From Hyaloscypha bicolor E (Eukaryota; Ascomycota; Leotiomycetes; Helotiales; Hyaloscyphaceae): a stretch of 64,000 nucleotides of DNA. Each line of letters begins with the position of its first letter. Position 1 is the stretch's first letter. The stretch lies in the NCBI RefSeq assembly GCF_002865645.1, contig NW_020194589.1, forward strand, positions 1,959,750 through 2,023,749. The letters are read 5' to 3'. The notes beneath the pieces were generated by a model. That model made no database searches and was not told where the DNA came from. It saw only the letters and a program-made list of their open reading frames with translations. The position numbers and the translations under genes were made by a program. Positions 1 through 64,000 of the stretch are shown here, one piece after another.

Positions 1-410
1 AGAAATATAATATTATAATAATATGTATTTATAATAAGTTTTTAGATTTTATAATAATTTTTATATAATATATATTTCCTATCTTTATTAACTAATAAAA
101 TTATTATATTATTAACTAATATATTATAAATAAAATAATATATTTTAGCTAATTCGAAAATTATCTTTTATATAAAATAATGAAATATCCATATTTATAT
201 TAAAATTTATTATATATATTTATTTCGTTTTTTGAAAATAGTTTATAAGATCTTAATATTAGTTTTTAGGAAATAGTTTAGTTTCTATTTTTTAGAATTT
301 AGTTATTTTAATATTAATATAACTCAGCCCTATATTTATTTAATTTTATTATAAGAGTAATATATATAAATACTAATATTAGAACTATAATAATAGGAAA
401 GAAAAAAATT

Positions 411-531
411 TTTATTATAATAGAAGTATTTATAATAGAAGTATTTATTATAATAGAAGTATTTATTATAATAGAAGTATTTATTATAATAGAAGTATTT
501 ATTATAATAGAAGTATTTATTATAATAGAAA
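411..531. repeat. 18-bp AT-rich minisatellite, about 6-7 copies
   Basis: The unit tagaagtatttattataa is repeated head to tail; the first copy is shortened by three bases and the last copies are diverged. It lies in RIP-mutated DNA with no gene nearby. Copy number is likely to vary between strains. Confidence 0.9.
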
Positions 532-3500
532 TATAGAAATATTTATAGATTTAATTAAATTAGACTTTTATATTAGTATTTAGTTTATAATACTTACTAA
601 AAGAAATATATTTAATAGAATTATTATAAAAACTAAAATACTTTTTAATATTTACTAATTTAGATATAAGATTAGACTTTAATTTATTATTAATATAATA
701 GTATAATACTAATAATAAAAGCTTAGCTAAAGTTAATAAGTTCTATATAATAGCTAAGCTATTACTTATATTTATAATTAGAATATAACTATATTATTAT
801 TTGGAATTATATAGAATTCTAATTTAATAATAGAAAAAGAAAATATTAGAATATATTTATAAGTTATAATATATAAAATAAATTAGTAAATAGCAAAAAT
901 TAAATATATAAATAGCCTTATTTTTATAAGAAATTATAATAGATTATTAAATTAGATCTAGTTATCTTATAATAAAAATAATAAAAATATATAATAATTA
1001 TAATATTTAGTAATAATATTTGCTTTATTATTATTATTATTTTCTGAAATAATTATAATAATAAGAAACTGGCTTTATTATTAGTCTAGTCTTATATTCT
1101 TATACTAGTTCTTTTATATTTCCTAATAGCTTAATAGGAAATTACTAGTTATATTTATTATTCTAATTCAGATATTTAATAAAATATTTCAAATTTTCTT
1201 TATTATTATAATAAATATATCTTTTATTAATTATATATTCTAATTTCTAGCTTTTTTAATCTTTATTATTTCTTTTAATATTTTCTATAAATTATATATC
1301 TTTAATAAATTCTTTACTAAATAAATTAAGGCTTTTTAGTACTAGTTATAAATATATTATTAAAATATTAAAATAAAATTTCTAGCTAATTAATAATTCT
1401 AATTTATATATAAGCTTTTTTATTTAATAGAAAATATAAAACGGTTTCATTTTTTATTTTAATAATTTTTTATCTAAATTACCGGAAAAATAATATTTTT
1501 AATAAAGTTTTAAGAATATCTAGTTTCTAATATCTATTATAATTAGCTTATATTTTATATTATAGTACTTTCTAGTTATATTATTTATAAAGTTAATAAT
1601 AATCTTAATATTTTATTAATATAGCTTATAAATAATTTCGAATAGTTTCTATTAAATCTTAATTATAAATAATATTAGATTTATTACTAATTTAAAGCCT
1701 CTAATAAATTTATTTAAAGATATTTAAATAGCTATTATATATATATTATTTAATCCGACTTAAAACGAAATTATAAAGCTTAATTATTTTAGAAACAAAT
1801 ATATTATAATCTAATATTAAAAGCTAATTTTAATAGTTTAATTCTTTTATTTCGAGGCTTTATTTATTTAGAAATATTATATAATTAAAACTATTAAAAC
1901 TATTAATTTTCTAAAAACTAATAATTAGAATAATAGAAAGTACTAAAATAAAGTTTATTATTATAATATAATATAGAATTAGAAGTATTTAAATTAGTTA
2001 TAGTTTTTTATAAAAATATTATTTTAATATTCTATTAAAAAAATAAGCTAGATAATATATAATATAATCTTTAAGATATTTTATTAATTAGGAAATATAA
2101 AACTTATTTAGCTTATATAAGATTTATTCTATATTAAAATAGATCTTATTATAAATAAGATATAAATATTTTATTTATTTATTTAAATATATAAAATCGG
2201 AATTAATTACTAATAATATAATAAAAAAGGCCTTCTTTTATTTAAAAGAAAATATTATTCTTTTTTATATTTAATATCTTTAAAGCTTTTATAAATTTCG
2301 AATTCTTTTAGAAACTAGTAATAAATTTTTATTTAAATTTCGGATTAATTATTATTTTAGTAATAAATATAATATATTTAAGCTTATTATTATTTAAAAT
2401 ATTAGTTTTTTTAGTAATATTAAAATATAATAATATATCTAATATAATATTTAAATTAATTAAACTAATCTTATATTAGCTTTTATTATATTAGAAGTAT
2501 TTAAGCTTATTTAATTATAAATTCCTTTTATAGCTCTATAATTAATAAGAATAATTATTAGGTTTATACTAGATTAAATTATAAATTAAAGCTTATAATA
2601 AGTTTATATTAGATATATAACTTCTAATTTCATTATATAATATTATTTCTTTACTATATTTAATACCTTACTTATAAAAAGAATTAGCTAAATATATAAT
2701 ATTAATAGTTTCTTAATAATATCTACTAATATTAATTCGAGTATTAAATAAAAAGCTATAATAAAAAACCCTTATTCTTATAATATATTTAAATTAAATA
2801 AAAGAACTTTATTAGATAAGAAATAAATCAGGAATTTAAGAACTATAAATATATTTTATAGTTTTTCGAATACTATAAGCTTTTAGATTATAGGCTTATA
2901 TTTTATTCTAATATAATAGCCTTTTTATTTCTTTTCTATAATACTAATTTTCTATCTAGCTTCTAATAACTAAGTCTTTTATTCCTATATTAGTTTAATT
3001 ATATAAATATAACTTAGAAAATATATTTATAATTATCCGATTTTAATATATTATTTTAAGACTTATAATATAATAAAAAAAATAAGTTTCTTAAATATTA
3101 AAACTTGCTTTTATATTATTACTATTTTAAATATATTTATTAGATAATTTAATAATTTTATAAATAGGTATTTTATAAAGAACTTTCTTACTAATAAAAA
3201 TAACTATAATTTAATAAATAGCTCGAGAATAATATAAAAATATTAGAGGTATTATTTTATTATATTTGAGAAAATAATAATATTATTAATAAAGTTTCTA
3301 ATAAAGCTAGTATAATTATATAGCTATTTATTTATAAACTATTAAATATATTAAATAAAGTTTTAAAAACCTATAAATATAATTTTTAAGTATTTTAGGC
3401 TATAATAACTAATAATTATAAAGTAATTTTAATACTTTTTTATAATAAAGAATTAGTAAAAGAATTAGAAACTATTAATAATAGAAATAGTTTTTTTTAA

Positions 3501-5044
3501 TTTTATAATACCTTAATTAAATCTAATTATAATAATAATAAATATATATCTAAAATAACTAATTTATTTATAATATAGAAATTAATAATAAAATAGTTCT
3601 TTATAATTATAAATACTAATAAGATAAAAGAAATTAGTTTATAAACTTATTTTATTTAGTTTTATTAATATAACTTATTAAAGATATTATTAATAATCTT
3701 TTTATATTTATAATTTAAAAGAATTTTTTTTTAATATAATTTTCTTATTTTATTAGTCTTTAATAAAGGAAATTCTTATATAGTTCTTTTCTAGTATATT
3801 AATTAGGCCTTTATTAATCTAATATTTCCGGAATTCAATAATAATATTATATAAAATATATATTATTTATATATTTCTAGTATATTTTATAGTTTATTAA
3901 TATCGAATTTATATTATTTATTATATTAAGGCTTTTCTAAATTCGAGTCGGTTTCTTATAAAATTATTAGTTCTATTTCTTTTTAGTTATTCGGGATTTC
4001 AAAAAAGGCTTAGTTTTTAATATTTATTAATTAGTTTAGATTTAGATTTATTAAGATTATTATTATAATATTTATATTATTAATAATACTAATAAAATTA
4101 AGATAATTCAAAATTATATTCTTTATATTAATATAGCTTTATTAAAAGAAATATATTTCGTTTTTAGAAACTAATATATATTAGATTAAATTATTACTTT
4201 TAATTTCGGGAAAATAATAATTTTTCTAGCTATAAGAATATAATATATTATTTTAGAAATATAATAAAGAACTATAATATCTATAATAAGATTATTATAT
4301 ATATTTATTATAATTATAGAATTTTAGTAATTAATAATTAAGAATATTTACTAAAGAAATTTATTACTAAAAAGCAGACCTGGTTCTAATTAGTTTATAA
4401 CTTATATTATAATAAAAATCTTATCTAAATATCTCTAGCTATTTACTATATTAAATATATATATAGAAAAGATTATTTATTTTATAAATATAACTTTATT
4501 TAGGATTTCTTTAAAAAATATAAATTAGGAAATATTATATAAAACTTTCTTATAACTATTTAGCTAATCCTGGCCTATAATAAGATATATATATCCTATA
4601 TTAATATATATTAATTTTATTAGTTTTCCTAGTTCGAATTATATATATAAGAAATCTTATTTATTTTATATTCGATTTTATAAAGAATTACTTTAATAAC
4701 TTTTATTATAATAAGCTTTATAGCTTTAAGAATTATTATAATTCTGGTTTCTATTTTATTATAAGTATTAATATAAATATCTGGAAATATCTAGAAATAA
4801 ACTAAGAAAATATTATTATATTTTCTATAAATATAAGATTTAATATTATTAGAAATAGCTAAATAGAATTTATTTTATAAAGATTATATATTATTTACTA
4901 GAAAGTTTAAGAAAATAAATTCTTTTATAGTAATATATTTATTATTTTCTAAATTATTTTCGTATTTATTTTTATAATTCTCTAATATATTTTTATAATT
5001 AAATACTAGATTAATTTTCTTATTTTAATAATATTAATAAAACT

Positions 5045-5136
5045 ATTATTTATTATATTCTTGAAATATTATTTATTATATTCTTGAAATATTATTTATT
5101 ATATTCTTGAAATATTATTTATTATATTCTTGAAAT
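5045..5136. repeat. 23-bp minisatellite, four copies
   Basis: Four near-perfect tandem copies of a 23-base unit containing tttattatattcttgaaat. The copies are almost identical although the surroundings are heavily mutated, so the array probably expanded after RIP. Confidence 0.9.
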
Positions 5137-7919
5137 ATTCTTTTTATTTTCTTTATATATTATTATAAAGAAATATCTGGATTTTAATAATAAAAAAGAT
5201 TTCATATTCTATTTATAATTATTATTATTACTGGAATAGGTAAAAGCAGAATTCGAAAATAGTATTTTAATAATTATTATTATATAAATATCTAGAACTT
5301 ATATTTCTAGTATTAAAATATAAAACTAGTTAAATTGGGATATTATAAGAATATCTTATTATAATTATATTTTATTAAGCTTTTTATTTATTAGTTAAGT
5401 TTTTTAGTTATTTTAATAATAAAGTTTTTTTTATATATTTATAAATATTATATTCTTTTTTTATATCTTTTATAATATATTTCTTGTTTTAGAAATTTTT
5501 TATTATTTTAGATATAAAGTCTTTAAAATAATTTATTAATTATTTTATTTATAAATTAATTATTTTTAATATAAATCAAAATATAAGCTTTATAGTTTCT
5601 TCGATTTTCTCTATATACTATTTCTGAGCTATTTTATATAAGTAAATATATAAGTTTATATATATAATACTTTTATATTCTTTTTATATATTAAATAAAA
5701 AGATATTAATAAAAAGATATATATTTCTTTAAAAAAAATTTTTTTTAATACTTATAATCTTTTATATTTACGGAATTATTAGATTTAAAAAAGCTAATAT
5801 TTTCTTAATTCTATTTTAAAAAAACTTTATTTATATTAATTATATTATATCTATTACTAAATTTTTAGTTTCTATTATTAAAACTATTACTTTTTCTATT
5901 ATTTCTATTATTTACTCTAGTTCTATTATTATTAAATAACTAGTATTTCTAGTATTTATTATATTTATCTAGTATTTATATAATAAATATAATTATTTTA
6001 GTAACTATTTTAGAAAAAAGAAAAAATTCTTATATTAGAACTATATTAGGGCTATACTAGCTATATTACTACTATTATTATTTATTTTAGAAATCTTTTT
6101 AGTTTTATTATTATTTAATTTAAAAAATTAATAGCTATTTAATTAAGGCTTAATACTAGTTTTAATATAATAATAATTATTTTTAATATTTTTTCTAGTT
6201 TTAATTATATTTTTATTTTATAATAAAAAGTATTTATTTATAAGAAAAGCGAATTTCTTAATAATAGTATTAAATACGGATTTATTAATAGCTTATATAT
6301 TTAATAGAGCTAAATAAAAAGGCTATTATATAAATATAAATTTATTAACTAAGGTTAATTAGCTATAATAATTATCTTATCTTATATTCGAGATTATAAT
6401 AAAATATTATAAAACTAGGCAATTAATAATATTATTAATAATCTATATTCTCTTTATAAATTAATAGCCGGTTATTTAAAACTAATTAAATTAATAAGTA
6501 AGATTAATAAAGTCTTATAAAAAAATCGAACTTGTTATTAAATATAACTTATATTCTTTAGAATTATTAAATTATAAACAGAAATACTATTAAAATAAAG
6601 AAGTTCCTAGATTATATTATAATATATATAAATTTAATAATTATTATTACTTATTATATAAAAGAAATAAATTAAATAAAATATAAAAAATAATTAATTA
6701 CTATATAAGAAAAGTACTATTTTTAAGATATTAAATTTATTACTAAGATTTCTATATAATTTATTAATAGTATTTCAAATACTAATAATATAATACTTAT
6801 AATTATTCGAGATTTAATTTTAAAAGTTCGGGCTTTTTATAAAATATATATAATAATTATAAATTTCTTATTTGCTTTTCTTAATATTTTTAATATTAAT
6901 ATTATTATAATAATATAAATATATCTTATTAGAAAATAAGTAAATTCCGGAAAGTATTATTTAATTCTTTATTAAATTTTAAATAAGGCTAATATTTAAT
7001 ATTTTTATTTTAAAAATTAGAAATTTATAAAAATTAAAGTTTATTTATTTGAAATATTTATAACTAGTTTATTTATAATAAATCTTTTTTAATTTTAAAT
7101 CTTTTTTAAATAATTTAAATCTTATTTTTATAAGCTTTAATAAAATTCTAGTAAACTTTAATAAATAAAAGACTTTAGGAAAAAAAGTATTTCTATTATT
7201 ATTTCGGGCTCTTTTTTAATTATTTAGGTTCTCTTTTTCTTTTAAGTAATTTTTTTCTTAATAATTTAGAATTATTTTTAATTTTTAATTTTAATTATAT
7301 AATTTTAGAAGTTTCCTAGAATTTTTAAGATTAGAAAAAGCAAATAATTAGATATTATAATTTTTAGACTAGGCCTTTTATTTAATTAAATATTTTTACT
7401 TTTTACTTTTACTATTTTATTAGTAATTAATAATAGCTTTTAATTTTTTATTATTATATATTTTTTAAGAAAAGAAATATAAATAATAAAATATAAATAA
7501 TAATTAGATAATTATATTAGTTAATAAAATTAAAAGCTAATTTATAATATTAGATATATATTAAATAATATTATTAAATATAAAATATTAAAATAATAAT
7601 TAAAGATTTAAAATTATTTATTTTATATTTATTTTTAATTATAATTATTTTCTTTAAATAAAAAATAATAAAATATTATTAGGCTTTTATTTCTTTATTA
7701 AAAAGCTAGGAAATTATTTTTATATAAATTTTTAAAATAAAAATAAAATAATAAAAAATTAGTATTATTATAAATATAACTTTTAATTTTTTAAAAGCCT
7801 TATTTAATTCATTTATTTAATTAAAATAATATTATAGTTTTTTATTAGCTTTTAATAAATTAATAAATTCTTTTATTATTTTAAAATATTTATAAAATTT
7901 TTTTTAATAAAAGTTAATT

Positions 7920-8280
7920 ATTATAATTTCATGCTTTACCTAGCTTAGTATCTAATATTTAGTATCTGAGCTTAATATCTGAGCTTAGTATTTGAACTTA
8001 GTATCTAGTATTTAGTATCTGAGCTTAATATCTAGTATTTAGTATCTAAATATCTAATATTTAAAGTTATATAATAGCTGTATATAATAAAGCTAAGAGA
8101 AGCTATATTCTGGGAAATTTAGAATACTAAGTCTTATTAGGCCAAGCTATAAGTAAGAAACTATAAATATTTAAAAAACCTTAATTCGAAACTTCTTTTC
8201 TTTTTAGTTTAGTTTTTTTAATAAATAGTTCTTTTATAAATACCTTATTTATAGGCTCTTTTTATAAGATTATAATATTA
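7920..8280. repeat. Left LTR of element A
   Basis: It matches 13,527-13,874 over its whole length with scattered C/T and G/A transitions. Both copies contain a degenerate array of short motifs of the agcttagtatctagtattt type in the first 120 bases, then a better-conserved part (tattctgggaaatttagaat, gccaagctataag). Confidence 0.85.
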
Positions 8281-11200
8281 AACTAAGTTTATTCTTTTTA
8301 TTTAAAAAAATTCTAGAATATTTTCCCTAAAATATTTATTTATTTCTAAAGAATAATTCTTTATATATGAATTATATATATCTAATTCTTTAATATAACC
8401 TTTTATATTAATAGCCTTTCTAAAAGTTTTTATTTATATCTTATAATTCTATTTCTTATATTTAATACTAAAAATACTTTTAAAATAGAATCTTTTATTT
8501 TAAAAAAATCTCTTATTTTATCTAATATTTATTCTAATATACTTGTATTATAATAAACCTAAGTTAAAATCTAGATAAATATTTAGACTAATTATATAAC
8601 CCTAAATAGCTTAGTTATTAGTCTAGCTTATTTATTTAATATAAAAGAGGTTTCTCGAGAATATTTTATTAATAAAAATTATATTTCAAATAATATATAT
8701 TTCTAATCTAAATACTATAATATAATATTTAATTTCTAATTTCTTTTATTAAATAAATATATCTAACTAGAAAAATTTCTAAATATAATAAGTTCTATTT
8801 TATAAAGATTCCGGATTTCTTAAAGTTTAATAATAGTAAAAACCCGATTTATAATTATTAGTAAATTTAAAATTAATATAAATTATTATATAAATAAAAA
8901 TACTCATATATATTATATCTTTAATTATATAAAAAATAATATCTAATATTACTTATATATTTAATATAAGCCTAATACTATTAATTCTTTTAAAATAGTT
9001 ATAGAAATAATTAACTATTTTAATAAATACTTTATTAATTCTTATTATATATATAAAACTAGATATAAATATAAGAAGCTATAAATAAATAAGATTTAGA
9101 TCTTTTATAAGTTTAAGACTAAGTTTATTTATTTAATAAATAAAGCTTAAATCTATTTATAGAACTATTTTTATAAGTTATATAATAAGCTAATACTTTT
9201 TTTAAAAAAATAACTTATAAACTAATACTATTTTATTTATATATTTTATAACTTATATTATATAGCTTTATTAATTAATTCCGAAATAAAGGTATTATAG
9301 ATTTATAAAAGCTTTAGAAAATATATTAAGGCTCTAACTATTATTTTTTTTCTAATTTTTATTACTTTTAATATTTCTATATTTACTATTTCTAAACTTT
9401 ATATAATAATTTCTTATATTTTTATATTAGTTCGAGTATTTCTAATTATTAATAAGCTAGTTATTAAAAGAAAAGATATTTTCGCTTTAACTTTAATTTA
9501 TTTTAATTATTTTTAAAGTAGTTATATAGCCTATAACTATCTAATACTAAAATATATTACTAATATTAAGGAATTAGAAAAAGATAATAAGCTTATAAAA
9601 GCTAATATAAATAATATACCGGGAAATAAAAATACTTAGAAAAAGATTTCTTTTTAAATAAACTTAGAATTAATTTTATAGAAATTAATCTAAACTAGTT
9701 AATAAAAGAAGTATACTTAATTATATTTTATAGCTTATTTTATAATAGATATTTAGTTAATATTTTCTCTTTTATTAATTCTAGAATAAATAGTTTTATA
9801 TTTATTAATACTTTTTTAATTTCAAATTCTAGTATTTATTTAAATCTATTAATATTAAGAAATATAATAATAAATTAAAACCCCGTATTATTTATTTATT
9901 AAAAATATATTTTACTATTAATTAGAAATAATAATATAATATTTCTTTACTAATTCTTAAGCTTGAATTTTATAATTTTATTCTCGGCTATAAATAGCTA
10001 AAATATTTCAATTTACTTTTTAATATTCGAAACTAATATTTAATATAGTCTGAAATTCTTCTTTTATTATTCTTAATTATATAAGAGATTCTTATATTCC
10101 AAAAAGCTCTATTTCTTATTCTAATTATTAAATTAATATTAAAATTAGAAATTATATATTTAATAAGGAAAACTAATAATAAGCTATTAGGAAATAAGCC
10201 TCTATTAAGAACTATAATATAAAGAATAACTTTATTACTAACTTCTTTTTATATATTAGCTTTACTAATAATATTTCTTCTAAATATAATTCTATTAATT
10301 TTAAATTAGATCTAAATAAAAAGCCTAAAACTTATATTAGTTATTTCTATTTCTTAAAAGCCGAAAAACAAATATTTTTATAAATAAGATATTTAAAATA
10401 GCTATTATTAAATAAAAGATTCTTTAGCTAATATTATTTATTTTATAAATATCTTATACTAGAAAAAACTATATATAAAAAAAAGCTAATAGAAGCTCTT
10501 ATTATTAAAATTACTAGTATTAGTTCTATAAATATATATTATAATTTCTAATAATTCGAGAATAAAGTTTTTACTATAAGCTTTTATAAAATTAATAGCT
10601 TTCTTAAATAATAATAAAAGTTTTTTCTGAAAGCTAATATTAAAAACCTTATTATTCTTAAATAATATATTAAGTTTAATAATATTTTCCTTAAAAAAGT
10701 CTCTAATATTTTATTTTTTTATTAATTATATAATTATAAGATATAATTAGAAAAAAAGTAAAAAGATATCTAAAATATAGTTTTTTATATAAAATAATAA
10801 TAGTAGAATTAAAAGCTATAAAGAAATATCTTTTAGAAAACCTTAATAAAAGCTGTATTATTTCTAGTTAATTATTATTTGTAGCCCTTATTCTTTTTAT
10901 AAGAAATCTAATAGAAGCTTATAATTCTATATTAATTACTAAAAGCTTAATTAGATTACTTATAAAAACTATTATTCTTTTTCTTTTATTAATAAGATTT
11001 TAACTAGAATTAGTAAAATTAAAATCTTTATAAAGTTTAATATTTATTAGACTTTCTATTAAATTTATATAAATCCCGAATTAGAAGAATTAATAATATT
11101 TTATATATATTATAAAATATATAAATATAAGGTTTTATTTTTTAGATTAACTAATAAACTAGCTATTTACTAATATTATATAAATAATATTCTCATTTAA

Positions 11201-13526
11201 ATAATATTCTTATTTATTCTAATAATAAATTAGAATATAAACTTTATATAAAGAAAGTTCTTTAATAGCTCTAGAATATAGGCTTATAAGTAAATATTAA
11301 AAAATGCGAATTCTATATTATATATATAAAATATCTTAGCTTTATTATTTCTATAAATAATATTAAAATTAATTCTAAAAAAATTATTATTATAAAAAAT
11401 TAGAAAGCTTTTTAGATTATAAAAGAAATATAAGCCTTTCTAGAATTCTATAACTTTTATAAGAAATTTATTTATAATTATAATAAGATTATTAAGCCTT
11501 TATTAAATCTCATATATATAAATATTTTCTTTTTATTTAATAATATTTATTAGAATACTTTTAAAAAGCTTAAAATCTATTTTATATTATTAAATCTATT
11601 TTATTACTATAATTTAAATTAATAATTAATAATTAAAACTAATATTTTAGATAATATTATTACTAGTATTTTTTTAATAATATAAAAATAAATAGTGTTT
11701 TATAATATTCTTTTTAAAAATAATACTATTTATAGAATATAATTATAAAATATATAATAAAGAAATATTTATTATTATATAATTTTTAAATTAATAGTAT
11801 TCGGAATTTAAAAAAACTATTTATTAAATCCAGATCTATATAAACTATTATATATTAAAATACTTTATTATTTAATATAAATCTAGTAAATAAAATATAA
11901 AAGCTAATATTCTAATATACTAAAATAATAAAGTTATATAATAAGATAAAATAAAAAAGAAATATTATATTAAAGCCTTTTTTCTTAAAATCAAATTAAC
12001 TTAAAAGTATTCTAGAACCTTAATAATAATTTTAATAAAATAAATAACTTAGTTAAATAAATTTTATAAAATAATTATAAAGTTTTCTTTTTATAAGTTC
12101 TTTATAAATAAACTAAATAAGATAATACCGACTTTATTATAGAAAATAAATTATTATTATATTATAAATAACTTATAATACTAAAGAAATAGTTATATAT
12201 AGATTTAATTTATAAGGCTTATAATTAAGTTTTTATAATATATTCTAGTAAAAATAAAATATATAAGCTATTATAGCTATAATATTATTAGAAGAATATA
12301 TAATATAATATTATTTAATATATCTATAATTATTATTTATATAAACAAGTAAATATTTCAAGAAATAAAACTTCTAGTTTATTTTACTTTTTACTAGTTT
12401 CGAACTATTTATAATAATATATTATAATAAATTTCAAATTAATACCTGGCTCGAAATCCGGCTATAATATTATATATATTATAATTAACTAATTAAATAA
12501 ATAAGTTATTTTTATATTTTATTATAAAATAATTATAATAGAAAATATAATAAAAATATAATTCTAAATTATTTATTATTATTATAGCCTTTTAGCCTTT
12601 ATTATTTCTAATTATAATCTATAATTTATATTAGTATTCTAGAAGAAGTTTAATAGAATTCTAGAAATAAAACTAAAACTATTAATAATATATTATTTAT
12701 AAACTAATATATTAATTAATAATTATTAATAATTTATTTTCTTATATAATTCTATTAGTATATTTTTATATAAACTTTTTAATAGCAGGCTTTTATAAAT
12801 CTCTTTTAACTAGTTAATTCTAATACTTATATTTTAAAATAAGCTAAATAAAATAAAGGCTTAATAAATTACTAAATAAACAGAAAATATTATAAAAAGA
12901 AATAAGGAAAATATAGAATAAATATAAAAGAAAATAAAGAAATATACTAATACTAAATATTACTTTATAAACTTTAAAATAAAAAATAAAATATATATAT
13001 TAATAAAGAAATAGAAAATATAATATTTTAATTATAAGCTAAATTATTAAATAGCCGGGCTTTATTTAATTTTATATTAAATTAGTAATTTCTATAAAAT
13101 CGAATTATTTAAAAGTATTAAATTTTATAATATATTCTCTTTTAATTATTTATATAAGGCTATTAATAATTTATTATCTAGCTAGAAGAACGAATTACTA
13201 TTACTAATTTAAGTAATAATAGACTAAGAATATAAAATATAAAATATTCTAATATTTAAAATAAAATAAAATAAGCTTTTATATAGAATTAATTAGATTA
13301 AATATAATAAAAACCCTAATTAATATCCGGCTTCTAATTTGAAATATTTTTCTTATAAGTTATAAAACTATTATTTAGCTAATTAATAATAACCAGATTA
13401 CTAAAAAGACTAGTTAATTAGATATAAGTATAGAAGAATAAAATAAAGAACTATAATAATTTAAATAATAATTCTATAATACTTATTTGCTTAAAAATAA
13501 GCTTTTTTTAAAAAAAAGAAAGTAAT

Positions 13527-13874
13527 ATTATAATTCTATATTTTACCTAGCTTAATATCTAGTATTTAATATCTGAACTTAGTATTTGAGCTTAATATCT
13601 AGTATTTAGTATCTGAACTTAGTATCTAGTATTTAGTATCTAAATATCTAGTATCTGGGGTTATATAATAGCTATATATAACGAAGCTAAAGAAAGCTAT
13701 ATTCTGGGAAATTTAGAATACTAAGCCTTATTAGGCCAAGCTATAAGCAAGAAACTATAAATATTTAAAGAATCTTAACTCAAAACTTCTTTTCTTTTTA
13801 GTTTAGTTTTCTTAATAAATAGTTCTTTTATAAATACCTTATTTATAGGCTCTCTTTATAGGGCTATAATATTA
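13527..13874. repeat. Right LTR of element A
   Basis: Direct repeat of 7,920-8,280. It keeps slightly more C and G (for example tctggggtt, ctctctttatagggct). The internal short-motif array has a different copy number from the left LTR, which explains the shorter length. Confidence 0.85.
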
Positions 13875-16350
13875 ATAAAATTTAGAAATATTTAAATTTC
13901 TCGAATATTATTTTTTAAAACTAATTATTTTCTAATAGCTATAATTTAATTAGCTTTTATTTTTATATTATTTAAGCTAATTATAAATCTTAAAAACTTT
14001 ATTTTCTTTATATAATATATATATATATATATATTTAAAATATAAGTAAATATTTAACTAGATTTAATAGTTTAATTAAATTAGTATTTATATAGAATTA
14101 TATTTCCTAATTAAAACTAGTATTTCTATATATCTAGTAAAATACTAAATAATATATATAAAAGTATATAAGCTTGAGAAATAGATATTAATTAGTTTAT
14201 TTATAAAAACTAGTTCTTGAAATTAATTATATTTTTATATTTTATATAATAATAAAAATAGAATAATAAAATAAGGCTTAAAAATTAAAAATTTCTTATA
14301 TTTTAAGAATTTAAAACTAAAAAGAAAAGAAATAAAATATAGTAATAAATAAGTAAATATAATTAAGATTATTAAAATACCGAGTTTTAAAAGTAAGCTT
14401 AATTTAAACTATAACTTAGAATTTTAGCTAAAACTAATTTCTTTAATTAAAACTAATTATATAATACTAGTTATTATATTTTATTTTATATTTTATCTTG
14501 AATTCTATTTCTTATTTTAATTATTTATATAATACCCGATTATAATATATGTTTTATATTTTATATTAAACTTATATTTTACTAAATTTATAAAAAGCTA
14601 GTATTATTATAATTATTTAAATAATATTTATAAAGCTTATTAATATATATTATAATTTAGCTTTTAATTTTATTAGCTAATATAATTATTTATTTTTTAT
14701 TATTTTTTAAAGATATATAATATAATTATTTTATTAAAGAAATATATTTAAAATATATTAGAAATATTTAAAAAATTAAATTTCTTATAAATTAATATAT
14801 TATAATATATATATATTTCTTTATAGTTTTCTTTTTTTAGCTTTAAATTATTTTTATAAAAAAATCTTTTATTTTATATTTTAAGCCTAGAATATTATAT
14901 TTATAATAGTATTTAAAGTTTTTTTTTTAATTTTATAAAGAATTTCAGATAAATTAATTTAGAAATATTATTAAAATAATAGAACTTTAGAAATATAAAT
15001 AATAGATTCTAAAATAATAAAAGTAAAAAGCTTTAGAACTTTTAAAGAAATTAGATATTTATATTTTAAAAAAAATCTTATATAAAAACTATTTTATAAT
15101 TAAATTCTAGAATAATAGGTATTTATAAACCAATAAACTAATTATTATTCTTAAATCTTATATTATAACTTTATAGGTCTTATATATATATTAGTAATAA
15201 GATTATTAAAAAAAATTAAATAAAAAAATATAATAAATTAATTTTCTAAAATATTATTTAACTAGAAATTATATTAACTTTTACTAAGACTTTTAAAGCT
15301 TTTATTAATTCAGGTTATTTTATTAATAGCCTTTTTTAAATCGAATATTTTATTAGTATTTTTTTTAAGAAATTTATAAATAAGTTTATAGAAATAGAAT
15401 TCTTTATTTTTATTATAAAGCTTTTAAAAACTAATAATTATATTATTATTAAAGAGCTATATAAATAAGCTAAAAAGCCTAATATTTTATTTTTAAATAT
15501 TATTATTATTATAAAAAGCTATTAGAAAAATATTTAAAGAATTCTTTTATATAAAAATATTTATAATTATAATAAAACTATTTTTAAAAATATTAAGTTT
15601 TATAATATTAAACTCGAAAATAATATTAAATATTATATAGCTATATTAAATTAGTTTATAATAGCTTTAGCTACTTTTATTTTATTTACTTTTATTATTT
15701 CAAATTTCTTTTTAAAGAATTTCGAACTATTTCTTATTTATTTTAATTTGAAATTCTTTATATCTTATATTTTTTTTTAGAAATACTATTATATAATACT
15801 AGTTATATAATATTACTATATATAACTTAATATATAGCTAGTACTTTTAGTTTAGTATATAGCCTTTAGCTTAATTTAAGCTTTTTATTATTATTATTAT
15901 AATATTATCTTATTATAATAAATATTAAAGTTATTAAGTTTCTAAATTTAATTTTCTTTATTAAAGATTATATTATTTTTAATAACTAGTTAATTTAAAT
16001 TAAAAATAAGTTATAAGAAAATATTAATTTATATTTTTAATAAACTTATAAGTAATATTCTTATATAAATAAAAATAATTCGAATTAGTATTATTAGCTT
16101 TTAGAATTATATTTTTATTTAAAAAAGCTATATTTTAATTATAATAAAATATAAAATATTTATTATAACTTTAATAAGCTTTAAATATATTTTAATTAAA
16201 TATTTTAGAAGTTCTATATTTTCTTTTTATAATTATTTATAAAAAGTAATATTAGTTTTTAAAATATTAAATATAAACTAAATAAAAAGAAAACTTTTAT
16301 TAAAGCTTTAGAAATTAGTATATATATATATTATAATAATTCTTTTATTA

Positions 16351-16479
16351 ATATTATTTATTTTATTTAATATTATTTATTTTATTTAATATTATTTATT
16401 TTATTTAATATTATTAATATTATTTATTTTATTTAATATTATTTATTTTATTTAATATTATTTATTTTATTTAATATTA
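16351..16479. repeat. 19-bp AT minisatellite
   Basis: Tandem copies of attatttattttatttaat, about six, with one interrupted copy in the middle. Pure A/T sequence inside the degraded retroelement fragment at about 14-18 kb. Confidence 0.85.
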
Positions 16480-16687
16480 TATTATTAATAATTAATAAAT
16501 TAAGGCTATATATAAGAAAATTAAGAAATATAAAAAAAATAAAAACTATTTTAATTAAATTTATTTCTAGTATTATATTTTTAAGAAAGAATTTAAAAAG
16601 CTTATATTTATTACTTTTATTAAATATATATTTCTTTATAAATATAAGTAATATTTTATAAAAACTAAAGATCTTTTAGCTATTAAA

Positions 16688-16729
16688 TATTATAATTATA
16701 ATAAATTCGGCTATTATATTAAATATTAT
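16688..16729 (+). pseudogene. Relic of a retrotransposon Gag zinc knuckle
   Basis: Read on the + strand the bases give YYNYNKFGYYIKYY. This has exactly the spacing of a CCHC zinc knuckle (C-x2-C-x4-H-x4-C) if each metal-binding Cys and His is replaced by Tyr, which is what G-to-A and C-to-T transitions make of TGT/TGC and CAT/CAC codons. It marks a separate Gag fragment outside elements A and B. Confidence 0.6.
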
Positions 16730-17986
16730 CTAATTAAATATAATAAGAAAACTAAAATAGTTTTTTCTAGAATTAAATTAAATTTAGTTTCTATTTTATT
16801 AAAGTATTTAATTTCTGTTTTAATAAAATATTTAGAGAATTTAGATTTTAATTTTAATATAAAACCGAAAAACGAATACTTTTAAAAAAAAGTTTTTATT
16901 TTAAGAACTTATAATATAAATTTAATTTATCTAATAAAAGAAAATATTCTTATAATATTCTATATTATTAATATAAATAAATTAGAAATTAAGTTTTTTT
17001 CTCTTATTAATACTAGAATAAATAATTATATTTTTATTAATATAAAGCTTATTTAGTTTATAAAATAAATCTTTTTTTAATTTTATATTATATATAGTTT
17101 TAATAAAAAGCTAGCTAAATTTATTAAAAAATATATAAAAGTTTTATTTTTAATTAATAAATAATATATTTATAATTATTCTAAATCTTAAAAATTATAA
17201 TATTATTTTTAATAAAAAATAAGCCTAAATTTATATAATTTAGTTATATTATTAATATTTCTTAATAATAGCTAAAGAAGTAATTTAATAAAAAGTATTA
17301 AAAAATACTAATTAATAAAATATTATTATAAGCTATTTTTAAAACTCTATTATTCTTAAATTATTTTTCTTTTTTTAGATTAATTAAAAAAATATTATAT
17401 AATATTATTAAAAAAAAGCTTTTATAGCCTAATTAAAATATAATTCTTAAGTAAAAGCTAAAAAAGTAAAAAGTAATCTTTAATAAAAAGCAAATATTAG
17501 ATTTAGTTATTTTTATTTTTATAATATTTAATTATATAATTAAAAAAAATATTATTAGTTATATTTCTATTTATAAGATTAATAAAGAATTTAAAATTCG
17601 GGGAAAAAAGCTATTTCTGGCTTAAAGAATTAATAATTAGAAAAAATAAAGCTTTAGTAATTTTAAAAAATATTTTTTTATTTTTTTTAAAGAAAAATCT
17701 AATATTTTTTTTTTATAAATTATATAATTATAAGATTTAGATTAAAGACTTAAAAGAAACTAAAAGTATTAAATATTAACTTTTCTAATAATAGTTTATT
17801 TAAAAGCTTCTAGAAATCAAATATTTCTTAGAAAATAATTTAGCTAAAAGCTTTATTAAAACTAATTAAGCTTCTTTTACTTTACTAATTCTTTTTATAA
17901 AATAAATAAATAGAGATTTATATTTAAAAGAATTAATATTTTTATTTATTTATTAATAAAACCTTAAATTAATTATTTAAAGCCAA

Positions 17987-18297
17987 AATATAATAAATAT
18001 ATATAATAATATATAGATAAATATTAGATATTATAGATCTAGTTCTCTATTTTAAATAAAGCTTATAATTAGAATTATATAAATTATATAGAATTATATT
18101 TCCTAGTTAAGTAAAAGACTTTATATTTTTAACTAAATACTAGAGAATATATAAAAAGATATTTCTAGCTTTAGAAAAGAATATTAATTAGTCTTTTATT
18201 AGAATTAATTCTTGGAATTAATTATCTTTACAAGTATTATTCTATAGCTTATTTATTTTAATTATTTATATATTATTCTACTATTATATATCTTATA
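17987..18297. repeat. Left LTR of element B
   Basis: Aligns to 24,391-24,701 without obvious length change. Shared blocks include ataaagcttataattagaat, atttcctagtt and attagtcttttattagaatt. Differences are mostly transitions. Confidence 0.85.
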
Positions 18298-21200
18298 TTC
18301 TAATTAATCTAACTTTCGGGAAATAGTTTATTATAAAGTAATTAAGTTATTAATAAATAAAACCATTAATAGCTAGAATATTAACTAGAAAAAGTGCTTT
18401 TATTATTATTAGAGTAATCTAGTTAAATATCTAGAAAAGTATTTAGTTAGATATTCTTTATATTACCTAATTAAAAAAGGAAATAGAACTCAAAAACTCT
18501 TAGAACTAGCTAGTAAAATAATAATAATAGAGAAATTAGTAGTAATTTACTATTATATTACTAAGTTAGAAGCAGAAATATAATAGAAAGAGAATCTAGA
18601 AAAGCTAAAAGCTTAGATCTATTATTTTAAAAATATTTAAATATCTAATATAGAACTTATTATATTCCCGGTAGTATTCTTGATTTAAAGAACTCTAAAA
18701 ACCCGAGAACTATTTATTTATAAAAGAAAGAGTATTAAGAAAGCCTAGAATTTCTTTTACTAGGCAAAATTAAAATAATATAAAAATAATAGAATTATCT
18801 AGGCTACTAATATAATAAAAGTTATATATTATATTTTATATTTTAAGAATATAGCCAGGAATATTCAGAAATATAAGAAATAATTAGTAGATATTAATAT
18901 TACGAATTAGGAGACTTTTATTAAGTTTATAAAGAATTCTATTTTAGATCCAGAAAACCGTAATAATAATACTTTTATTAAGTTTAAGAATATTAAATAA
19001 TAGCTAGACTAGAATATTTAAAGCTTTATATTTTATTTAAATAGCTTATTAGATAACTTAGGATATACGAATTTATTATAAGAATAAAATAACTTATTTA
19101 ATAGTTTAAGATAAGAGATTTAAAACGAGATTAATTATTAAGGAAATATTCTATAAAAAAGAAAGAAGCTTATTTTTATAGCTATAAGAGTTAAAAATAA
19201 TTTAAATTTATTTATTTAATAGAAATATAATAATAAGCTAATAAAATAGTAAAAGAAAGGAAATAGAAAAAAATAAAAAGAAAAGAATAAAATAAAATAA
19301 AAAAGAAATATATTTCTATTATAAGATTTATAAAACCGAAATAATAAAAGTATAATAATAAAATCTAATATAGTATTTATATTAGAATTTATAAAACCGG
19401 ATATAATTTATTTTATTTATTAGAAAAAGAATTATTTTATTATTTACCTAAATCGGAAAAAACCGACTTATTATAATTATAATAAGTCTGGCTATAAAAT
19501 ATATAAATATTTAAAACTAAAGAAGCCGAGAAATAAATATATTTTATAATAGTTATATTTATTTATATTATAGAAAATAAAGCTCCTAAATCGAGAATAA
19601 TAATTAAAATAAAATTAAAAATTAATTAATTCGAGTATAGAAGCTAATTATATAAAAAGAAAATTAGTTTTAGATATAAATATTTTATTAATATTAAAAG
19701 TAATTCCCTTAATCTTATTAGAAAAAAGAAAAATCTATTTATATAAAGATTATATTCTTGGAATTATTACTAAAAATATACTAGAGAACTAAAAAAAGAC
19801 TAATATATATTTTATATTATATAATTTCAATCTGAATTATATTAATATAATATTTAAATTCTTATAATTTTACTAGGTTAATTCTCTAATTTCTTTTAGA
19901 AAAATAATATAGAAATATTAGATTTAATTATAGAAAATTAAAATTCTAAATACTAGAAAGTTTACTAAAATAATAAAATATAAAATATATATTTTTCTAT
20001 TAATTACTTATTTTATAATAAATAACTAAAGAATTATTATTATTATTATAAATAAAATAGTTATATTTTCTAAAAAGTATTAGAACTTTTTTTAAATATT
20101 CTCTATAAAAGCTATAAATATACTATTTAACTATTATATAATAAAGTATTATATAAATCTAGAACTAGGGTTCTAATTACTATATAATTCTATATATATT
20201 TTATTAGAAAAAGAATTTAAAATTCTTTAGAAATATTTTAATACTAGTTTAAAAAAGAAATAGATTTATTATTTTAATTATATTTATTCTAAAAAAAGAA
20301 AAAAACCTATATTTATATATTAATTACCGGAATCTAAATAGAATTATTATTAAAAACCAAATACTATTACTATTTATTAGTAAAAATAAAAATATATATA
20401 AAGCTAGATTTAAAAAATACTTATTATTAATTATAAATATAAGAAAATAAAAAATAAAAAATAAAAAATTAAATATATTATAAATATTTTAAATATTATA
20501 TTATATTTTTTAAACTATTTAATATTCTAGTAATATTTTAGATATATATTAATTATATACTAATAGGCTTTATAAATATTATTTATATAATTTATTTAAA
20601 TAATATTTTAATTTATTTAAAGAATCTAGAATAATATATAATAATAGTCTAATATATATTCGAGTAATTATAATAATACTAGCTTTTTATAAACTTAATA
20701 AAATATTAAAAAAATATTAAAAAAATAAAGTTTCTAGAATTTATAATTAGCCCAAATAATATAAAAATAGAAGCTAGCCGGATTATAATTATTAGGAAAT
20801 AGCCGGCTTTAAAAAATAATATCTAAAAAGTTTAAATATTTCTGAATTTTATTAATTTTTATTAAAGATTTATTTCTAAATATTTCTAAATAATAAAAGA
20901 ATTTATTAATTTATTAAAAACTAGTAAAAACCCATAATATTATTTTAGCTAAATAAATAAGGCAAATAAGACTTTTAGGAAATTATAAATTATATTTATA
21001 ATAATACTAATTTTTATTATTTTAATCTAGCCTTAAAAATTTATATAAAAATAAATATTTTAGGATTTATAATTATAGATATAATTTCCTAGTTCTTTAA
21101 TAAAAAAATAGAAGCCAAATAGTATTTTATTATTTTCTATTTAAAGAAAATAACTATAATTAAAAGTAAATATAAAATATATAATTCTAAACTTTTAGTT

Positions 21201-24200
21201 ATTATTTTAATATTTTATATTTAATAATATTACCTAATATATATCTAATATATTATTATTATTAAAATAAATTATAATAACTTGAAATATTTTATAACTA
21301 AAAGAAAACTAAATAATTAATAAATAAATTAAATAAAAGAGCTAGCTATTTTCGACTTTATTTTAAAATATTAACTAAAATATAATAATTCTACTAATAA
21401 ACTATTAAAAGGCCAGATTTTATAGCAAATATAAATAAAAATACTTTACTATTTATATTTTATAATAAGCTATAGAATATAGAATAAAAAGTCCTATAAA
21501 TAGTAGTAATAAAATTTTATATTATTCTTATAATATTATAATATAAAACCTAAAAAAAAGAAAATAAATACTTTTTAATTAGTAAAATATTAAGGAATTC
21601 CGAAAAAAAAGTTTATTTTAATAATATAATAATACTAGAAATACTATTATTTAAGTTTATTATTAATATAATTAGTTATAAATAATATATATTACGAATT
21701 CTAGCTATATAAATAGCTAGATTCGAAATAATATATAAGAAAAGTAAAGAAATATTACTTAAACTATTATTATAATATTAATAGTTTAATTTATTAATAT
21801 AATATTAGTAATATAAATAGTTTTTAAAAAAGAGCTTTATTAGAGCTATTAAAACTTAAAAACTTAATATATCTAGATTATTAAAATATTGAAATACTAT
21901 TTATATATTAAATAAGTCGGCTTTTAAAAAAGAATTACTATAAGCTAATTATAATAATTCTATAAATAAGTATTTTAGTATTAGTAAAATACTAGAAATT
22001 TTCTAAAAAAAGTATTTCTAGTAAAATATAAAAAAGAATATAAAAGATTATATTAGAACTTATTTTATATATTAATAAACCAAAAAAAAGTATTTATTAT
22101 ATAATATATTTAGTTTATTTCTCTTTTTCTTTAAGTTATAATAAGAAATTATTATAGACTTTATTATAGAACTATTTTCTTTTAGGTTTTATAATAAAAT
22201 ATATAATTCTATATTTATTATTATTAATAAATATATAAAAATAATATAATATATTCCAATTATTAAAGAGATCACGACTCTTAAATTAATAAAGATTTAA
22301 TAATAGCTAAATATAGTATTTTATTTATAAATAAATAAATAAAGAATCTAAATTAAACTCTAGAATAGTATTTAAGATACTATATTAGTTATTAATAAAA
22401 TAACTAGATAATAAAGCTTATTTTTATAGAATTTATATATAATAATTTCATATATTTAATAATAGAAATTTCTTTATTTTATATATTATACGAATTTTAT
22501 TCTAGTATTAAACTATATATTAAGAATAATATTTTAGAAAAAGAAATACTAGTAATATAGAAAAGAATATAAAGAATATAAATAAAATAGAAAATATTAG
22601 ATAAATAATAATAAAAAATAATAGATATATAGAAAAAGTATTATAATAAAAAATATATTAATAAGAAGTTTAATATATTTAATAACTATAATTTAATATA
22701 AAACTAGTAAATAAATATCTTGGTTTCTTTAAAGTTCTAGAAATTATAGAAATATATAAATAGATATATTACTTGAAATTATTATTATTATATTAGATTT
22801 ATAATATTTTTTATATTTCTTTTTTAGAACTATAATATCCGCAAGCTAGTATTATAATAAAACTAGAACTAGTTAAGATTAAAGGCAAAAAAAAAATCGA
22901 GATAGAATTTATTATAGTTTATAAAAAAGATAAAAAAGAAAAGAAATATCTTATTTATTAAAAAAGCTATTTATTAATAAATAATATATGGAAACTACTA
23001 AATAATCTAGAAAATATAACTTAAGAATTATAAAAATACTTAAAAAAAAGTAATATTATAATACTATTAGCTAAATAGAAATATAAAAAATAAATACTTT
23101 TATTAGAAAACTATTAAAAACTATATATTTATTCTTGAAAAAGCTATATAAAAATTATTAAAAACTTTAAAAACTTTAATTTCTATATTTTATAAATATT
23201 TTATTTTTATAATTACTTTTTATTATTCTTATTAGAATTCTCTCGAGAAATAAATAATAAATAAATCTAAAAAGCTATTAGCTATTAGTAAGAAATAAAA
23301 AAGAAATAAGTTTATTTAATATTAAAAAATATTAATTATACTTTTAAAAGTACTTTATATTTATATTCAACTAGTAAAAATTACTTAACTTATTTCTTAA
23401 ATTATTAGAAGAATCTATTAGTCTCGAATAATAGCTTTTTTTTTAAAATAAAAGTTAGGAAAAATACTTATATATATTAATAGTTTAAAAAAAGTAGTTT
23501 AATTATATTATATATATTTAAGAAACCTTAAATAATATTAGAATAAGAAATAAAAAAAGAAATTTATAACTTATAAAATTATATTTCTTATTCTTAGAAT
23601 AATAATAATTATATATTAAGTAATTATTACTTTTAATATAAATAAAGTTAGAAAACTTAGTAATATTCTTGAAATATTAAAAATAATAAAAGCAAATTAA
23701 GAATATAAAAATATTAGCCAAATAAATAATAATAAACTAATAAGTATTAAGAGAAGTATTTATTTTAATAAATAAAAAAGTAAAAAGAGAAATTAGAAAA
23801 AAGCTTAAATAAAAATTAAAGAAATTTAAAAAAGCTTAAAAAAGGCTTAAAGAAAAAAGATAAGAGATAAGAAAAAGCTAGATATAGTATTATAGTTAAG
23901 AAAAAGAAAGATTAATTAATAGAAAAAAGAAAGCCTTTTTATAATATTCTTTTTTTAAATAGTAATTATAAATTTAGAACTAGCTTTATATTAGAAATAT
24001 TTAGAAAATTCTAAAAAAGAAATTTATAAATAAATTAGAAGATTAGATTAACTTTTTTAAGCTTTTAGGCCTATAAAGTAATTATTTATTTATAAATAAA
24101 GGCTAAGTTAAAATTTATAAACTAATTAGAAAACCAAAAAAGCTTTATATCTAATAATATATATTATATTTATATTACTTTTATAAAAAGAAATTATTAG

Positions 24201-24390
24201 AAATAATTTATGAATTAACTAGATAAAATTAGTAAACTATATTCTTAATTCTATTATCTAGTATAATAATAGGGTAATTATAGGAAGTTTTTAGGAAAAA
24301 CTAATAGCCGGGAAAGTTTTAGAGAATTATTTATAAAACTATTTATAGTTTTCTCAGGCCTTTTAAAAACAAGAGCCTAGAAAGAAAATT

Positions 24391-24701
24391 AATATAATAA
24401 ATATATATAATAATATATAAATAGATATTAGATATTATAAATCTAATTTCTTATTTTAAATAAAGCTTATAATTAGAATTATATAAATTATATGAAATTA
24501 TATTTCCTAGTTAAATAAAGAACTTTATATATTTAGCTAAATACTAGGAAATATATAAAGAGATATTTCTAGCTTTAGAAAGAGGTATTAATTAGTCTTT
24601 TATTAGAATTAATTCTTGAAATTAGTTATATTTATAAGTATTACTTTATAGTTTACTTATTTTAATTATTTATATATTATTTTATTATTATATGCCTTAT
24701 A
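24391..24701. repeat. Right LTR of element B
   Basis: Direct repeat of 17,987-18,297, of equal length, which supports the chosen ends. A third, inverted copy is at about 34,530-34,835, and a more diverged relative lies near 14,040-14,240. Confidence 0.85.
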
Positions 24702-24759
24702 TAAGATTTATATTAAATTAGATATTTATTAAGCTTTTTATTATATAGCTATAGATTCG

Positions 24760-25720
24760 AACTTTTAAAAATTAATAATATTTTATATTTATTATAAAGT
24801 ATATAAATATAATATTTTTTAAAAAGTTTTTATAAATAGTCTAATTATATATTAATATAATATAAATAATTTTTTATATAATATATTTTAATAATATTTT
24901 TATTTATTTAAAGAATCTAATAAAATATAAATAATATATATAAAAAGTACTAAATTATTTATATTTTACTAGCTTTTAAATAAATATTTAAAAAAAATCG
25001 GAATTTAAAGTTATATATATATAAAGTATTTAGACTTTATTATTTTTATATTTAATATTAAAAAAATTTCTAATAAAATTAAAATAATATATAATTAATA
25101 ATTTCTAAAAAAAAAAAAAAATATATAGTATTTTCTCGGCTTTTATAACTTCTATAAATACTTTATTAGAAAATATAAATAAATTACTAGATTTTTTATT
25201 TTATTTATAAAAATAATTTTTTTTTAAATAATTCAAATAATATTAAAAGGCTTTTAATTATTTAAAAGAAACTATAATTTCTATTCTAGTTTTATAATAT
25301 TATAATTTAGATTTCTTTATAATAATAGAAATAATTACTAGCTTATTTTCTTAATAAAACCCAGAAATAAGCCTTTAATATTTTATAATTTACTTTTTTA
25401 AAACTATATTTTTAATAGAGCTTAATTATAATATATATAATAAGAAAATATTTACTATTATATAAATATTAAAGAAATAAAAAATAAAGCTAAGGCTTTT
25501 AAAATATTTCTTTTAAGATTTATTCTAATTATTATATTTTAGAATACTTTATAATTATTAAAAAGCTCTTTTTTTAATAAACTAAATAAATTAAACTTTT
25601 ATTATATTATTATAAAAATAAAAATAAAATAAATATTTAGAATTAGATTAAAAAAAGCTATAAATTTAAATACTTTTTTTTATAGAAATAAGATTAATTT
25701 AGAAATTATTTATTATTTAT
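24760..25720 (+). pseudogene. Truncated Ty3/gypsy reverse transcriptase / RNase H relic
   Basis: Directly after element B the + strand gives a second, independent reverse-transcriptase pattern. A YLDFIIFI-like block lies near 25,030, and YFLGFYNFYKYFIRKY near 25,130 corresponds to the conserved FLGFxNFYRRFI connection motif. RNase H-like hydrophobic segments follow. There are many stops and no LTR of its own was found, so it is a fragment into or beside which other elements inserted. Confidence 0.6.
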
Positions 25721-25971
25721 AACTTATAATAATATTTTATAATATTAGTTTATTTAATTCGAAATCTAATTCTAAAAATCAAATATATATTAAAAACTTT
25801 CTAGAAAAATATATTTCTATTAGAAATATAATTTTCTTAAAAAAAAAGTATTTTTTAAAAGCTTTATTAATAGCTTCTATTATTATTATTTTTATAAAAA
25901 TATTATTAGAAGCTTCTATTAAATATAATAGCTTATAATTAATAAATAAAATTTTATAAATTAATTATATA

Positions 25972-26146
25972 TTACTAAATTTAAAAAGCTATATATAATA
26001 GTTTAAGCTAAAAATAATATTTAAATATTATAAAATAGCTTTCTTTTATATTATAAAATACTTTATATAAAAAAAAAGCTATTTTATAATATTTAGATAT
26101 TACTTTTAGTTTAAACTATTATATATAACTTTTCCAGATTTAGTAA
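25972..26146. mobile_element. Fold-back (inverted-repeat) element, about 175 bp
   Basis: The left arm (25,972-26,040, beginning ttactaaatttaaaaagct) is the imperfect reverse complement of the right arm (about 26,078-26,146, ending ttccagatttagtaa). The arms are about 69 bp and the loop about 37 bp. The termini are flanked by tata/atata. This is the form of a fold-back MITE; no coding capacity. Confidence 0.65.
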
Positions 26147-26606
26147 TATATAAAGCTTTATTAGTTATTTAAGAAATAATATTATTAGCTATTTATAAAT
26201 AAGAATATTAATTAATATTATAATAATTATTATATTTATAAGAAATTATATATACTAAGAAATAAAAAGCCTTATTTACTTTATTTTCTTTTAATTCTTA
26301 ATTATTTCTAGTAATATATTATTATAAACTTTAAAAGCTATTTAGAAAATAAAATAGGCTATAATATAATTATTATATTTATAATTTCTATATAAGATAT
26401 AATTATAATTAAATAATTAATTCTTCTATTTTTATTTTATATAATATATTAAATAAATATTTTAGAAATAATTATATTAGATTAGAAACCCTAATTTATA
26501 TTTAATTTTTAAAATAAATTCTATATAAGAATTAATATTAAACTTAAGCTTTTAATAACTAATTATTTTTTAAATAAATAAATAAATAGAAATTATTAAT
26601 TATTAC

Positions 26607-26903
26607 TTATAATATATATAGGATTATATATAACTTAAGAATATATAACGAACCTCGGATATTACAGGTATTAATTAGGGAAATTAGAGGCCCTTTGATT
26701 TTATAACTAACTACTATTTATATTATAAGTATTAGGCTTATAAATTACTAATTATATATATGTTATTAGGGCCTCCTATTTAGAAAGGGCTTCCCTAGAC
26801 CTTATAGGAGAAATAGAGATTAGTTCTATACTAAATTTAATACTATAGTTTTATAACTTACTAATTTATTCTATTATTTTATTACTTACTAATAAATACC
26901 TTA
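26607..26903 (+). repeat. 5' LTR of element C
   Basis: 297 bp, same length as 34,140-34,436, with shared blocks such as gggaaattagaggccctttga and ttagggcctcctatttaga. The last bases read tta where the 3' LTR ends tca, consistent with one C-to-T change of the terminal CA. Confidence 0.9.
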
Positions 26904-29900
26904 TAAGCTAATCTCTCTATTCTTAAAGAAAGTAGTTTAATAAGTAATTATGTCTCGAAATCTGCGAAATATATAATCTTTTACTAAAGCTATTCCTATA
27001 AAAGAAGTCGACTAGATTAATCCTAATACGAGTAATAATAAAGGCTCGTCTAATACTTTTAATAGGGCTTCTTAGGAGCCTCTGAGAGCTAGTAATAATA
27101 ACAGAAATAATCCCGGTAATAATTAAGATACTAAGATTAATACCCGAATTACTATTACCTAAGCTATAGAATAAGGCTTATATACTAAAGTCAAAGTACT
27201 CTAATAAAAGTAAGAATTAGTAAATATAATTAATTAATATATCCTATAATTAAAATAATATAAGAATACTTTTAGGAATATCTTATAGTTTATTATATCT
27301 TATAGAAACTTTATTTATAAGTTTACTTTATTTTCTTTAGTAATTCTTACTAGAGAACTTCCTAAAATAAAGTTAGAATTTACTTCTTTTTCTAATATAA
27401 TAAGCTTTAAAAGTAATCTTAATACTATTTATTAGGAGCTATTATATAATATCCTAAAGATATATTTAGATTAAAAGAAGCTTCTTAAGATCTAGATACC
27501 TGACTTATATTATAGAAAGTCTTTTAAGAAATAGAGAATATTTATATTTTCCTGAAAAGTAATCTTTAGGACTTAATTTTAAACTTATAATAAATACTTT
27601 TCTAGAATTAACTCTATTATAAATGCCTTTAGAAATAAATCTTATAATACTTGAGAGGCTATAATAAAGTAAAGCCTACTATTATATAAGGTTTATTAGG
27701 AGTAATTTAAGGCCTATTTAACTAATATATTCTAAGTACCTTAAACCTATTAATAAGATGCCTTTAAGGAATTCCGAGATCTTTATTAGAAAAATAGTAA
27801 AATAATTACTAAATTATATACTCGGATAATTAGTCTCGAAATTAACTAGAACTTATGCCCTAAAAGGAACCGGGTCCGGATTCTTAATATTACTTTATTT
27901 AATTATAAGATTTATTAGATATTTATATCTATTTTCTTAGGAAGTAAAATAGTATCTATTTCCGAATAGCTTAAGAAAACTCAGAAAGTAAAGTATATTA
28001 CTTATTCTAAATTAAGAAAAGTAAAAATAGGGAAGTCTAGTAAGAATAACTCTGCCTCTAAAGACTTTAGCTTAGTAAATTCTAATTTATAAGGCTATTA
28101 AAAAAAAAGAATAAGTTCCGAAGATTATATAAGAAATCCTTAGGTAGTACTTTAGCTCTTTTAAGGCCTTAATAAAGTACTAGTTTTACTTTAGATATGA
28201 TTTATTAGACTTATAAATAGAAAGAATATTTCTCAGGAAATATAAAATATTCTAAGTATACTAAATAGGCTTAATAGAACCCTAATAAGGCTAAAACTAT
28301 AGAAAAGTTAAGGTATTTATAAAAGTAAATTAATACTATAATTATAGAGAAATACTTTAGAAAAGACCTTTCTAAGAAATAGGGAAAAGAAAAGGCCAAA
28401 TCTTAAATATTAATAATTTTAGCTATAATAAAAAAGATATATTACTTTATATAATTATTTAAATAAGATTAATATAGCTAGAAATAAGTATCTTAGAAAT
28501 ATATAATAGACTTAGTAATACCGGATTAGATTATAACTTCTTTAATAATAATTAGGCTTAAAGCTAGGGCTTTATTACCTTAGCTAAATATAACCAAGAA
28601 TTTATAACCTTTTATAAGAACTAATTTAAGGTCTATTAAGCCTATAATTTTAAGGTATTTATTATAAATAATTATAATAAAATATATTTTTTTAAGCTCC
28701 GGTTCTATAAATATAAGAATATTAGTTCTTATAGCCTTATTTTTAGTATAGAATTTTATAAAGTAATTCTTATATAATATATAAACTATATTAAGAAATA
28801 ATAAATATATATACTTATATGGCCTAATAATATTAAAATTCTAATACTAAAAGAATTTAGTAAAAAGCTTAACTAGTACCCTAAGCTAATATCTTAAGTC
28901 TTATTCTTAACTAAAAGCAAATATAACTATTCTAGATAATAGGCTTTATATATTTATAATAATTATTAGGTCTCTATTTTATTATATAGTTCTAATAATA
29001 CTAAATAAGAGTTTTTAATATAATAAATTAATATCCTCTAGAAAAAGGCCTTAGAAATACTTATTTATCTCCGGAATAATAAATATAAAGACTTTTTAGA
29101 AGTTTTTAATTCTAATAAAGCTTCGAAACTTCCTAATTTTAATAGTATTAAATACTTTATTAATATAAATAGTATAGTCCCGTATAGGCCTTTATATAAT
29201 CTATTAGAGACCTAACTAGAAGTATTATATTTATATTTATAAGATATACTTTATAAATATTAGATAAGGCCTAGTAAAAGCCTAATAAGAATACTTATTC
29301 TTTTTATTTCTAAGAAAAATAAAGAATTATATTTTTATATTAATTATTATAAACTTAATTAAATTATAATTAAGAATTAATATCTGCTTTCTTTTATTAA
29401 TAAGACTCTTAACTAGCTTTAAGAAGCTAAGATTTTTATAAAGCTAGATTTCAAGAATATATATTATTAGGTAAGAATTTATAAAAAATATAAATAGAAG
29501 ACGGCTTTTAGGACCTATTATAGCTATTTTAAATATCTTATAATACTTTTTAAGCTAGCTAATATACTAGCTATATTTTAAGTATATATTAATACTATAT
29601 TTATAGGGCTCTTAAATTATTTTATAGTTATTTATTTAGATAATATCCTTATTTATTCCCGAAATAAGAATAAATACTATAATTATATTTACTAGGTACT
29701 TACTAGGCTATATAAAAATAACCTATTTTATAAACTTAATAAATGCGAGTTTAATATTAAGGAAATCGAATTTTTGGGCTTCTTTATTAAAATAGAAAGT
29801 ATTTATATAGATCCTAAATAGGGTTATAATATTATTAAATAGCCAGAACTAGAATTATTTTATAATATTTAAGTATTTCTTAGATTTCCTAATTTTTATT

Positions 29901-32900
29901 ATAGGTTTATTTACTATTACTTTCAGGTAATTATAAGCTTAATAGATTTCTTAAAAGAAATAAAAAAAAGGCCGGAAATCTAGTCTCTTTATATAAATAG
30001 ATAAAGTAGCTAAAAGTTTTAAGACTTTAAAAAAAGCTTTTATTATAATACTTATCCTAGTCTATTTTAATTCTTTTAAGAAAATTCATATTAAAACTAA
30101 TATATTAAAATTCATAATTACTAGTACTATTTTATAATAAGTTAATTCTAGTAATAGCCCGAAAAAATACTAGTATCTAATAATATTCTGGTTCCAGAAA
30201 CTCTTTAGAGCTAAATATAACTATAGTACCTATAATAGAAAGCTACTTGTAATTATTAAAGCCTTTAAGTATTAGTACTATTACCTTAAAGGGTCTAGGT
30301 TTATAATTAAGGTTATTATAGACTATAATAATCTCTAATACTTTATAGAAATAAAGTATCTAGAGAGCTATTAAGTATATTAGGTAATATATCTTATAAT
30401 ATATAATTTTAATATTATTTATTATAAAGGCGCCTTAAACCTAATAAATAGACCTAGTAAAAGACCTAATTATAAAAAAGGTCTTATTAATATAACTTGG
30501 CTTCTAATCTTTTAGAATAAGCTAAAGAGAGCTTTTATAGTTATAATTTAGAGGTTCTTATAAATATCTAAAGAGTTCTCTTTTTAGAATAGGTATTATT
30601 TAATATTTACTATATTTATAATAGCTAAAAAGAAATATTTATTATAAGATAAATAAATAAATTATCTTATAAATTCTTTAATTATAGAATCAGTTAAGAA
30701 ATAAGATATAAAAAGATATTTTAAAGGCTTTATTATTATAGCTAAGATAATAAGAATATTTATAACCGTATTACTTAATAGAATTAAAAACTTCTTAGTT
30801 TCTCGAGTTTTTAAATTAGATAATTATAAATACCTAATTTCCTATATATAAATATATATGGCTACTAAAAGAGCTATAGTACTAGCTCCTTTATCTAAAT
30901 CTCTTTTAGATATTATTTAGGTAGCTTAGAGAAATAATTCTTAATATTAGAATATTATAAAATAGAAGCTTAATAAGAAAGATACTAAGAGAAAAGAAAT
31001 CTGGAAAAATAATTCGAGCCTATTTAGGTACTATTTAAGAATTATTATATCTAATAATTCCGCTTTATATTAAGAAGTTATAAAGCTTTATTATAATAAT
31101 CTAATAGCCAGATATTATAAAATAGAGAAGATTCTCGAGCTTTTTAGAAAGTCCTAATATTAAGAGAATATAAAAGAAGATATTTATAATTATTATTAAA
31201 AATATAATATTTACTAAAGAATTAAGGTAAAGAGGCATTTACTATATAATTTGCTTAGTAATTTATTATAGCCTAAAAGACCCTAGAATGAGATTTCTAT
31301 AGATTTTATTATAAGTCTACTATTATATAAGAACCTAATAAGAGGTCCCGATTTTAATATAATTCTTATAATTATTAACTAATACTCTAAAATAGTAAGA
31401 TATATTATATATTATAAGACTATTAATTCTCTAAAGTTTACTAAGATTATATAGGAATATGTTTTCTTAATTTTTAGCTTCCCTAATAGAATTATTTCTA
31501 ATCGAGAAATAGTATTTACTAGCTAGTTCTAGTTTGCTTTTTACTTCTATTTAATATATAAATAGTATTTAAATATAGCTTATTATCCTTAGATAAATAA
31601 TTAAATAAAAAGATAGAACTAGGCCCTGGAATATTATCTGAGATATTATTATAATATTTAAAAAAATAACTAGTTTAAGAAGTTATTTTTTACGGAATTT
31701 ATATATAATAACTTAAAATATTAGGTTTTATAAGATATATCTTTCTATATATATTACGAATATTATTCTTAACTTTTATAGAATCCTAAGAACAGGATTA
31801 TAAAAGAAGTACTAGCTATATATAAGAGGCTAGAAATTCTTAAAGTAAAATAAAAAAAGCTTAAGGATTTATAATATTATATATAAAATAATTAGGAAAT
31901 CTATTATAATAGATACTAGTTAGCTAAATACTATTTTAAAGAAGTCTAGATAATACTATTAATAAGAAATATTAAACTTAAGATAAGAAAGCTTAAGCTA
32001 AAATTTATAAGTTTATTTAGGATTTTTAAATATATTAGTAATTTAGTATATAAGTTAAAACTACTAAATATATATAATTATTTATATTTAACTTTTTATA
32101 TTTCTTTTCTTAAAGAATATATAATAAAAAAGAATTAGGAGCTATATTTATATTTCTCTAGAGAACTTCCGGAATTAATAAATAATAATAAAGAATAAGA
32201 ATAAGAAATAGAAGCTATTATTAATTACTAATAAAATAATAGAAATAAGAAATAATAGTATTTAATTAAATAAAAATCCTAGCCTAAAAATTATAATACC
32301 TAGTTATCTGCTTTCTCTAATCTTAAAAATTCTAAGGAACTTCTAAAATTATATAACTAAAACTATAGCTTAGAATCCGAAATTATCTTTTAATAATCTT
32401 TTAAAATTAAAAAGAATTCTGGACTACTAAGAAAAAGGCTACTTAAAAGAAAGAAATAATCTAGATAGCTAAGAAAAGGCCCGGAATAATAATAGAAATA
32501 CTTTTCCTTAGGGTTTTTTTATTTATAAAGGTTTTCTAGGGTTTTATTAAGGCTTATAAGAATTATATTTAAATTATTAGAAAAAGATTTAGGATTAAGA
32601 AAGATTTATTATAAGTAAACTAGTTATAGATATCTTAAATAAATAAACTCTAATTCCTATAAATTCCTAATTCTTAAAGCAAGAATACTAAATATTGGCT
32701 CTATTTAGAACTTAGTAAAGAATTAGCTAATACTTTCTGGAATCCGCTTATTTCTTAATAGAATATAGTTATACTATAATAATATTAGTATTAAGGATAT
32801 TAAAAGAAATAAATAAGAAACTTATAATAGCTATATATATCTTATAAAAAACCCGAACTTCTAAAGTCAGATCCCAAATAACTATAAGTATTATATTATT

Positions 32901-34139
32901 AGTACTTAAAGTACTAGTAATAAATTATTTAGTAATCTCGGTAATAAGCTTAGTAATAAAATTAATACCTTAAAAGTAAATATTATAGTATTTTTTTAAG
33001 GAATTAGTAAGTACCTAAGTATATTAGAAAAAACTTATTTTTAGAATACTAATCTAAATAGTATTATTATCTGCCTTATTAAAATAGAAAGAAGAATTCC
33101 GAAGCTTATTAGTATTTTTTTAGTCTTTAAAAACCTAATTAATAGTATTATTCTTATTAGTATAATATTATTTAGGATATATTTTAAGAAATTTCTTAAA
33201 AATTATAATAGTATTTTCCTAGAACTAGTAAGCCTCTAATAAGTAATAAGGAATCTGAAATTATATTAGCTTTAATAAATATTAAAGCTAAAGAACTTAC
33301 TAATATATAAGACTTAAAACCCTTATTATAATAGTTATAATTCTTCTTATTAGGTATTATAATATATAAGATAAAGAAATTAATAAGTAAATACTTGAAA
33401 TATTTCAAGTATTTACTAGTAATAGGAAAGAAGACTATAAGATTACTTTTATACTTATTATTATATAGGCAAATAATAAAGCCAGAAGAAAATATTATAG
33501 AATTAATTAAAAATAATTAAAAAAGGTTTAAAGAAAAGTAGAAGAAAAGGCTAGAAAATAATAATAGAAAAAGTTATTATATATATAATTATTAGAAAGA
33601 AAAAAAGCATATAGTAATATAAAGAGGTTCTTTTATAGAAATAGAGAACTACCTGAATTAACTACTAGTTTTTATACTAGTCCTAATTAGAAACTAGTAT
33701 AACTAATTAATATATATTTCCAGGAGCCTATAAATAATCTCTAGGATCTCAGAAATATTTATATAAGTTTCTTATATGAATATTTATTAAATTCCTTTTA
33801 TATAGCTATTTAGATTATTCTAATACAAGATCTAATAAGTAGTATTAATTTCGTAGGATAATATCTTGGTATTTTAGATTAAGCTAATTAGAATACTCAG
33901 ATCCTAAATAAAATCGCAATTACCGGCTAGTCCCTATATCTAGAGTATAATTATCCTTTCTTCTCGCTTACTTAGCTCTAATCTAATTAGATGATTTTTA
34001 TATCTATTATCCAGATTATATTAGTAAAACTACCTCTCAAGATACTAGAAGTTTACCTTAATTAAATAAATAATTAATTAAATATTTACTAGAATAGATT
34101 AATAGATCTTGGGGACAAGATCCTAGAAGGGGGATATAG

Positions 34140-34436
34140 TTATAATATATATAGAGTCATATATAACTTAAGGGTATATAATGAATCTTGGATATTACAA
34201 GTATTAATTAGGGAAATTAGAGGCCCTTTGACTTTATAACTAATTACTATTTATATTATAAGTATTAGGCTTATAAATCACTAATTATATATATATTATT
34301 AGGGCCTCCTATTTAGAGGGGGCTTCTCTGGACCTTATAGGAGAAACAGGGATTAGTTCTATACTAAATTTAATATTATGGTTTCATAACTCACTAATTC
34401 ATTCTATTATCTTATTATATACTAATAAATACTTCA
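34140..34436 (+). repeat. 3' LTR of element C
   Basis: It follows a polypurine tract (agaagggggatatag) and ends in CA immediately before the target-site copy tattac. It holds more G and C than the 5' LTR (for example agagggggcttctctggac), so the two LTRs were mutated unequally. Confidence 0.9.
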
Positions 34437-34495
34437 TATTACTAAAATAACTAGAATAAATAAATAAATAGAAATTATTAATTATTACTAAAATA
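34437..34495. repeat. Target-site copy and second unit of a 46-bp tandem duplication
   Basis: After the tattac duplication comes taaaataactag and then a 36-base stretch (about 34,454-34,489, aataaataaataaatagaaa...) that also ends just before the 5' LTR of element C (about 26,571-26,606). Removing C and one tattac restores two tandem units of about 46 bp, showing that C inserted inside the first unit. Confidence 0.75.
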
Positions 34496-34529
34496 ATTAT
34501 AATTAATTATTAATAAGTCTTTTTTAATA

Positions 34530-34835
34530 TAAAATTATTAGCTAGAATAATATATAAATAATTAAAATAAATAAGTTATAGAATAATACTTATAAATATA
34601 ATTAATTCTAAGAATTTATTTTAATAAAAAACTAATTAATATTCTTTTCTAAAGCTAAAAGCATTTTCTTATATATTTTTTAATATTTAGCTAAGTATAT
34701 AAAGCTCTTTATTTAATTAGGAAATATAATTTTATATAATTTATATAATTCTAATTATAAGCTTTATTTAAAATAAGAAATTAGATCTATAATATCTAAT
34801 ATTTATTTATATATTATTTATATATATTTATTATA
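34530..34835 (-). mobile_element. Solo LTR of family B, inverted
   Basis: The reverse complement matches the LTRs of element B along nearly their full length, including agcttataattagaattata, atttcctaattaaat and the aattaattct blocks. No internal retroelement sequence accompanies it, so it is probably left by recombination between two LTRs. It lies only about 200 bp from the edge of the AT-rich block. Confidence 0.75.
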
Positions 34836-35035
34836 AGAAAAGAAGTACTATTTTTAGGCTATTATTTATATTTATTTATATATAATACAAATTATATAAC
34901 TTTAAAGAAAAGAAGACCTTAAATATTAAAAGAAAAATAGAATTTTAAATATTTTCTTTAAATATATAAATAAAAGAAAGCTTTACCTTTATTAAGTATA
35001 ATACTTTACTAAATTCCTTAACTGTCCAGAATTAG

Positions 35036-35389
35036 AAAAGGGGGTGCGTGGGTGGGCAGGGATTTGCTCGCTTATAATCGATTATTAATTAATTTAATCG
35101 ATACCTTATAATTATGGCATTGATTGTAATTAATTACTAAAAACGCCAATTGTTGCCAAGCCTGGCCCGACTATACAAAACCCCACCAAGTAGCCTTATC
35201 GCTAGAAAACGCGGCAGAATCGAGCCTATCAGTGGTTATCGAGGACAGTCCGACTGTCGATCCGACTGTCGGGAGACATATCGGGATCCTATAGGATCCA
35301 TCCCGGCACCGTCCCTCAGATACCTTCTGAGTCATACGTAGAATCTGCAACAGACCGAAAACTAATGAGATGTTCCATGCCAGACTCAA
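35036..35389. other. Isochore border and 3' flank of the neighbouring gene
   Basis: Composition changes within a few dozen bases at aaaagggggtgcgtgggtgggcaggg (35,037-35,062). The rest has no gene. It contains short dyad structures: gacagt-ccg-actgtc (about 35,244-35,258) and the offset palindrome cgggatcctataggatccatcccg (about 35,282-35,305). They could lie in the 3' UTR of the gene on the minus strand; no function is shown. Confidence 0.5.
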
Positions 35390-38300
35390 CTACTCTGCTT
35401 CTAACAGATGGTCCAGATCGATATCCAGCTCCAGAGGCTTACTCTTGCCTCCAAATCTACCCATAGTAACAAGGACACCTTTCCCTTTGTAGATCCAAAA
35501 TACATGAGCCTCGCTACTGCTAGGCATACCTAGCTCGACTTCACGTTTCACAGATTTCTCTCGCTTAATGCTTCCAACACGTGTTGGAGCACGTTCTTTC
35601 CCAAAAGGAGTTTCTACCCAGAAGATCTCATTGCGATCATTCAGAAGGACCAGATTCTGGCCGGTGGCGCACAGAGCAGCGCCGTGTATTCTGGATCCCA
35701 CTTGCTGATTTTTGTCACGCATGACACGGCTAGAGGATCTAGTCGGTAGGAGATTGAGATAAACTGGGTTGCCTTTCTCTGTGAATGTAGTGAGAAATGC
35801 AGATTTATCAGAGTAGACAATAGACGAAAGGCCATCATCACCGACCAAACCCTATAATATGTTAGTATGGGGGAAGGGAACTTTATATAGATAAATAACT
35901 GCAATTGGTGGCATGTACGCCGAGGGCATAAGTAAATACTGAAAATGGGCTTACAAATGGAGCGCTGCTCTCGACAAAGTCTCCATTCGACGGATTCTGG
36001 CATTCGCAGAAATATGTCAACACCTTCTCTGGCTCGAATCTGGTAGTTGCAGCGAACGAGAGACAATCAGTCGAGAAGGTGACGAGATGATCATTAGGAC
36101 CGCTTCGGCCGTTTTGAATTGGTAGTTTGTGTTGAAAGAACGACCTATTGGTAGTATCGACGACACGAACGTAATTTCCGAATTTCAAGGCTAGATAGTG
36201 ATCGTTGCTTGATAGAGCCATTGCGAAAGGCACTTCTTCTATCTCTATCTCCTGTATCGGAGTCTGATTTGCACATTGAAATATGCGGAGCAGAATTATC
36301 TATTGCATATTAGCGTCGTAATCATTAATGAGTTTGATGCCATACTGGGCCGTTTCTGCTTACTATTCCGGTTTTCCTTGTACCACCCGCTGCGAGCAGA
36401 ATATCACCAGGAGTTATGATGCAATGTGAGATGGAAAGGATATTCTGAAAATCGTATAAGCATACCCCTTTGTCATTCCACAGCAGTAAAGCCCTGCCAG
36501 ATGTGAAAAATGTTGCAGAAGGAATGCTAAAGGCTCCTTTGGGTCCGCGACGTGATTTGAAAGGCCACTTCCGAGACGGTGACTGAAAAATGCCAGAGCC
36601 TGCATCCGATTGTATTGATCGAGGCGAAGTGAGACTAGAAAGCTTTGATTTGGAAGGTTCAAAAACTTCAGGCAGAGCTGTGGTTTCCTCCTGTGTCGGA
36701 AATGGGGATGCACTAAAAGTCCTGGATGACGGTCGTGATAAAGAGTCTGAGTGATGAGAATGCGCACTTGAAGATGTGAGATAAGTCGTAGCTGGAGATG
36801 AGGACTTGGGTGGACTTGACATGCCTGACCCAGGAATGTCGACATTGCTTGTAGTAGCACGGTACAGTCGCGTCGCAGTTTCCGAAAAGGCGAGTGAAAG
36901 GTTACTTCCCCTTCTCGGCTGGAGGGTGTGGACGATGCTTGGTAATTCGGCTATCGAATGATCTTGAGGTCTATTGTAGCGTGGTAACACTGAGGATTCA
37001 TGTCGGCGGGATAATGTGGCCCTTCCGGATAGTGGCGGTGACAGCGTTTTGTTGGGTAATTTCGTTGTCGTGTCGGCTTTGGTTCGCAACAACTTATGTC
37101 GATCATTCAGTTTCTCCTGAACATACGCAGACAATTTTGATAGCGGTTCTATTTTCCGTACAGAGATGAAATTTGATTGGTGTGGGCATTGCTTACAGCC
37201 CGTCCTCGAAGGAATGTCTTTTAAAACTTGAAAATCCTCCTACAGAGGTCAGCGTCAACACAGATGAGAAGGATGGGTCTTTGCTCCGAACATACAGAAG
37301 ACAGACTCGCCCGTCGACGCCTCATAAGCGAATTCTCCTCAAGACTTGGAAGGAGAATCTTGCCTGGCACTGGATGTAGTTCGGGACAATTCATGATGAA
37401 TGTATCATCAGGTGTGATGACTGTTCTGCTGTCATGCTCCAGGCCCTTCAGGACTCCAGGACACCATTCATTTGTGAAGTCGACCATCTTTCGCGAGAAG
37501 GCAATGAGTTCTTCGCCGGCATCGGGAAGAATAGCATGACGGGCTTCTAAAGTTAATTGTAACGACTTGAGCGTTGGTTCAATTTCTAGATGCAATATCT
37601 TCTCAAAATGCCTGTGAATGCTCTCGGAGGCTTCTTTCGAGATACATTGTGCCCACTGGTACATCAAGAATTAGTAACTCTCGGAATCAAGGCCGGATAG
37701 AAAATGTTACCAGTTGCTGTACGTATTCTGAGTGGGCGCCAAGACAAATACATTCCCGCCCACAACAAGCAGGTTTAATGTTCATAAATAGCATCGTCTG
37801 CATTTGCTCATAGACCCATTCGAGCTCTCCTGGTGGCGAGGAAGGAGTGGAGTCTCCAAACAATAGATCTAACATCTTGAACTGAGAGGACAAAGTCAAG
37901 AGCGCGGCGTCTCTAGCAAAGTTGTTATTATCAGAGCCTTTGTAATATTGATTACCCATGCAAATTTGAATTATGGCTCCGGCCGTGCCCCACGACATAT
38001 CATACAGTACTAAAGCACAGTAAAACCAGTCTGCTGAGCTTCTCAATGTTGTTAAGGCTGTCTTGGCTGCATGGGCGAGGGCATCAAGGCTGCCATCCAA
38101 AGGATACTGAAACCATCAGAATTGGTATATTTGGTAATATATGATGAACTTACAAGTCCATGGAAGAAATCTTGCAATCGGACGATTCCACAAGCAGGGC
38201 TTGACAAGCGATGATTTTGCTCGTTGTTCGACAGCTCTGCCAACATTCTACGGCAGAAGTGGTTGACCGAAAAGTGGTCAACGGCACGAAGCGTCTCAAT

Positions 38301-38744
38301 GCTCCAAGCTAGTTCGAATTTACGGATGACTGCTTCATACTCGGAAAGTGAGAGCCGTCTATTCTGCAGATGAAGGGCACGAATTCCTGAAACAAGAGCC
38401 TGACCGACGAAGCTGCAGTGTGCATCGTGATCAGGCAGGCCATCGTGAGCGCAGAAAGCCAAGACCTTGACTTCCAGGAGATGTTTGATCGCTGAGAAGA
38501 GAATGTCGGGGTTCAGAAGTGAAGTTCTTGACTCGAAACTCAAATCTGGTGATTGCAGGTATGTTCGCTGTAAATCGAAGATTGTTCGTAACGCTACGAC
38601 ATGGCTGAAAGCGGTTGCACGAGATAGGGCCCGATCTGGCGAAGCATCCAGGGCATAGCGACCGATCAATTCTAGGAGAATGTTGTCGATGTCCGCGCGA
38701 CATTGAAGTGTTGACCAAACTGCGGCTATATCCTTGTGCGACAT
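35390..38744 (-). CDS. Uncharacterised 968-aa protein with C-terminal beta-propeller-like part
   Basis: I rebuilt six exons on the minus strand: 38,744-38,154, 38,106-37,711, 37,655-37,296, 37,116-36,364, 36,299-35,955 and 35,851-35,390. All five introns (47, 55, 179, 63 and 103 nt) have GT-AG ends and fall in phase 0; the last contains a perfect TACTAAC branch site. The start ATG at 38,744 follows an in-frame GTG. Residues 1 to about 450 are helix-rich and match no family I know. About 450-620 is a low-complexity Ser/Pro/Arg linker. From about 640 to the end there are short beta-strand-like repeats (ALLLWNDKGVCLYD, LALKFGNYVRVVD, AFLTTFTEKGNPVYL) resembling a WD40-type propeller. No membrane segment or signal peptide is seen. 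A regulatory or scaffold role is only a guess. The gene is the first outside the AT-rich block, about 350 bp from its edge. Confidence 0.8.
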
Positions 38745-39785
38745 CACGGACGGCTATCTATATTACCAGGATTTGGTATGTGCCGAACTGAATGCAACTT
38801 ATAAGATACAATCAAAATTATCAGTGAGTGGGGAGTGTGGGCATTTGCATCCGAAGTCCTACTGTACGTCAGGCATCCTCCATGCGAAAGTTCAGTCAAG
38901 CGAGCTAAGCAACTCCAGCCACCACCACAAGTCTGTTGCTGAAGACTACAGCCCCCACAGCCCCCAAAACATTTTGTTAGCCTAAGCCTACACCTACCAG
39001 CGTTACATGCCCCCCACCCATCCATCATAAAGGGGTGGTGCCCGCCACCGCCCCAATTTTTAGTCAAGTACGATTTCTGAGTTCTGAGTGGCTCGGGGAC
39101 CTGGCTAAAAATCCATCTCGCACAGGGCAAAAAGTAGGTCTAAGTATCAAGCCAAAGGGTGCCCATAGTAGGGATGCAATATGTAAGGATTTTGGAAGAC
39201 CAATATTATTTATGTAATAAATGGAGGTTTAGACCAATAATACTTAATAAATGAAGTATTTTTAAAGGCAAATGACAAATCAAACTAGCGCCCCCTTATA
39301 GCCAATAGAATCACTAGAAAAAAGTCACGTGCAAACTGGACCTCGCAATACCTATTAATAGGGAGGTGGATGAGACTGATATATGAATTAATATTGGAAT
39401 GAAGGACTTAATATACCTTTAGTTTTTTATTTTCTCTTCCAATCTGTGGTTTTCCTCTTTTTTTTTGCACTAATATTACATAAAACCCATGAATTTGAGT
39501 ATATAATTATGCAATATATATGGCTAGACCAATATTATTTATATAAATCAAATAAATTTCGGTAACCCTATCCGTACGTATCAGAGTCCTAGAATTGATA
39601 CGGGGCGAGCACGCTAAGGGCGACTGACCAGACTTTGCAGCCCCAGGTCGGGAATGACGAGCTTTCAGGGCGCCAGTTCTGGAGGCTCAACTGAAAGAAG
39701 AGGACAGAATGTTTTTGTTCGAGTAGTCATCTTTCGGTGGAAGGCGTATATTAAGCTCTCGCATTCCCATAACAAAAGGCCAAAG
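38745..39785. other. Divergent intergenic region, partly AT-rich
   Basis: It lies between the start of the minus-strand propeller gene and the zinc-finger gene. No gene is seen. About 39,180-39,560 is AT-rich and holds two copies of agaccaatattatttat (39,197-39,213 and 39,526-39,542), each preceded by a gcaatat motif, plus a partial third copy near 39,231. This may be a small decayed transposable element. Confidence 0.5.
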
Positions 39786-40855
39786 ATGGAGTGAGTTTTT
39801 TTAAATTTTTTTTAACTGACCTCTTGCTAGAAGCTTTAAGTTCGCTTTCGACGACTCCGTCGAGTACCAATGGCTATACTTGTGGTCTCCCGTATTTCCA
39901 ATCAGCACTGTTGCTGCGCTTGGAGACTTGCACCAAGGAATTATCCTCTTACCATCCAATCTCCCTGGCGCTGATGGATTCGCCACTGGAATTGTGCGTA
40001 CGGACCGTAACCCTTTGGTCCAACCTTCGTCCGCTGGTAGCCTCAACCCTTGGGGTAATCAGTCTAACACATCAACGGCATTCAATCATGTGTACTACAC
40101 GCCTATCTACAATGGACTCGTTTCCACAAACGGATCGCTGGGCTCTGCCCCTGCTTTCGCTAGTTTGCAAGCTGAGATTTCTCCTTTCGCAACCAGCTTG
40201 ACCGGTAATCCGACGACTTTTCATGATCATCCGACTCAGTTGTCGTCTCCTATGCTCAATCTCGGGTCGTCGCAACCTCACCGTACCCCCGCTCCGATCG
40301 CTCCGAGGAGTTTGGCCATCAGTCCAGATATTGGTAACTTTGTGTTTGATGAAAACGTGTTCCAAGATGGGTGAGACTTTATGATCCGTCGATCGTATCT
40401 GACCCGTGAGCACTAACATTAACAGGGAATTTGGAACCCAAATGCCACTTCAAGTCAATTTTAATGACATTGATGACATTTTCACGAACATGGTTGATGG
40501 TTCTGCAACTCACACATTAGCTCAACCCAGTGGGGAGTCCAATCAAGAGGCGCCTACTCCTCCCATAGCCAGTGGCAGTCTTATCAATATTGGTATGAAT
40601 TATCTGATACAGCCGTCCGCAATAGCTAGGGCTTTCTGCACTCATCTAGGATGCTTCGCATTTTTCAAACGGGACTCGGACCGCATCCGCCACAACACCT
40701 CGGTTCACGGTGTCAACCAGGGACGTCATTTTTGTCCCATTGCTGGATGTGCCAAGAGCCAGGGCATGGGCATAGGATATTGTCGTTGGGATAAAGTCAA
40801 GGAGCATTTGTGGAAGAAGCATGCCAACTTGGGTCATGTCAAGGGTAGAGTGTGA
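39786..40855 (+). CDS. C2H2 zinc-finger protein, probable transcription factor
   Basis: There are three exons: 39,786-39,790 (only ATGGA), 39,831-40,370 and 40,426-40,855, giving 324 aa. The 40-nt first intron (gtgagt...ctag, with a ctgac branch) is chosen because without it the ATG meets a stop at once, and with it the frame opens directly into the long exon. The second intron (gtgaga...cactaac...acag) splits a Gly codon. The N-terminal 240 residues are rich in Ser, Pro, Asn and Thr without a known fold. Near the C terminus two zinc fingers can be seen: C253-x4-C258-x12-H271-x4-H276 and C285-x4-C290...H309-x4-H314. The spacing is of the divergent C2H2 type common in fungal hypothetical regulators. 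DNA binding is inferred from the fingers; no target is known. Confidence 0.8.
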
Positions 40856-41386
40856 CGCTAGTCTGGGATCATGAAAGTCGGAAGTGGGCTGAGTCTAACG
40901 ATCAGATCATGTGGGGAATTGGATGAAGTGTGGACATTTCCTAGTTATGTTTGTGGTTGCTTGAGTACTCCTACAATGCAATACTTTGAATTGATTATTC
41001 TAATAGCAGTCCTCCAACTTGATCGGATCTGGGTCGAGAGAATAGCAACGATGATTTCTCACAGCTTATCGGAATGAATCGACAAGAACTTCCGCGGCAG
41101 ATGGATAGGCAAGGTCGGAGTCATACAAATCGGCAAATGATTAGTAATCTTGGACCTAGGTTGGTCGATGTTGCTCGGTCTCGATGACCATTATTACCAT
41201 TACTAGTGTCTATGCTGATCTGATATCTGTTATTTTGCAAAGGATGAAGCAAGGCTTGTGTGCAAAAACCACACAGCTAGCCATAGCTGCTGCTTGTTCG
41301 ATATTCATATCAAAGCCATTCTCTCACCTCGCCCCATTATCTTGCCATAGCTTGTGCGATGTCGGGCTCCTTATATCGGTATTTCC
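40856..41386. other. Convergent intergenic region
   Basis: It lies between the 3' ends of the zinc-finger gene and the rhodopsin-family gene. Short open frames exist but none has a start, length or composition that suggests a gene. Nothing else is recognised. Confidence 0.5.
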
Positions 41387-42660
41387 CTACATCCGATACC
41401 CTCGTAATGCTCTGTCAGGGGTGGTTGAGTACAGTGACGTTGATTGTTGTGATTCCAGATCGTCCAAATAGATGTTTCGCCCGCAATATGGACTTCCACC
41501 CCGCGAGCTTCCGGATGCCTTGTCCATCACACGCGGTCCTGCCGATTCGGGAGAAGAGACGGGGCCACTCTGCCAGGACGACGGGAAGAAGCGTACTGCC
41601 AGGGGCCGCAAGCTCGGAACACTCGCACAAACGATTGCGGTGCTGACTTCCGCCACCGACCAGTTGATCGGAGACACACCAGTATCTGAAATTTGCGTTA
41701 GCTACCACGTTTGATACGGCACAAATTCCCTACATGTAATGTCTACCGAGCGGAGCCCATCAAGCCGGGCAAGACGGAGTATACCAGCAACGAAGGCACT
41801 AGAATAGAGTCAGCATGCCCCCGTATCGAACGTTGAGAATTTGTTAGACCTACAAAGCACCTGCACCAAAAAGGAGAATGAGCTGGAGTTTGCGTCTTGG
41901 CTTCATCTGTAATCTGAAGAACTGTGGGAAAGGGCAACACCATATAATGATATCCGTAATAGTGCTGATCCAGGAGCTGACGACGAAGAATCGAAGAATG
42001 TCGATACAATTCTCCCTTGGGCTGAACCAATCCCACGAACTCTTTACCGGGTAGCACTCAAAGATACCAACGAGAATGGAGGAAACGCAGGTCGCCGCCA
42101 CCAAGCCACCAAGAACCAATAAGAATCTGCGAAACATCTGGCCGGGAAAGAGCCTATAGTAGGACGCAAGGATGGAGCATTTGATGAAAGTGTTGGCAGC
42201 GAGGTAGCTGAGATAGCAGATGTAGAGTGGAATGCTGATACGCAGCGAAGCATTGTGAGAAGAGGTCGAGCTGTCGATACCAAGGTCCCAGATATGCTTT
42301 CCCAGGCCCTGAGCCGCAGCGAAGAGGCAGCAAGTTGACAGGACTATCGCAGATGCGGCAGCGGCGGCAGCAAAATCTAGGAAACTAGTTAGGACCAGGC
42401 TTGCTCTGCTCTCGGGTAAAGGTTCAGAGGGCAGCTTGATCCTAACAGGGCGAGCGGGGTCGAGGGAGTGGAAAGCAGCACTTACAATCGTCTGAACCGG
42501 CAGCATGCTTTATGGAATGTCGGACATATATTCGTAGTGTGATCACTGATACCACTACAGCCATGCACACAAGATTATTAAACACGACGCCTTGCGTGAC
42601 GGTGTCATGCTGGCTGAGATCGTAGATGGTCAGGGCCGAAGGATCGAAGTAGCTCGCCAT
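41387..42660 (-). CDS. Fungal rhodopsin-family (PTH11-like) seven-helix membrane protein
   Basis: Four exons on the minus strand, 42,660-42,486, 42,376-41,854, 41,798-41,734 and 41,685-41,387, give 353 aa. The introns (109, 55 and 48 nt) have GT-AG ends and cover phases 1, 2 and 1. The joins restore conserved blocks of the family: DDYFAAAAA at the first, FGAGAFVAGILRL at the second, and DITYTGVSPINW at the third, followed by VSTAIVCASVPSLRPL. Seven hydrophobic segments lie in about the first 265 residues. The tail from about 270 on is cytosolic, Ser/Pro-rich and variable, as usual in this family. No N-terminal cysteine-rich CFEM domain is present. Members resemble G-protein-coupled receptors such as Pth11, which senses surfaces in Magnaporthe; ligand and role here are unknown. 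Confidence 0.88.
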
Positions 42661-43497
42661 GGCGAAGCAGGAGACAGAATTGAGTTGAAGATCGAAAGAA
42701 GCCGGATGTGCAAGGCCGGAAGCATCCGAGCATGTGGTGGAGTGGGATCGAGAAAGAATATTCGAAGCCAGTCACCTGTAAATACTGCTGCCCGAGGGAA
42801 TCGATAAAAGACTTCGGCAAGGGCGTGACGACTGGAGGTGAAGTGTGGTGAAGGAGTGGAAGAGATCAACCGTAGTGGAAGACTCAAATGAGGGATGCAG
42901 AAAATGGAAAGTTATTGTTTGGGAGAGAATGGATGGCTTTGTTTTGGCGAGGAAAGCAGGCCCCGCGGGCTAACATTAAACTTGATCGCTTGCGAAAGGA
43001 GGCGAGACCAGCTTCCCATCTTGGACAACCACACAAGTCTCTTCCAATCTGGGCCATGCTCAACGATCGGTGACTTTTGGAATGAACAAAGAAGCAGTAG
43101 TGCAGTATTGCGTGAATTCTAAAGCATGCTCCCTAGAGCGAGTGACAACGAAACGGCTGACTAGTCCGCTCAAGTCTGTCGATGCTGCCCGAGCCCAAGT
43201 GCGTCCTAGGCAGTCGTTTACTGGCACCTCGCTGTGTTCACCCTAGGGGTTTCGATGTTCGCCAGACATCCGTCAGCTCTTAAGCCATGCTGTGGGTAGA
43301 GTGAATGCTGGAACGTCAACATCCTTCGTACTGGCTACTGGTCTTGTGCGAAATCCCCAGTATGCTAATCCACGTGAGAATCACGATTTGCTTCTCTGAG
43401 CTTGGCTCGGCCCAGCCCGGGACGCCCAAGAATAGATGTTGAACAAAATGAAAGCTTATCGTGATCTATCTTGCCATCTATCAACATCTACGACTAT
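42661..43497. other. Intergenic region upstream of the rhodopsin-family gene
   Basis: It holds the 5' flank of the rhodopsin-family gene and the 3' flank of the transporter gene, both on the minus strand. No further gene, repeat or RNA is recognised. Confidence 0.5.
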
Positions 43498-44938
43498 TCA
43501 AGAAACAGGCTCAGTCCCTCCCCTTCGAAGTCGCGGTTCATCCTCCTCACGAGACTCGTGGTTGATGAACAGGAAGGAGAGAAGGACGATGAAAGCCCCA
43601 ACCCAGTACAGAACACTCGAATATTGAGAGCTCAATATTATCTGTCCGATAAGTGACAGTGGAATAGTCATGGATAAACCAACAGTAACCACTAACGGCG
43701 TCGTGAGGAGCATTGCATATGCCCAACAGTAGTCACTGATGAACGACGACGCCGAATTCAACTGGAACACAGATTAGAGTGGGCTCTGAAATAAAGATGT
43801 GTATCTTACCAGGACAATCGTCCAAATCTTGCCGGTGGGAGGAAACTCGAATGGCTCGACGCCGGTGAAATGAAGTATGAAAAATCCCGGCCACAAGAAG
43901 GCCACGTTGAAAAGCCCAACCAAGCCAAAGAACAGTGGCATGTTGACACGGTCCTCATTGCCAATGCGTTTCTTCATGACGACAGTGTAGAGGCCGTACA
44001 TTATGGCGCTTCCAAAGGCCATGGCATCCCCAACTGCGATTTCTCCCTGTGATTTGTGTGGGAAGTTCCCCCGATTCTCGTCGTTGTCCTTGCCTGAGAG
44101 GTCCACTGTGGATATCAAGGCTATCCCAGCCAGAGAAGCCAGCACCCCAATTAGTTTCTTGTACGAGAAGTGCTCCACTCGCACCAGCGCGCCGAAGATC
44201 AAAGTCCATATGCTGCTTGTCGAGGTCAAGATGGTGGAACTGGCTACGCTTGTATATTCAAGACATCCTGCAACGAGGTAGTTGGCCCCGAACCACAGGA
44301 GGCAGAACTCCAGGCTGAGCTTAGCTGTCTCACGGACACTCAGTACTTCTTCGGGACCTTGTGGATCTCCCGACAAGCTAATCGCTGGCCCTGCTTCATC
44401 ATCAACTAGGAGTCGAGTTTGCGAGGCAGACAGTGGGTCTTCAGCTTCCTCTTCGCCCTCCGTCGTTGACTTCGCCCCAACTGCACTGTAACCGTCCATC
44501 TGCCCTCGCCAGTACTCCAGTATTGATGTTTTAATATGAGCAAAGCCGTGTCGATGTCCCAACCGCAAAAGTACCGGGATGAGTGATACAGCGAAGAAAG
44601 ATGTGTTAATATATGTTACAAAGTATGGCTTCGAATATGTGTTGTCTGCGAAGATGTACTGGTTTAGTCAGTTTAGGCCTGCACTGCGGAACATAATAAC
44701 CTACGCTGGCGAGGAAATTCGAACTCGTCCATAGGAAGACGGTCACCAGAAGGAGGAGTATCCCTAATGTTCGTCGGGCTACGTTCTGCAAGCCAACACC
44801 AGCCCTGAATCCTCGAGGCTTCAACGCAGACCTGGATGAGGACATGGATGGTCTATCGTGATGTTCCGATGATCTTCGGCGAGGCACGACGAACTCCTCC
44901 GATCGTGCTGGTGGCACAGGGGGCTCTTGTGCACTCAT
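43498..44938 (-). CDS. SLC35F/EamA-type transporter, YML018C-like
   Basis: Three exons, 44,938-44,705, 44,658-43,810 and 43,761-43,498, give 448 aa. Both introns (46 and 47 nt) are phase 0 with GT-AG ends. The protein has an Arg/Ser-rich cytosolic N terminus of about 55 residues, then some ten hydrophobic segments. Hallmarks of the SLC35F5 / yeast YML018C family are YIFADNTYSKPYFVTYINTS at residues 79-98, followed by FFAVSLIPVL, and later FGANYLVAGCLEYTSVASST. A hydrophilic loop of about 70 residues, rich in Glu and Ser, splits the two halves, as in fungal members. These proteins sit in vacuolar or Golgi membranes; the yeast homologue is at the vacuole. The substrate is unknown. Confidence 0.9.
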
Positions 44939-45614
44939 GATGCTGTATTATGTTCCTATCGTAAATGAGCGGCGTCCAGTCATGGAGGTCGAAAGAGGGA
45001 AATTGGCCGATTCATGGAACCAGCCAAGGTGAGCAAGCCAGGTGTCTATATATTGATACCAACGGAGGCTTTCTAGCTTTTTTCTGAGTTAGAGAGTATC
45101 GGAGGCTTCGGAAGCGTTAAAGTGCACTTGAGAAGAAAGTGATGGTTGTTTTCCGATGTTCTTCACAAGCGGCTGATTTGAAACAACGTTCTGGTGGTTG
45201 ACCCTTGCGACCGATTAGGCGCGTCCCCTGCAGGAGCCGGCTTCGGCCCCTTTCAAACCCGCCACGATAAAGAGCGGCAAGTCGCAACACTCTATCTCAC
45301 AAGTCGTGCTCATGCAGGTCGATTTCGTGGCACAATATGAATGAATGGGGAATCAGACTAATCTGCGTTAGTAATGAGCTTATTCTGCCCGGAAGAGCTA
45401 AGGAAGTCAGGTCTTTATGTTCGAATATTATGCATTCTGCTTGGACGAGGAAACACAGACACCAAAGCGCCGTGAATGATCTTTATGTACACCGACTACC
45501 CCTCCCATCACGCTAGCTGTATGCAAGCTGATCTGGGGTAAAGAAAAGGACTATCATGAAAATGGTCGAACGAGGATTTCCCAATGCAGTGCAGTAACCG
45601 CAAGTCTGCAAGGT
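44939..45614. other. Intergenic region between transporter and ypt7
   Basis: It is the 5' flank of the transporter gene and 3' flank of ypt7, both on the minus strand. No gene or repeat is recognised. Confidence 0.5.
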
Positions 45615-46598
45615 CTAACATGCGCACCCATCTCTATCGTTCTCGATATGGATATTGATGGGATCCGAGAAGTCACCACTGAACTCTTCTGATTCTTCCT
45701 GGGCTAAAGCGTTTCTTGCAATGACTAAATGGTCATCGTCAGTAAAATCTAACACTAAGTGGATGGGGAGAAGAAATTCCACCTTCGAATGCTTGCTCGA
45801 CATTGATAGCTTCCTTGGCGCTGGTCTCGAAATACGGGATCCCGCCCTTTGATTGGCAAAAAGTCATGGCGCGTTTCGAGGAGATCTATGTCGCACGTAA
45901 GTAAGCTAGCCTTCTTTCCTAAGTCCAGGCTCTGGACTTACCACTCTCTTGTTCTCCTCGACATCAATCTTGTTGCCTAGCACGACCTATTGCCAGGTCA
46001 GAACTCCATGCCTCGAAAGCGCAGCATTGAATCTCACGAATGGAAAGCTGTCCGGATCTCTGGGTGAGGCTTGAATCAGAAACTCGTCCCTCCAGCTATC
46101 GAGTGTATCGAAGCTCTTAGAATTGTTGACGTCGTAGACAAGTACGCAGCAGTCAGCCCCTCTGTAAAATGCAACTCCTAACGATTGAAATCTTTCCTGC
46201 CCCGCGGTGTCCCAAAGCTACAGCCCATCAGCAAGTTGATCGTGTGTTGTCTTGTGTCGCATGACCACTTACCTGCATTGTCACTAAACGATCATCGACC
46301 AGTACCTCCTTCGTCAAGAAATCCGCACCTATTGTAGCTTTGTAGCTCGCACTGAATTTTTTGTTGACCTAACCATTCGTTAGCCTATGGCCGTGGAATG
46401 CTGAAGTTTGCGAAGAGGTCGGAGAGGAGGCAGACGTTGAACGTACATATTGGTTCATCAAGCTCGTTTTACCGACACCGCTATCGCCCAAGATGATGAC
46501 CTAAATGGCACATGGTTAGCTCACAGTCTAACATGAGGTTGACAAAATTCGGGACGGAGGTGTCGAACCTTGAGCAAGACCTTCTTCCTGGACGCCAT
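45615..46598 (-). CDS. ypt7: Rab7-family small GTPase Ypt7
   Basis: Seven exons, 46,598-46,569, 46,500-46,447, 46,368-46,273, 46,217-46,038, 45,986-45,942, 45,885-45,783 and 45,724-45,615, give 205 aa, the usual Rab7 length. All GTPase motifs are present: P-loop GDSGVGKT (residues 15-22), switch I with YKATIGADF, switch [11 protein letters not shown] (62-70), NKID (125-128) and TSAK (156-159). The C terminus is CAC, a double-geranylgeranylation signal. Five introns are phase 0 and the last is phase 1. The first and last donors (GTTCGA, GTGGAA) are weak but forced by the protein. Ypt7 drives tethering and homotypic fusion at the vacuole through the HOPS complex and is needed for autophagosome-vacuole fusion. 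It is transcribed divergently from atg16. Confidence 0.96.
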
Positions 46599-46961
46599 CG
46601 TAGAGAGCGAGGAGGCTGGAGGTGCGAGATAACGATTCCTGGGAGATGGAGGAAGTTCGAGTCGGACTTTGGAAAGATCTGCAAAAGTGAAGGACCAAAA
46701 TGTAGAATTTCTGAAAAGGACCGCTTTCCTCTTTGCGTTTCTGGGAAGGTCTGGATGTAATATCAATGTGATGTTGAGGTCTCTCAGAAGTCGCGAGGTC
46801 GCTTGGACCTTGCTGCTGGGAGCTTCGGACATCCCGCGCTAATCAAGCTTCAGCCTATCACAATAGACCACAAACTGCAGCCTTGAACTCGTCACATTTC
46901 ACAACTCAGCCTTTCGAGAAATGCGGATTTCAGTCAGTACTCATTGCCTGCATGACAGAAA
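46599..46961. promoter_or_regulatory. Shared divergent promoter of ypt7 and atg16
   Basis: Only 363 bp separate the two start codons, which point away from each other, so the genes must share upstream sequence. No binding site is claimed. That both products act in autophagy suggests possible co-regulation, which is inference. Confidence 0.75.
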
Positions 46962-47656
46962 ATGACTTCATGGCGGGATGACTATATCCAAGCTCTTCAG
47001 GACAGAGACCAACGCGAGAGGTCCAGTTATCAAAAGGTTGACGACGACTTGATAGCTGCTAGTACGTATCAACGACCCAAGTTAATCTTGCCCTCACTGA
47101 CACACCACAGTCACAAACCTTCTAGACCGTACGGCCGCTCTCGAGGCCGAGAAAGCTGCGAATCCCTCCTCTTCCGACCCCAAGGCCAAGGAAACGACAA
47201 TAACAAACACAGCAAGCAACGGGGCGGCTCAGATTCGGGGTGAATTGGCTGAAGCTTTGCGGTCCAACGGACAACTCCAAGCCCGAACAAAGGCTGCCGA
47301 AGCTGAATTAGTCAAACTGAAGGCAAAAAGTAAATCAGATAGGAAGCTTATTGAGGATCTCTCCAAGGAACGCGCCTTTCTCAACCAGAAGCTCAAAGAC
47401 CGGGACGAGGAACTGAGGGGGAAAACGAAACTATTGGATGTACGGAAATTCCACTTCTGCAAATGAACGCAGTGCTCACATATCCAAGGATGTTCATGAC
47501 GAAGTCATCTCCTTGAACCTGCAGCTTAACATGTCCGAGCAAAGAGTCAAGGACCTGAGAGCGGAGAATAAAGAATTGATCGATCGATGGATGGCCTATA
47601 AGGGCCAGGAGGCAGAAGAAATGAACAAAACACTACAGGAGTTGAATGAGGAATAA
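46962..47656 (+). CDS. atg16: Autophagy protein Atg16
   Basis: Three exons, 46,962-47,061, 47,111-47,439 and 47,489-47,656, give 198 aa, typical of fungal Atg16. The start is set by MTSWRDDYIQAL, the conserved Atg5-binding N terminus, and an upstream ATG at 46,952 runs into a stop. Two 49-nt introns (phases 1 and 0) have GT-AG ends. The second acceptor (ccaag) restores KLLD/DVHDEVISLNLQLN, the most conserved stretch of the family. From about residue 75 onwards the protein is a long charged heptad-type coiled coil, which mediates dimerisation. There is no WD40 domain, as in yeast and other fungi. Atg16 binds Atg5-Atg12 to form the E3-like complex that conjugates Atg8 to phosphatidylethanolamine at the growing autophagosome. 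Confidence 0.93.
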
Positions 47657-47799
47657 GATCGTCGACGTTCCACATATTTCATGCCAGGTCACTCGAATTG
47701 TGAGTATGCTGTCATGCAATTTGTTCATTTCTCATTTATTTATGCAGTTTACCCAACATCCACGGGCCAACAGTCGACTGGCCGAGCACAACAGATCAT

Positions 47800-49372
47800 T
47801 CAAAGACCCTCGAGGCGTTTGCCATCCTTTTTAGCAATGTAATAACGACCACCAACGCCAGTCCAACTGACACTACCACTGTAGTATGGCAGTTCAGTGT
47901 AAACCAGCACATTCTCTGGGTCATTGGCATGTCGAAAAGAGACTTCATCCCCACCAGCCCCAAACTTCTTCAATGAGATAATCTTGCAGCCGTCTTTCAA
48001 GTCCAGGAAGAGTTGGATGAGGTTTTGATTCAGCTCTTGACTGAAGACCTCGTTGTTGACAAGAATAACGTCGGCCTTCGTGATGGCTTCAATGATGGCT
48101 GCATTTTGCAAAAAATTCCCTCTTTCGAGCCGAACCGGACCACGTTCGATGCCCCAAAGTCGACACCGAGCAGCAAATTCTTTCTCTTGTGCATCGGCAA
48201 GCTTGGATGCGTTTTCCATCATCTCACAGCCCCAGCTTTCGCATCCGAACTCCAGTGCGGCTTGTAAGACAACATTACCCACGCCTGATCCCAAATCGAC
48301 GAAAATCTGATCTGATTTGAGTCCCGCCTCAGCCAGCGCCTCGGAGATGAATCGGGGTTTAAGCTCGCCATAGATGTTGTCTGATCCATTCTCGTAGTGC
48401 TTCAGAAGCTCAACTTTCGGCGAGACGGCGCGGTCATATACTTGTTGCAGAATAAAATGGACCATCCGGAGAGGCAAATGATGCATAGCATCCAGATTTG
48501 TCGCAAGAGCTCCCTCCTCTAAGAGACCCTCGATAGCCGAATTGTAATTTTCTACTGCCTTTTTAAAACCGTCGAGTAATACTTTGTTCATGGTGTACTT
48601 AATGCTCGACAGGAAATTATTTGCCTTCTGCAACTGCCGGATAAGACCTGAATCTGGATCACAGAAGGCGTGCTTTTGTTCTTCTGTGAGATAGACATCG
48701 GCTACGATTTTCGCAATCTCAAGGATCTCTTCGAAAGAATTTATTGTATCGTTCCCACATGCCAGATCGTACCTACGTTGGTTAGCTTTAATATAAAGTA
48801 AGATTCATGTCCAGGACGAACCTTTCCCGTTGGGAGTTACTTGGATACTGCAACTCGACCGTGACCTTTTCGGTAGTTCCCGAAACGGCAAGCTTCGACT
48901 TCTTGTTCACAGAAGCAATATCGGCTGCATGGATCATCTCAAAGACCCCAGCATCAGCTTCTGAAAAGGCTTCATCGGATCGGATTCTTCGCTTCGAATC
49001 AACTTTTCTGCCAGTCTTTTGCCGCTTGTATAAAGTCGCCGCTGGCCCCTGCGCTGACACGTCCTCGTCCTCGTCGTCGTTGTCGTCGTCAAAGTGTGGT
49101 TGGGCTGGCGATCTCTGGCGGGAAGCCTTGCGCTTGTTCGGCCGGGGCTGCGAAGAACCGTGGTCGTCTGAAGATGGTGTTGCAGGCCTTGATCTTGCTG
49201 TGGCGGACGCCGCTCGTGAGGAAGAAGCTGTTGATCGCTGGTCTTGTGTTGCTTTGGTAGATGCAGCTTTCGAGGGGAGGGGTGCAGGCTTCTTCGCGAT
49301 GGGGACTCTCTCAGTCCGTATTGTCGGAGTAGCCTTTAGATTCTTCCACGTTTTGCTTTGGAAGAGGTTCAT
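47800..49372 (-). CDS. dot1: Histone H3-lysine-79 methyltransferase Dot1
   Basis: Two exons, 49,372-48,822 and 48,772-47,800, give 507 aa. The 49-nt intron (donor gttcgt, acceptor cgtag) is phase 2 and restores an ER/YDLACGND junction. The first 150 residues are basic, Ser/Ala-rich and contain an acidic run (DDDNDDEDED), suiting DNA or nucleosome contact. The C-terminal half is the DOT1 fold: an IYGELKPRFI block, the SAM-binding motif I VDLGSGVGN (about 342-350), the following Glu in WGCEMMENA, and NNEVFSQELN in the active-site loop. Dot1 methylates Lys79 of nucleosomal H3 and acts in silencing, the DNA-damage checkpoint and recombination. Start: the ATG giving MNLFQSKTWK; an in-frame upstream ATG at 49,453 would add 27 unlikely residues. 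The gene converges on atg16, with 143 bp between stops. Confidence 0.93.
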
Positions 49373-50635
49373 GATAAGGAATGTATTAAAATGCAAAGCC
49401 AAGAAAATACCAATGCGCCCGTTAATGCAGCAATTCAATGCATGTTCTGTCACGTATGTGAAGTGGTTGAAGACGAGAAGACGAGCAGTCGCGTGCGCCT
49501 TCTGGATTTTGGCTGCAGCCTCACGTCTGCATGCGCTAGGGATTCATTCAACGAATCAGGAAGGGGCCGAAAAAGTTGAAAGTGGCACGTGACACGGGGG
49601 AAAGGGGGCAAGGGGCAAATGAGACTTTTCACTCTTTCGAAGGCAGGCCATTGTTCTTCGAAATGGCCCTACGCTGCTGATAAACACCACCAGTGCCGTT
49701 GTACAGTATTGAGCTGCGTTACAAGGAGAATTGACTACTGTAGTGGATGTTGCTAGAGGTGATGGATGTTATGGCAGCCATCTTGGGCTTGAGCTACAGA
49801 CACATCCCGAGGGTCATCTCTAATTCCAATTCTGCAGCTGTATAAGTTACAATCCCTATGACCAAAGTTAGGAACAAGTCAACTTCACCCTTTCTTTAAA
49901 GGTGAGGCGACCAAATATGGTGAGCCCAATCACATGACACACCGCCTCTTGCATTTTCCATTCTGCCCTTGCTCTGTTACCACGGCAGCTTCGGGCACAG
50001 CAGCCTGGTTTTGACTCACGATTTGTACCACACTATTGCGCCGCAGCAAGAGGAGAGCTGGCTGCCTTCATTCACCCAGTTAAATCTCGAGTGGTACGAT
50101 GAATATAGCAGTTTGCATAAACATCAGTCGATGAGAGGAGGTGATCATGCTACTGTATCGTTATTGACATTTGCTGGCGGGGTGGGGCAGACAAATGGCG
50201 GGGCTTCGAAGAATAAGCGACGAACGTCATAAAAAAGATTTTGGACAAGACGAAGGTGAAAGGATCCTAGGAACGCCCGAAGTGCTTGCCAGAGGTAGGG
50301 CACCCTTTGCAACCGGTAAATACAAAAAACGAACTGCATCGCCATAATCGGATGTCCCAGTGCTTTCAGGGTGAATGTAAAAGGTGACCGCATTTTCTGG
50401 CTGCTTCTTCTGCCTTCTCGCACTGTCGCTGTTCTGGAAGCTTCTTTTCCAGCTCGGCTGGATTTCGCCCACAAACAGATAAAGTCCACGCTTTTCCAGC
50501 AACAACTTTTTCCTTCTTCTTCATACCACGAACAAACTCCAAGAACCCCCCCTCCACGAGTCTTCATCCACCCCTGAAGATATCAACCGCACATAACCAC
50601 ATACCTTTCATCGTACACTTTAAACATCATCCATC
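49373..50635. other. Divergent intergenic region between dot1 and hsp70
   Basis: About 1.26 kb holding both promoters. The hsp70-proximal part carries a consensus heat-shock element (separate entry) and a pyrimidine-rich leader just before the hsp70 ATG. Open frames in this region are on both strands with no protein-like features; no further gene is supported. Confidence 0.6.
50432..50444. promoter_or_regulatory. Heat-shock element (HSE)
   Basis: The bases ttctggaagcttc are a perfect three-unit TTCnnGAAnnTTC array, the binding site of trimeric heat-shock factor Hsf1. It lies about 190 bp upstream of the hsp70 start codon, a usual distance for this gene class. Confidence 0.85.
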
Positions 50636-52786
50636 ATGGCCCCCGCCATTGGTAAGTACTCTTCTCGCCGAGCTCCCAACGAGGAGGCTCTGGCTGACAC
50701 TCGCGCAATAGGAATTGATCTCGGAACCACCTACTCCTGTGTGGGCATCTTCCGTGATGACAGGATCGAAATCATTGCCAACGATCAGGGCAACCGAACC
50801 ACTCCCTCATTCGTCGCCTTCACAGATACCGAGCGCCTGATCGGAGATGCCGCAAAGAACCAGGTCGCCATGAACCCGGCGAACACGGTCTTCGATGCAA
50901 AGCGTCTCATCGGTCGCAAGTTCGCAGATGCAGAGGTTCAGGCTGACATGAAGCACTTCCCTTTCACCGTCCTCGACCGTGCTGGAAAGCCAGTCGTCGA
51001 GGTTGAGTTCAAGGGCGAGAAGAAGCAATTCACACCCGAGGAAATCTCGTCAATGATCTTGGTCAAGATGCGAGAAACCGCTGAGGCATATCTCGGTGGA
51101 ACTGTCAACAACGCCGTCGTTACCGTCCCCGCCTACTTCACCGATTCACAACGTCAAGCTACAAAGGATGCCGGTTTGATTGCCGGTCTCAACGTTCTTC
51201 GAATCATCAACGAGCCAACCGCTGCTGCCATCGCCTACGGTCTTGACAAGAAGGTTGAGGGTGAGCGGAATGTCCTCATCTTCGATCTGGGTGGTGGAAC
51301 TTTCGATGTTTCCCTCTTGACCATTGAGGAAGGTATCTTCGAGGTCAAGTCAACTGCTGGTGACACTCACTTGGGTGGTGAGGATTTCGACAATCGCCTC
51401 GTTAACCACTTTGTTAACGAGTTCAAACGAAAACACAAGAAGGGTATGAGCCATTTGATTTTTTTTTTAACATTTTGATCTTTTTGGTCTTATTGGGAAT
51501 ATCATTTACTAACTTCGTCACCAGACCTCTCTTCAAATGCTCGTGCTCTCCGTCGTCTCCGCACTGCTTGCGAGCGTGCCAAGCGAACCCTGTCCTCATC
51601 GGCACAAACCTCCATCGAAATCGACTCTCTCTTCGAGGGTATTGATTTCTACACCTCCATCACCCGTGCTCGATTTGAAGAGCTTTGCCAGGACCTCTTC
51701 CGATCCACCACCACCCCTGTCGACCGTGTCCTTGCTGATGCGAAGATTGACAAGTCCAAGGTCCATGAGATCGTCCTCGTCGGAGGTTCCACTCGTATTC
51801 CCAGAATCCAAAAGCTCATCACCGACTACTTCAACGGCAAGGAGCCCAACAAGTCGATCAACCCCGATGAGGCTGTTGCCTACGGTGCTGCCGTCCAAGC
51901 TGCCATTCTTTCCGGCGATACCTCCTCCAAGTCAACCAACGAGATCCTCCTTCTCGATGTTGCGCCATTGTCCCTCGGCATCGAGACCGCTGGTGGCCAG
52001 ATGACCAAGCTCATTCCCCGCAACACCACCATCCCCACAAAGAAGTCGGAAGTCTTCTCCACTTTCTCCGATAACCAACCTGGTGTGCTCATTCAAGTTT
52101 TCGAGGGTGAGCGTCAACGAACCAAGGATAACAACCTGTTGGGCAAGTTCGAGCTTACCGGAATCCCACCTGCGCCTCGTGGTGTCCCCCAAATCGAGGT
52201 TACCTTCGATCTTGATGCCAACGGAATCATGAACGTTTCTGCTCTCGAGAAAGGTACCGGCAAGATCAACAAGATTGTCATCACTAATGATAAGGGCCGT
52301 TTGTCAAAGGAGGAGATTGAGCGCATGTTGGCTGAGGCTGAGAAGTATAAGGCTGAGGATGAGGCCGAGGCTGGACGTATCGGTGCCAAGAACGGTCTTG
52401 AATCTTACGCATACTCGCTCCGAAACACCCTCTCCGACTCCAAGGTCGATGAGAAGCTGGATGCGGCGGACAAGGAGAAGTTGAAGGCCGAGATCGACAA
52501 GACTGTTGCCTGGTTGGATGAGAGCCAACAGGCTACCAAGGAGGAGTATGAGGAGCACCAGAAGGAGCTGGAGGCCGTTGCTAACCCCATCATGATGTAA
52601 GCCCTCTTACCATTTTGCCGTTTTAAATTAATTTACTAACTCGATGGCAGGAAATTCTATGGAGCTGGCGGCGAGGCTGGCGGCATGCCAGGCGGAATGC
52701 CTGGTGGTGGCCCAGGAGGATTCCCAGGTGCTGGTGGTGCTGGTGCTACTCATGATGACGGCCCAACTGTCGAGGAGGTCGACTAA
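50636..52786 (+). CDS. hsp70: Cytosolic Hsp70 chaperone (Ssa type)
   Basis: Four exons, 50,636-50,651, 50,712-51,443, 51,525-52,596 and 52,651-52,786, give 651 aa. The first intron (60 nt) splits the Gly codon of [14 protein letters not shown]; the second and third lie at [11 protein letters not shown] and [13 protein letters not shown], positions I recall for fungal Hsp70s. The ATPase domain (about 1-385) has the phosphate 1 loop IDLGTTYS, the signature [14 protein letters not shown] and [14 protein letters not shown]. The substrate-binding domain and helical lid follow, then [10 protein letters not shown] repeats and the C-terminal EEVD. EEVD marks the cytosolic form and docks TPR co-chaperones; there is no ER or mitochondrial signal. 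It folds nascent and stress-damaged proteins with J-proteins. Heat induction is supported by the upstream HSE. Confidence 0.97.
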
Positions 52787-53288
52787 GCTGTTCCTCACGA
52801 ATTTCTTTAGTTGGTTCTCTTGCATTTGCAACATCGTGTCAACGCATAATCAAGCAGTGACAGAGGTGTCGAGCGGGGCTTTTTCTCATAATTGTGGCTA
52901 GACTTTTTGCGGTTTGCGTTTCCTTTTCAGGACGATGCACTAGGAAAAGCTGGTGTTTCTCGCCGCGACGGTGTATTACAGATTGCGCCTTCAAAGGTCG
53001 CACCAAAACTAAAGTCGTAAAATTCAAAAAGTTCGCTTCCCCTTGCTTGTGACATGGTGTGACGGAGTGTAACAATTTTCATTTTAAACTCATGATGCAC
53101 CAGCCCAAGGGGCATCGCCACCCCTGGAATCTAACATGGTTGCTCTATTTGGGACTGTGGTCAGGCCGTCTGATCGCCAATTCTCGAGCCGCCTTGCACT
53201 AATAAACACCATCCCGGTCAAACCACTGTCGAAAAAAAAATCCTGAGATCTCGACAACTTCATCACACTCGCTCATAATTGCCAGAAG
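52787..53288. other. Intergenic region between hsp70 and pyrG
   Basis: It is the 3' flank of hsp70 and promoter of pyrG, both on the + strand. No gene or repeat is seen. An A-run (tcgaaaaaaaaatcc) lies about 60 bp before the pyrG start. Confidence 0.5.
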
Positions 53289-54398
53289 ATGCCTCCGAAA
53301 TCTTCTCACCATGTCACGAAAGCTTCTTACTCAGAACGAGCAAAGAATGCCCCCCATCCTCTCGCGTCCTATCTTCTGCGCCTCATGGCCCTTAAAAAAT
53401 CGAACCTCTGTCTCAGTGCTGATGTCTCAACTACCAACCAGCTCCTCCAGCTTGCAGATGCTGTAGGGCCTTCAATTGTCGTTCTTAAGACTCACTACGA
53501 CTTGATTGCCAATTGGGACTATAATCCGACAACAGGTACGGGGGCAAGGCTGGGACGCATAGCACGTCGCCATGGCTTCCTGATTTTCGAAGATCGCAAG
53601 TTTGGGGACATTGGAAACACGGTGCAGTTGCAATACACAGAGGGGACGGCGAAGATCATTGATTGGTCACACATCACCAATGTGAATATGATTCCAGGAA
53701 AAGCGGCAGTCAATGCCTTGGCGGAAGCTGCGGTGCGTTGGAGGGAAAGGAAACGCTACGAAGTCAAGACAGACATCACCGTAGGCACCCCAAGACCTGA
53801 AAGCTTAGATTCGGACGATGATGATGAAACAAAAACACCAATGCCAGAGGATCATTGCTTGGAAGCGTACAAGGCTGCCAGTATTGGAAGGAAAGCGAGC
53901 ATTGTCTCCATAACAACTGTCTCACAGCACTTCGAGCCTGCAAACTCGCCTAGATCCTACGAAGACTTCGGAGATGAGGTTCTGCCGGGAATTGAGGAGG
54001 CGCCGATGGATAGAGGACTTTTGATTCTTGCCCAGATGTCGAGTAAGGGAAACTTCATGACAAAGGAATACACGCAAGCCTGCGTGGAGAGTGCTAGAGA
54101 GCACAAGGACTTTGTCATGGGCTTCATCTCACAGGAAACGCTGAACACGGCGCCCGAGGACCAATTCATGAGTATGACACCCGGATGTCAATTGCCCCCT
54201 GACGCAGAGGACGAAGATGCGGATGTCCAGGGTGACGGAAAGGGTCAGCAATACAATACGCCAGGAAAGATAGTTGGCTTGATGGGAAGCGATATTGTTA
54301 TTGTTGGGAGGGGCATCATTAAGGCCGGGGATCCCGTAAAGGAGGCAGAGCGATACAGGAAGAAGGCTTGGGAGGCGTACGAGGAAAGAATTGCTTGA
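53289..54398 (+). CDS. pyrG: Orotidine-5'-phosphate decarboxylase
   Basis: A single exon of 369 aa. The enzyme converts orotidine-5'-phosphate to UMP, the last step of de novo pyrimidine synthesis, in the cytosol. The catalytic segment [12 protein letters not shown] is at residues 100-111, containing the Asp-Lys-x-x-Asp tetrad core (K104 is the proton donor). SADV near residue 43 opens the TIM barrel, and VGRGII near the C terminus contacts the phosphate. Between the two halves lies an acidic insert with [11 protein letters not shown] (about 172-185), typical of filamentous ascomycete enzymes and absent from yeast Ura3. The length fits the pyrG/pyr-4 family. The start is the first ATG after upstream stops. 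The gene is called ura3 or pyr-4 in other fungi. Confidence 0.97.
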
Positions 54399-55502
54399 CA
54401 GAGTGTGTTGTGGGAGTTGGAGCTTAGGAGTCGGGTGCGTTGAATAGGGAAATGGTGTATACCCGGATAGGAGAAGGATCTACTTTCAAGCAGGCAGCCA
54501 GTACCTTCACACAGTTCAAAAGATATATGAGCTGTCGTTCATTACCCTGGTACTGCTGCCATTCTCAAGGCAGGTACGGAGCCTTGTGCGTTAGCTGGCA
54601 GGGAGCTGCAGTGGAATATCTCGAACTGCCCCAAGAGCGAGTGCTTCGAAAACGAGCAAGATATGGGGAACAGATTCCAGGGTTCACGTTCTTATTTCTT
54701 GAATTCCTATCGGGTCACGGGTGCATCACGTGCTAGCAGGGTGTTCGCTCAACGGCACTTCCTCTTTCATTTCCAGGCCCCATCCTTTTCGTAGCCCCGA
54801 AGCGGAACACTCACCAATCGCCACAATGCCTCAATTCGTGGTGGGGATGCATCGTCGCAACATCAAACATCGTAAGTGTGATGTCTCGTTTGAGAGTGAC
54901 CCAGTGCACCGACGAATATGGGCCAGCCTGATACCATGCTCGGTTTCGAAGTCTCGAAGTCGGATGACGCCCAGTGCATGTCAGCCCCCGCCGCCACCAT
55001 ACACACATTGGACAGGATGGTATTAAGCTTCAATGGCAGACGAGAATAGACAAGCTTTGTTTTTTTCGATTCGTCTGCAGGGAAGGGCCAGCCCGCTGTG
55101 AAACTAACTCTCGCCTCCCCAAGTTGGGATGAGTTGAGACGGAAAGTCATCCTCCTTCATCCTCAGCCGTTGCTTTGACTGGCCCCCTCGAGCGCCGTCC
55201 AGCAACTTCTTTCTTCGAGATGTCACTGTCTGCATTTCCGGGCATCAAGGTGGATGTCACCTCCTCCATGTTCGCGCTCCCCTCCTTCATCCAAAAATCT
55301 ATGGCGTCTTGGGCCGTGCCGCCAGCTCAGTAAGTAAAATCAGGCCAGTCCCCAAGCTGTTCAAGTTTCCTTCACATCAAGGCCTCTGTCATTTCTCTTC
55401 GAGTCTTATCGTTCACTCTTTGGTTGCTTCATTTCTTCGTCCGTTCGCGCTTTAACGGATCTGGAATTCCCAACTTCGATTTTTGCGATTAATACTTTCA
55501 AA
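54399..55502. other. Gene-poor region downstream of pyrG
   Basis: No supported gene. A minus-strand open frame of 95 codons (54,863-55,150) and a short plus-strand frame from 55,220 ending at a good donor (gtaagt at 55,330) were considered but match nothing I know. Confidence 0.4.
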
Positions 55503-56416
55503 ATGTGTCTATTATTCATTCTTTACCGGCGCCGGCGACAGTCCTTCCCACACAAGCATTCACCAATGGCTCTCTGATATCCTCCTATTTCTGCAATCCT
55601 ACACCAGATGGTCTTCCGAAAAGCCTAGCCCAGCTTATCCCATTGACGATCAAAGAACACGACATCAATTAGCCTTCAATGCTAATGGTACCCGCCATCC
55701 CCTCAAATCGCGGATGCCCTGGCTGACTTTGCAGCGACTGCCAACCTCAAGGTCCTTCCGGTGACGGTTCACAGCCCGGGAACACTGGCTATATGCTTGC
55801 TTCTTTCCGTGAGCACTGCACCTTACTTTTACAAAATCCTACTAATTACTTTCAAACAACAGCTTTAACACTATTCTCCCGATACAACAGGGCATAGTCG
55901 TTACTCTGGCAAACAATGCCCACGCCGTTCAAGTAGGGCAGCCTAATTTGTTGGTGAACAACACTGGTACCGCTGGTGTCGCGCTCGAAGACGCCTTGAT
56001 CCACACAAGAGATGACACCGGCACACCTACTGGTCCTTTCTCCTTTCTCCGATGCTGGTGTTGTGTTCGTTCCATTCCCAGGGTGTGGAAAGATAACAAG
56101 CACGGCTACTTCGACGGCGTCGTGCACTCGCAGGTCATTTCTAAAATATGTTGGTACTTTTCGCTCCGTGCTGAGCGCACCCTGCTAATCGGGTATCCAA
56201 GAAACATACACAAATCTATCGTACAACGCGCCGAAGTGCGGAAATACCCCCATCACTCTTGAGGGCCTCTCCGTCACAGACAACAGTTTCGGTGTTTGGA
56301 ACTATAGCTTCCCAGTAACAGGAGGTCTGCCCTTGGATGGTGACGGGGATTGTGATGGCGACACAACCGTGCCCACTGCGATAACGGAAATATTTACAAT
56401 TGGAATAGGAAGTTAA
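55503..56416 (+). pseudogene. Decayed gene for an unidentified, probably secreted protein
   Basis: Protein-like stretches follow one another on the + strand but in changing frames. They are: a hydrophobic start at 55,503 (MCLLFIL); LPAPATVLPTQAF and SSYFCNPTPDGLPKS; then LAFNANG; then PPSPQIADALADFAATANLK; then GDGSQPGNTGYMLASF ending at a donor (gtgagc); a 51-nt intron with a ctactaat branch; then ILPIQQGIVVTLANNAHAVQ; and, after a further break and a possible intron, CGNTPITLEGLSVTDNS and a clean end at a TAA (56,414-56,416). Each change of frame can be explained by a one-base loss or gain, so at least four frameshifts are needed. Asn-Gly/Asn-Thr sites and the hydrophobic start suggest secretion. 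I do not recognise the family. Sequencing errors could mimic this, but neighbouring genes show none. Confidence 0.6.
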
Positions 56417-57239
56417 ATGAAGGTCTTGTTGGTTGCCATGCAGCCAGGAGGCTGCGGGCTGTAGTGGCTTGTTGGCTACTTCGGCAGGGAATTTATTTAC
56501 ACGTCCCTGTTCTACCTTTCGAGAACGTTTTTGTCCGTATTGCCCTCATTGAAAATGATACAATAGTTGGCACAAGCGATATTGGCAGGTCTCGCAGTGG
56601 ACACAGAAAACGAAATTCTTTTTTAAATACCTCTATCGTCCAAGGCCAGGCTGGACGTTGGAATCTTTTCATTTCCTAATTCTCTTCGATATTTCTATAC
56701 ATTATAAGTTCACACTCCCTTCAGAAATCTTGGTTGTTTTGGAATATTCAGACCCCTTGCCCATGTTCACTTTTTCATCCGTTTCCGTCGATTTTGGAGG
56801 ACGTACGGTGAATCAGATTTCATGGCCTCGTATCTTAATATTGACATGGACGTAGAGAGATTCGCCTTACTTTGTGTTCCTTCGGTATTTCATCTTGGTT
56901 TCTTTGCTGGTGCCATCATCACTCAAAGCTCAAACCTACCTCCTTCGCTTTCAAAAGAAGTCAGATCTTCCATGAGACCACTCCGTATCTCCATCGGAAC
57001 CTTCAATCGTGGCTAACTGAACTTAGGGTTATGAAATACGGATGTATCTGCCGCCTCGATATCAGGTGAAGTACAGGAAATTTGGGGTTCCATTTGCTTG
57101 ATGTCAAGAGAGTCTTGGCACGTTCGAATTTTCGTCGACTCAAGCTCGATTGTTCCGGGGGAATTGACACAATGAATCGAAAATGATCTACAAGTTTTTG
57201 GTACAATGACTGATTACTTGCTTGGAAAGGGAGTAGGTA
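56417..57239. other. Gene-poor stretch before the MITE
   Basis: No supported gene, RNA or repeat. Open frames here are short, lack known motifs and overlap on both strands. Confidence 0.4.
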
Positions 57240-57683
57240 CGAAGATTGCGGCATAAAGTGACGGGATTACAGGGCATTTACGCTCGCGTAGGGGTCTTAG
57301 CGGACTCCAGGGTGTGGCTTAAGGTACTGCGCCCGCTATAAGCCTTGTAACTCTAGGCCTGAACCCCTAAAACAAGGGCTGTGAGACATTTCCAAGGTGG
57401 TGGAAGATCTTCAAGGGTTATGGTGTTGCTGGCAGAGCAACTGTAGCGCTCGGGCGCTGTGAGAGAGCTATTTTAGGACTATTTAGCGACATTGCCCTTG
57501 TAAGTACAGGGGATATACCTTCTAAAGGTGTGGTACCCCTTGTTTATAGTTTATAGCGTGCTTACAGGAGGGTAGCCTGGAAATATAGGGGACTTTAGTG
57601 GGTGAGTGTAGTAGAAAGTGGCCTGAAAGTGGACTTGCGATACAAATGCCCTGTAATCCCGTCACTTTATGCCGCAATCTTCG
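57240..57683. mobile_element. MITE with 40-bp perfect inverted repeats and TA target site
   Basis: The left end (57,240-57,279, starting cgaagattgcggcataaagt) is the exact reverse complement of the right end (57,644-57,683). Each end is flanked by TA (57,238-57,239 and 57,684-57,685), the duplication made by Tc1/mariner/pogo-type transposases. The 444-bp element has no open frame for a transposase, so it would move only with help from an autonomous relative. Perfect ends suggest recent activity and no RIP. Confidence 0.85.
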
Positions 57684-59443
57684 TAAGCGAATGAAGGATC
57701 TTTTATCAGATCACATTGAAAAGACCTCGATGTCCACTAATATGGATCAGAAGATCCGGAACACTTAGAAAGATCTCCTGTGTGAGTAGTTCCTGGTCTA
57801 GCAATATTGAGTCCTCGCTTTCTAGATCTCGTGCGCTATCGCCAGTCATTTATCCATGCTGACCCTTGCTCCATAGCTCATTCTGGTCTACGGCTCCGTT
57901 CAAGTTTGCAACCATCTTCTAGTCTCATATGGTCCATGCGGGGTTTGTTTAGGATTGAAAGTGAAAGTGAGAAGTCTTGGTGTTACTCTGGAGCAGAAGA
58001 AGCCGGCCGAGGCAGAAAGAAAGAAAATGACCGCCAGCTTGGCTCGGCTGAAATTGACAACCAGATATTTCGCCATTCCAGGTATAAGGAAAGAGGAAGT
58101 TCTGACGATTTCTACCGGCCACAATACCATTTGCGAGAATGCGGGGAGTATGGTGTACCGACTGCTGGTCAACGATGCTGCCTCGGGGGAGGAGCCAAAC
58201 ATTCAATCCTGCTGATAAAACAGATAAATGAAGAGGTCGTACAGGCATCACCACGGGGCTCTGCTTGGACGCAGTATAAATCAGCATGTCCCAGAGTGGT
58301 ATGGCCTAGGTGACAGAGACCCGACGTCACCTTCTCCGTATCTGTTTCGACACTACCCGCAAATGATGGTGAAGGGCATCCCTGTGCCCACCTGCGAGTG
58401 TGACTTATGGTGACGTGAAGAGTACGTCTTAGCCAGGGCTACCATGGTCTTTCAAAGATGTACGATGGTACGTCGCAAGCACGGTCTCCATCAGGCATAC
58501 CCTCGAGCAAAATTAACAAGTAGGACCCAATCTTGGCAGAGGTATTCAATTGGGCCGTCAGCTAAGAAGGCGACAGCCACGGCTCCCAGTCTTGCATTGC
58601 CGCAGTCGCGATTATATTAAGTGCGATCTGGTCTTGTTTATTTCGCCCGTGTCGCCCCGAGAGAAGGGAAAAGGGGGGCGGGCCACGTGATATATTTCTA
58701 ATTTTTACAACTCCCTCGTCTTGTCTGTTGCCAGCCGGGATCTGCCACGTTCAACCAACCCACTTTCATGTTTCCCCACCCTGGCCCCCTTCTTCCTCCA
58801 TACTCTCGAATTGGACAGATGCTACCTATCCGTCCCGGATGTTTAACTCTGCATGCCTATGCCCGGGCCATGCTGGTGTGTTTAATCCTATGTTGCCCAA
58901 TCGGTTGTATTATCACGTTCTCGTGGGTGGACTGCAGGCGAAGACTCCAAGCCCGCAGAGCTCTGGAAGCGTCAGAGAAGCGTCCCTGATACGGGGCGTT
59001 TGTCGGTCAAGTGTCGATGGGGCCGGCTGAAGCACGAATAACTTAGAGACACACGCACACTTAACCACCGGCACAAGCTCTCCGTCCACCACCGTCATGT
59101 ACCGAACCGATGCTAGAGGCGGAGGAAACGGCCCGGCATCATCCGGAGGGGTAGAGTTGCCAGTAGCGAAAACCAATGTACGAGGTTCGTACGAATCTGA
59201 TATAGATATCGGCGTTGGTCGATGCCTTCTTGGCCAAACCTAATTCCCTTGACGGCAACATAAATACAAAACTACTTCACCCCAAGCTGTCCCAACTATA
59301 CTTTTCAACCTATACTTTCCAGATTCGAACACTGCCCTGCCTCCTTTCAGTTACCATGCCGTCTGATAGGCATTCTTGTTCTTGCATATCATAACTAGCT
59401 CGGTTGTACTACTAAGGTAGCTCCTTTGCCGTCACTACATAGA
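57684..59443. other. Gene-poor stretch between MITE and split pseudogene
   Basis: No supported gene. A 168-codon open frame at 57,807-58,313 overlaps an 87-codon frame at 57,955-58,215; neither shows known motifs or a plausible gene structure. The last few hundred bases are the 5' flank of the split secreted-protein gene. Confidence 0.4.
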
Positions 59444-60099
59444 ATGAGCGTATTTGCAATCCTGACAGTCCTAGCATTGTTCACCCAGTTCAGAACCTTT
59501 TCAAGTGCTCAGATTGTGAAATCTTCATGGTTTGCGCCTGGGGTAGCAGTAACAAGGGTATATATCGTCTCGACCAGTTTCTCGCATGTTCTCACTAAAA
59601 CACTAGTTTCAAGTTACAGTGACAGTACCATCACTACCTTCTGGAAGCGGTGCACATGGAGTTTGGCCAGGCGGTGAGAACAATGGGGCAGGCTTCGTTT
59701 TCCAGGTGTCATCAGTGACTCAAAGAGCCCTGGTGCTTGGATGTTCTGGGTCGAATATCGTTGCAAGTAGGATAAATCCTGAGCCTGCTCAAGTGCATAG
59801 CTGATTCTCCAAAATAAGCCCCAATTATGAAGCCTCGCCAATCAAAGATGGGAGCAACGTTTCTTGTGATCTAAAATATTAACGAACGAATAGCGTACCC
59901 TGGAGATTCAATAACGAGCACCTTCATCCTGGGATCTGGAGGCTGGACTGATAGCTGGTCACTCTCACCCGGCTCAGCAGGTAGTTCTGCTGGTCAGTCC
60001 TCCCAGAGTGGATAATCTTCCAACACTTTCGGTAAGCGGATCATTCTCAATAATGGCGTCGATAAGTCACTGACATTGTTGGACTGGTAGCTGGAACTA
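59444..60099 (+). pseudogene. 5' part of a secreted jelly-roll-like protein gene, broken by a transposon
   Basis: Exon 1 (59,444-59,557) encodes a signal peptide (MSVFAILTVLALF, likely cut after FSSA) and is followed by a 49-nt intron. Exon 2 from 59,607 encodes VTVPSLPSGSGAHGVWPGGE and FVFQ. The frame then slips by one base at about 59,705 and goes on as VISDSKSPGAWMFWVEYRC. A 52-nt intron (59,767-59,818) follows, then NPNYEASPIKDGSNVS, a second break near 59,870-59,895, YPGDSITSTF and GGWTDSWSLSPG. A stop (TAA, 60,013-60,015) comes next, then an intron 60,032-60,090 and the nine bases ctggaacta. The pattern is of a family of secreted fungal concanavalin-A-like (lectin/glucanase fold) proteins that I know only as hypotheticals. 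The rest of the gene lies at 63,694 onwards, beyond the inserted element. Confidence 0.8.
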
Positions 60100-60139
60100 A
60101 CGTCCATCCCTGCGTGGCGGAAAACCCTACGTGCCGGAA
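60100..60139 (+). repeat. Left terminal inverted repeat of the HET element
   Basis: 40 bp, adjacent to TA at 60,098-60,099. It differs from the reverse complement of the right repeat at 60,111 and 60,117 only. Confidence 0.9.
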
Positions 60140-60789
60140 CGACTTCGTGGTTTGGGGGTCTCAAACCTCTACCATATAAATATATAAAGTTATATTCAGG
60201 TTGCTATTGTTCTTTAGCTATTTCTCTATAAGGATTCGGTTTGCAGTAAGAAAATACTGACGGTTGTGGTCATGTTATCGATTGTCTCGTCGAAGGCATT
60301 TAAAACCCTTTCGGCTGTTCTCCCCCGCTCTATTATAATTATTGGCCTGTCTCCAAATTCCGGGACCATAGGATAAAACTTCTACCAAGAGAGAATATAA
60401 CTTTAAGCTTTGAAGACGTAGAGTACAAGGAAACCTACTTACCGGATTTATCCGGATAAAGTAGGGGGAGGTACACAATACGCCAAGCATCTTAATAAGC
60501 GAAGGCGGTGCTTATATAAAATCATATTTACAGTTATAGTAAATTAATCGTTTTATATTTCATATTATACGAGACTCACGTGAAGTGTGGCGTTATTCTA
60601 GAAGTTTCCACAAGCAGCCACGTGTCCGCTTCTGCACGGCGGAGCTGCCACTCAGTCGTTCCAATCCCCATCCTATCTCTATGTAAGGCCTAGTATCCTC
60701 CTTTTAGTCCTAGGAATTTCCGCATCACGTCGACTACTGCATACGCTGCTTGCTTTACTACAATCGTCGTCAATGCGAAGGATAGCAAA
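60140..60789. promoter_or_regulatory. 5' internal region of the HET element, presumed HET promoter
   Basis: 650 bp between the left repeat and the HET start codon. The stretch 60,500-60,570 is AT-rich. No gene or known binding site is identified. Because it is inside the element, the HET gene would move together with its promoter. Confidence 0.45.
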
Positions 60790-62796
60790 ATGAACGTGGA
60801 GGAAATTGATCTTTGTCCCTTCTGCTCGGACCTGGTGAAATCAACAACAGACTCTCTAATCCCCTCTTCACAATGCCCCCACTATCCAACTTATGGTTTA
60901 ATTTTATCCTCTAGCGAGAAATGCACTATTTGCCGGACAATAACTTCTCTATGGGGCCATATCGATTCGATTCTAAACAGACATGAAATATCAAAAAAAC
61001 CCATCCGGGGTTGTCGTGATGAATTTTCTGTCAAAATAACGACCAAAGTCGCTCGCCGAATGCCTTCTGGTGCCTCTTGGACGCTTCTGGAAGCCAGCTT
61101 AGGCAGTACACATACTGGCCTTACGTCCATATCCTATTTTACACTTGTGTCTTGTCTATTGGGAGGTAAGAGATGGTCTACGCAGAATATGTGCCCAAGA
61201 GCCTTACACCCCTTGGGTACAGATCCAATATCATCTTCCGCTTTTTGGAGGAGCCCAACAACGACTTTTGACTCCAAGCTCTTAGCCATCCAATCGTGGA
61301 TGTTTGATTGCGAGTCTCAAAACGGCCACAGTAAATGTAGGCCCGTGCCGTTTGCACCTCTGCGGCTCCTCACTGTTGGCCTCGACGGCAAGCCGCTTAG
61401 ACTAGTTGAACGGGATACTACAACGATTCGAACGGACTATGCAGCTCTAAGCTATTGCTGGGGTAACTCCTTACAGCTGCGCACCACAAAAGGGACGCTT
61501 ACTATATTTAGCAAGGAAGTCCCCTCCAAGCTTATTCCAAGGACATTTGCCGATGCTATACATATAGCTCGAGCTCTGAGAATTCCATATATTTGGATCG
61601 ATGCCCTATGCATTGTTCAAGATGATGAACAGGAGTGGCAAAGCGAAGCAACACATATGTCTGAGATCTACCGAGGGAGCCAGTTAACCATTACAGCAAC
61701 CGAATCCGTAGATTCTCTGCAGGGCTGTTTCCCTCCCGAGAAGCCTGGTCTCCACAGTGCTGGGTTATTCTTCCGCACTCGACCTAATGGGTTGGATGAC
61801 CGTAGCAGCCTTGTCCGTATCTACCGCAATGATATCAGAGACTCCGTCGTGGAAGACAGTGTTATTAGCACCCGGGGGTGGACTTTACAAGAGCAGTTGC
61901 TCTCCCCGAGGCTCGTCTTTTGTATGCAACCCGACATGCACTGGAAATGTCAATGCAACTACCAAACTCAAAGCGGTCTCTCCTTCGAGCCAAGAATGGC
62001 ACCTGATCGCGGTGGCTTGTTCCTTGATCTCAATCATCGGCTTGATGATCTGTGGTACCGCAGCAGCTGGCGACGCATCATTGAAGGCTATTCACTGCGC
62101 GAGTTCACCTTCTCGCAAGACAGAGTTCCTGCTATCGCGGGTATGACTAGATACTTTGCGTCTACTTTGGAGGATGTGCCAATATTGGGACTATGGGTAA
62201 GGTCTTTTGCAAGAGACTTAGCCTGGTTGCGCGGTGGTGGTCGTCAGCAAATGTCTAACACCTCAGGGCTTCCTTCTTGGACCTGGCTTGCGTGCCAGGG
62301 TTGCGTTTTATATACGATCGGCTCCAAGTACGCAGATTATGAAGTGCAAGTGGTAGAGCATCTGAAGCTTCTAAACTGGGATGTGCAATGGCAGGGCACG
62401 CCCTACGCGTCGCCGGTCGAATTGGCGCAAGTGAAGGTCGAAGGTCCCGTGCGAGAGATCGAAATAAGGCCATTTACCGAAGGTAGTTCTCACAAACCGC
62501 CATATTTTCAGGTCTTCGGGGAGGACCTAAAACCTACCGTGAAGACGAAGTTTCCTTGGCGATGCGCTGGGCAGTTTGATACCGGTGATGCAAGTGAAGC
62601 GACGATATACTTGTGCCTTCTCTTGTTTTCTGAGACAAAGAGCTCCGAGTCCAACTATACTTCTGAAATTTTTCTCATTCTAGAACCAGTTGAGATACAT
62701 AGCACCGTTAAATATAAGCGCATAGGGATGGCAAGAATATGGGGTGGACCGCCAACTTTCAACGCTGCTAAGACAATATCGATGGTTCTAGTTTAA
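60790..62796 (+). CDS. HET-domain (heterokaryon incompatibility) protein
   Basis: A single exon of 668 aa with no stop or frameshift. The N terminus has Cys pairs (LCPFC, CTICRT) usual in long HET proteins. The HET domain (about 215-370) shows its three blocks in order: YAALSYCWG (217-225), YIWIDALCIVQDD (about 267-279) and TRGWTLQEQLLSPRLVF (361-377). The C-terminal 290 residues have no named domain but contain the GLPSWTWLA block commonly found in such proteins. HET domains trigger cell death when a nonself partner is met at hyphal fusion, and some are TIR-like NADases. The start is the ATG at 60,790; the ATG at 60,774 runs into a stop after six codons. The gene lies wholly between the inverted repeats of a transposon-like element. 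The allele partner is unknown. Confidence 0.93.
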   Translation: MNVEEIDLCPFCSDLVKSTTDSLIPSSQCPHYPTYGLILSSSEKCTICRTITSLWGHIDSILNRHEISKKPIRGCRDEFSVKITTKVARRMPSGASWTLLEASLGSTHTGLTSISYFTLVSCLLGGKRWSTQNMCPRALHPLGTDPISSSAFWRSPTTTFDSKLLAIQSWMFDCESQNGHSKCRPVPFAPLRLLTVGLDGKPLRLVERDTTTIRTDYAALSYCWGNSLQLRTTKGTLTIFSKEVPSKLIPRTFADAIHIARALRIPYIWIDALCIVQDDEQEWQSEATHMSEIYRGSQLTITATESVDSLQGCFPPEKPGLHSAGLFFRTRPNGLDDRSSLVRIYRNDIRDSVVEDSVISTRGWTLQEQLLSPRLVFCMQPDMHWKCQCNYQTQSGLSFEPRMAPDRGGLFLDLNHRLDDLWYRSSWRRIIEGYSLREFTFSQDRVPAIAGMTRYFASTLEDVPILGLWVRSFARDLAWLRGGGRQQMSNTSGLPSWTWLACQGCVLYTIGSKYADYEVQVVEHLKLLNWDVQWQGTPYASPVELAQVKVEGPVREIEIRPFTEGSSHKPPYFQVFGEDLKPTVKTKFPWRCAGQFDTGDASEATIYLCLLLFSETKSSESNYTSEIFLILEPVEIHSTVKYKRIGMARIWGGPPTFNAAKTISMVLV

Positions 62797-63653
62797 TAGA
62801 AATTAAAACAACTTATGATACTTGGATCTTGTACTAGCCTATAGGGTCAGCTATTGACTTATTCTAAAGATGAAGGATCTGGGCTTAGAGGGCGAAGTCG
62901 ATTTTATAAGCGACTGTAGAAAATCATTGCTCTGTTCTCCGGGTCGAATGGATTTCTCGAGGCAGGCTCGTGCAGGCCTCGCGACTAGCTACTGTATGTT
63001 AGAGTTAGTCTTCGTCGTATTCTCGGCGCAATGGAAGGGAAGCAGCCCACAGCTCGGAATAGAAGGGCTAGAGACTAAGGAAGGAAGTCATGTGTCTACG
63101 TTGCGATCAAGGCGAAAACAATAGGGGGTGTCTGTAGGATGTGGAAAACTGGGTCGAGGTGGTTCAGTTGAGCCTAGTTAACTGCACAGCCACAGTCTCA
63201 GCGCCACAAGCTTGGATCTGGACAGCGCGCTAAAATATAATACGCCGTAATAATCCTGCGGGATGCACGGAGTTGTTTCGGCATTTGATCTCCTTTGATT
63301 GGAGGTACCGACCAGCATCCCGACATTGTATAAAGATTAGCGCTACAGCAGCCACAAGGCTGATAACAATTCCTAGCAAAGTAGTGAGACCCTAAGGCTC
63401 GCGAATAAGATTTCACAAGTATTAGAAGTAATAAAAGCTCAATGGTAATGCTGCGGTAAAGGAACTCTATTGCACCATGAACGGAGACTACCTACAAATC
63501 AAGTGCAAGGACGACGATGCGAACGTAATTTTTTGGTGGAATAGATTCAGAGTGGTCAGCGGTGGCGATGGAACACGACTTATGCAAAAATATTAGAGTC
63601 ATTGACGTGTACACAAAGTTTGACATGTTTGAAGTCAAAGTATCTACCATTTT
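62797..63653. other. 3' internal region of the HET element
   Basis: About 860 bp after the HET stop without a supported gene. An 84-codon open frame at 62,870-63,124 has no known motifs. No transposase fragment was recognised in either direction. Confidence 0.45.
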
Positions 63654-63693
63654 TTCCGGCACGTAGGGTTTTCCGGCACGCGGGGATGGACGT
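63654..63693 (-). repeat. Right terminal inverted repeat of the HET element
   Basis: 40 bp, followed by TA at 63,694-63,695. The two copies of ttccggcacg within it (63,654-63,663 and 63,671-63,680) mirror those of the left repeat. Confidence 0.9.
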
Positions 63694-64000
63694 TATTAGC
63701 AAAGTAAATACCTTCGAGACCCTCCCGCTTTTGGAAATTCGACATCTAATAGTTGCAGGCACTTATTGCTATCGAATTGCAGAATGGTGCATCATGGAAT
63801 TTCGGCAAAGTACAATGGGGCAGTATTGCTGTCCAGGCCAAGACTACTTCGTCCTTGCATTCAAATAAGTAAATACCTCACTCCTTGTGTTTGGCAACAT
63901 TCTGGTCGGAAAGCAGATATACTCCCAGTGGTGGATTTACGTATCAGATCTCTAGTGGTTCAGCTTCAACCACAGGCTCTTCAACAACATGCTCGTCCAA
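63694..64000 (+). pseudogene. 3' part of the split secreted-protein gene, running off the window
   Basis: The target TA plus ttagcaaa (63,694-63,703) continues the nine-base exon end left of the element. The codons ACT and ATT are restored if one TA is kept, reading GTISK. An intron follows (63,704-63,758: gtaaat, ctaat branch, tgcag). The next exon, 63,759-63,868, reads ALIAIELQNGASWNFGKVQW, the conserved end of the beta-sandwich. A 48-nt intron (63,869-63,916) and an open exon from 63,917 follow, beginning YTPSGGFTYQISSGSASTTG, a Ser/Thr-rich tail. Phases (0 and 2) agree with the left half. This half carries no stop in the window, but it has no start of its own. Confidence 0.8.

Follow-up and report, generated by a model that had tools for sequence, protein, structure and literature searches.

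The locus described here lies in a 64,000-nucleotide stretch of DNA (the window) from Hyaloscypha bicolor E, Hyaloscypha bicolor being a root-associated fungus. Positions 60100-63693 of the window form the element proper, 3,594 bp long, with a single HET gene inside and TA on both sides; its parts are these:

60098-60099, no strand: left target dinucleotide TA (border read)
60100-60139, plus strand: left terminal inverted repeat, 40 bp, matching the right repeat at 38 of 40 positions (repeat search, terminal-repeat comparison, shuffles)
60098-60688, plus strand: left end module (LE), about 591 bp (genome DNA search, LE profile, alignment to locus L026)
60790-62796, plus strand: HET gene, 668 open codons, PF06985 at residues 217-368 (Pfam and NCBI model)
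61166-61222, plus strand: implied intron, 57 bp, GTAAGA...ACAG, open in frame (the 19 residues are missing from NCBI model P0003; splice sites as they stand in the DNA)
62919-63045, plus strand: relic of the stretch behind the transposase stop codon, 80.5% to L012:5158-5284
63056-63695, plus strand: right end module (RE) (genome DNA search, RE profile, alignments)
63654-63693, minus strand: right terminal inverted repeat (repeat search, terminal-repeat comparison, shuffles)
63694-63695, no strand: right target dinucleotide TA (border read)

With the TA included, the inverted repeats are 42 nt long (60098-60139 and 63654-63695) and 95% complementary, and the 42-mer, at up to three mismatches, has two matches in the window against none in 100 shuffles, which rules out a chance origin and confirms the TA-flanked 40-bp repeats claimed in an earlier note on this DNA. 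Parts of LE are common to many genomic copies at 68-89% identity, and its counterpart in L026 is the leader of a transposase gene; the core of RE (63235-63695) was detected by the RE profile, and matches to its inner part (63056-63235) came chiefly from L013 and L016. Profiles of both ends (E <= 1e-3) found no further element end in the window, and tblastn with two transposase pieces gave no match inside the element, as the earlier note had also read it. The TA duplication is a weak target-site test because it comprises only 2 bp; an empty paralogous site was sought in the own genome, where the joined flanks of the element match the window locus alone. When terminal repeats were ranked, the own pair of the window element differed by two mismatches and, among 12 other elements, two had right repeats nearer to its left repeat; the own pair was likewise not closest in L013 (two closer) and L034 (seven closer), and it ranked first, alone or tied, in L012 (tied), L020, L026, L030, L031 (tied) and the element on C51 described below (L010, L028, L032 and L035, whose repeats were not in register, are left uncounted).

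On both sides, the window HET gene is bordered by non-coding sequence that in sister elements adjoins the transposase gene. The HET domain is the sole Pfam match of its reading frame (5.7e-30, 105 bits against a cut-off of 22.5), and with PF06985 the gene carries the domain of heterokaryon incompatibility genes. The gene of 668 codons previously claimed stands as an open frame with a HET domain, and its length needs revision: the NCBI model (P0003) has 649 aa, and the 19 residues absent from it likely correspond to the 57-bp putative intron, as judged from the splice sites. DNA and protein searches of the own genome found no second copy of this cargo; the closest-scoring paralogue is 36% identical (66 of 403 candidates scored), and within that same sample the host genome held no better candidate for a donor gene. 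Among the matches listed from elsewhere, the protein is 84% identical to one in Pseudogymnoascus sp. VKM F-4246 and at most 61% to the next, and the first name beyond the own species that we take to be of the Helotiales is Rhexocercosporidium, at 36% (order memberships in this list are our assumption). Such a patchy distribution would fit either mobility or loss.

Searched against its own genome at the DNA level, the window element gave at least 68 matches (40 of 80 candidates scored); apart from the window element itself, these cover only the left ~590 bp and the right ~645 bp, with none within the HET gene. For the two ends of L026 as queries, 40 of 71 and 40 of 57 candidates were scored and yielded at least 42 and at least 44 matches, all these copy numbers being lower bounds because just part of the candidates were scored. 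The ends of the window element (~590 bp on the left, ~460-640 bp on the right) thus recur dozens of times in its own genome around differing cargo. The earlier note had envisaged other copies with the same ends and the same cargo; the former are abundant, and of the latter the searches of the own genome found none. From the loci examined (eight short loci, 20 loci and 12 further loci), 19 elements were delimited: the window element, L009/L037, L010, L011, L012, L013, L017/L036, L020, L022, L024, L025/L033, L026, L028, L030, L031, L032, L034, L035 and the C51 element (L038/L029). They span 3-13 kb. An LE-type and an RE-type end are paired in the same order in 15 of the 19, and RE-type modules stand at both ends of L031, L034, L035 and the C51 element; the two modules of the latter kind are 58-78% alike, and LE and RE inside one element 46-48% (measured in two elements). 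TA is present on both borders of 14 of the 19 (including L009, L010, L017/L036, L025/L033 and L028) and on one side only of L032; the exceptions are L011 and L024, without a left terminus, L022, whose right terminus is cut, and L035, one terminus of which is decayed. No whole cargo is common to any two of the loci examined, and most delimited copies have other coding DNA that replaces the transposase or lies beside it.

A transposase with the same ends, which the earlier note had proposed to look for, lies directly behind LE in L026 (Pfam DDE_1, 1.1e-29; HTH_Tnp_Tc5, 5.2e-05), with two in-frame stops. The copy in L014 has ten stops; only the first part remains in L009 (to residue 222), L010, L011, L020, L024, L028 and L032, and L012 holds short pieces of both transposase ends. 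An intact copy of 603 codons without a stop lies at C51:2177198-2179006 (DDE_1 3.1e-31, no HTH_Tnp_Tc5 at E <= 0.01), and its triad D165/D276/D312 has the DD35D spacing of 35, which we take to be pogo-like. The named relatives of the transposase, 58-72%, are from the filamentous ascomycetes Lachnellula, Pseudogymnoascus, Bipolaris, Alternaria, Pyrenophora and Botrytis. A DDE_1-type DDE/D transposase with a Tc5/CENP-B-type HTH in a full-length relative with the same ends (L026), and TA at both borders of most delimited elements, assign the family to the pogo/Fot1 type of the Tc1/mariner superfamily.

Homology between the left part of the window element and L026 stops at 60688 (L026:1169), and the L026 transposase ATG follows 19 bp on, at L026:1188. 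On the other side, the stretch of L012 that matches the downstream relic starts 40 bp past the transposase stop codon (5115-5117), and L014 and L026 also match this relic (39-40 bp). The HET ATG lies 102 bp past the left break and the HET stop 123 bp before the relic; from the left break and the downstream relic it follows that HET stands where sister elements have the transposase gene, and reads in the same direction. In all six LE-type HET loci (the window element, L013, L022, L025 and the undelimited loci L015 and L023) HET points away from LE, as the transposase does.

We conclude that the feature in the window very probably derives from a pogo/Fot1-type element, has become non-autonomous and carries a gene, HET, in place of the transposase coding sequence. 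In the ancestor the transposase would have lain between a left and a right end, and its coding sequence would have been replaced by a complete HET gene, with the transposase leader and part of the downstream region left behind. As both ends are kept, a transposase made elsewhere in the genome, such as the intact one on C51, could move the window element in trans; and since HET shares the position and orientation of the transposase, the leader of the latter may serve as its promoter. The window copy may be mobile at present, its HET protein may act in incompatibility, and alleles may spread by transposition. The earlier claim of a non-autonomous Tc1/mariner/pogo-type element with a captured HET gene is thus borne out by the sister transposases, the recurring LE/RE pair and the other HET/NLR cargo, and the window element resembles Pack-TYPE elements in that the TIR at its ends are those of an autonomous family, while the DNA between them is coding DNA of host type without a transposase.

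HET domains are found in six of the 19 delimited elements (the window element, L013, L022, L025, L031 and C51) and, in the pooled Pfam scan, in six of 87 interior ORFs of at least 130 aa; the cargo of L031 and C51 has the HET-NACHT-WD40 layout. NLR-type genes without HET occur in two further elements: L020, with patatin, TPR and a weak NB-ARC match (19.5 bits against a cut-off of 23.5) in neighbouring frames, and L017, where locus L036 holds NACHT_N and NPHP3_N. Further cargo domains are OTT_1508 deaminase, MYND and ankyrin; many cargo ORFs were without a Pfam match, among them, at E <= 0.01, those of 530 aa (L009), 510 aa (L010), 495 aa (L022), 332 aa (L030), 384 aa (L032) and 447 aa (L034). 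An HNWD-type HET also stands on the inner side of LE in L015 and L023, and beyond the right end of L026 an LE piece is followed by the start of another. In L023 and L025 alike, LE is followed by an HNWD-type HET that has one orientation in both; their likeness, mostly 54-88%, with a stretch of 47-55% between and flanks of 37-60%, fits one moved unit as well as two separate captures. On this reading the family has taken up recognition genes repeatedly (other HET genes, HET-NACHT-WD40 receptors and patatin/STAND/TPR-type receptors).

One of these elements keeps an intact transposase next to a complete receptor gene of this kind:

C51:2171892-2180153: C51 element, 8,262 bp, TIR and TA at both ends (end profiles, border reading)

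Here the HET, NACHT and WD40 frames are divergent from the intact transposase across a 433-bp gap. The 1,376-residue join of these frames is 100% identical over 100% of its length to NCBI protein P0243 ('HET-D2Y', 1,379 aa, Hyaloscypha bicolor E), and is 51-54% like its Podospora relatives. The C51 element is not the direct parent of the LE/RE copies, because it has right-end-type modules at both ends. The same divergent pair of HET and transposase occurs at C1:1275651-1277473 and C70:802784-804897, with gaps of 328 and 360 bp; both pairs have many stops, HET followed by WD40 without NACHT, and transposases 32-53% identical to that of C51. No family ends lie in the stretch around the C1 pair, and only an LE piece lies beyond the C70 pair.

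Whether the recognition content of the family has a meaning of its own is a separate question, and it is quite possible, if somewhat short of an even call, that a real transposon captured genes at random and neutrally in dynamic regions rich in HET/NLR genes. The genome has 785 first-look HET candidates per 82.04 Mb (150 scored, all over the cut-off), a density that is approximate because only 150 of the 785 were scored, and just two of the 150 lie within delimited elements (the window element and L013). At that density 1.16 HET domains are expected in the 120.8 kb of element DNA, against the six found (P = 0.001); without the window element the count is five against 1.12 (P = 0.006), and without the window element and C51 it is still four against 1.04 (P = 0.02), the last count being given because the C51 element was completed only after HET had been noticed in it. 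Three divergent pairs of HET and transposase, with gaps of 328-433 bp, against 0.04 expected by chance also speak against random capture, as does the DNA outside the ends: this amounts to 95.3 kb, some 35 kb of it free of ORFs of 130 aa, and its 37 ORFs of at least 130 aa gave neither HET nor NACHT among the 25 of 34 Pfam families listed, a listing that would hide a single HET match weaker than about 3e-6. A local HET profile, built from six of the sequences that it then found and controlled by the Pfam scans, also detected no HET there. In favour of random capture, 11 of the 19 elements have no recognised HET/NLR gene (decayed cargo may be missed), and some cargo is broken, as is the HET frame of L013, by stops. 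Within 8 kb of a listed end, moreover, seven HNWD-type HET matches lie on the interior and six on the exterior side, two being on both lists (n = 117). This count took 117 of 156 matches (pieces of the same gene, weak ones and those not listed were dropped), all 112 transposase matches and 80 ends compiled by hand, some at extrapolated positions, with the two C51 ends added once that element was known; HNWD-type HET genes being about equally common just outside and inside the ends, the enrichment may be regional. A genomic association of the elements with HET/NLR genes is supported, which falls short of proof that the element prefers such cargo.

It is less probable, and in our view unlikely, that HET is an old resident of the locus and the former transposon is now fixed and domesticated as the shell of a host HET gene: the single copy and the open gene with its 84% Pseudogymnoascus relative would suit such a history, but the near-perfect terminal repeats and TA borders show little decay. 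A chance location of a resident HET gene between two independent small elements, either MITEs or fragments, is highly improbable, for although nested, adjacent and cut ends do exist in the genome (two left ends side by side in L017, a right end truncated by its neighbour in L022/L023), this case, which the earlier note had held against its own reading, is contradicted by the recurrent pairing of LE and RE in one order, by the absence of any other end from the window and by the transposase-bordering sequence on both sides of HET, which is not expected of resident host DNA.

As a gene-carrying pogo/Fot1-type derivative, the element can be set beside several known systems. With Fot1/pogo elements (features compared after parts of PMC7325037) the family shares DDE_1, HTH_Tnp_Tc5 (L026), DD35D, inverted repeats and TA, and it differs in the 3-13 kb length of its delimited copies, in most of which other coding DNA replaces the transposase or accompanies it. 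Pack-TYPE elements of plants, as portrayed in excerpts of PMC8903248, are likewise non-autonomous TIR elements with captured coding DNA, whereas here the cargo is a whole gene, several times a recognition gene, the family is fungal and pogo-type, and one copy keeps its transposase. Starships such as Horizon (excerpts of PMC9594970 and PMC12134995) are mobile elements of fungi that also carry HET and NACHT genes, but have a tyrosine recombinase and hundreds of kb, in contrast to the DDE transposase, short TIR and TA found here; the Starship captain domain DUF3435 was absent from the Pfam tables of the main ORFs (25 of 116 families listed in the pooled scan), and size and transposase type rule out a Starship. 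ToxhAT (excerpts of PMC12506042 and PMC11857905) is also a small fungal DNA transposon that moves an adaptive gene, at 14 kb, with the ToxA effector and hAT by name, as against a pogo-type family with several recognition cargoes. The Podospora HNWD genes het-d, het-e and het-r have the layout of the C51 and L031 cargo, and the excerpts of PMC1805685, PMC12222747 and PMC9262711 mention no TIR element around them; one Podospora NWD pseudogene is preceded by a TE relic, according to the same excerpts. Gene-carrying TIR elements and HET/NLR cargo (in Starships) are thus each already known separately; among the matches listed from the open-licence literature, there was neither a pogo/Fot1 element with HET/NLR cargo nor an element combining HET-D with a pogo-type transposase of its own.

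These observations bear on the question of how fungi keep making and dispersing new nonself-recognition specificities. Starships are known vehicles for this, but huge ones; here a small family of the cut-and-paste type carries HET and NLR-type genes, and if the family is mobile, units of 4-8 kb could transport incompatibility genes, multiply them and place them behind new promoters. It is a speculative and rather improbable further reading that the recognition cargo serves the transposon, the family being a mobile system of allorecognition that acquires cell-death genes (HET, HET-NACHT-WD40, patatin/STAND receptors), transports them and reshuffles them as modules of selfish or defensive use, with the C51 type as the autonomous form, its HET-D-like receptor and transposase being expressed divergently from a shared promoter region. 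Were it true, transposition would seed new incompatibility specificities and penalise nuclei or partners without the element.

On contig C51 of the same genome, a relative of the window element codes for a pogo-type transposase that is intact and, in divergent orientation, for HET-D2Y, a complete receptor with the HET-NACHT-WD40 layout. This element and the further loci discussed here are as follows:

C51:2171892-2180153, element with terminal inverted repeats (L038/L029), 8.26 kb
C1:1275651-1277473, decayed divergent HET/transposase pair (L039)
C70:802784-804897, decayed divergent HET/transposase pair (L040)
C56:843156-856105, element L017/L036, 13 kb
L038:346-584, two family repeats facing outward, about 235 bp apart, with TA

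In both decayed pairs HET is followed by WD40, with no NACHT between them. At both termini the C51 element and the elements L031, L034 and L035 carry modules of the right-end type in inverted order, a layout that may offer a way to capture genes via the ends of two adjacent copies. The 13-kb element contains open reading frames of NACHT type and for an OTT_1508 deaminase and a MYND-finger protein; a second left end immediately adjoins its border. The outward-facing repeats of L038 form a MITE-like miniature, which adjoins a truncated right end.

Within the window itself, positions 1-36000 form an AT-rich block, RIP-like or centromere-like (GC 12-20% in the first 32 kb and 26% in the following 4 kb), and an ORF scan found none of at least 130 aa ahead of position 35393.

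The window HET protein is 84% identical to P0004 of Pseudogymnoascus sp. VKM F-4246, a different genus, whereas the first named Helotiales match among those listed, its own species aside, reaches 36%; this is a candidate case of horizontal transfer.
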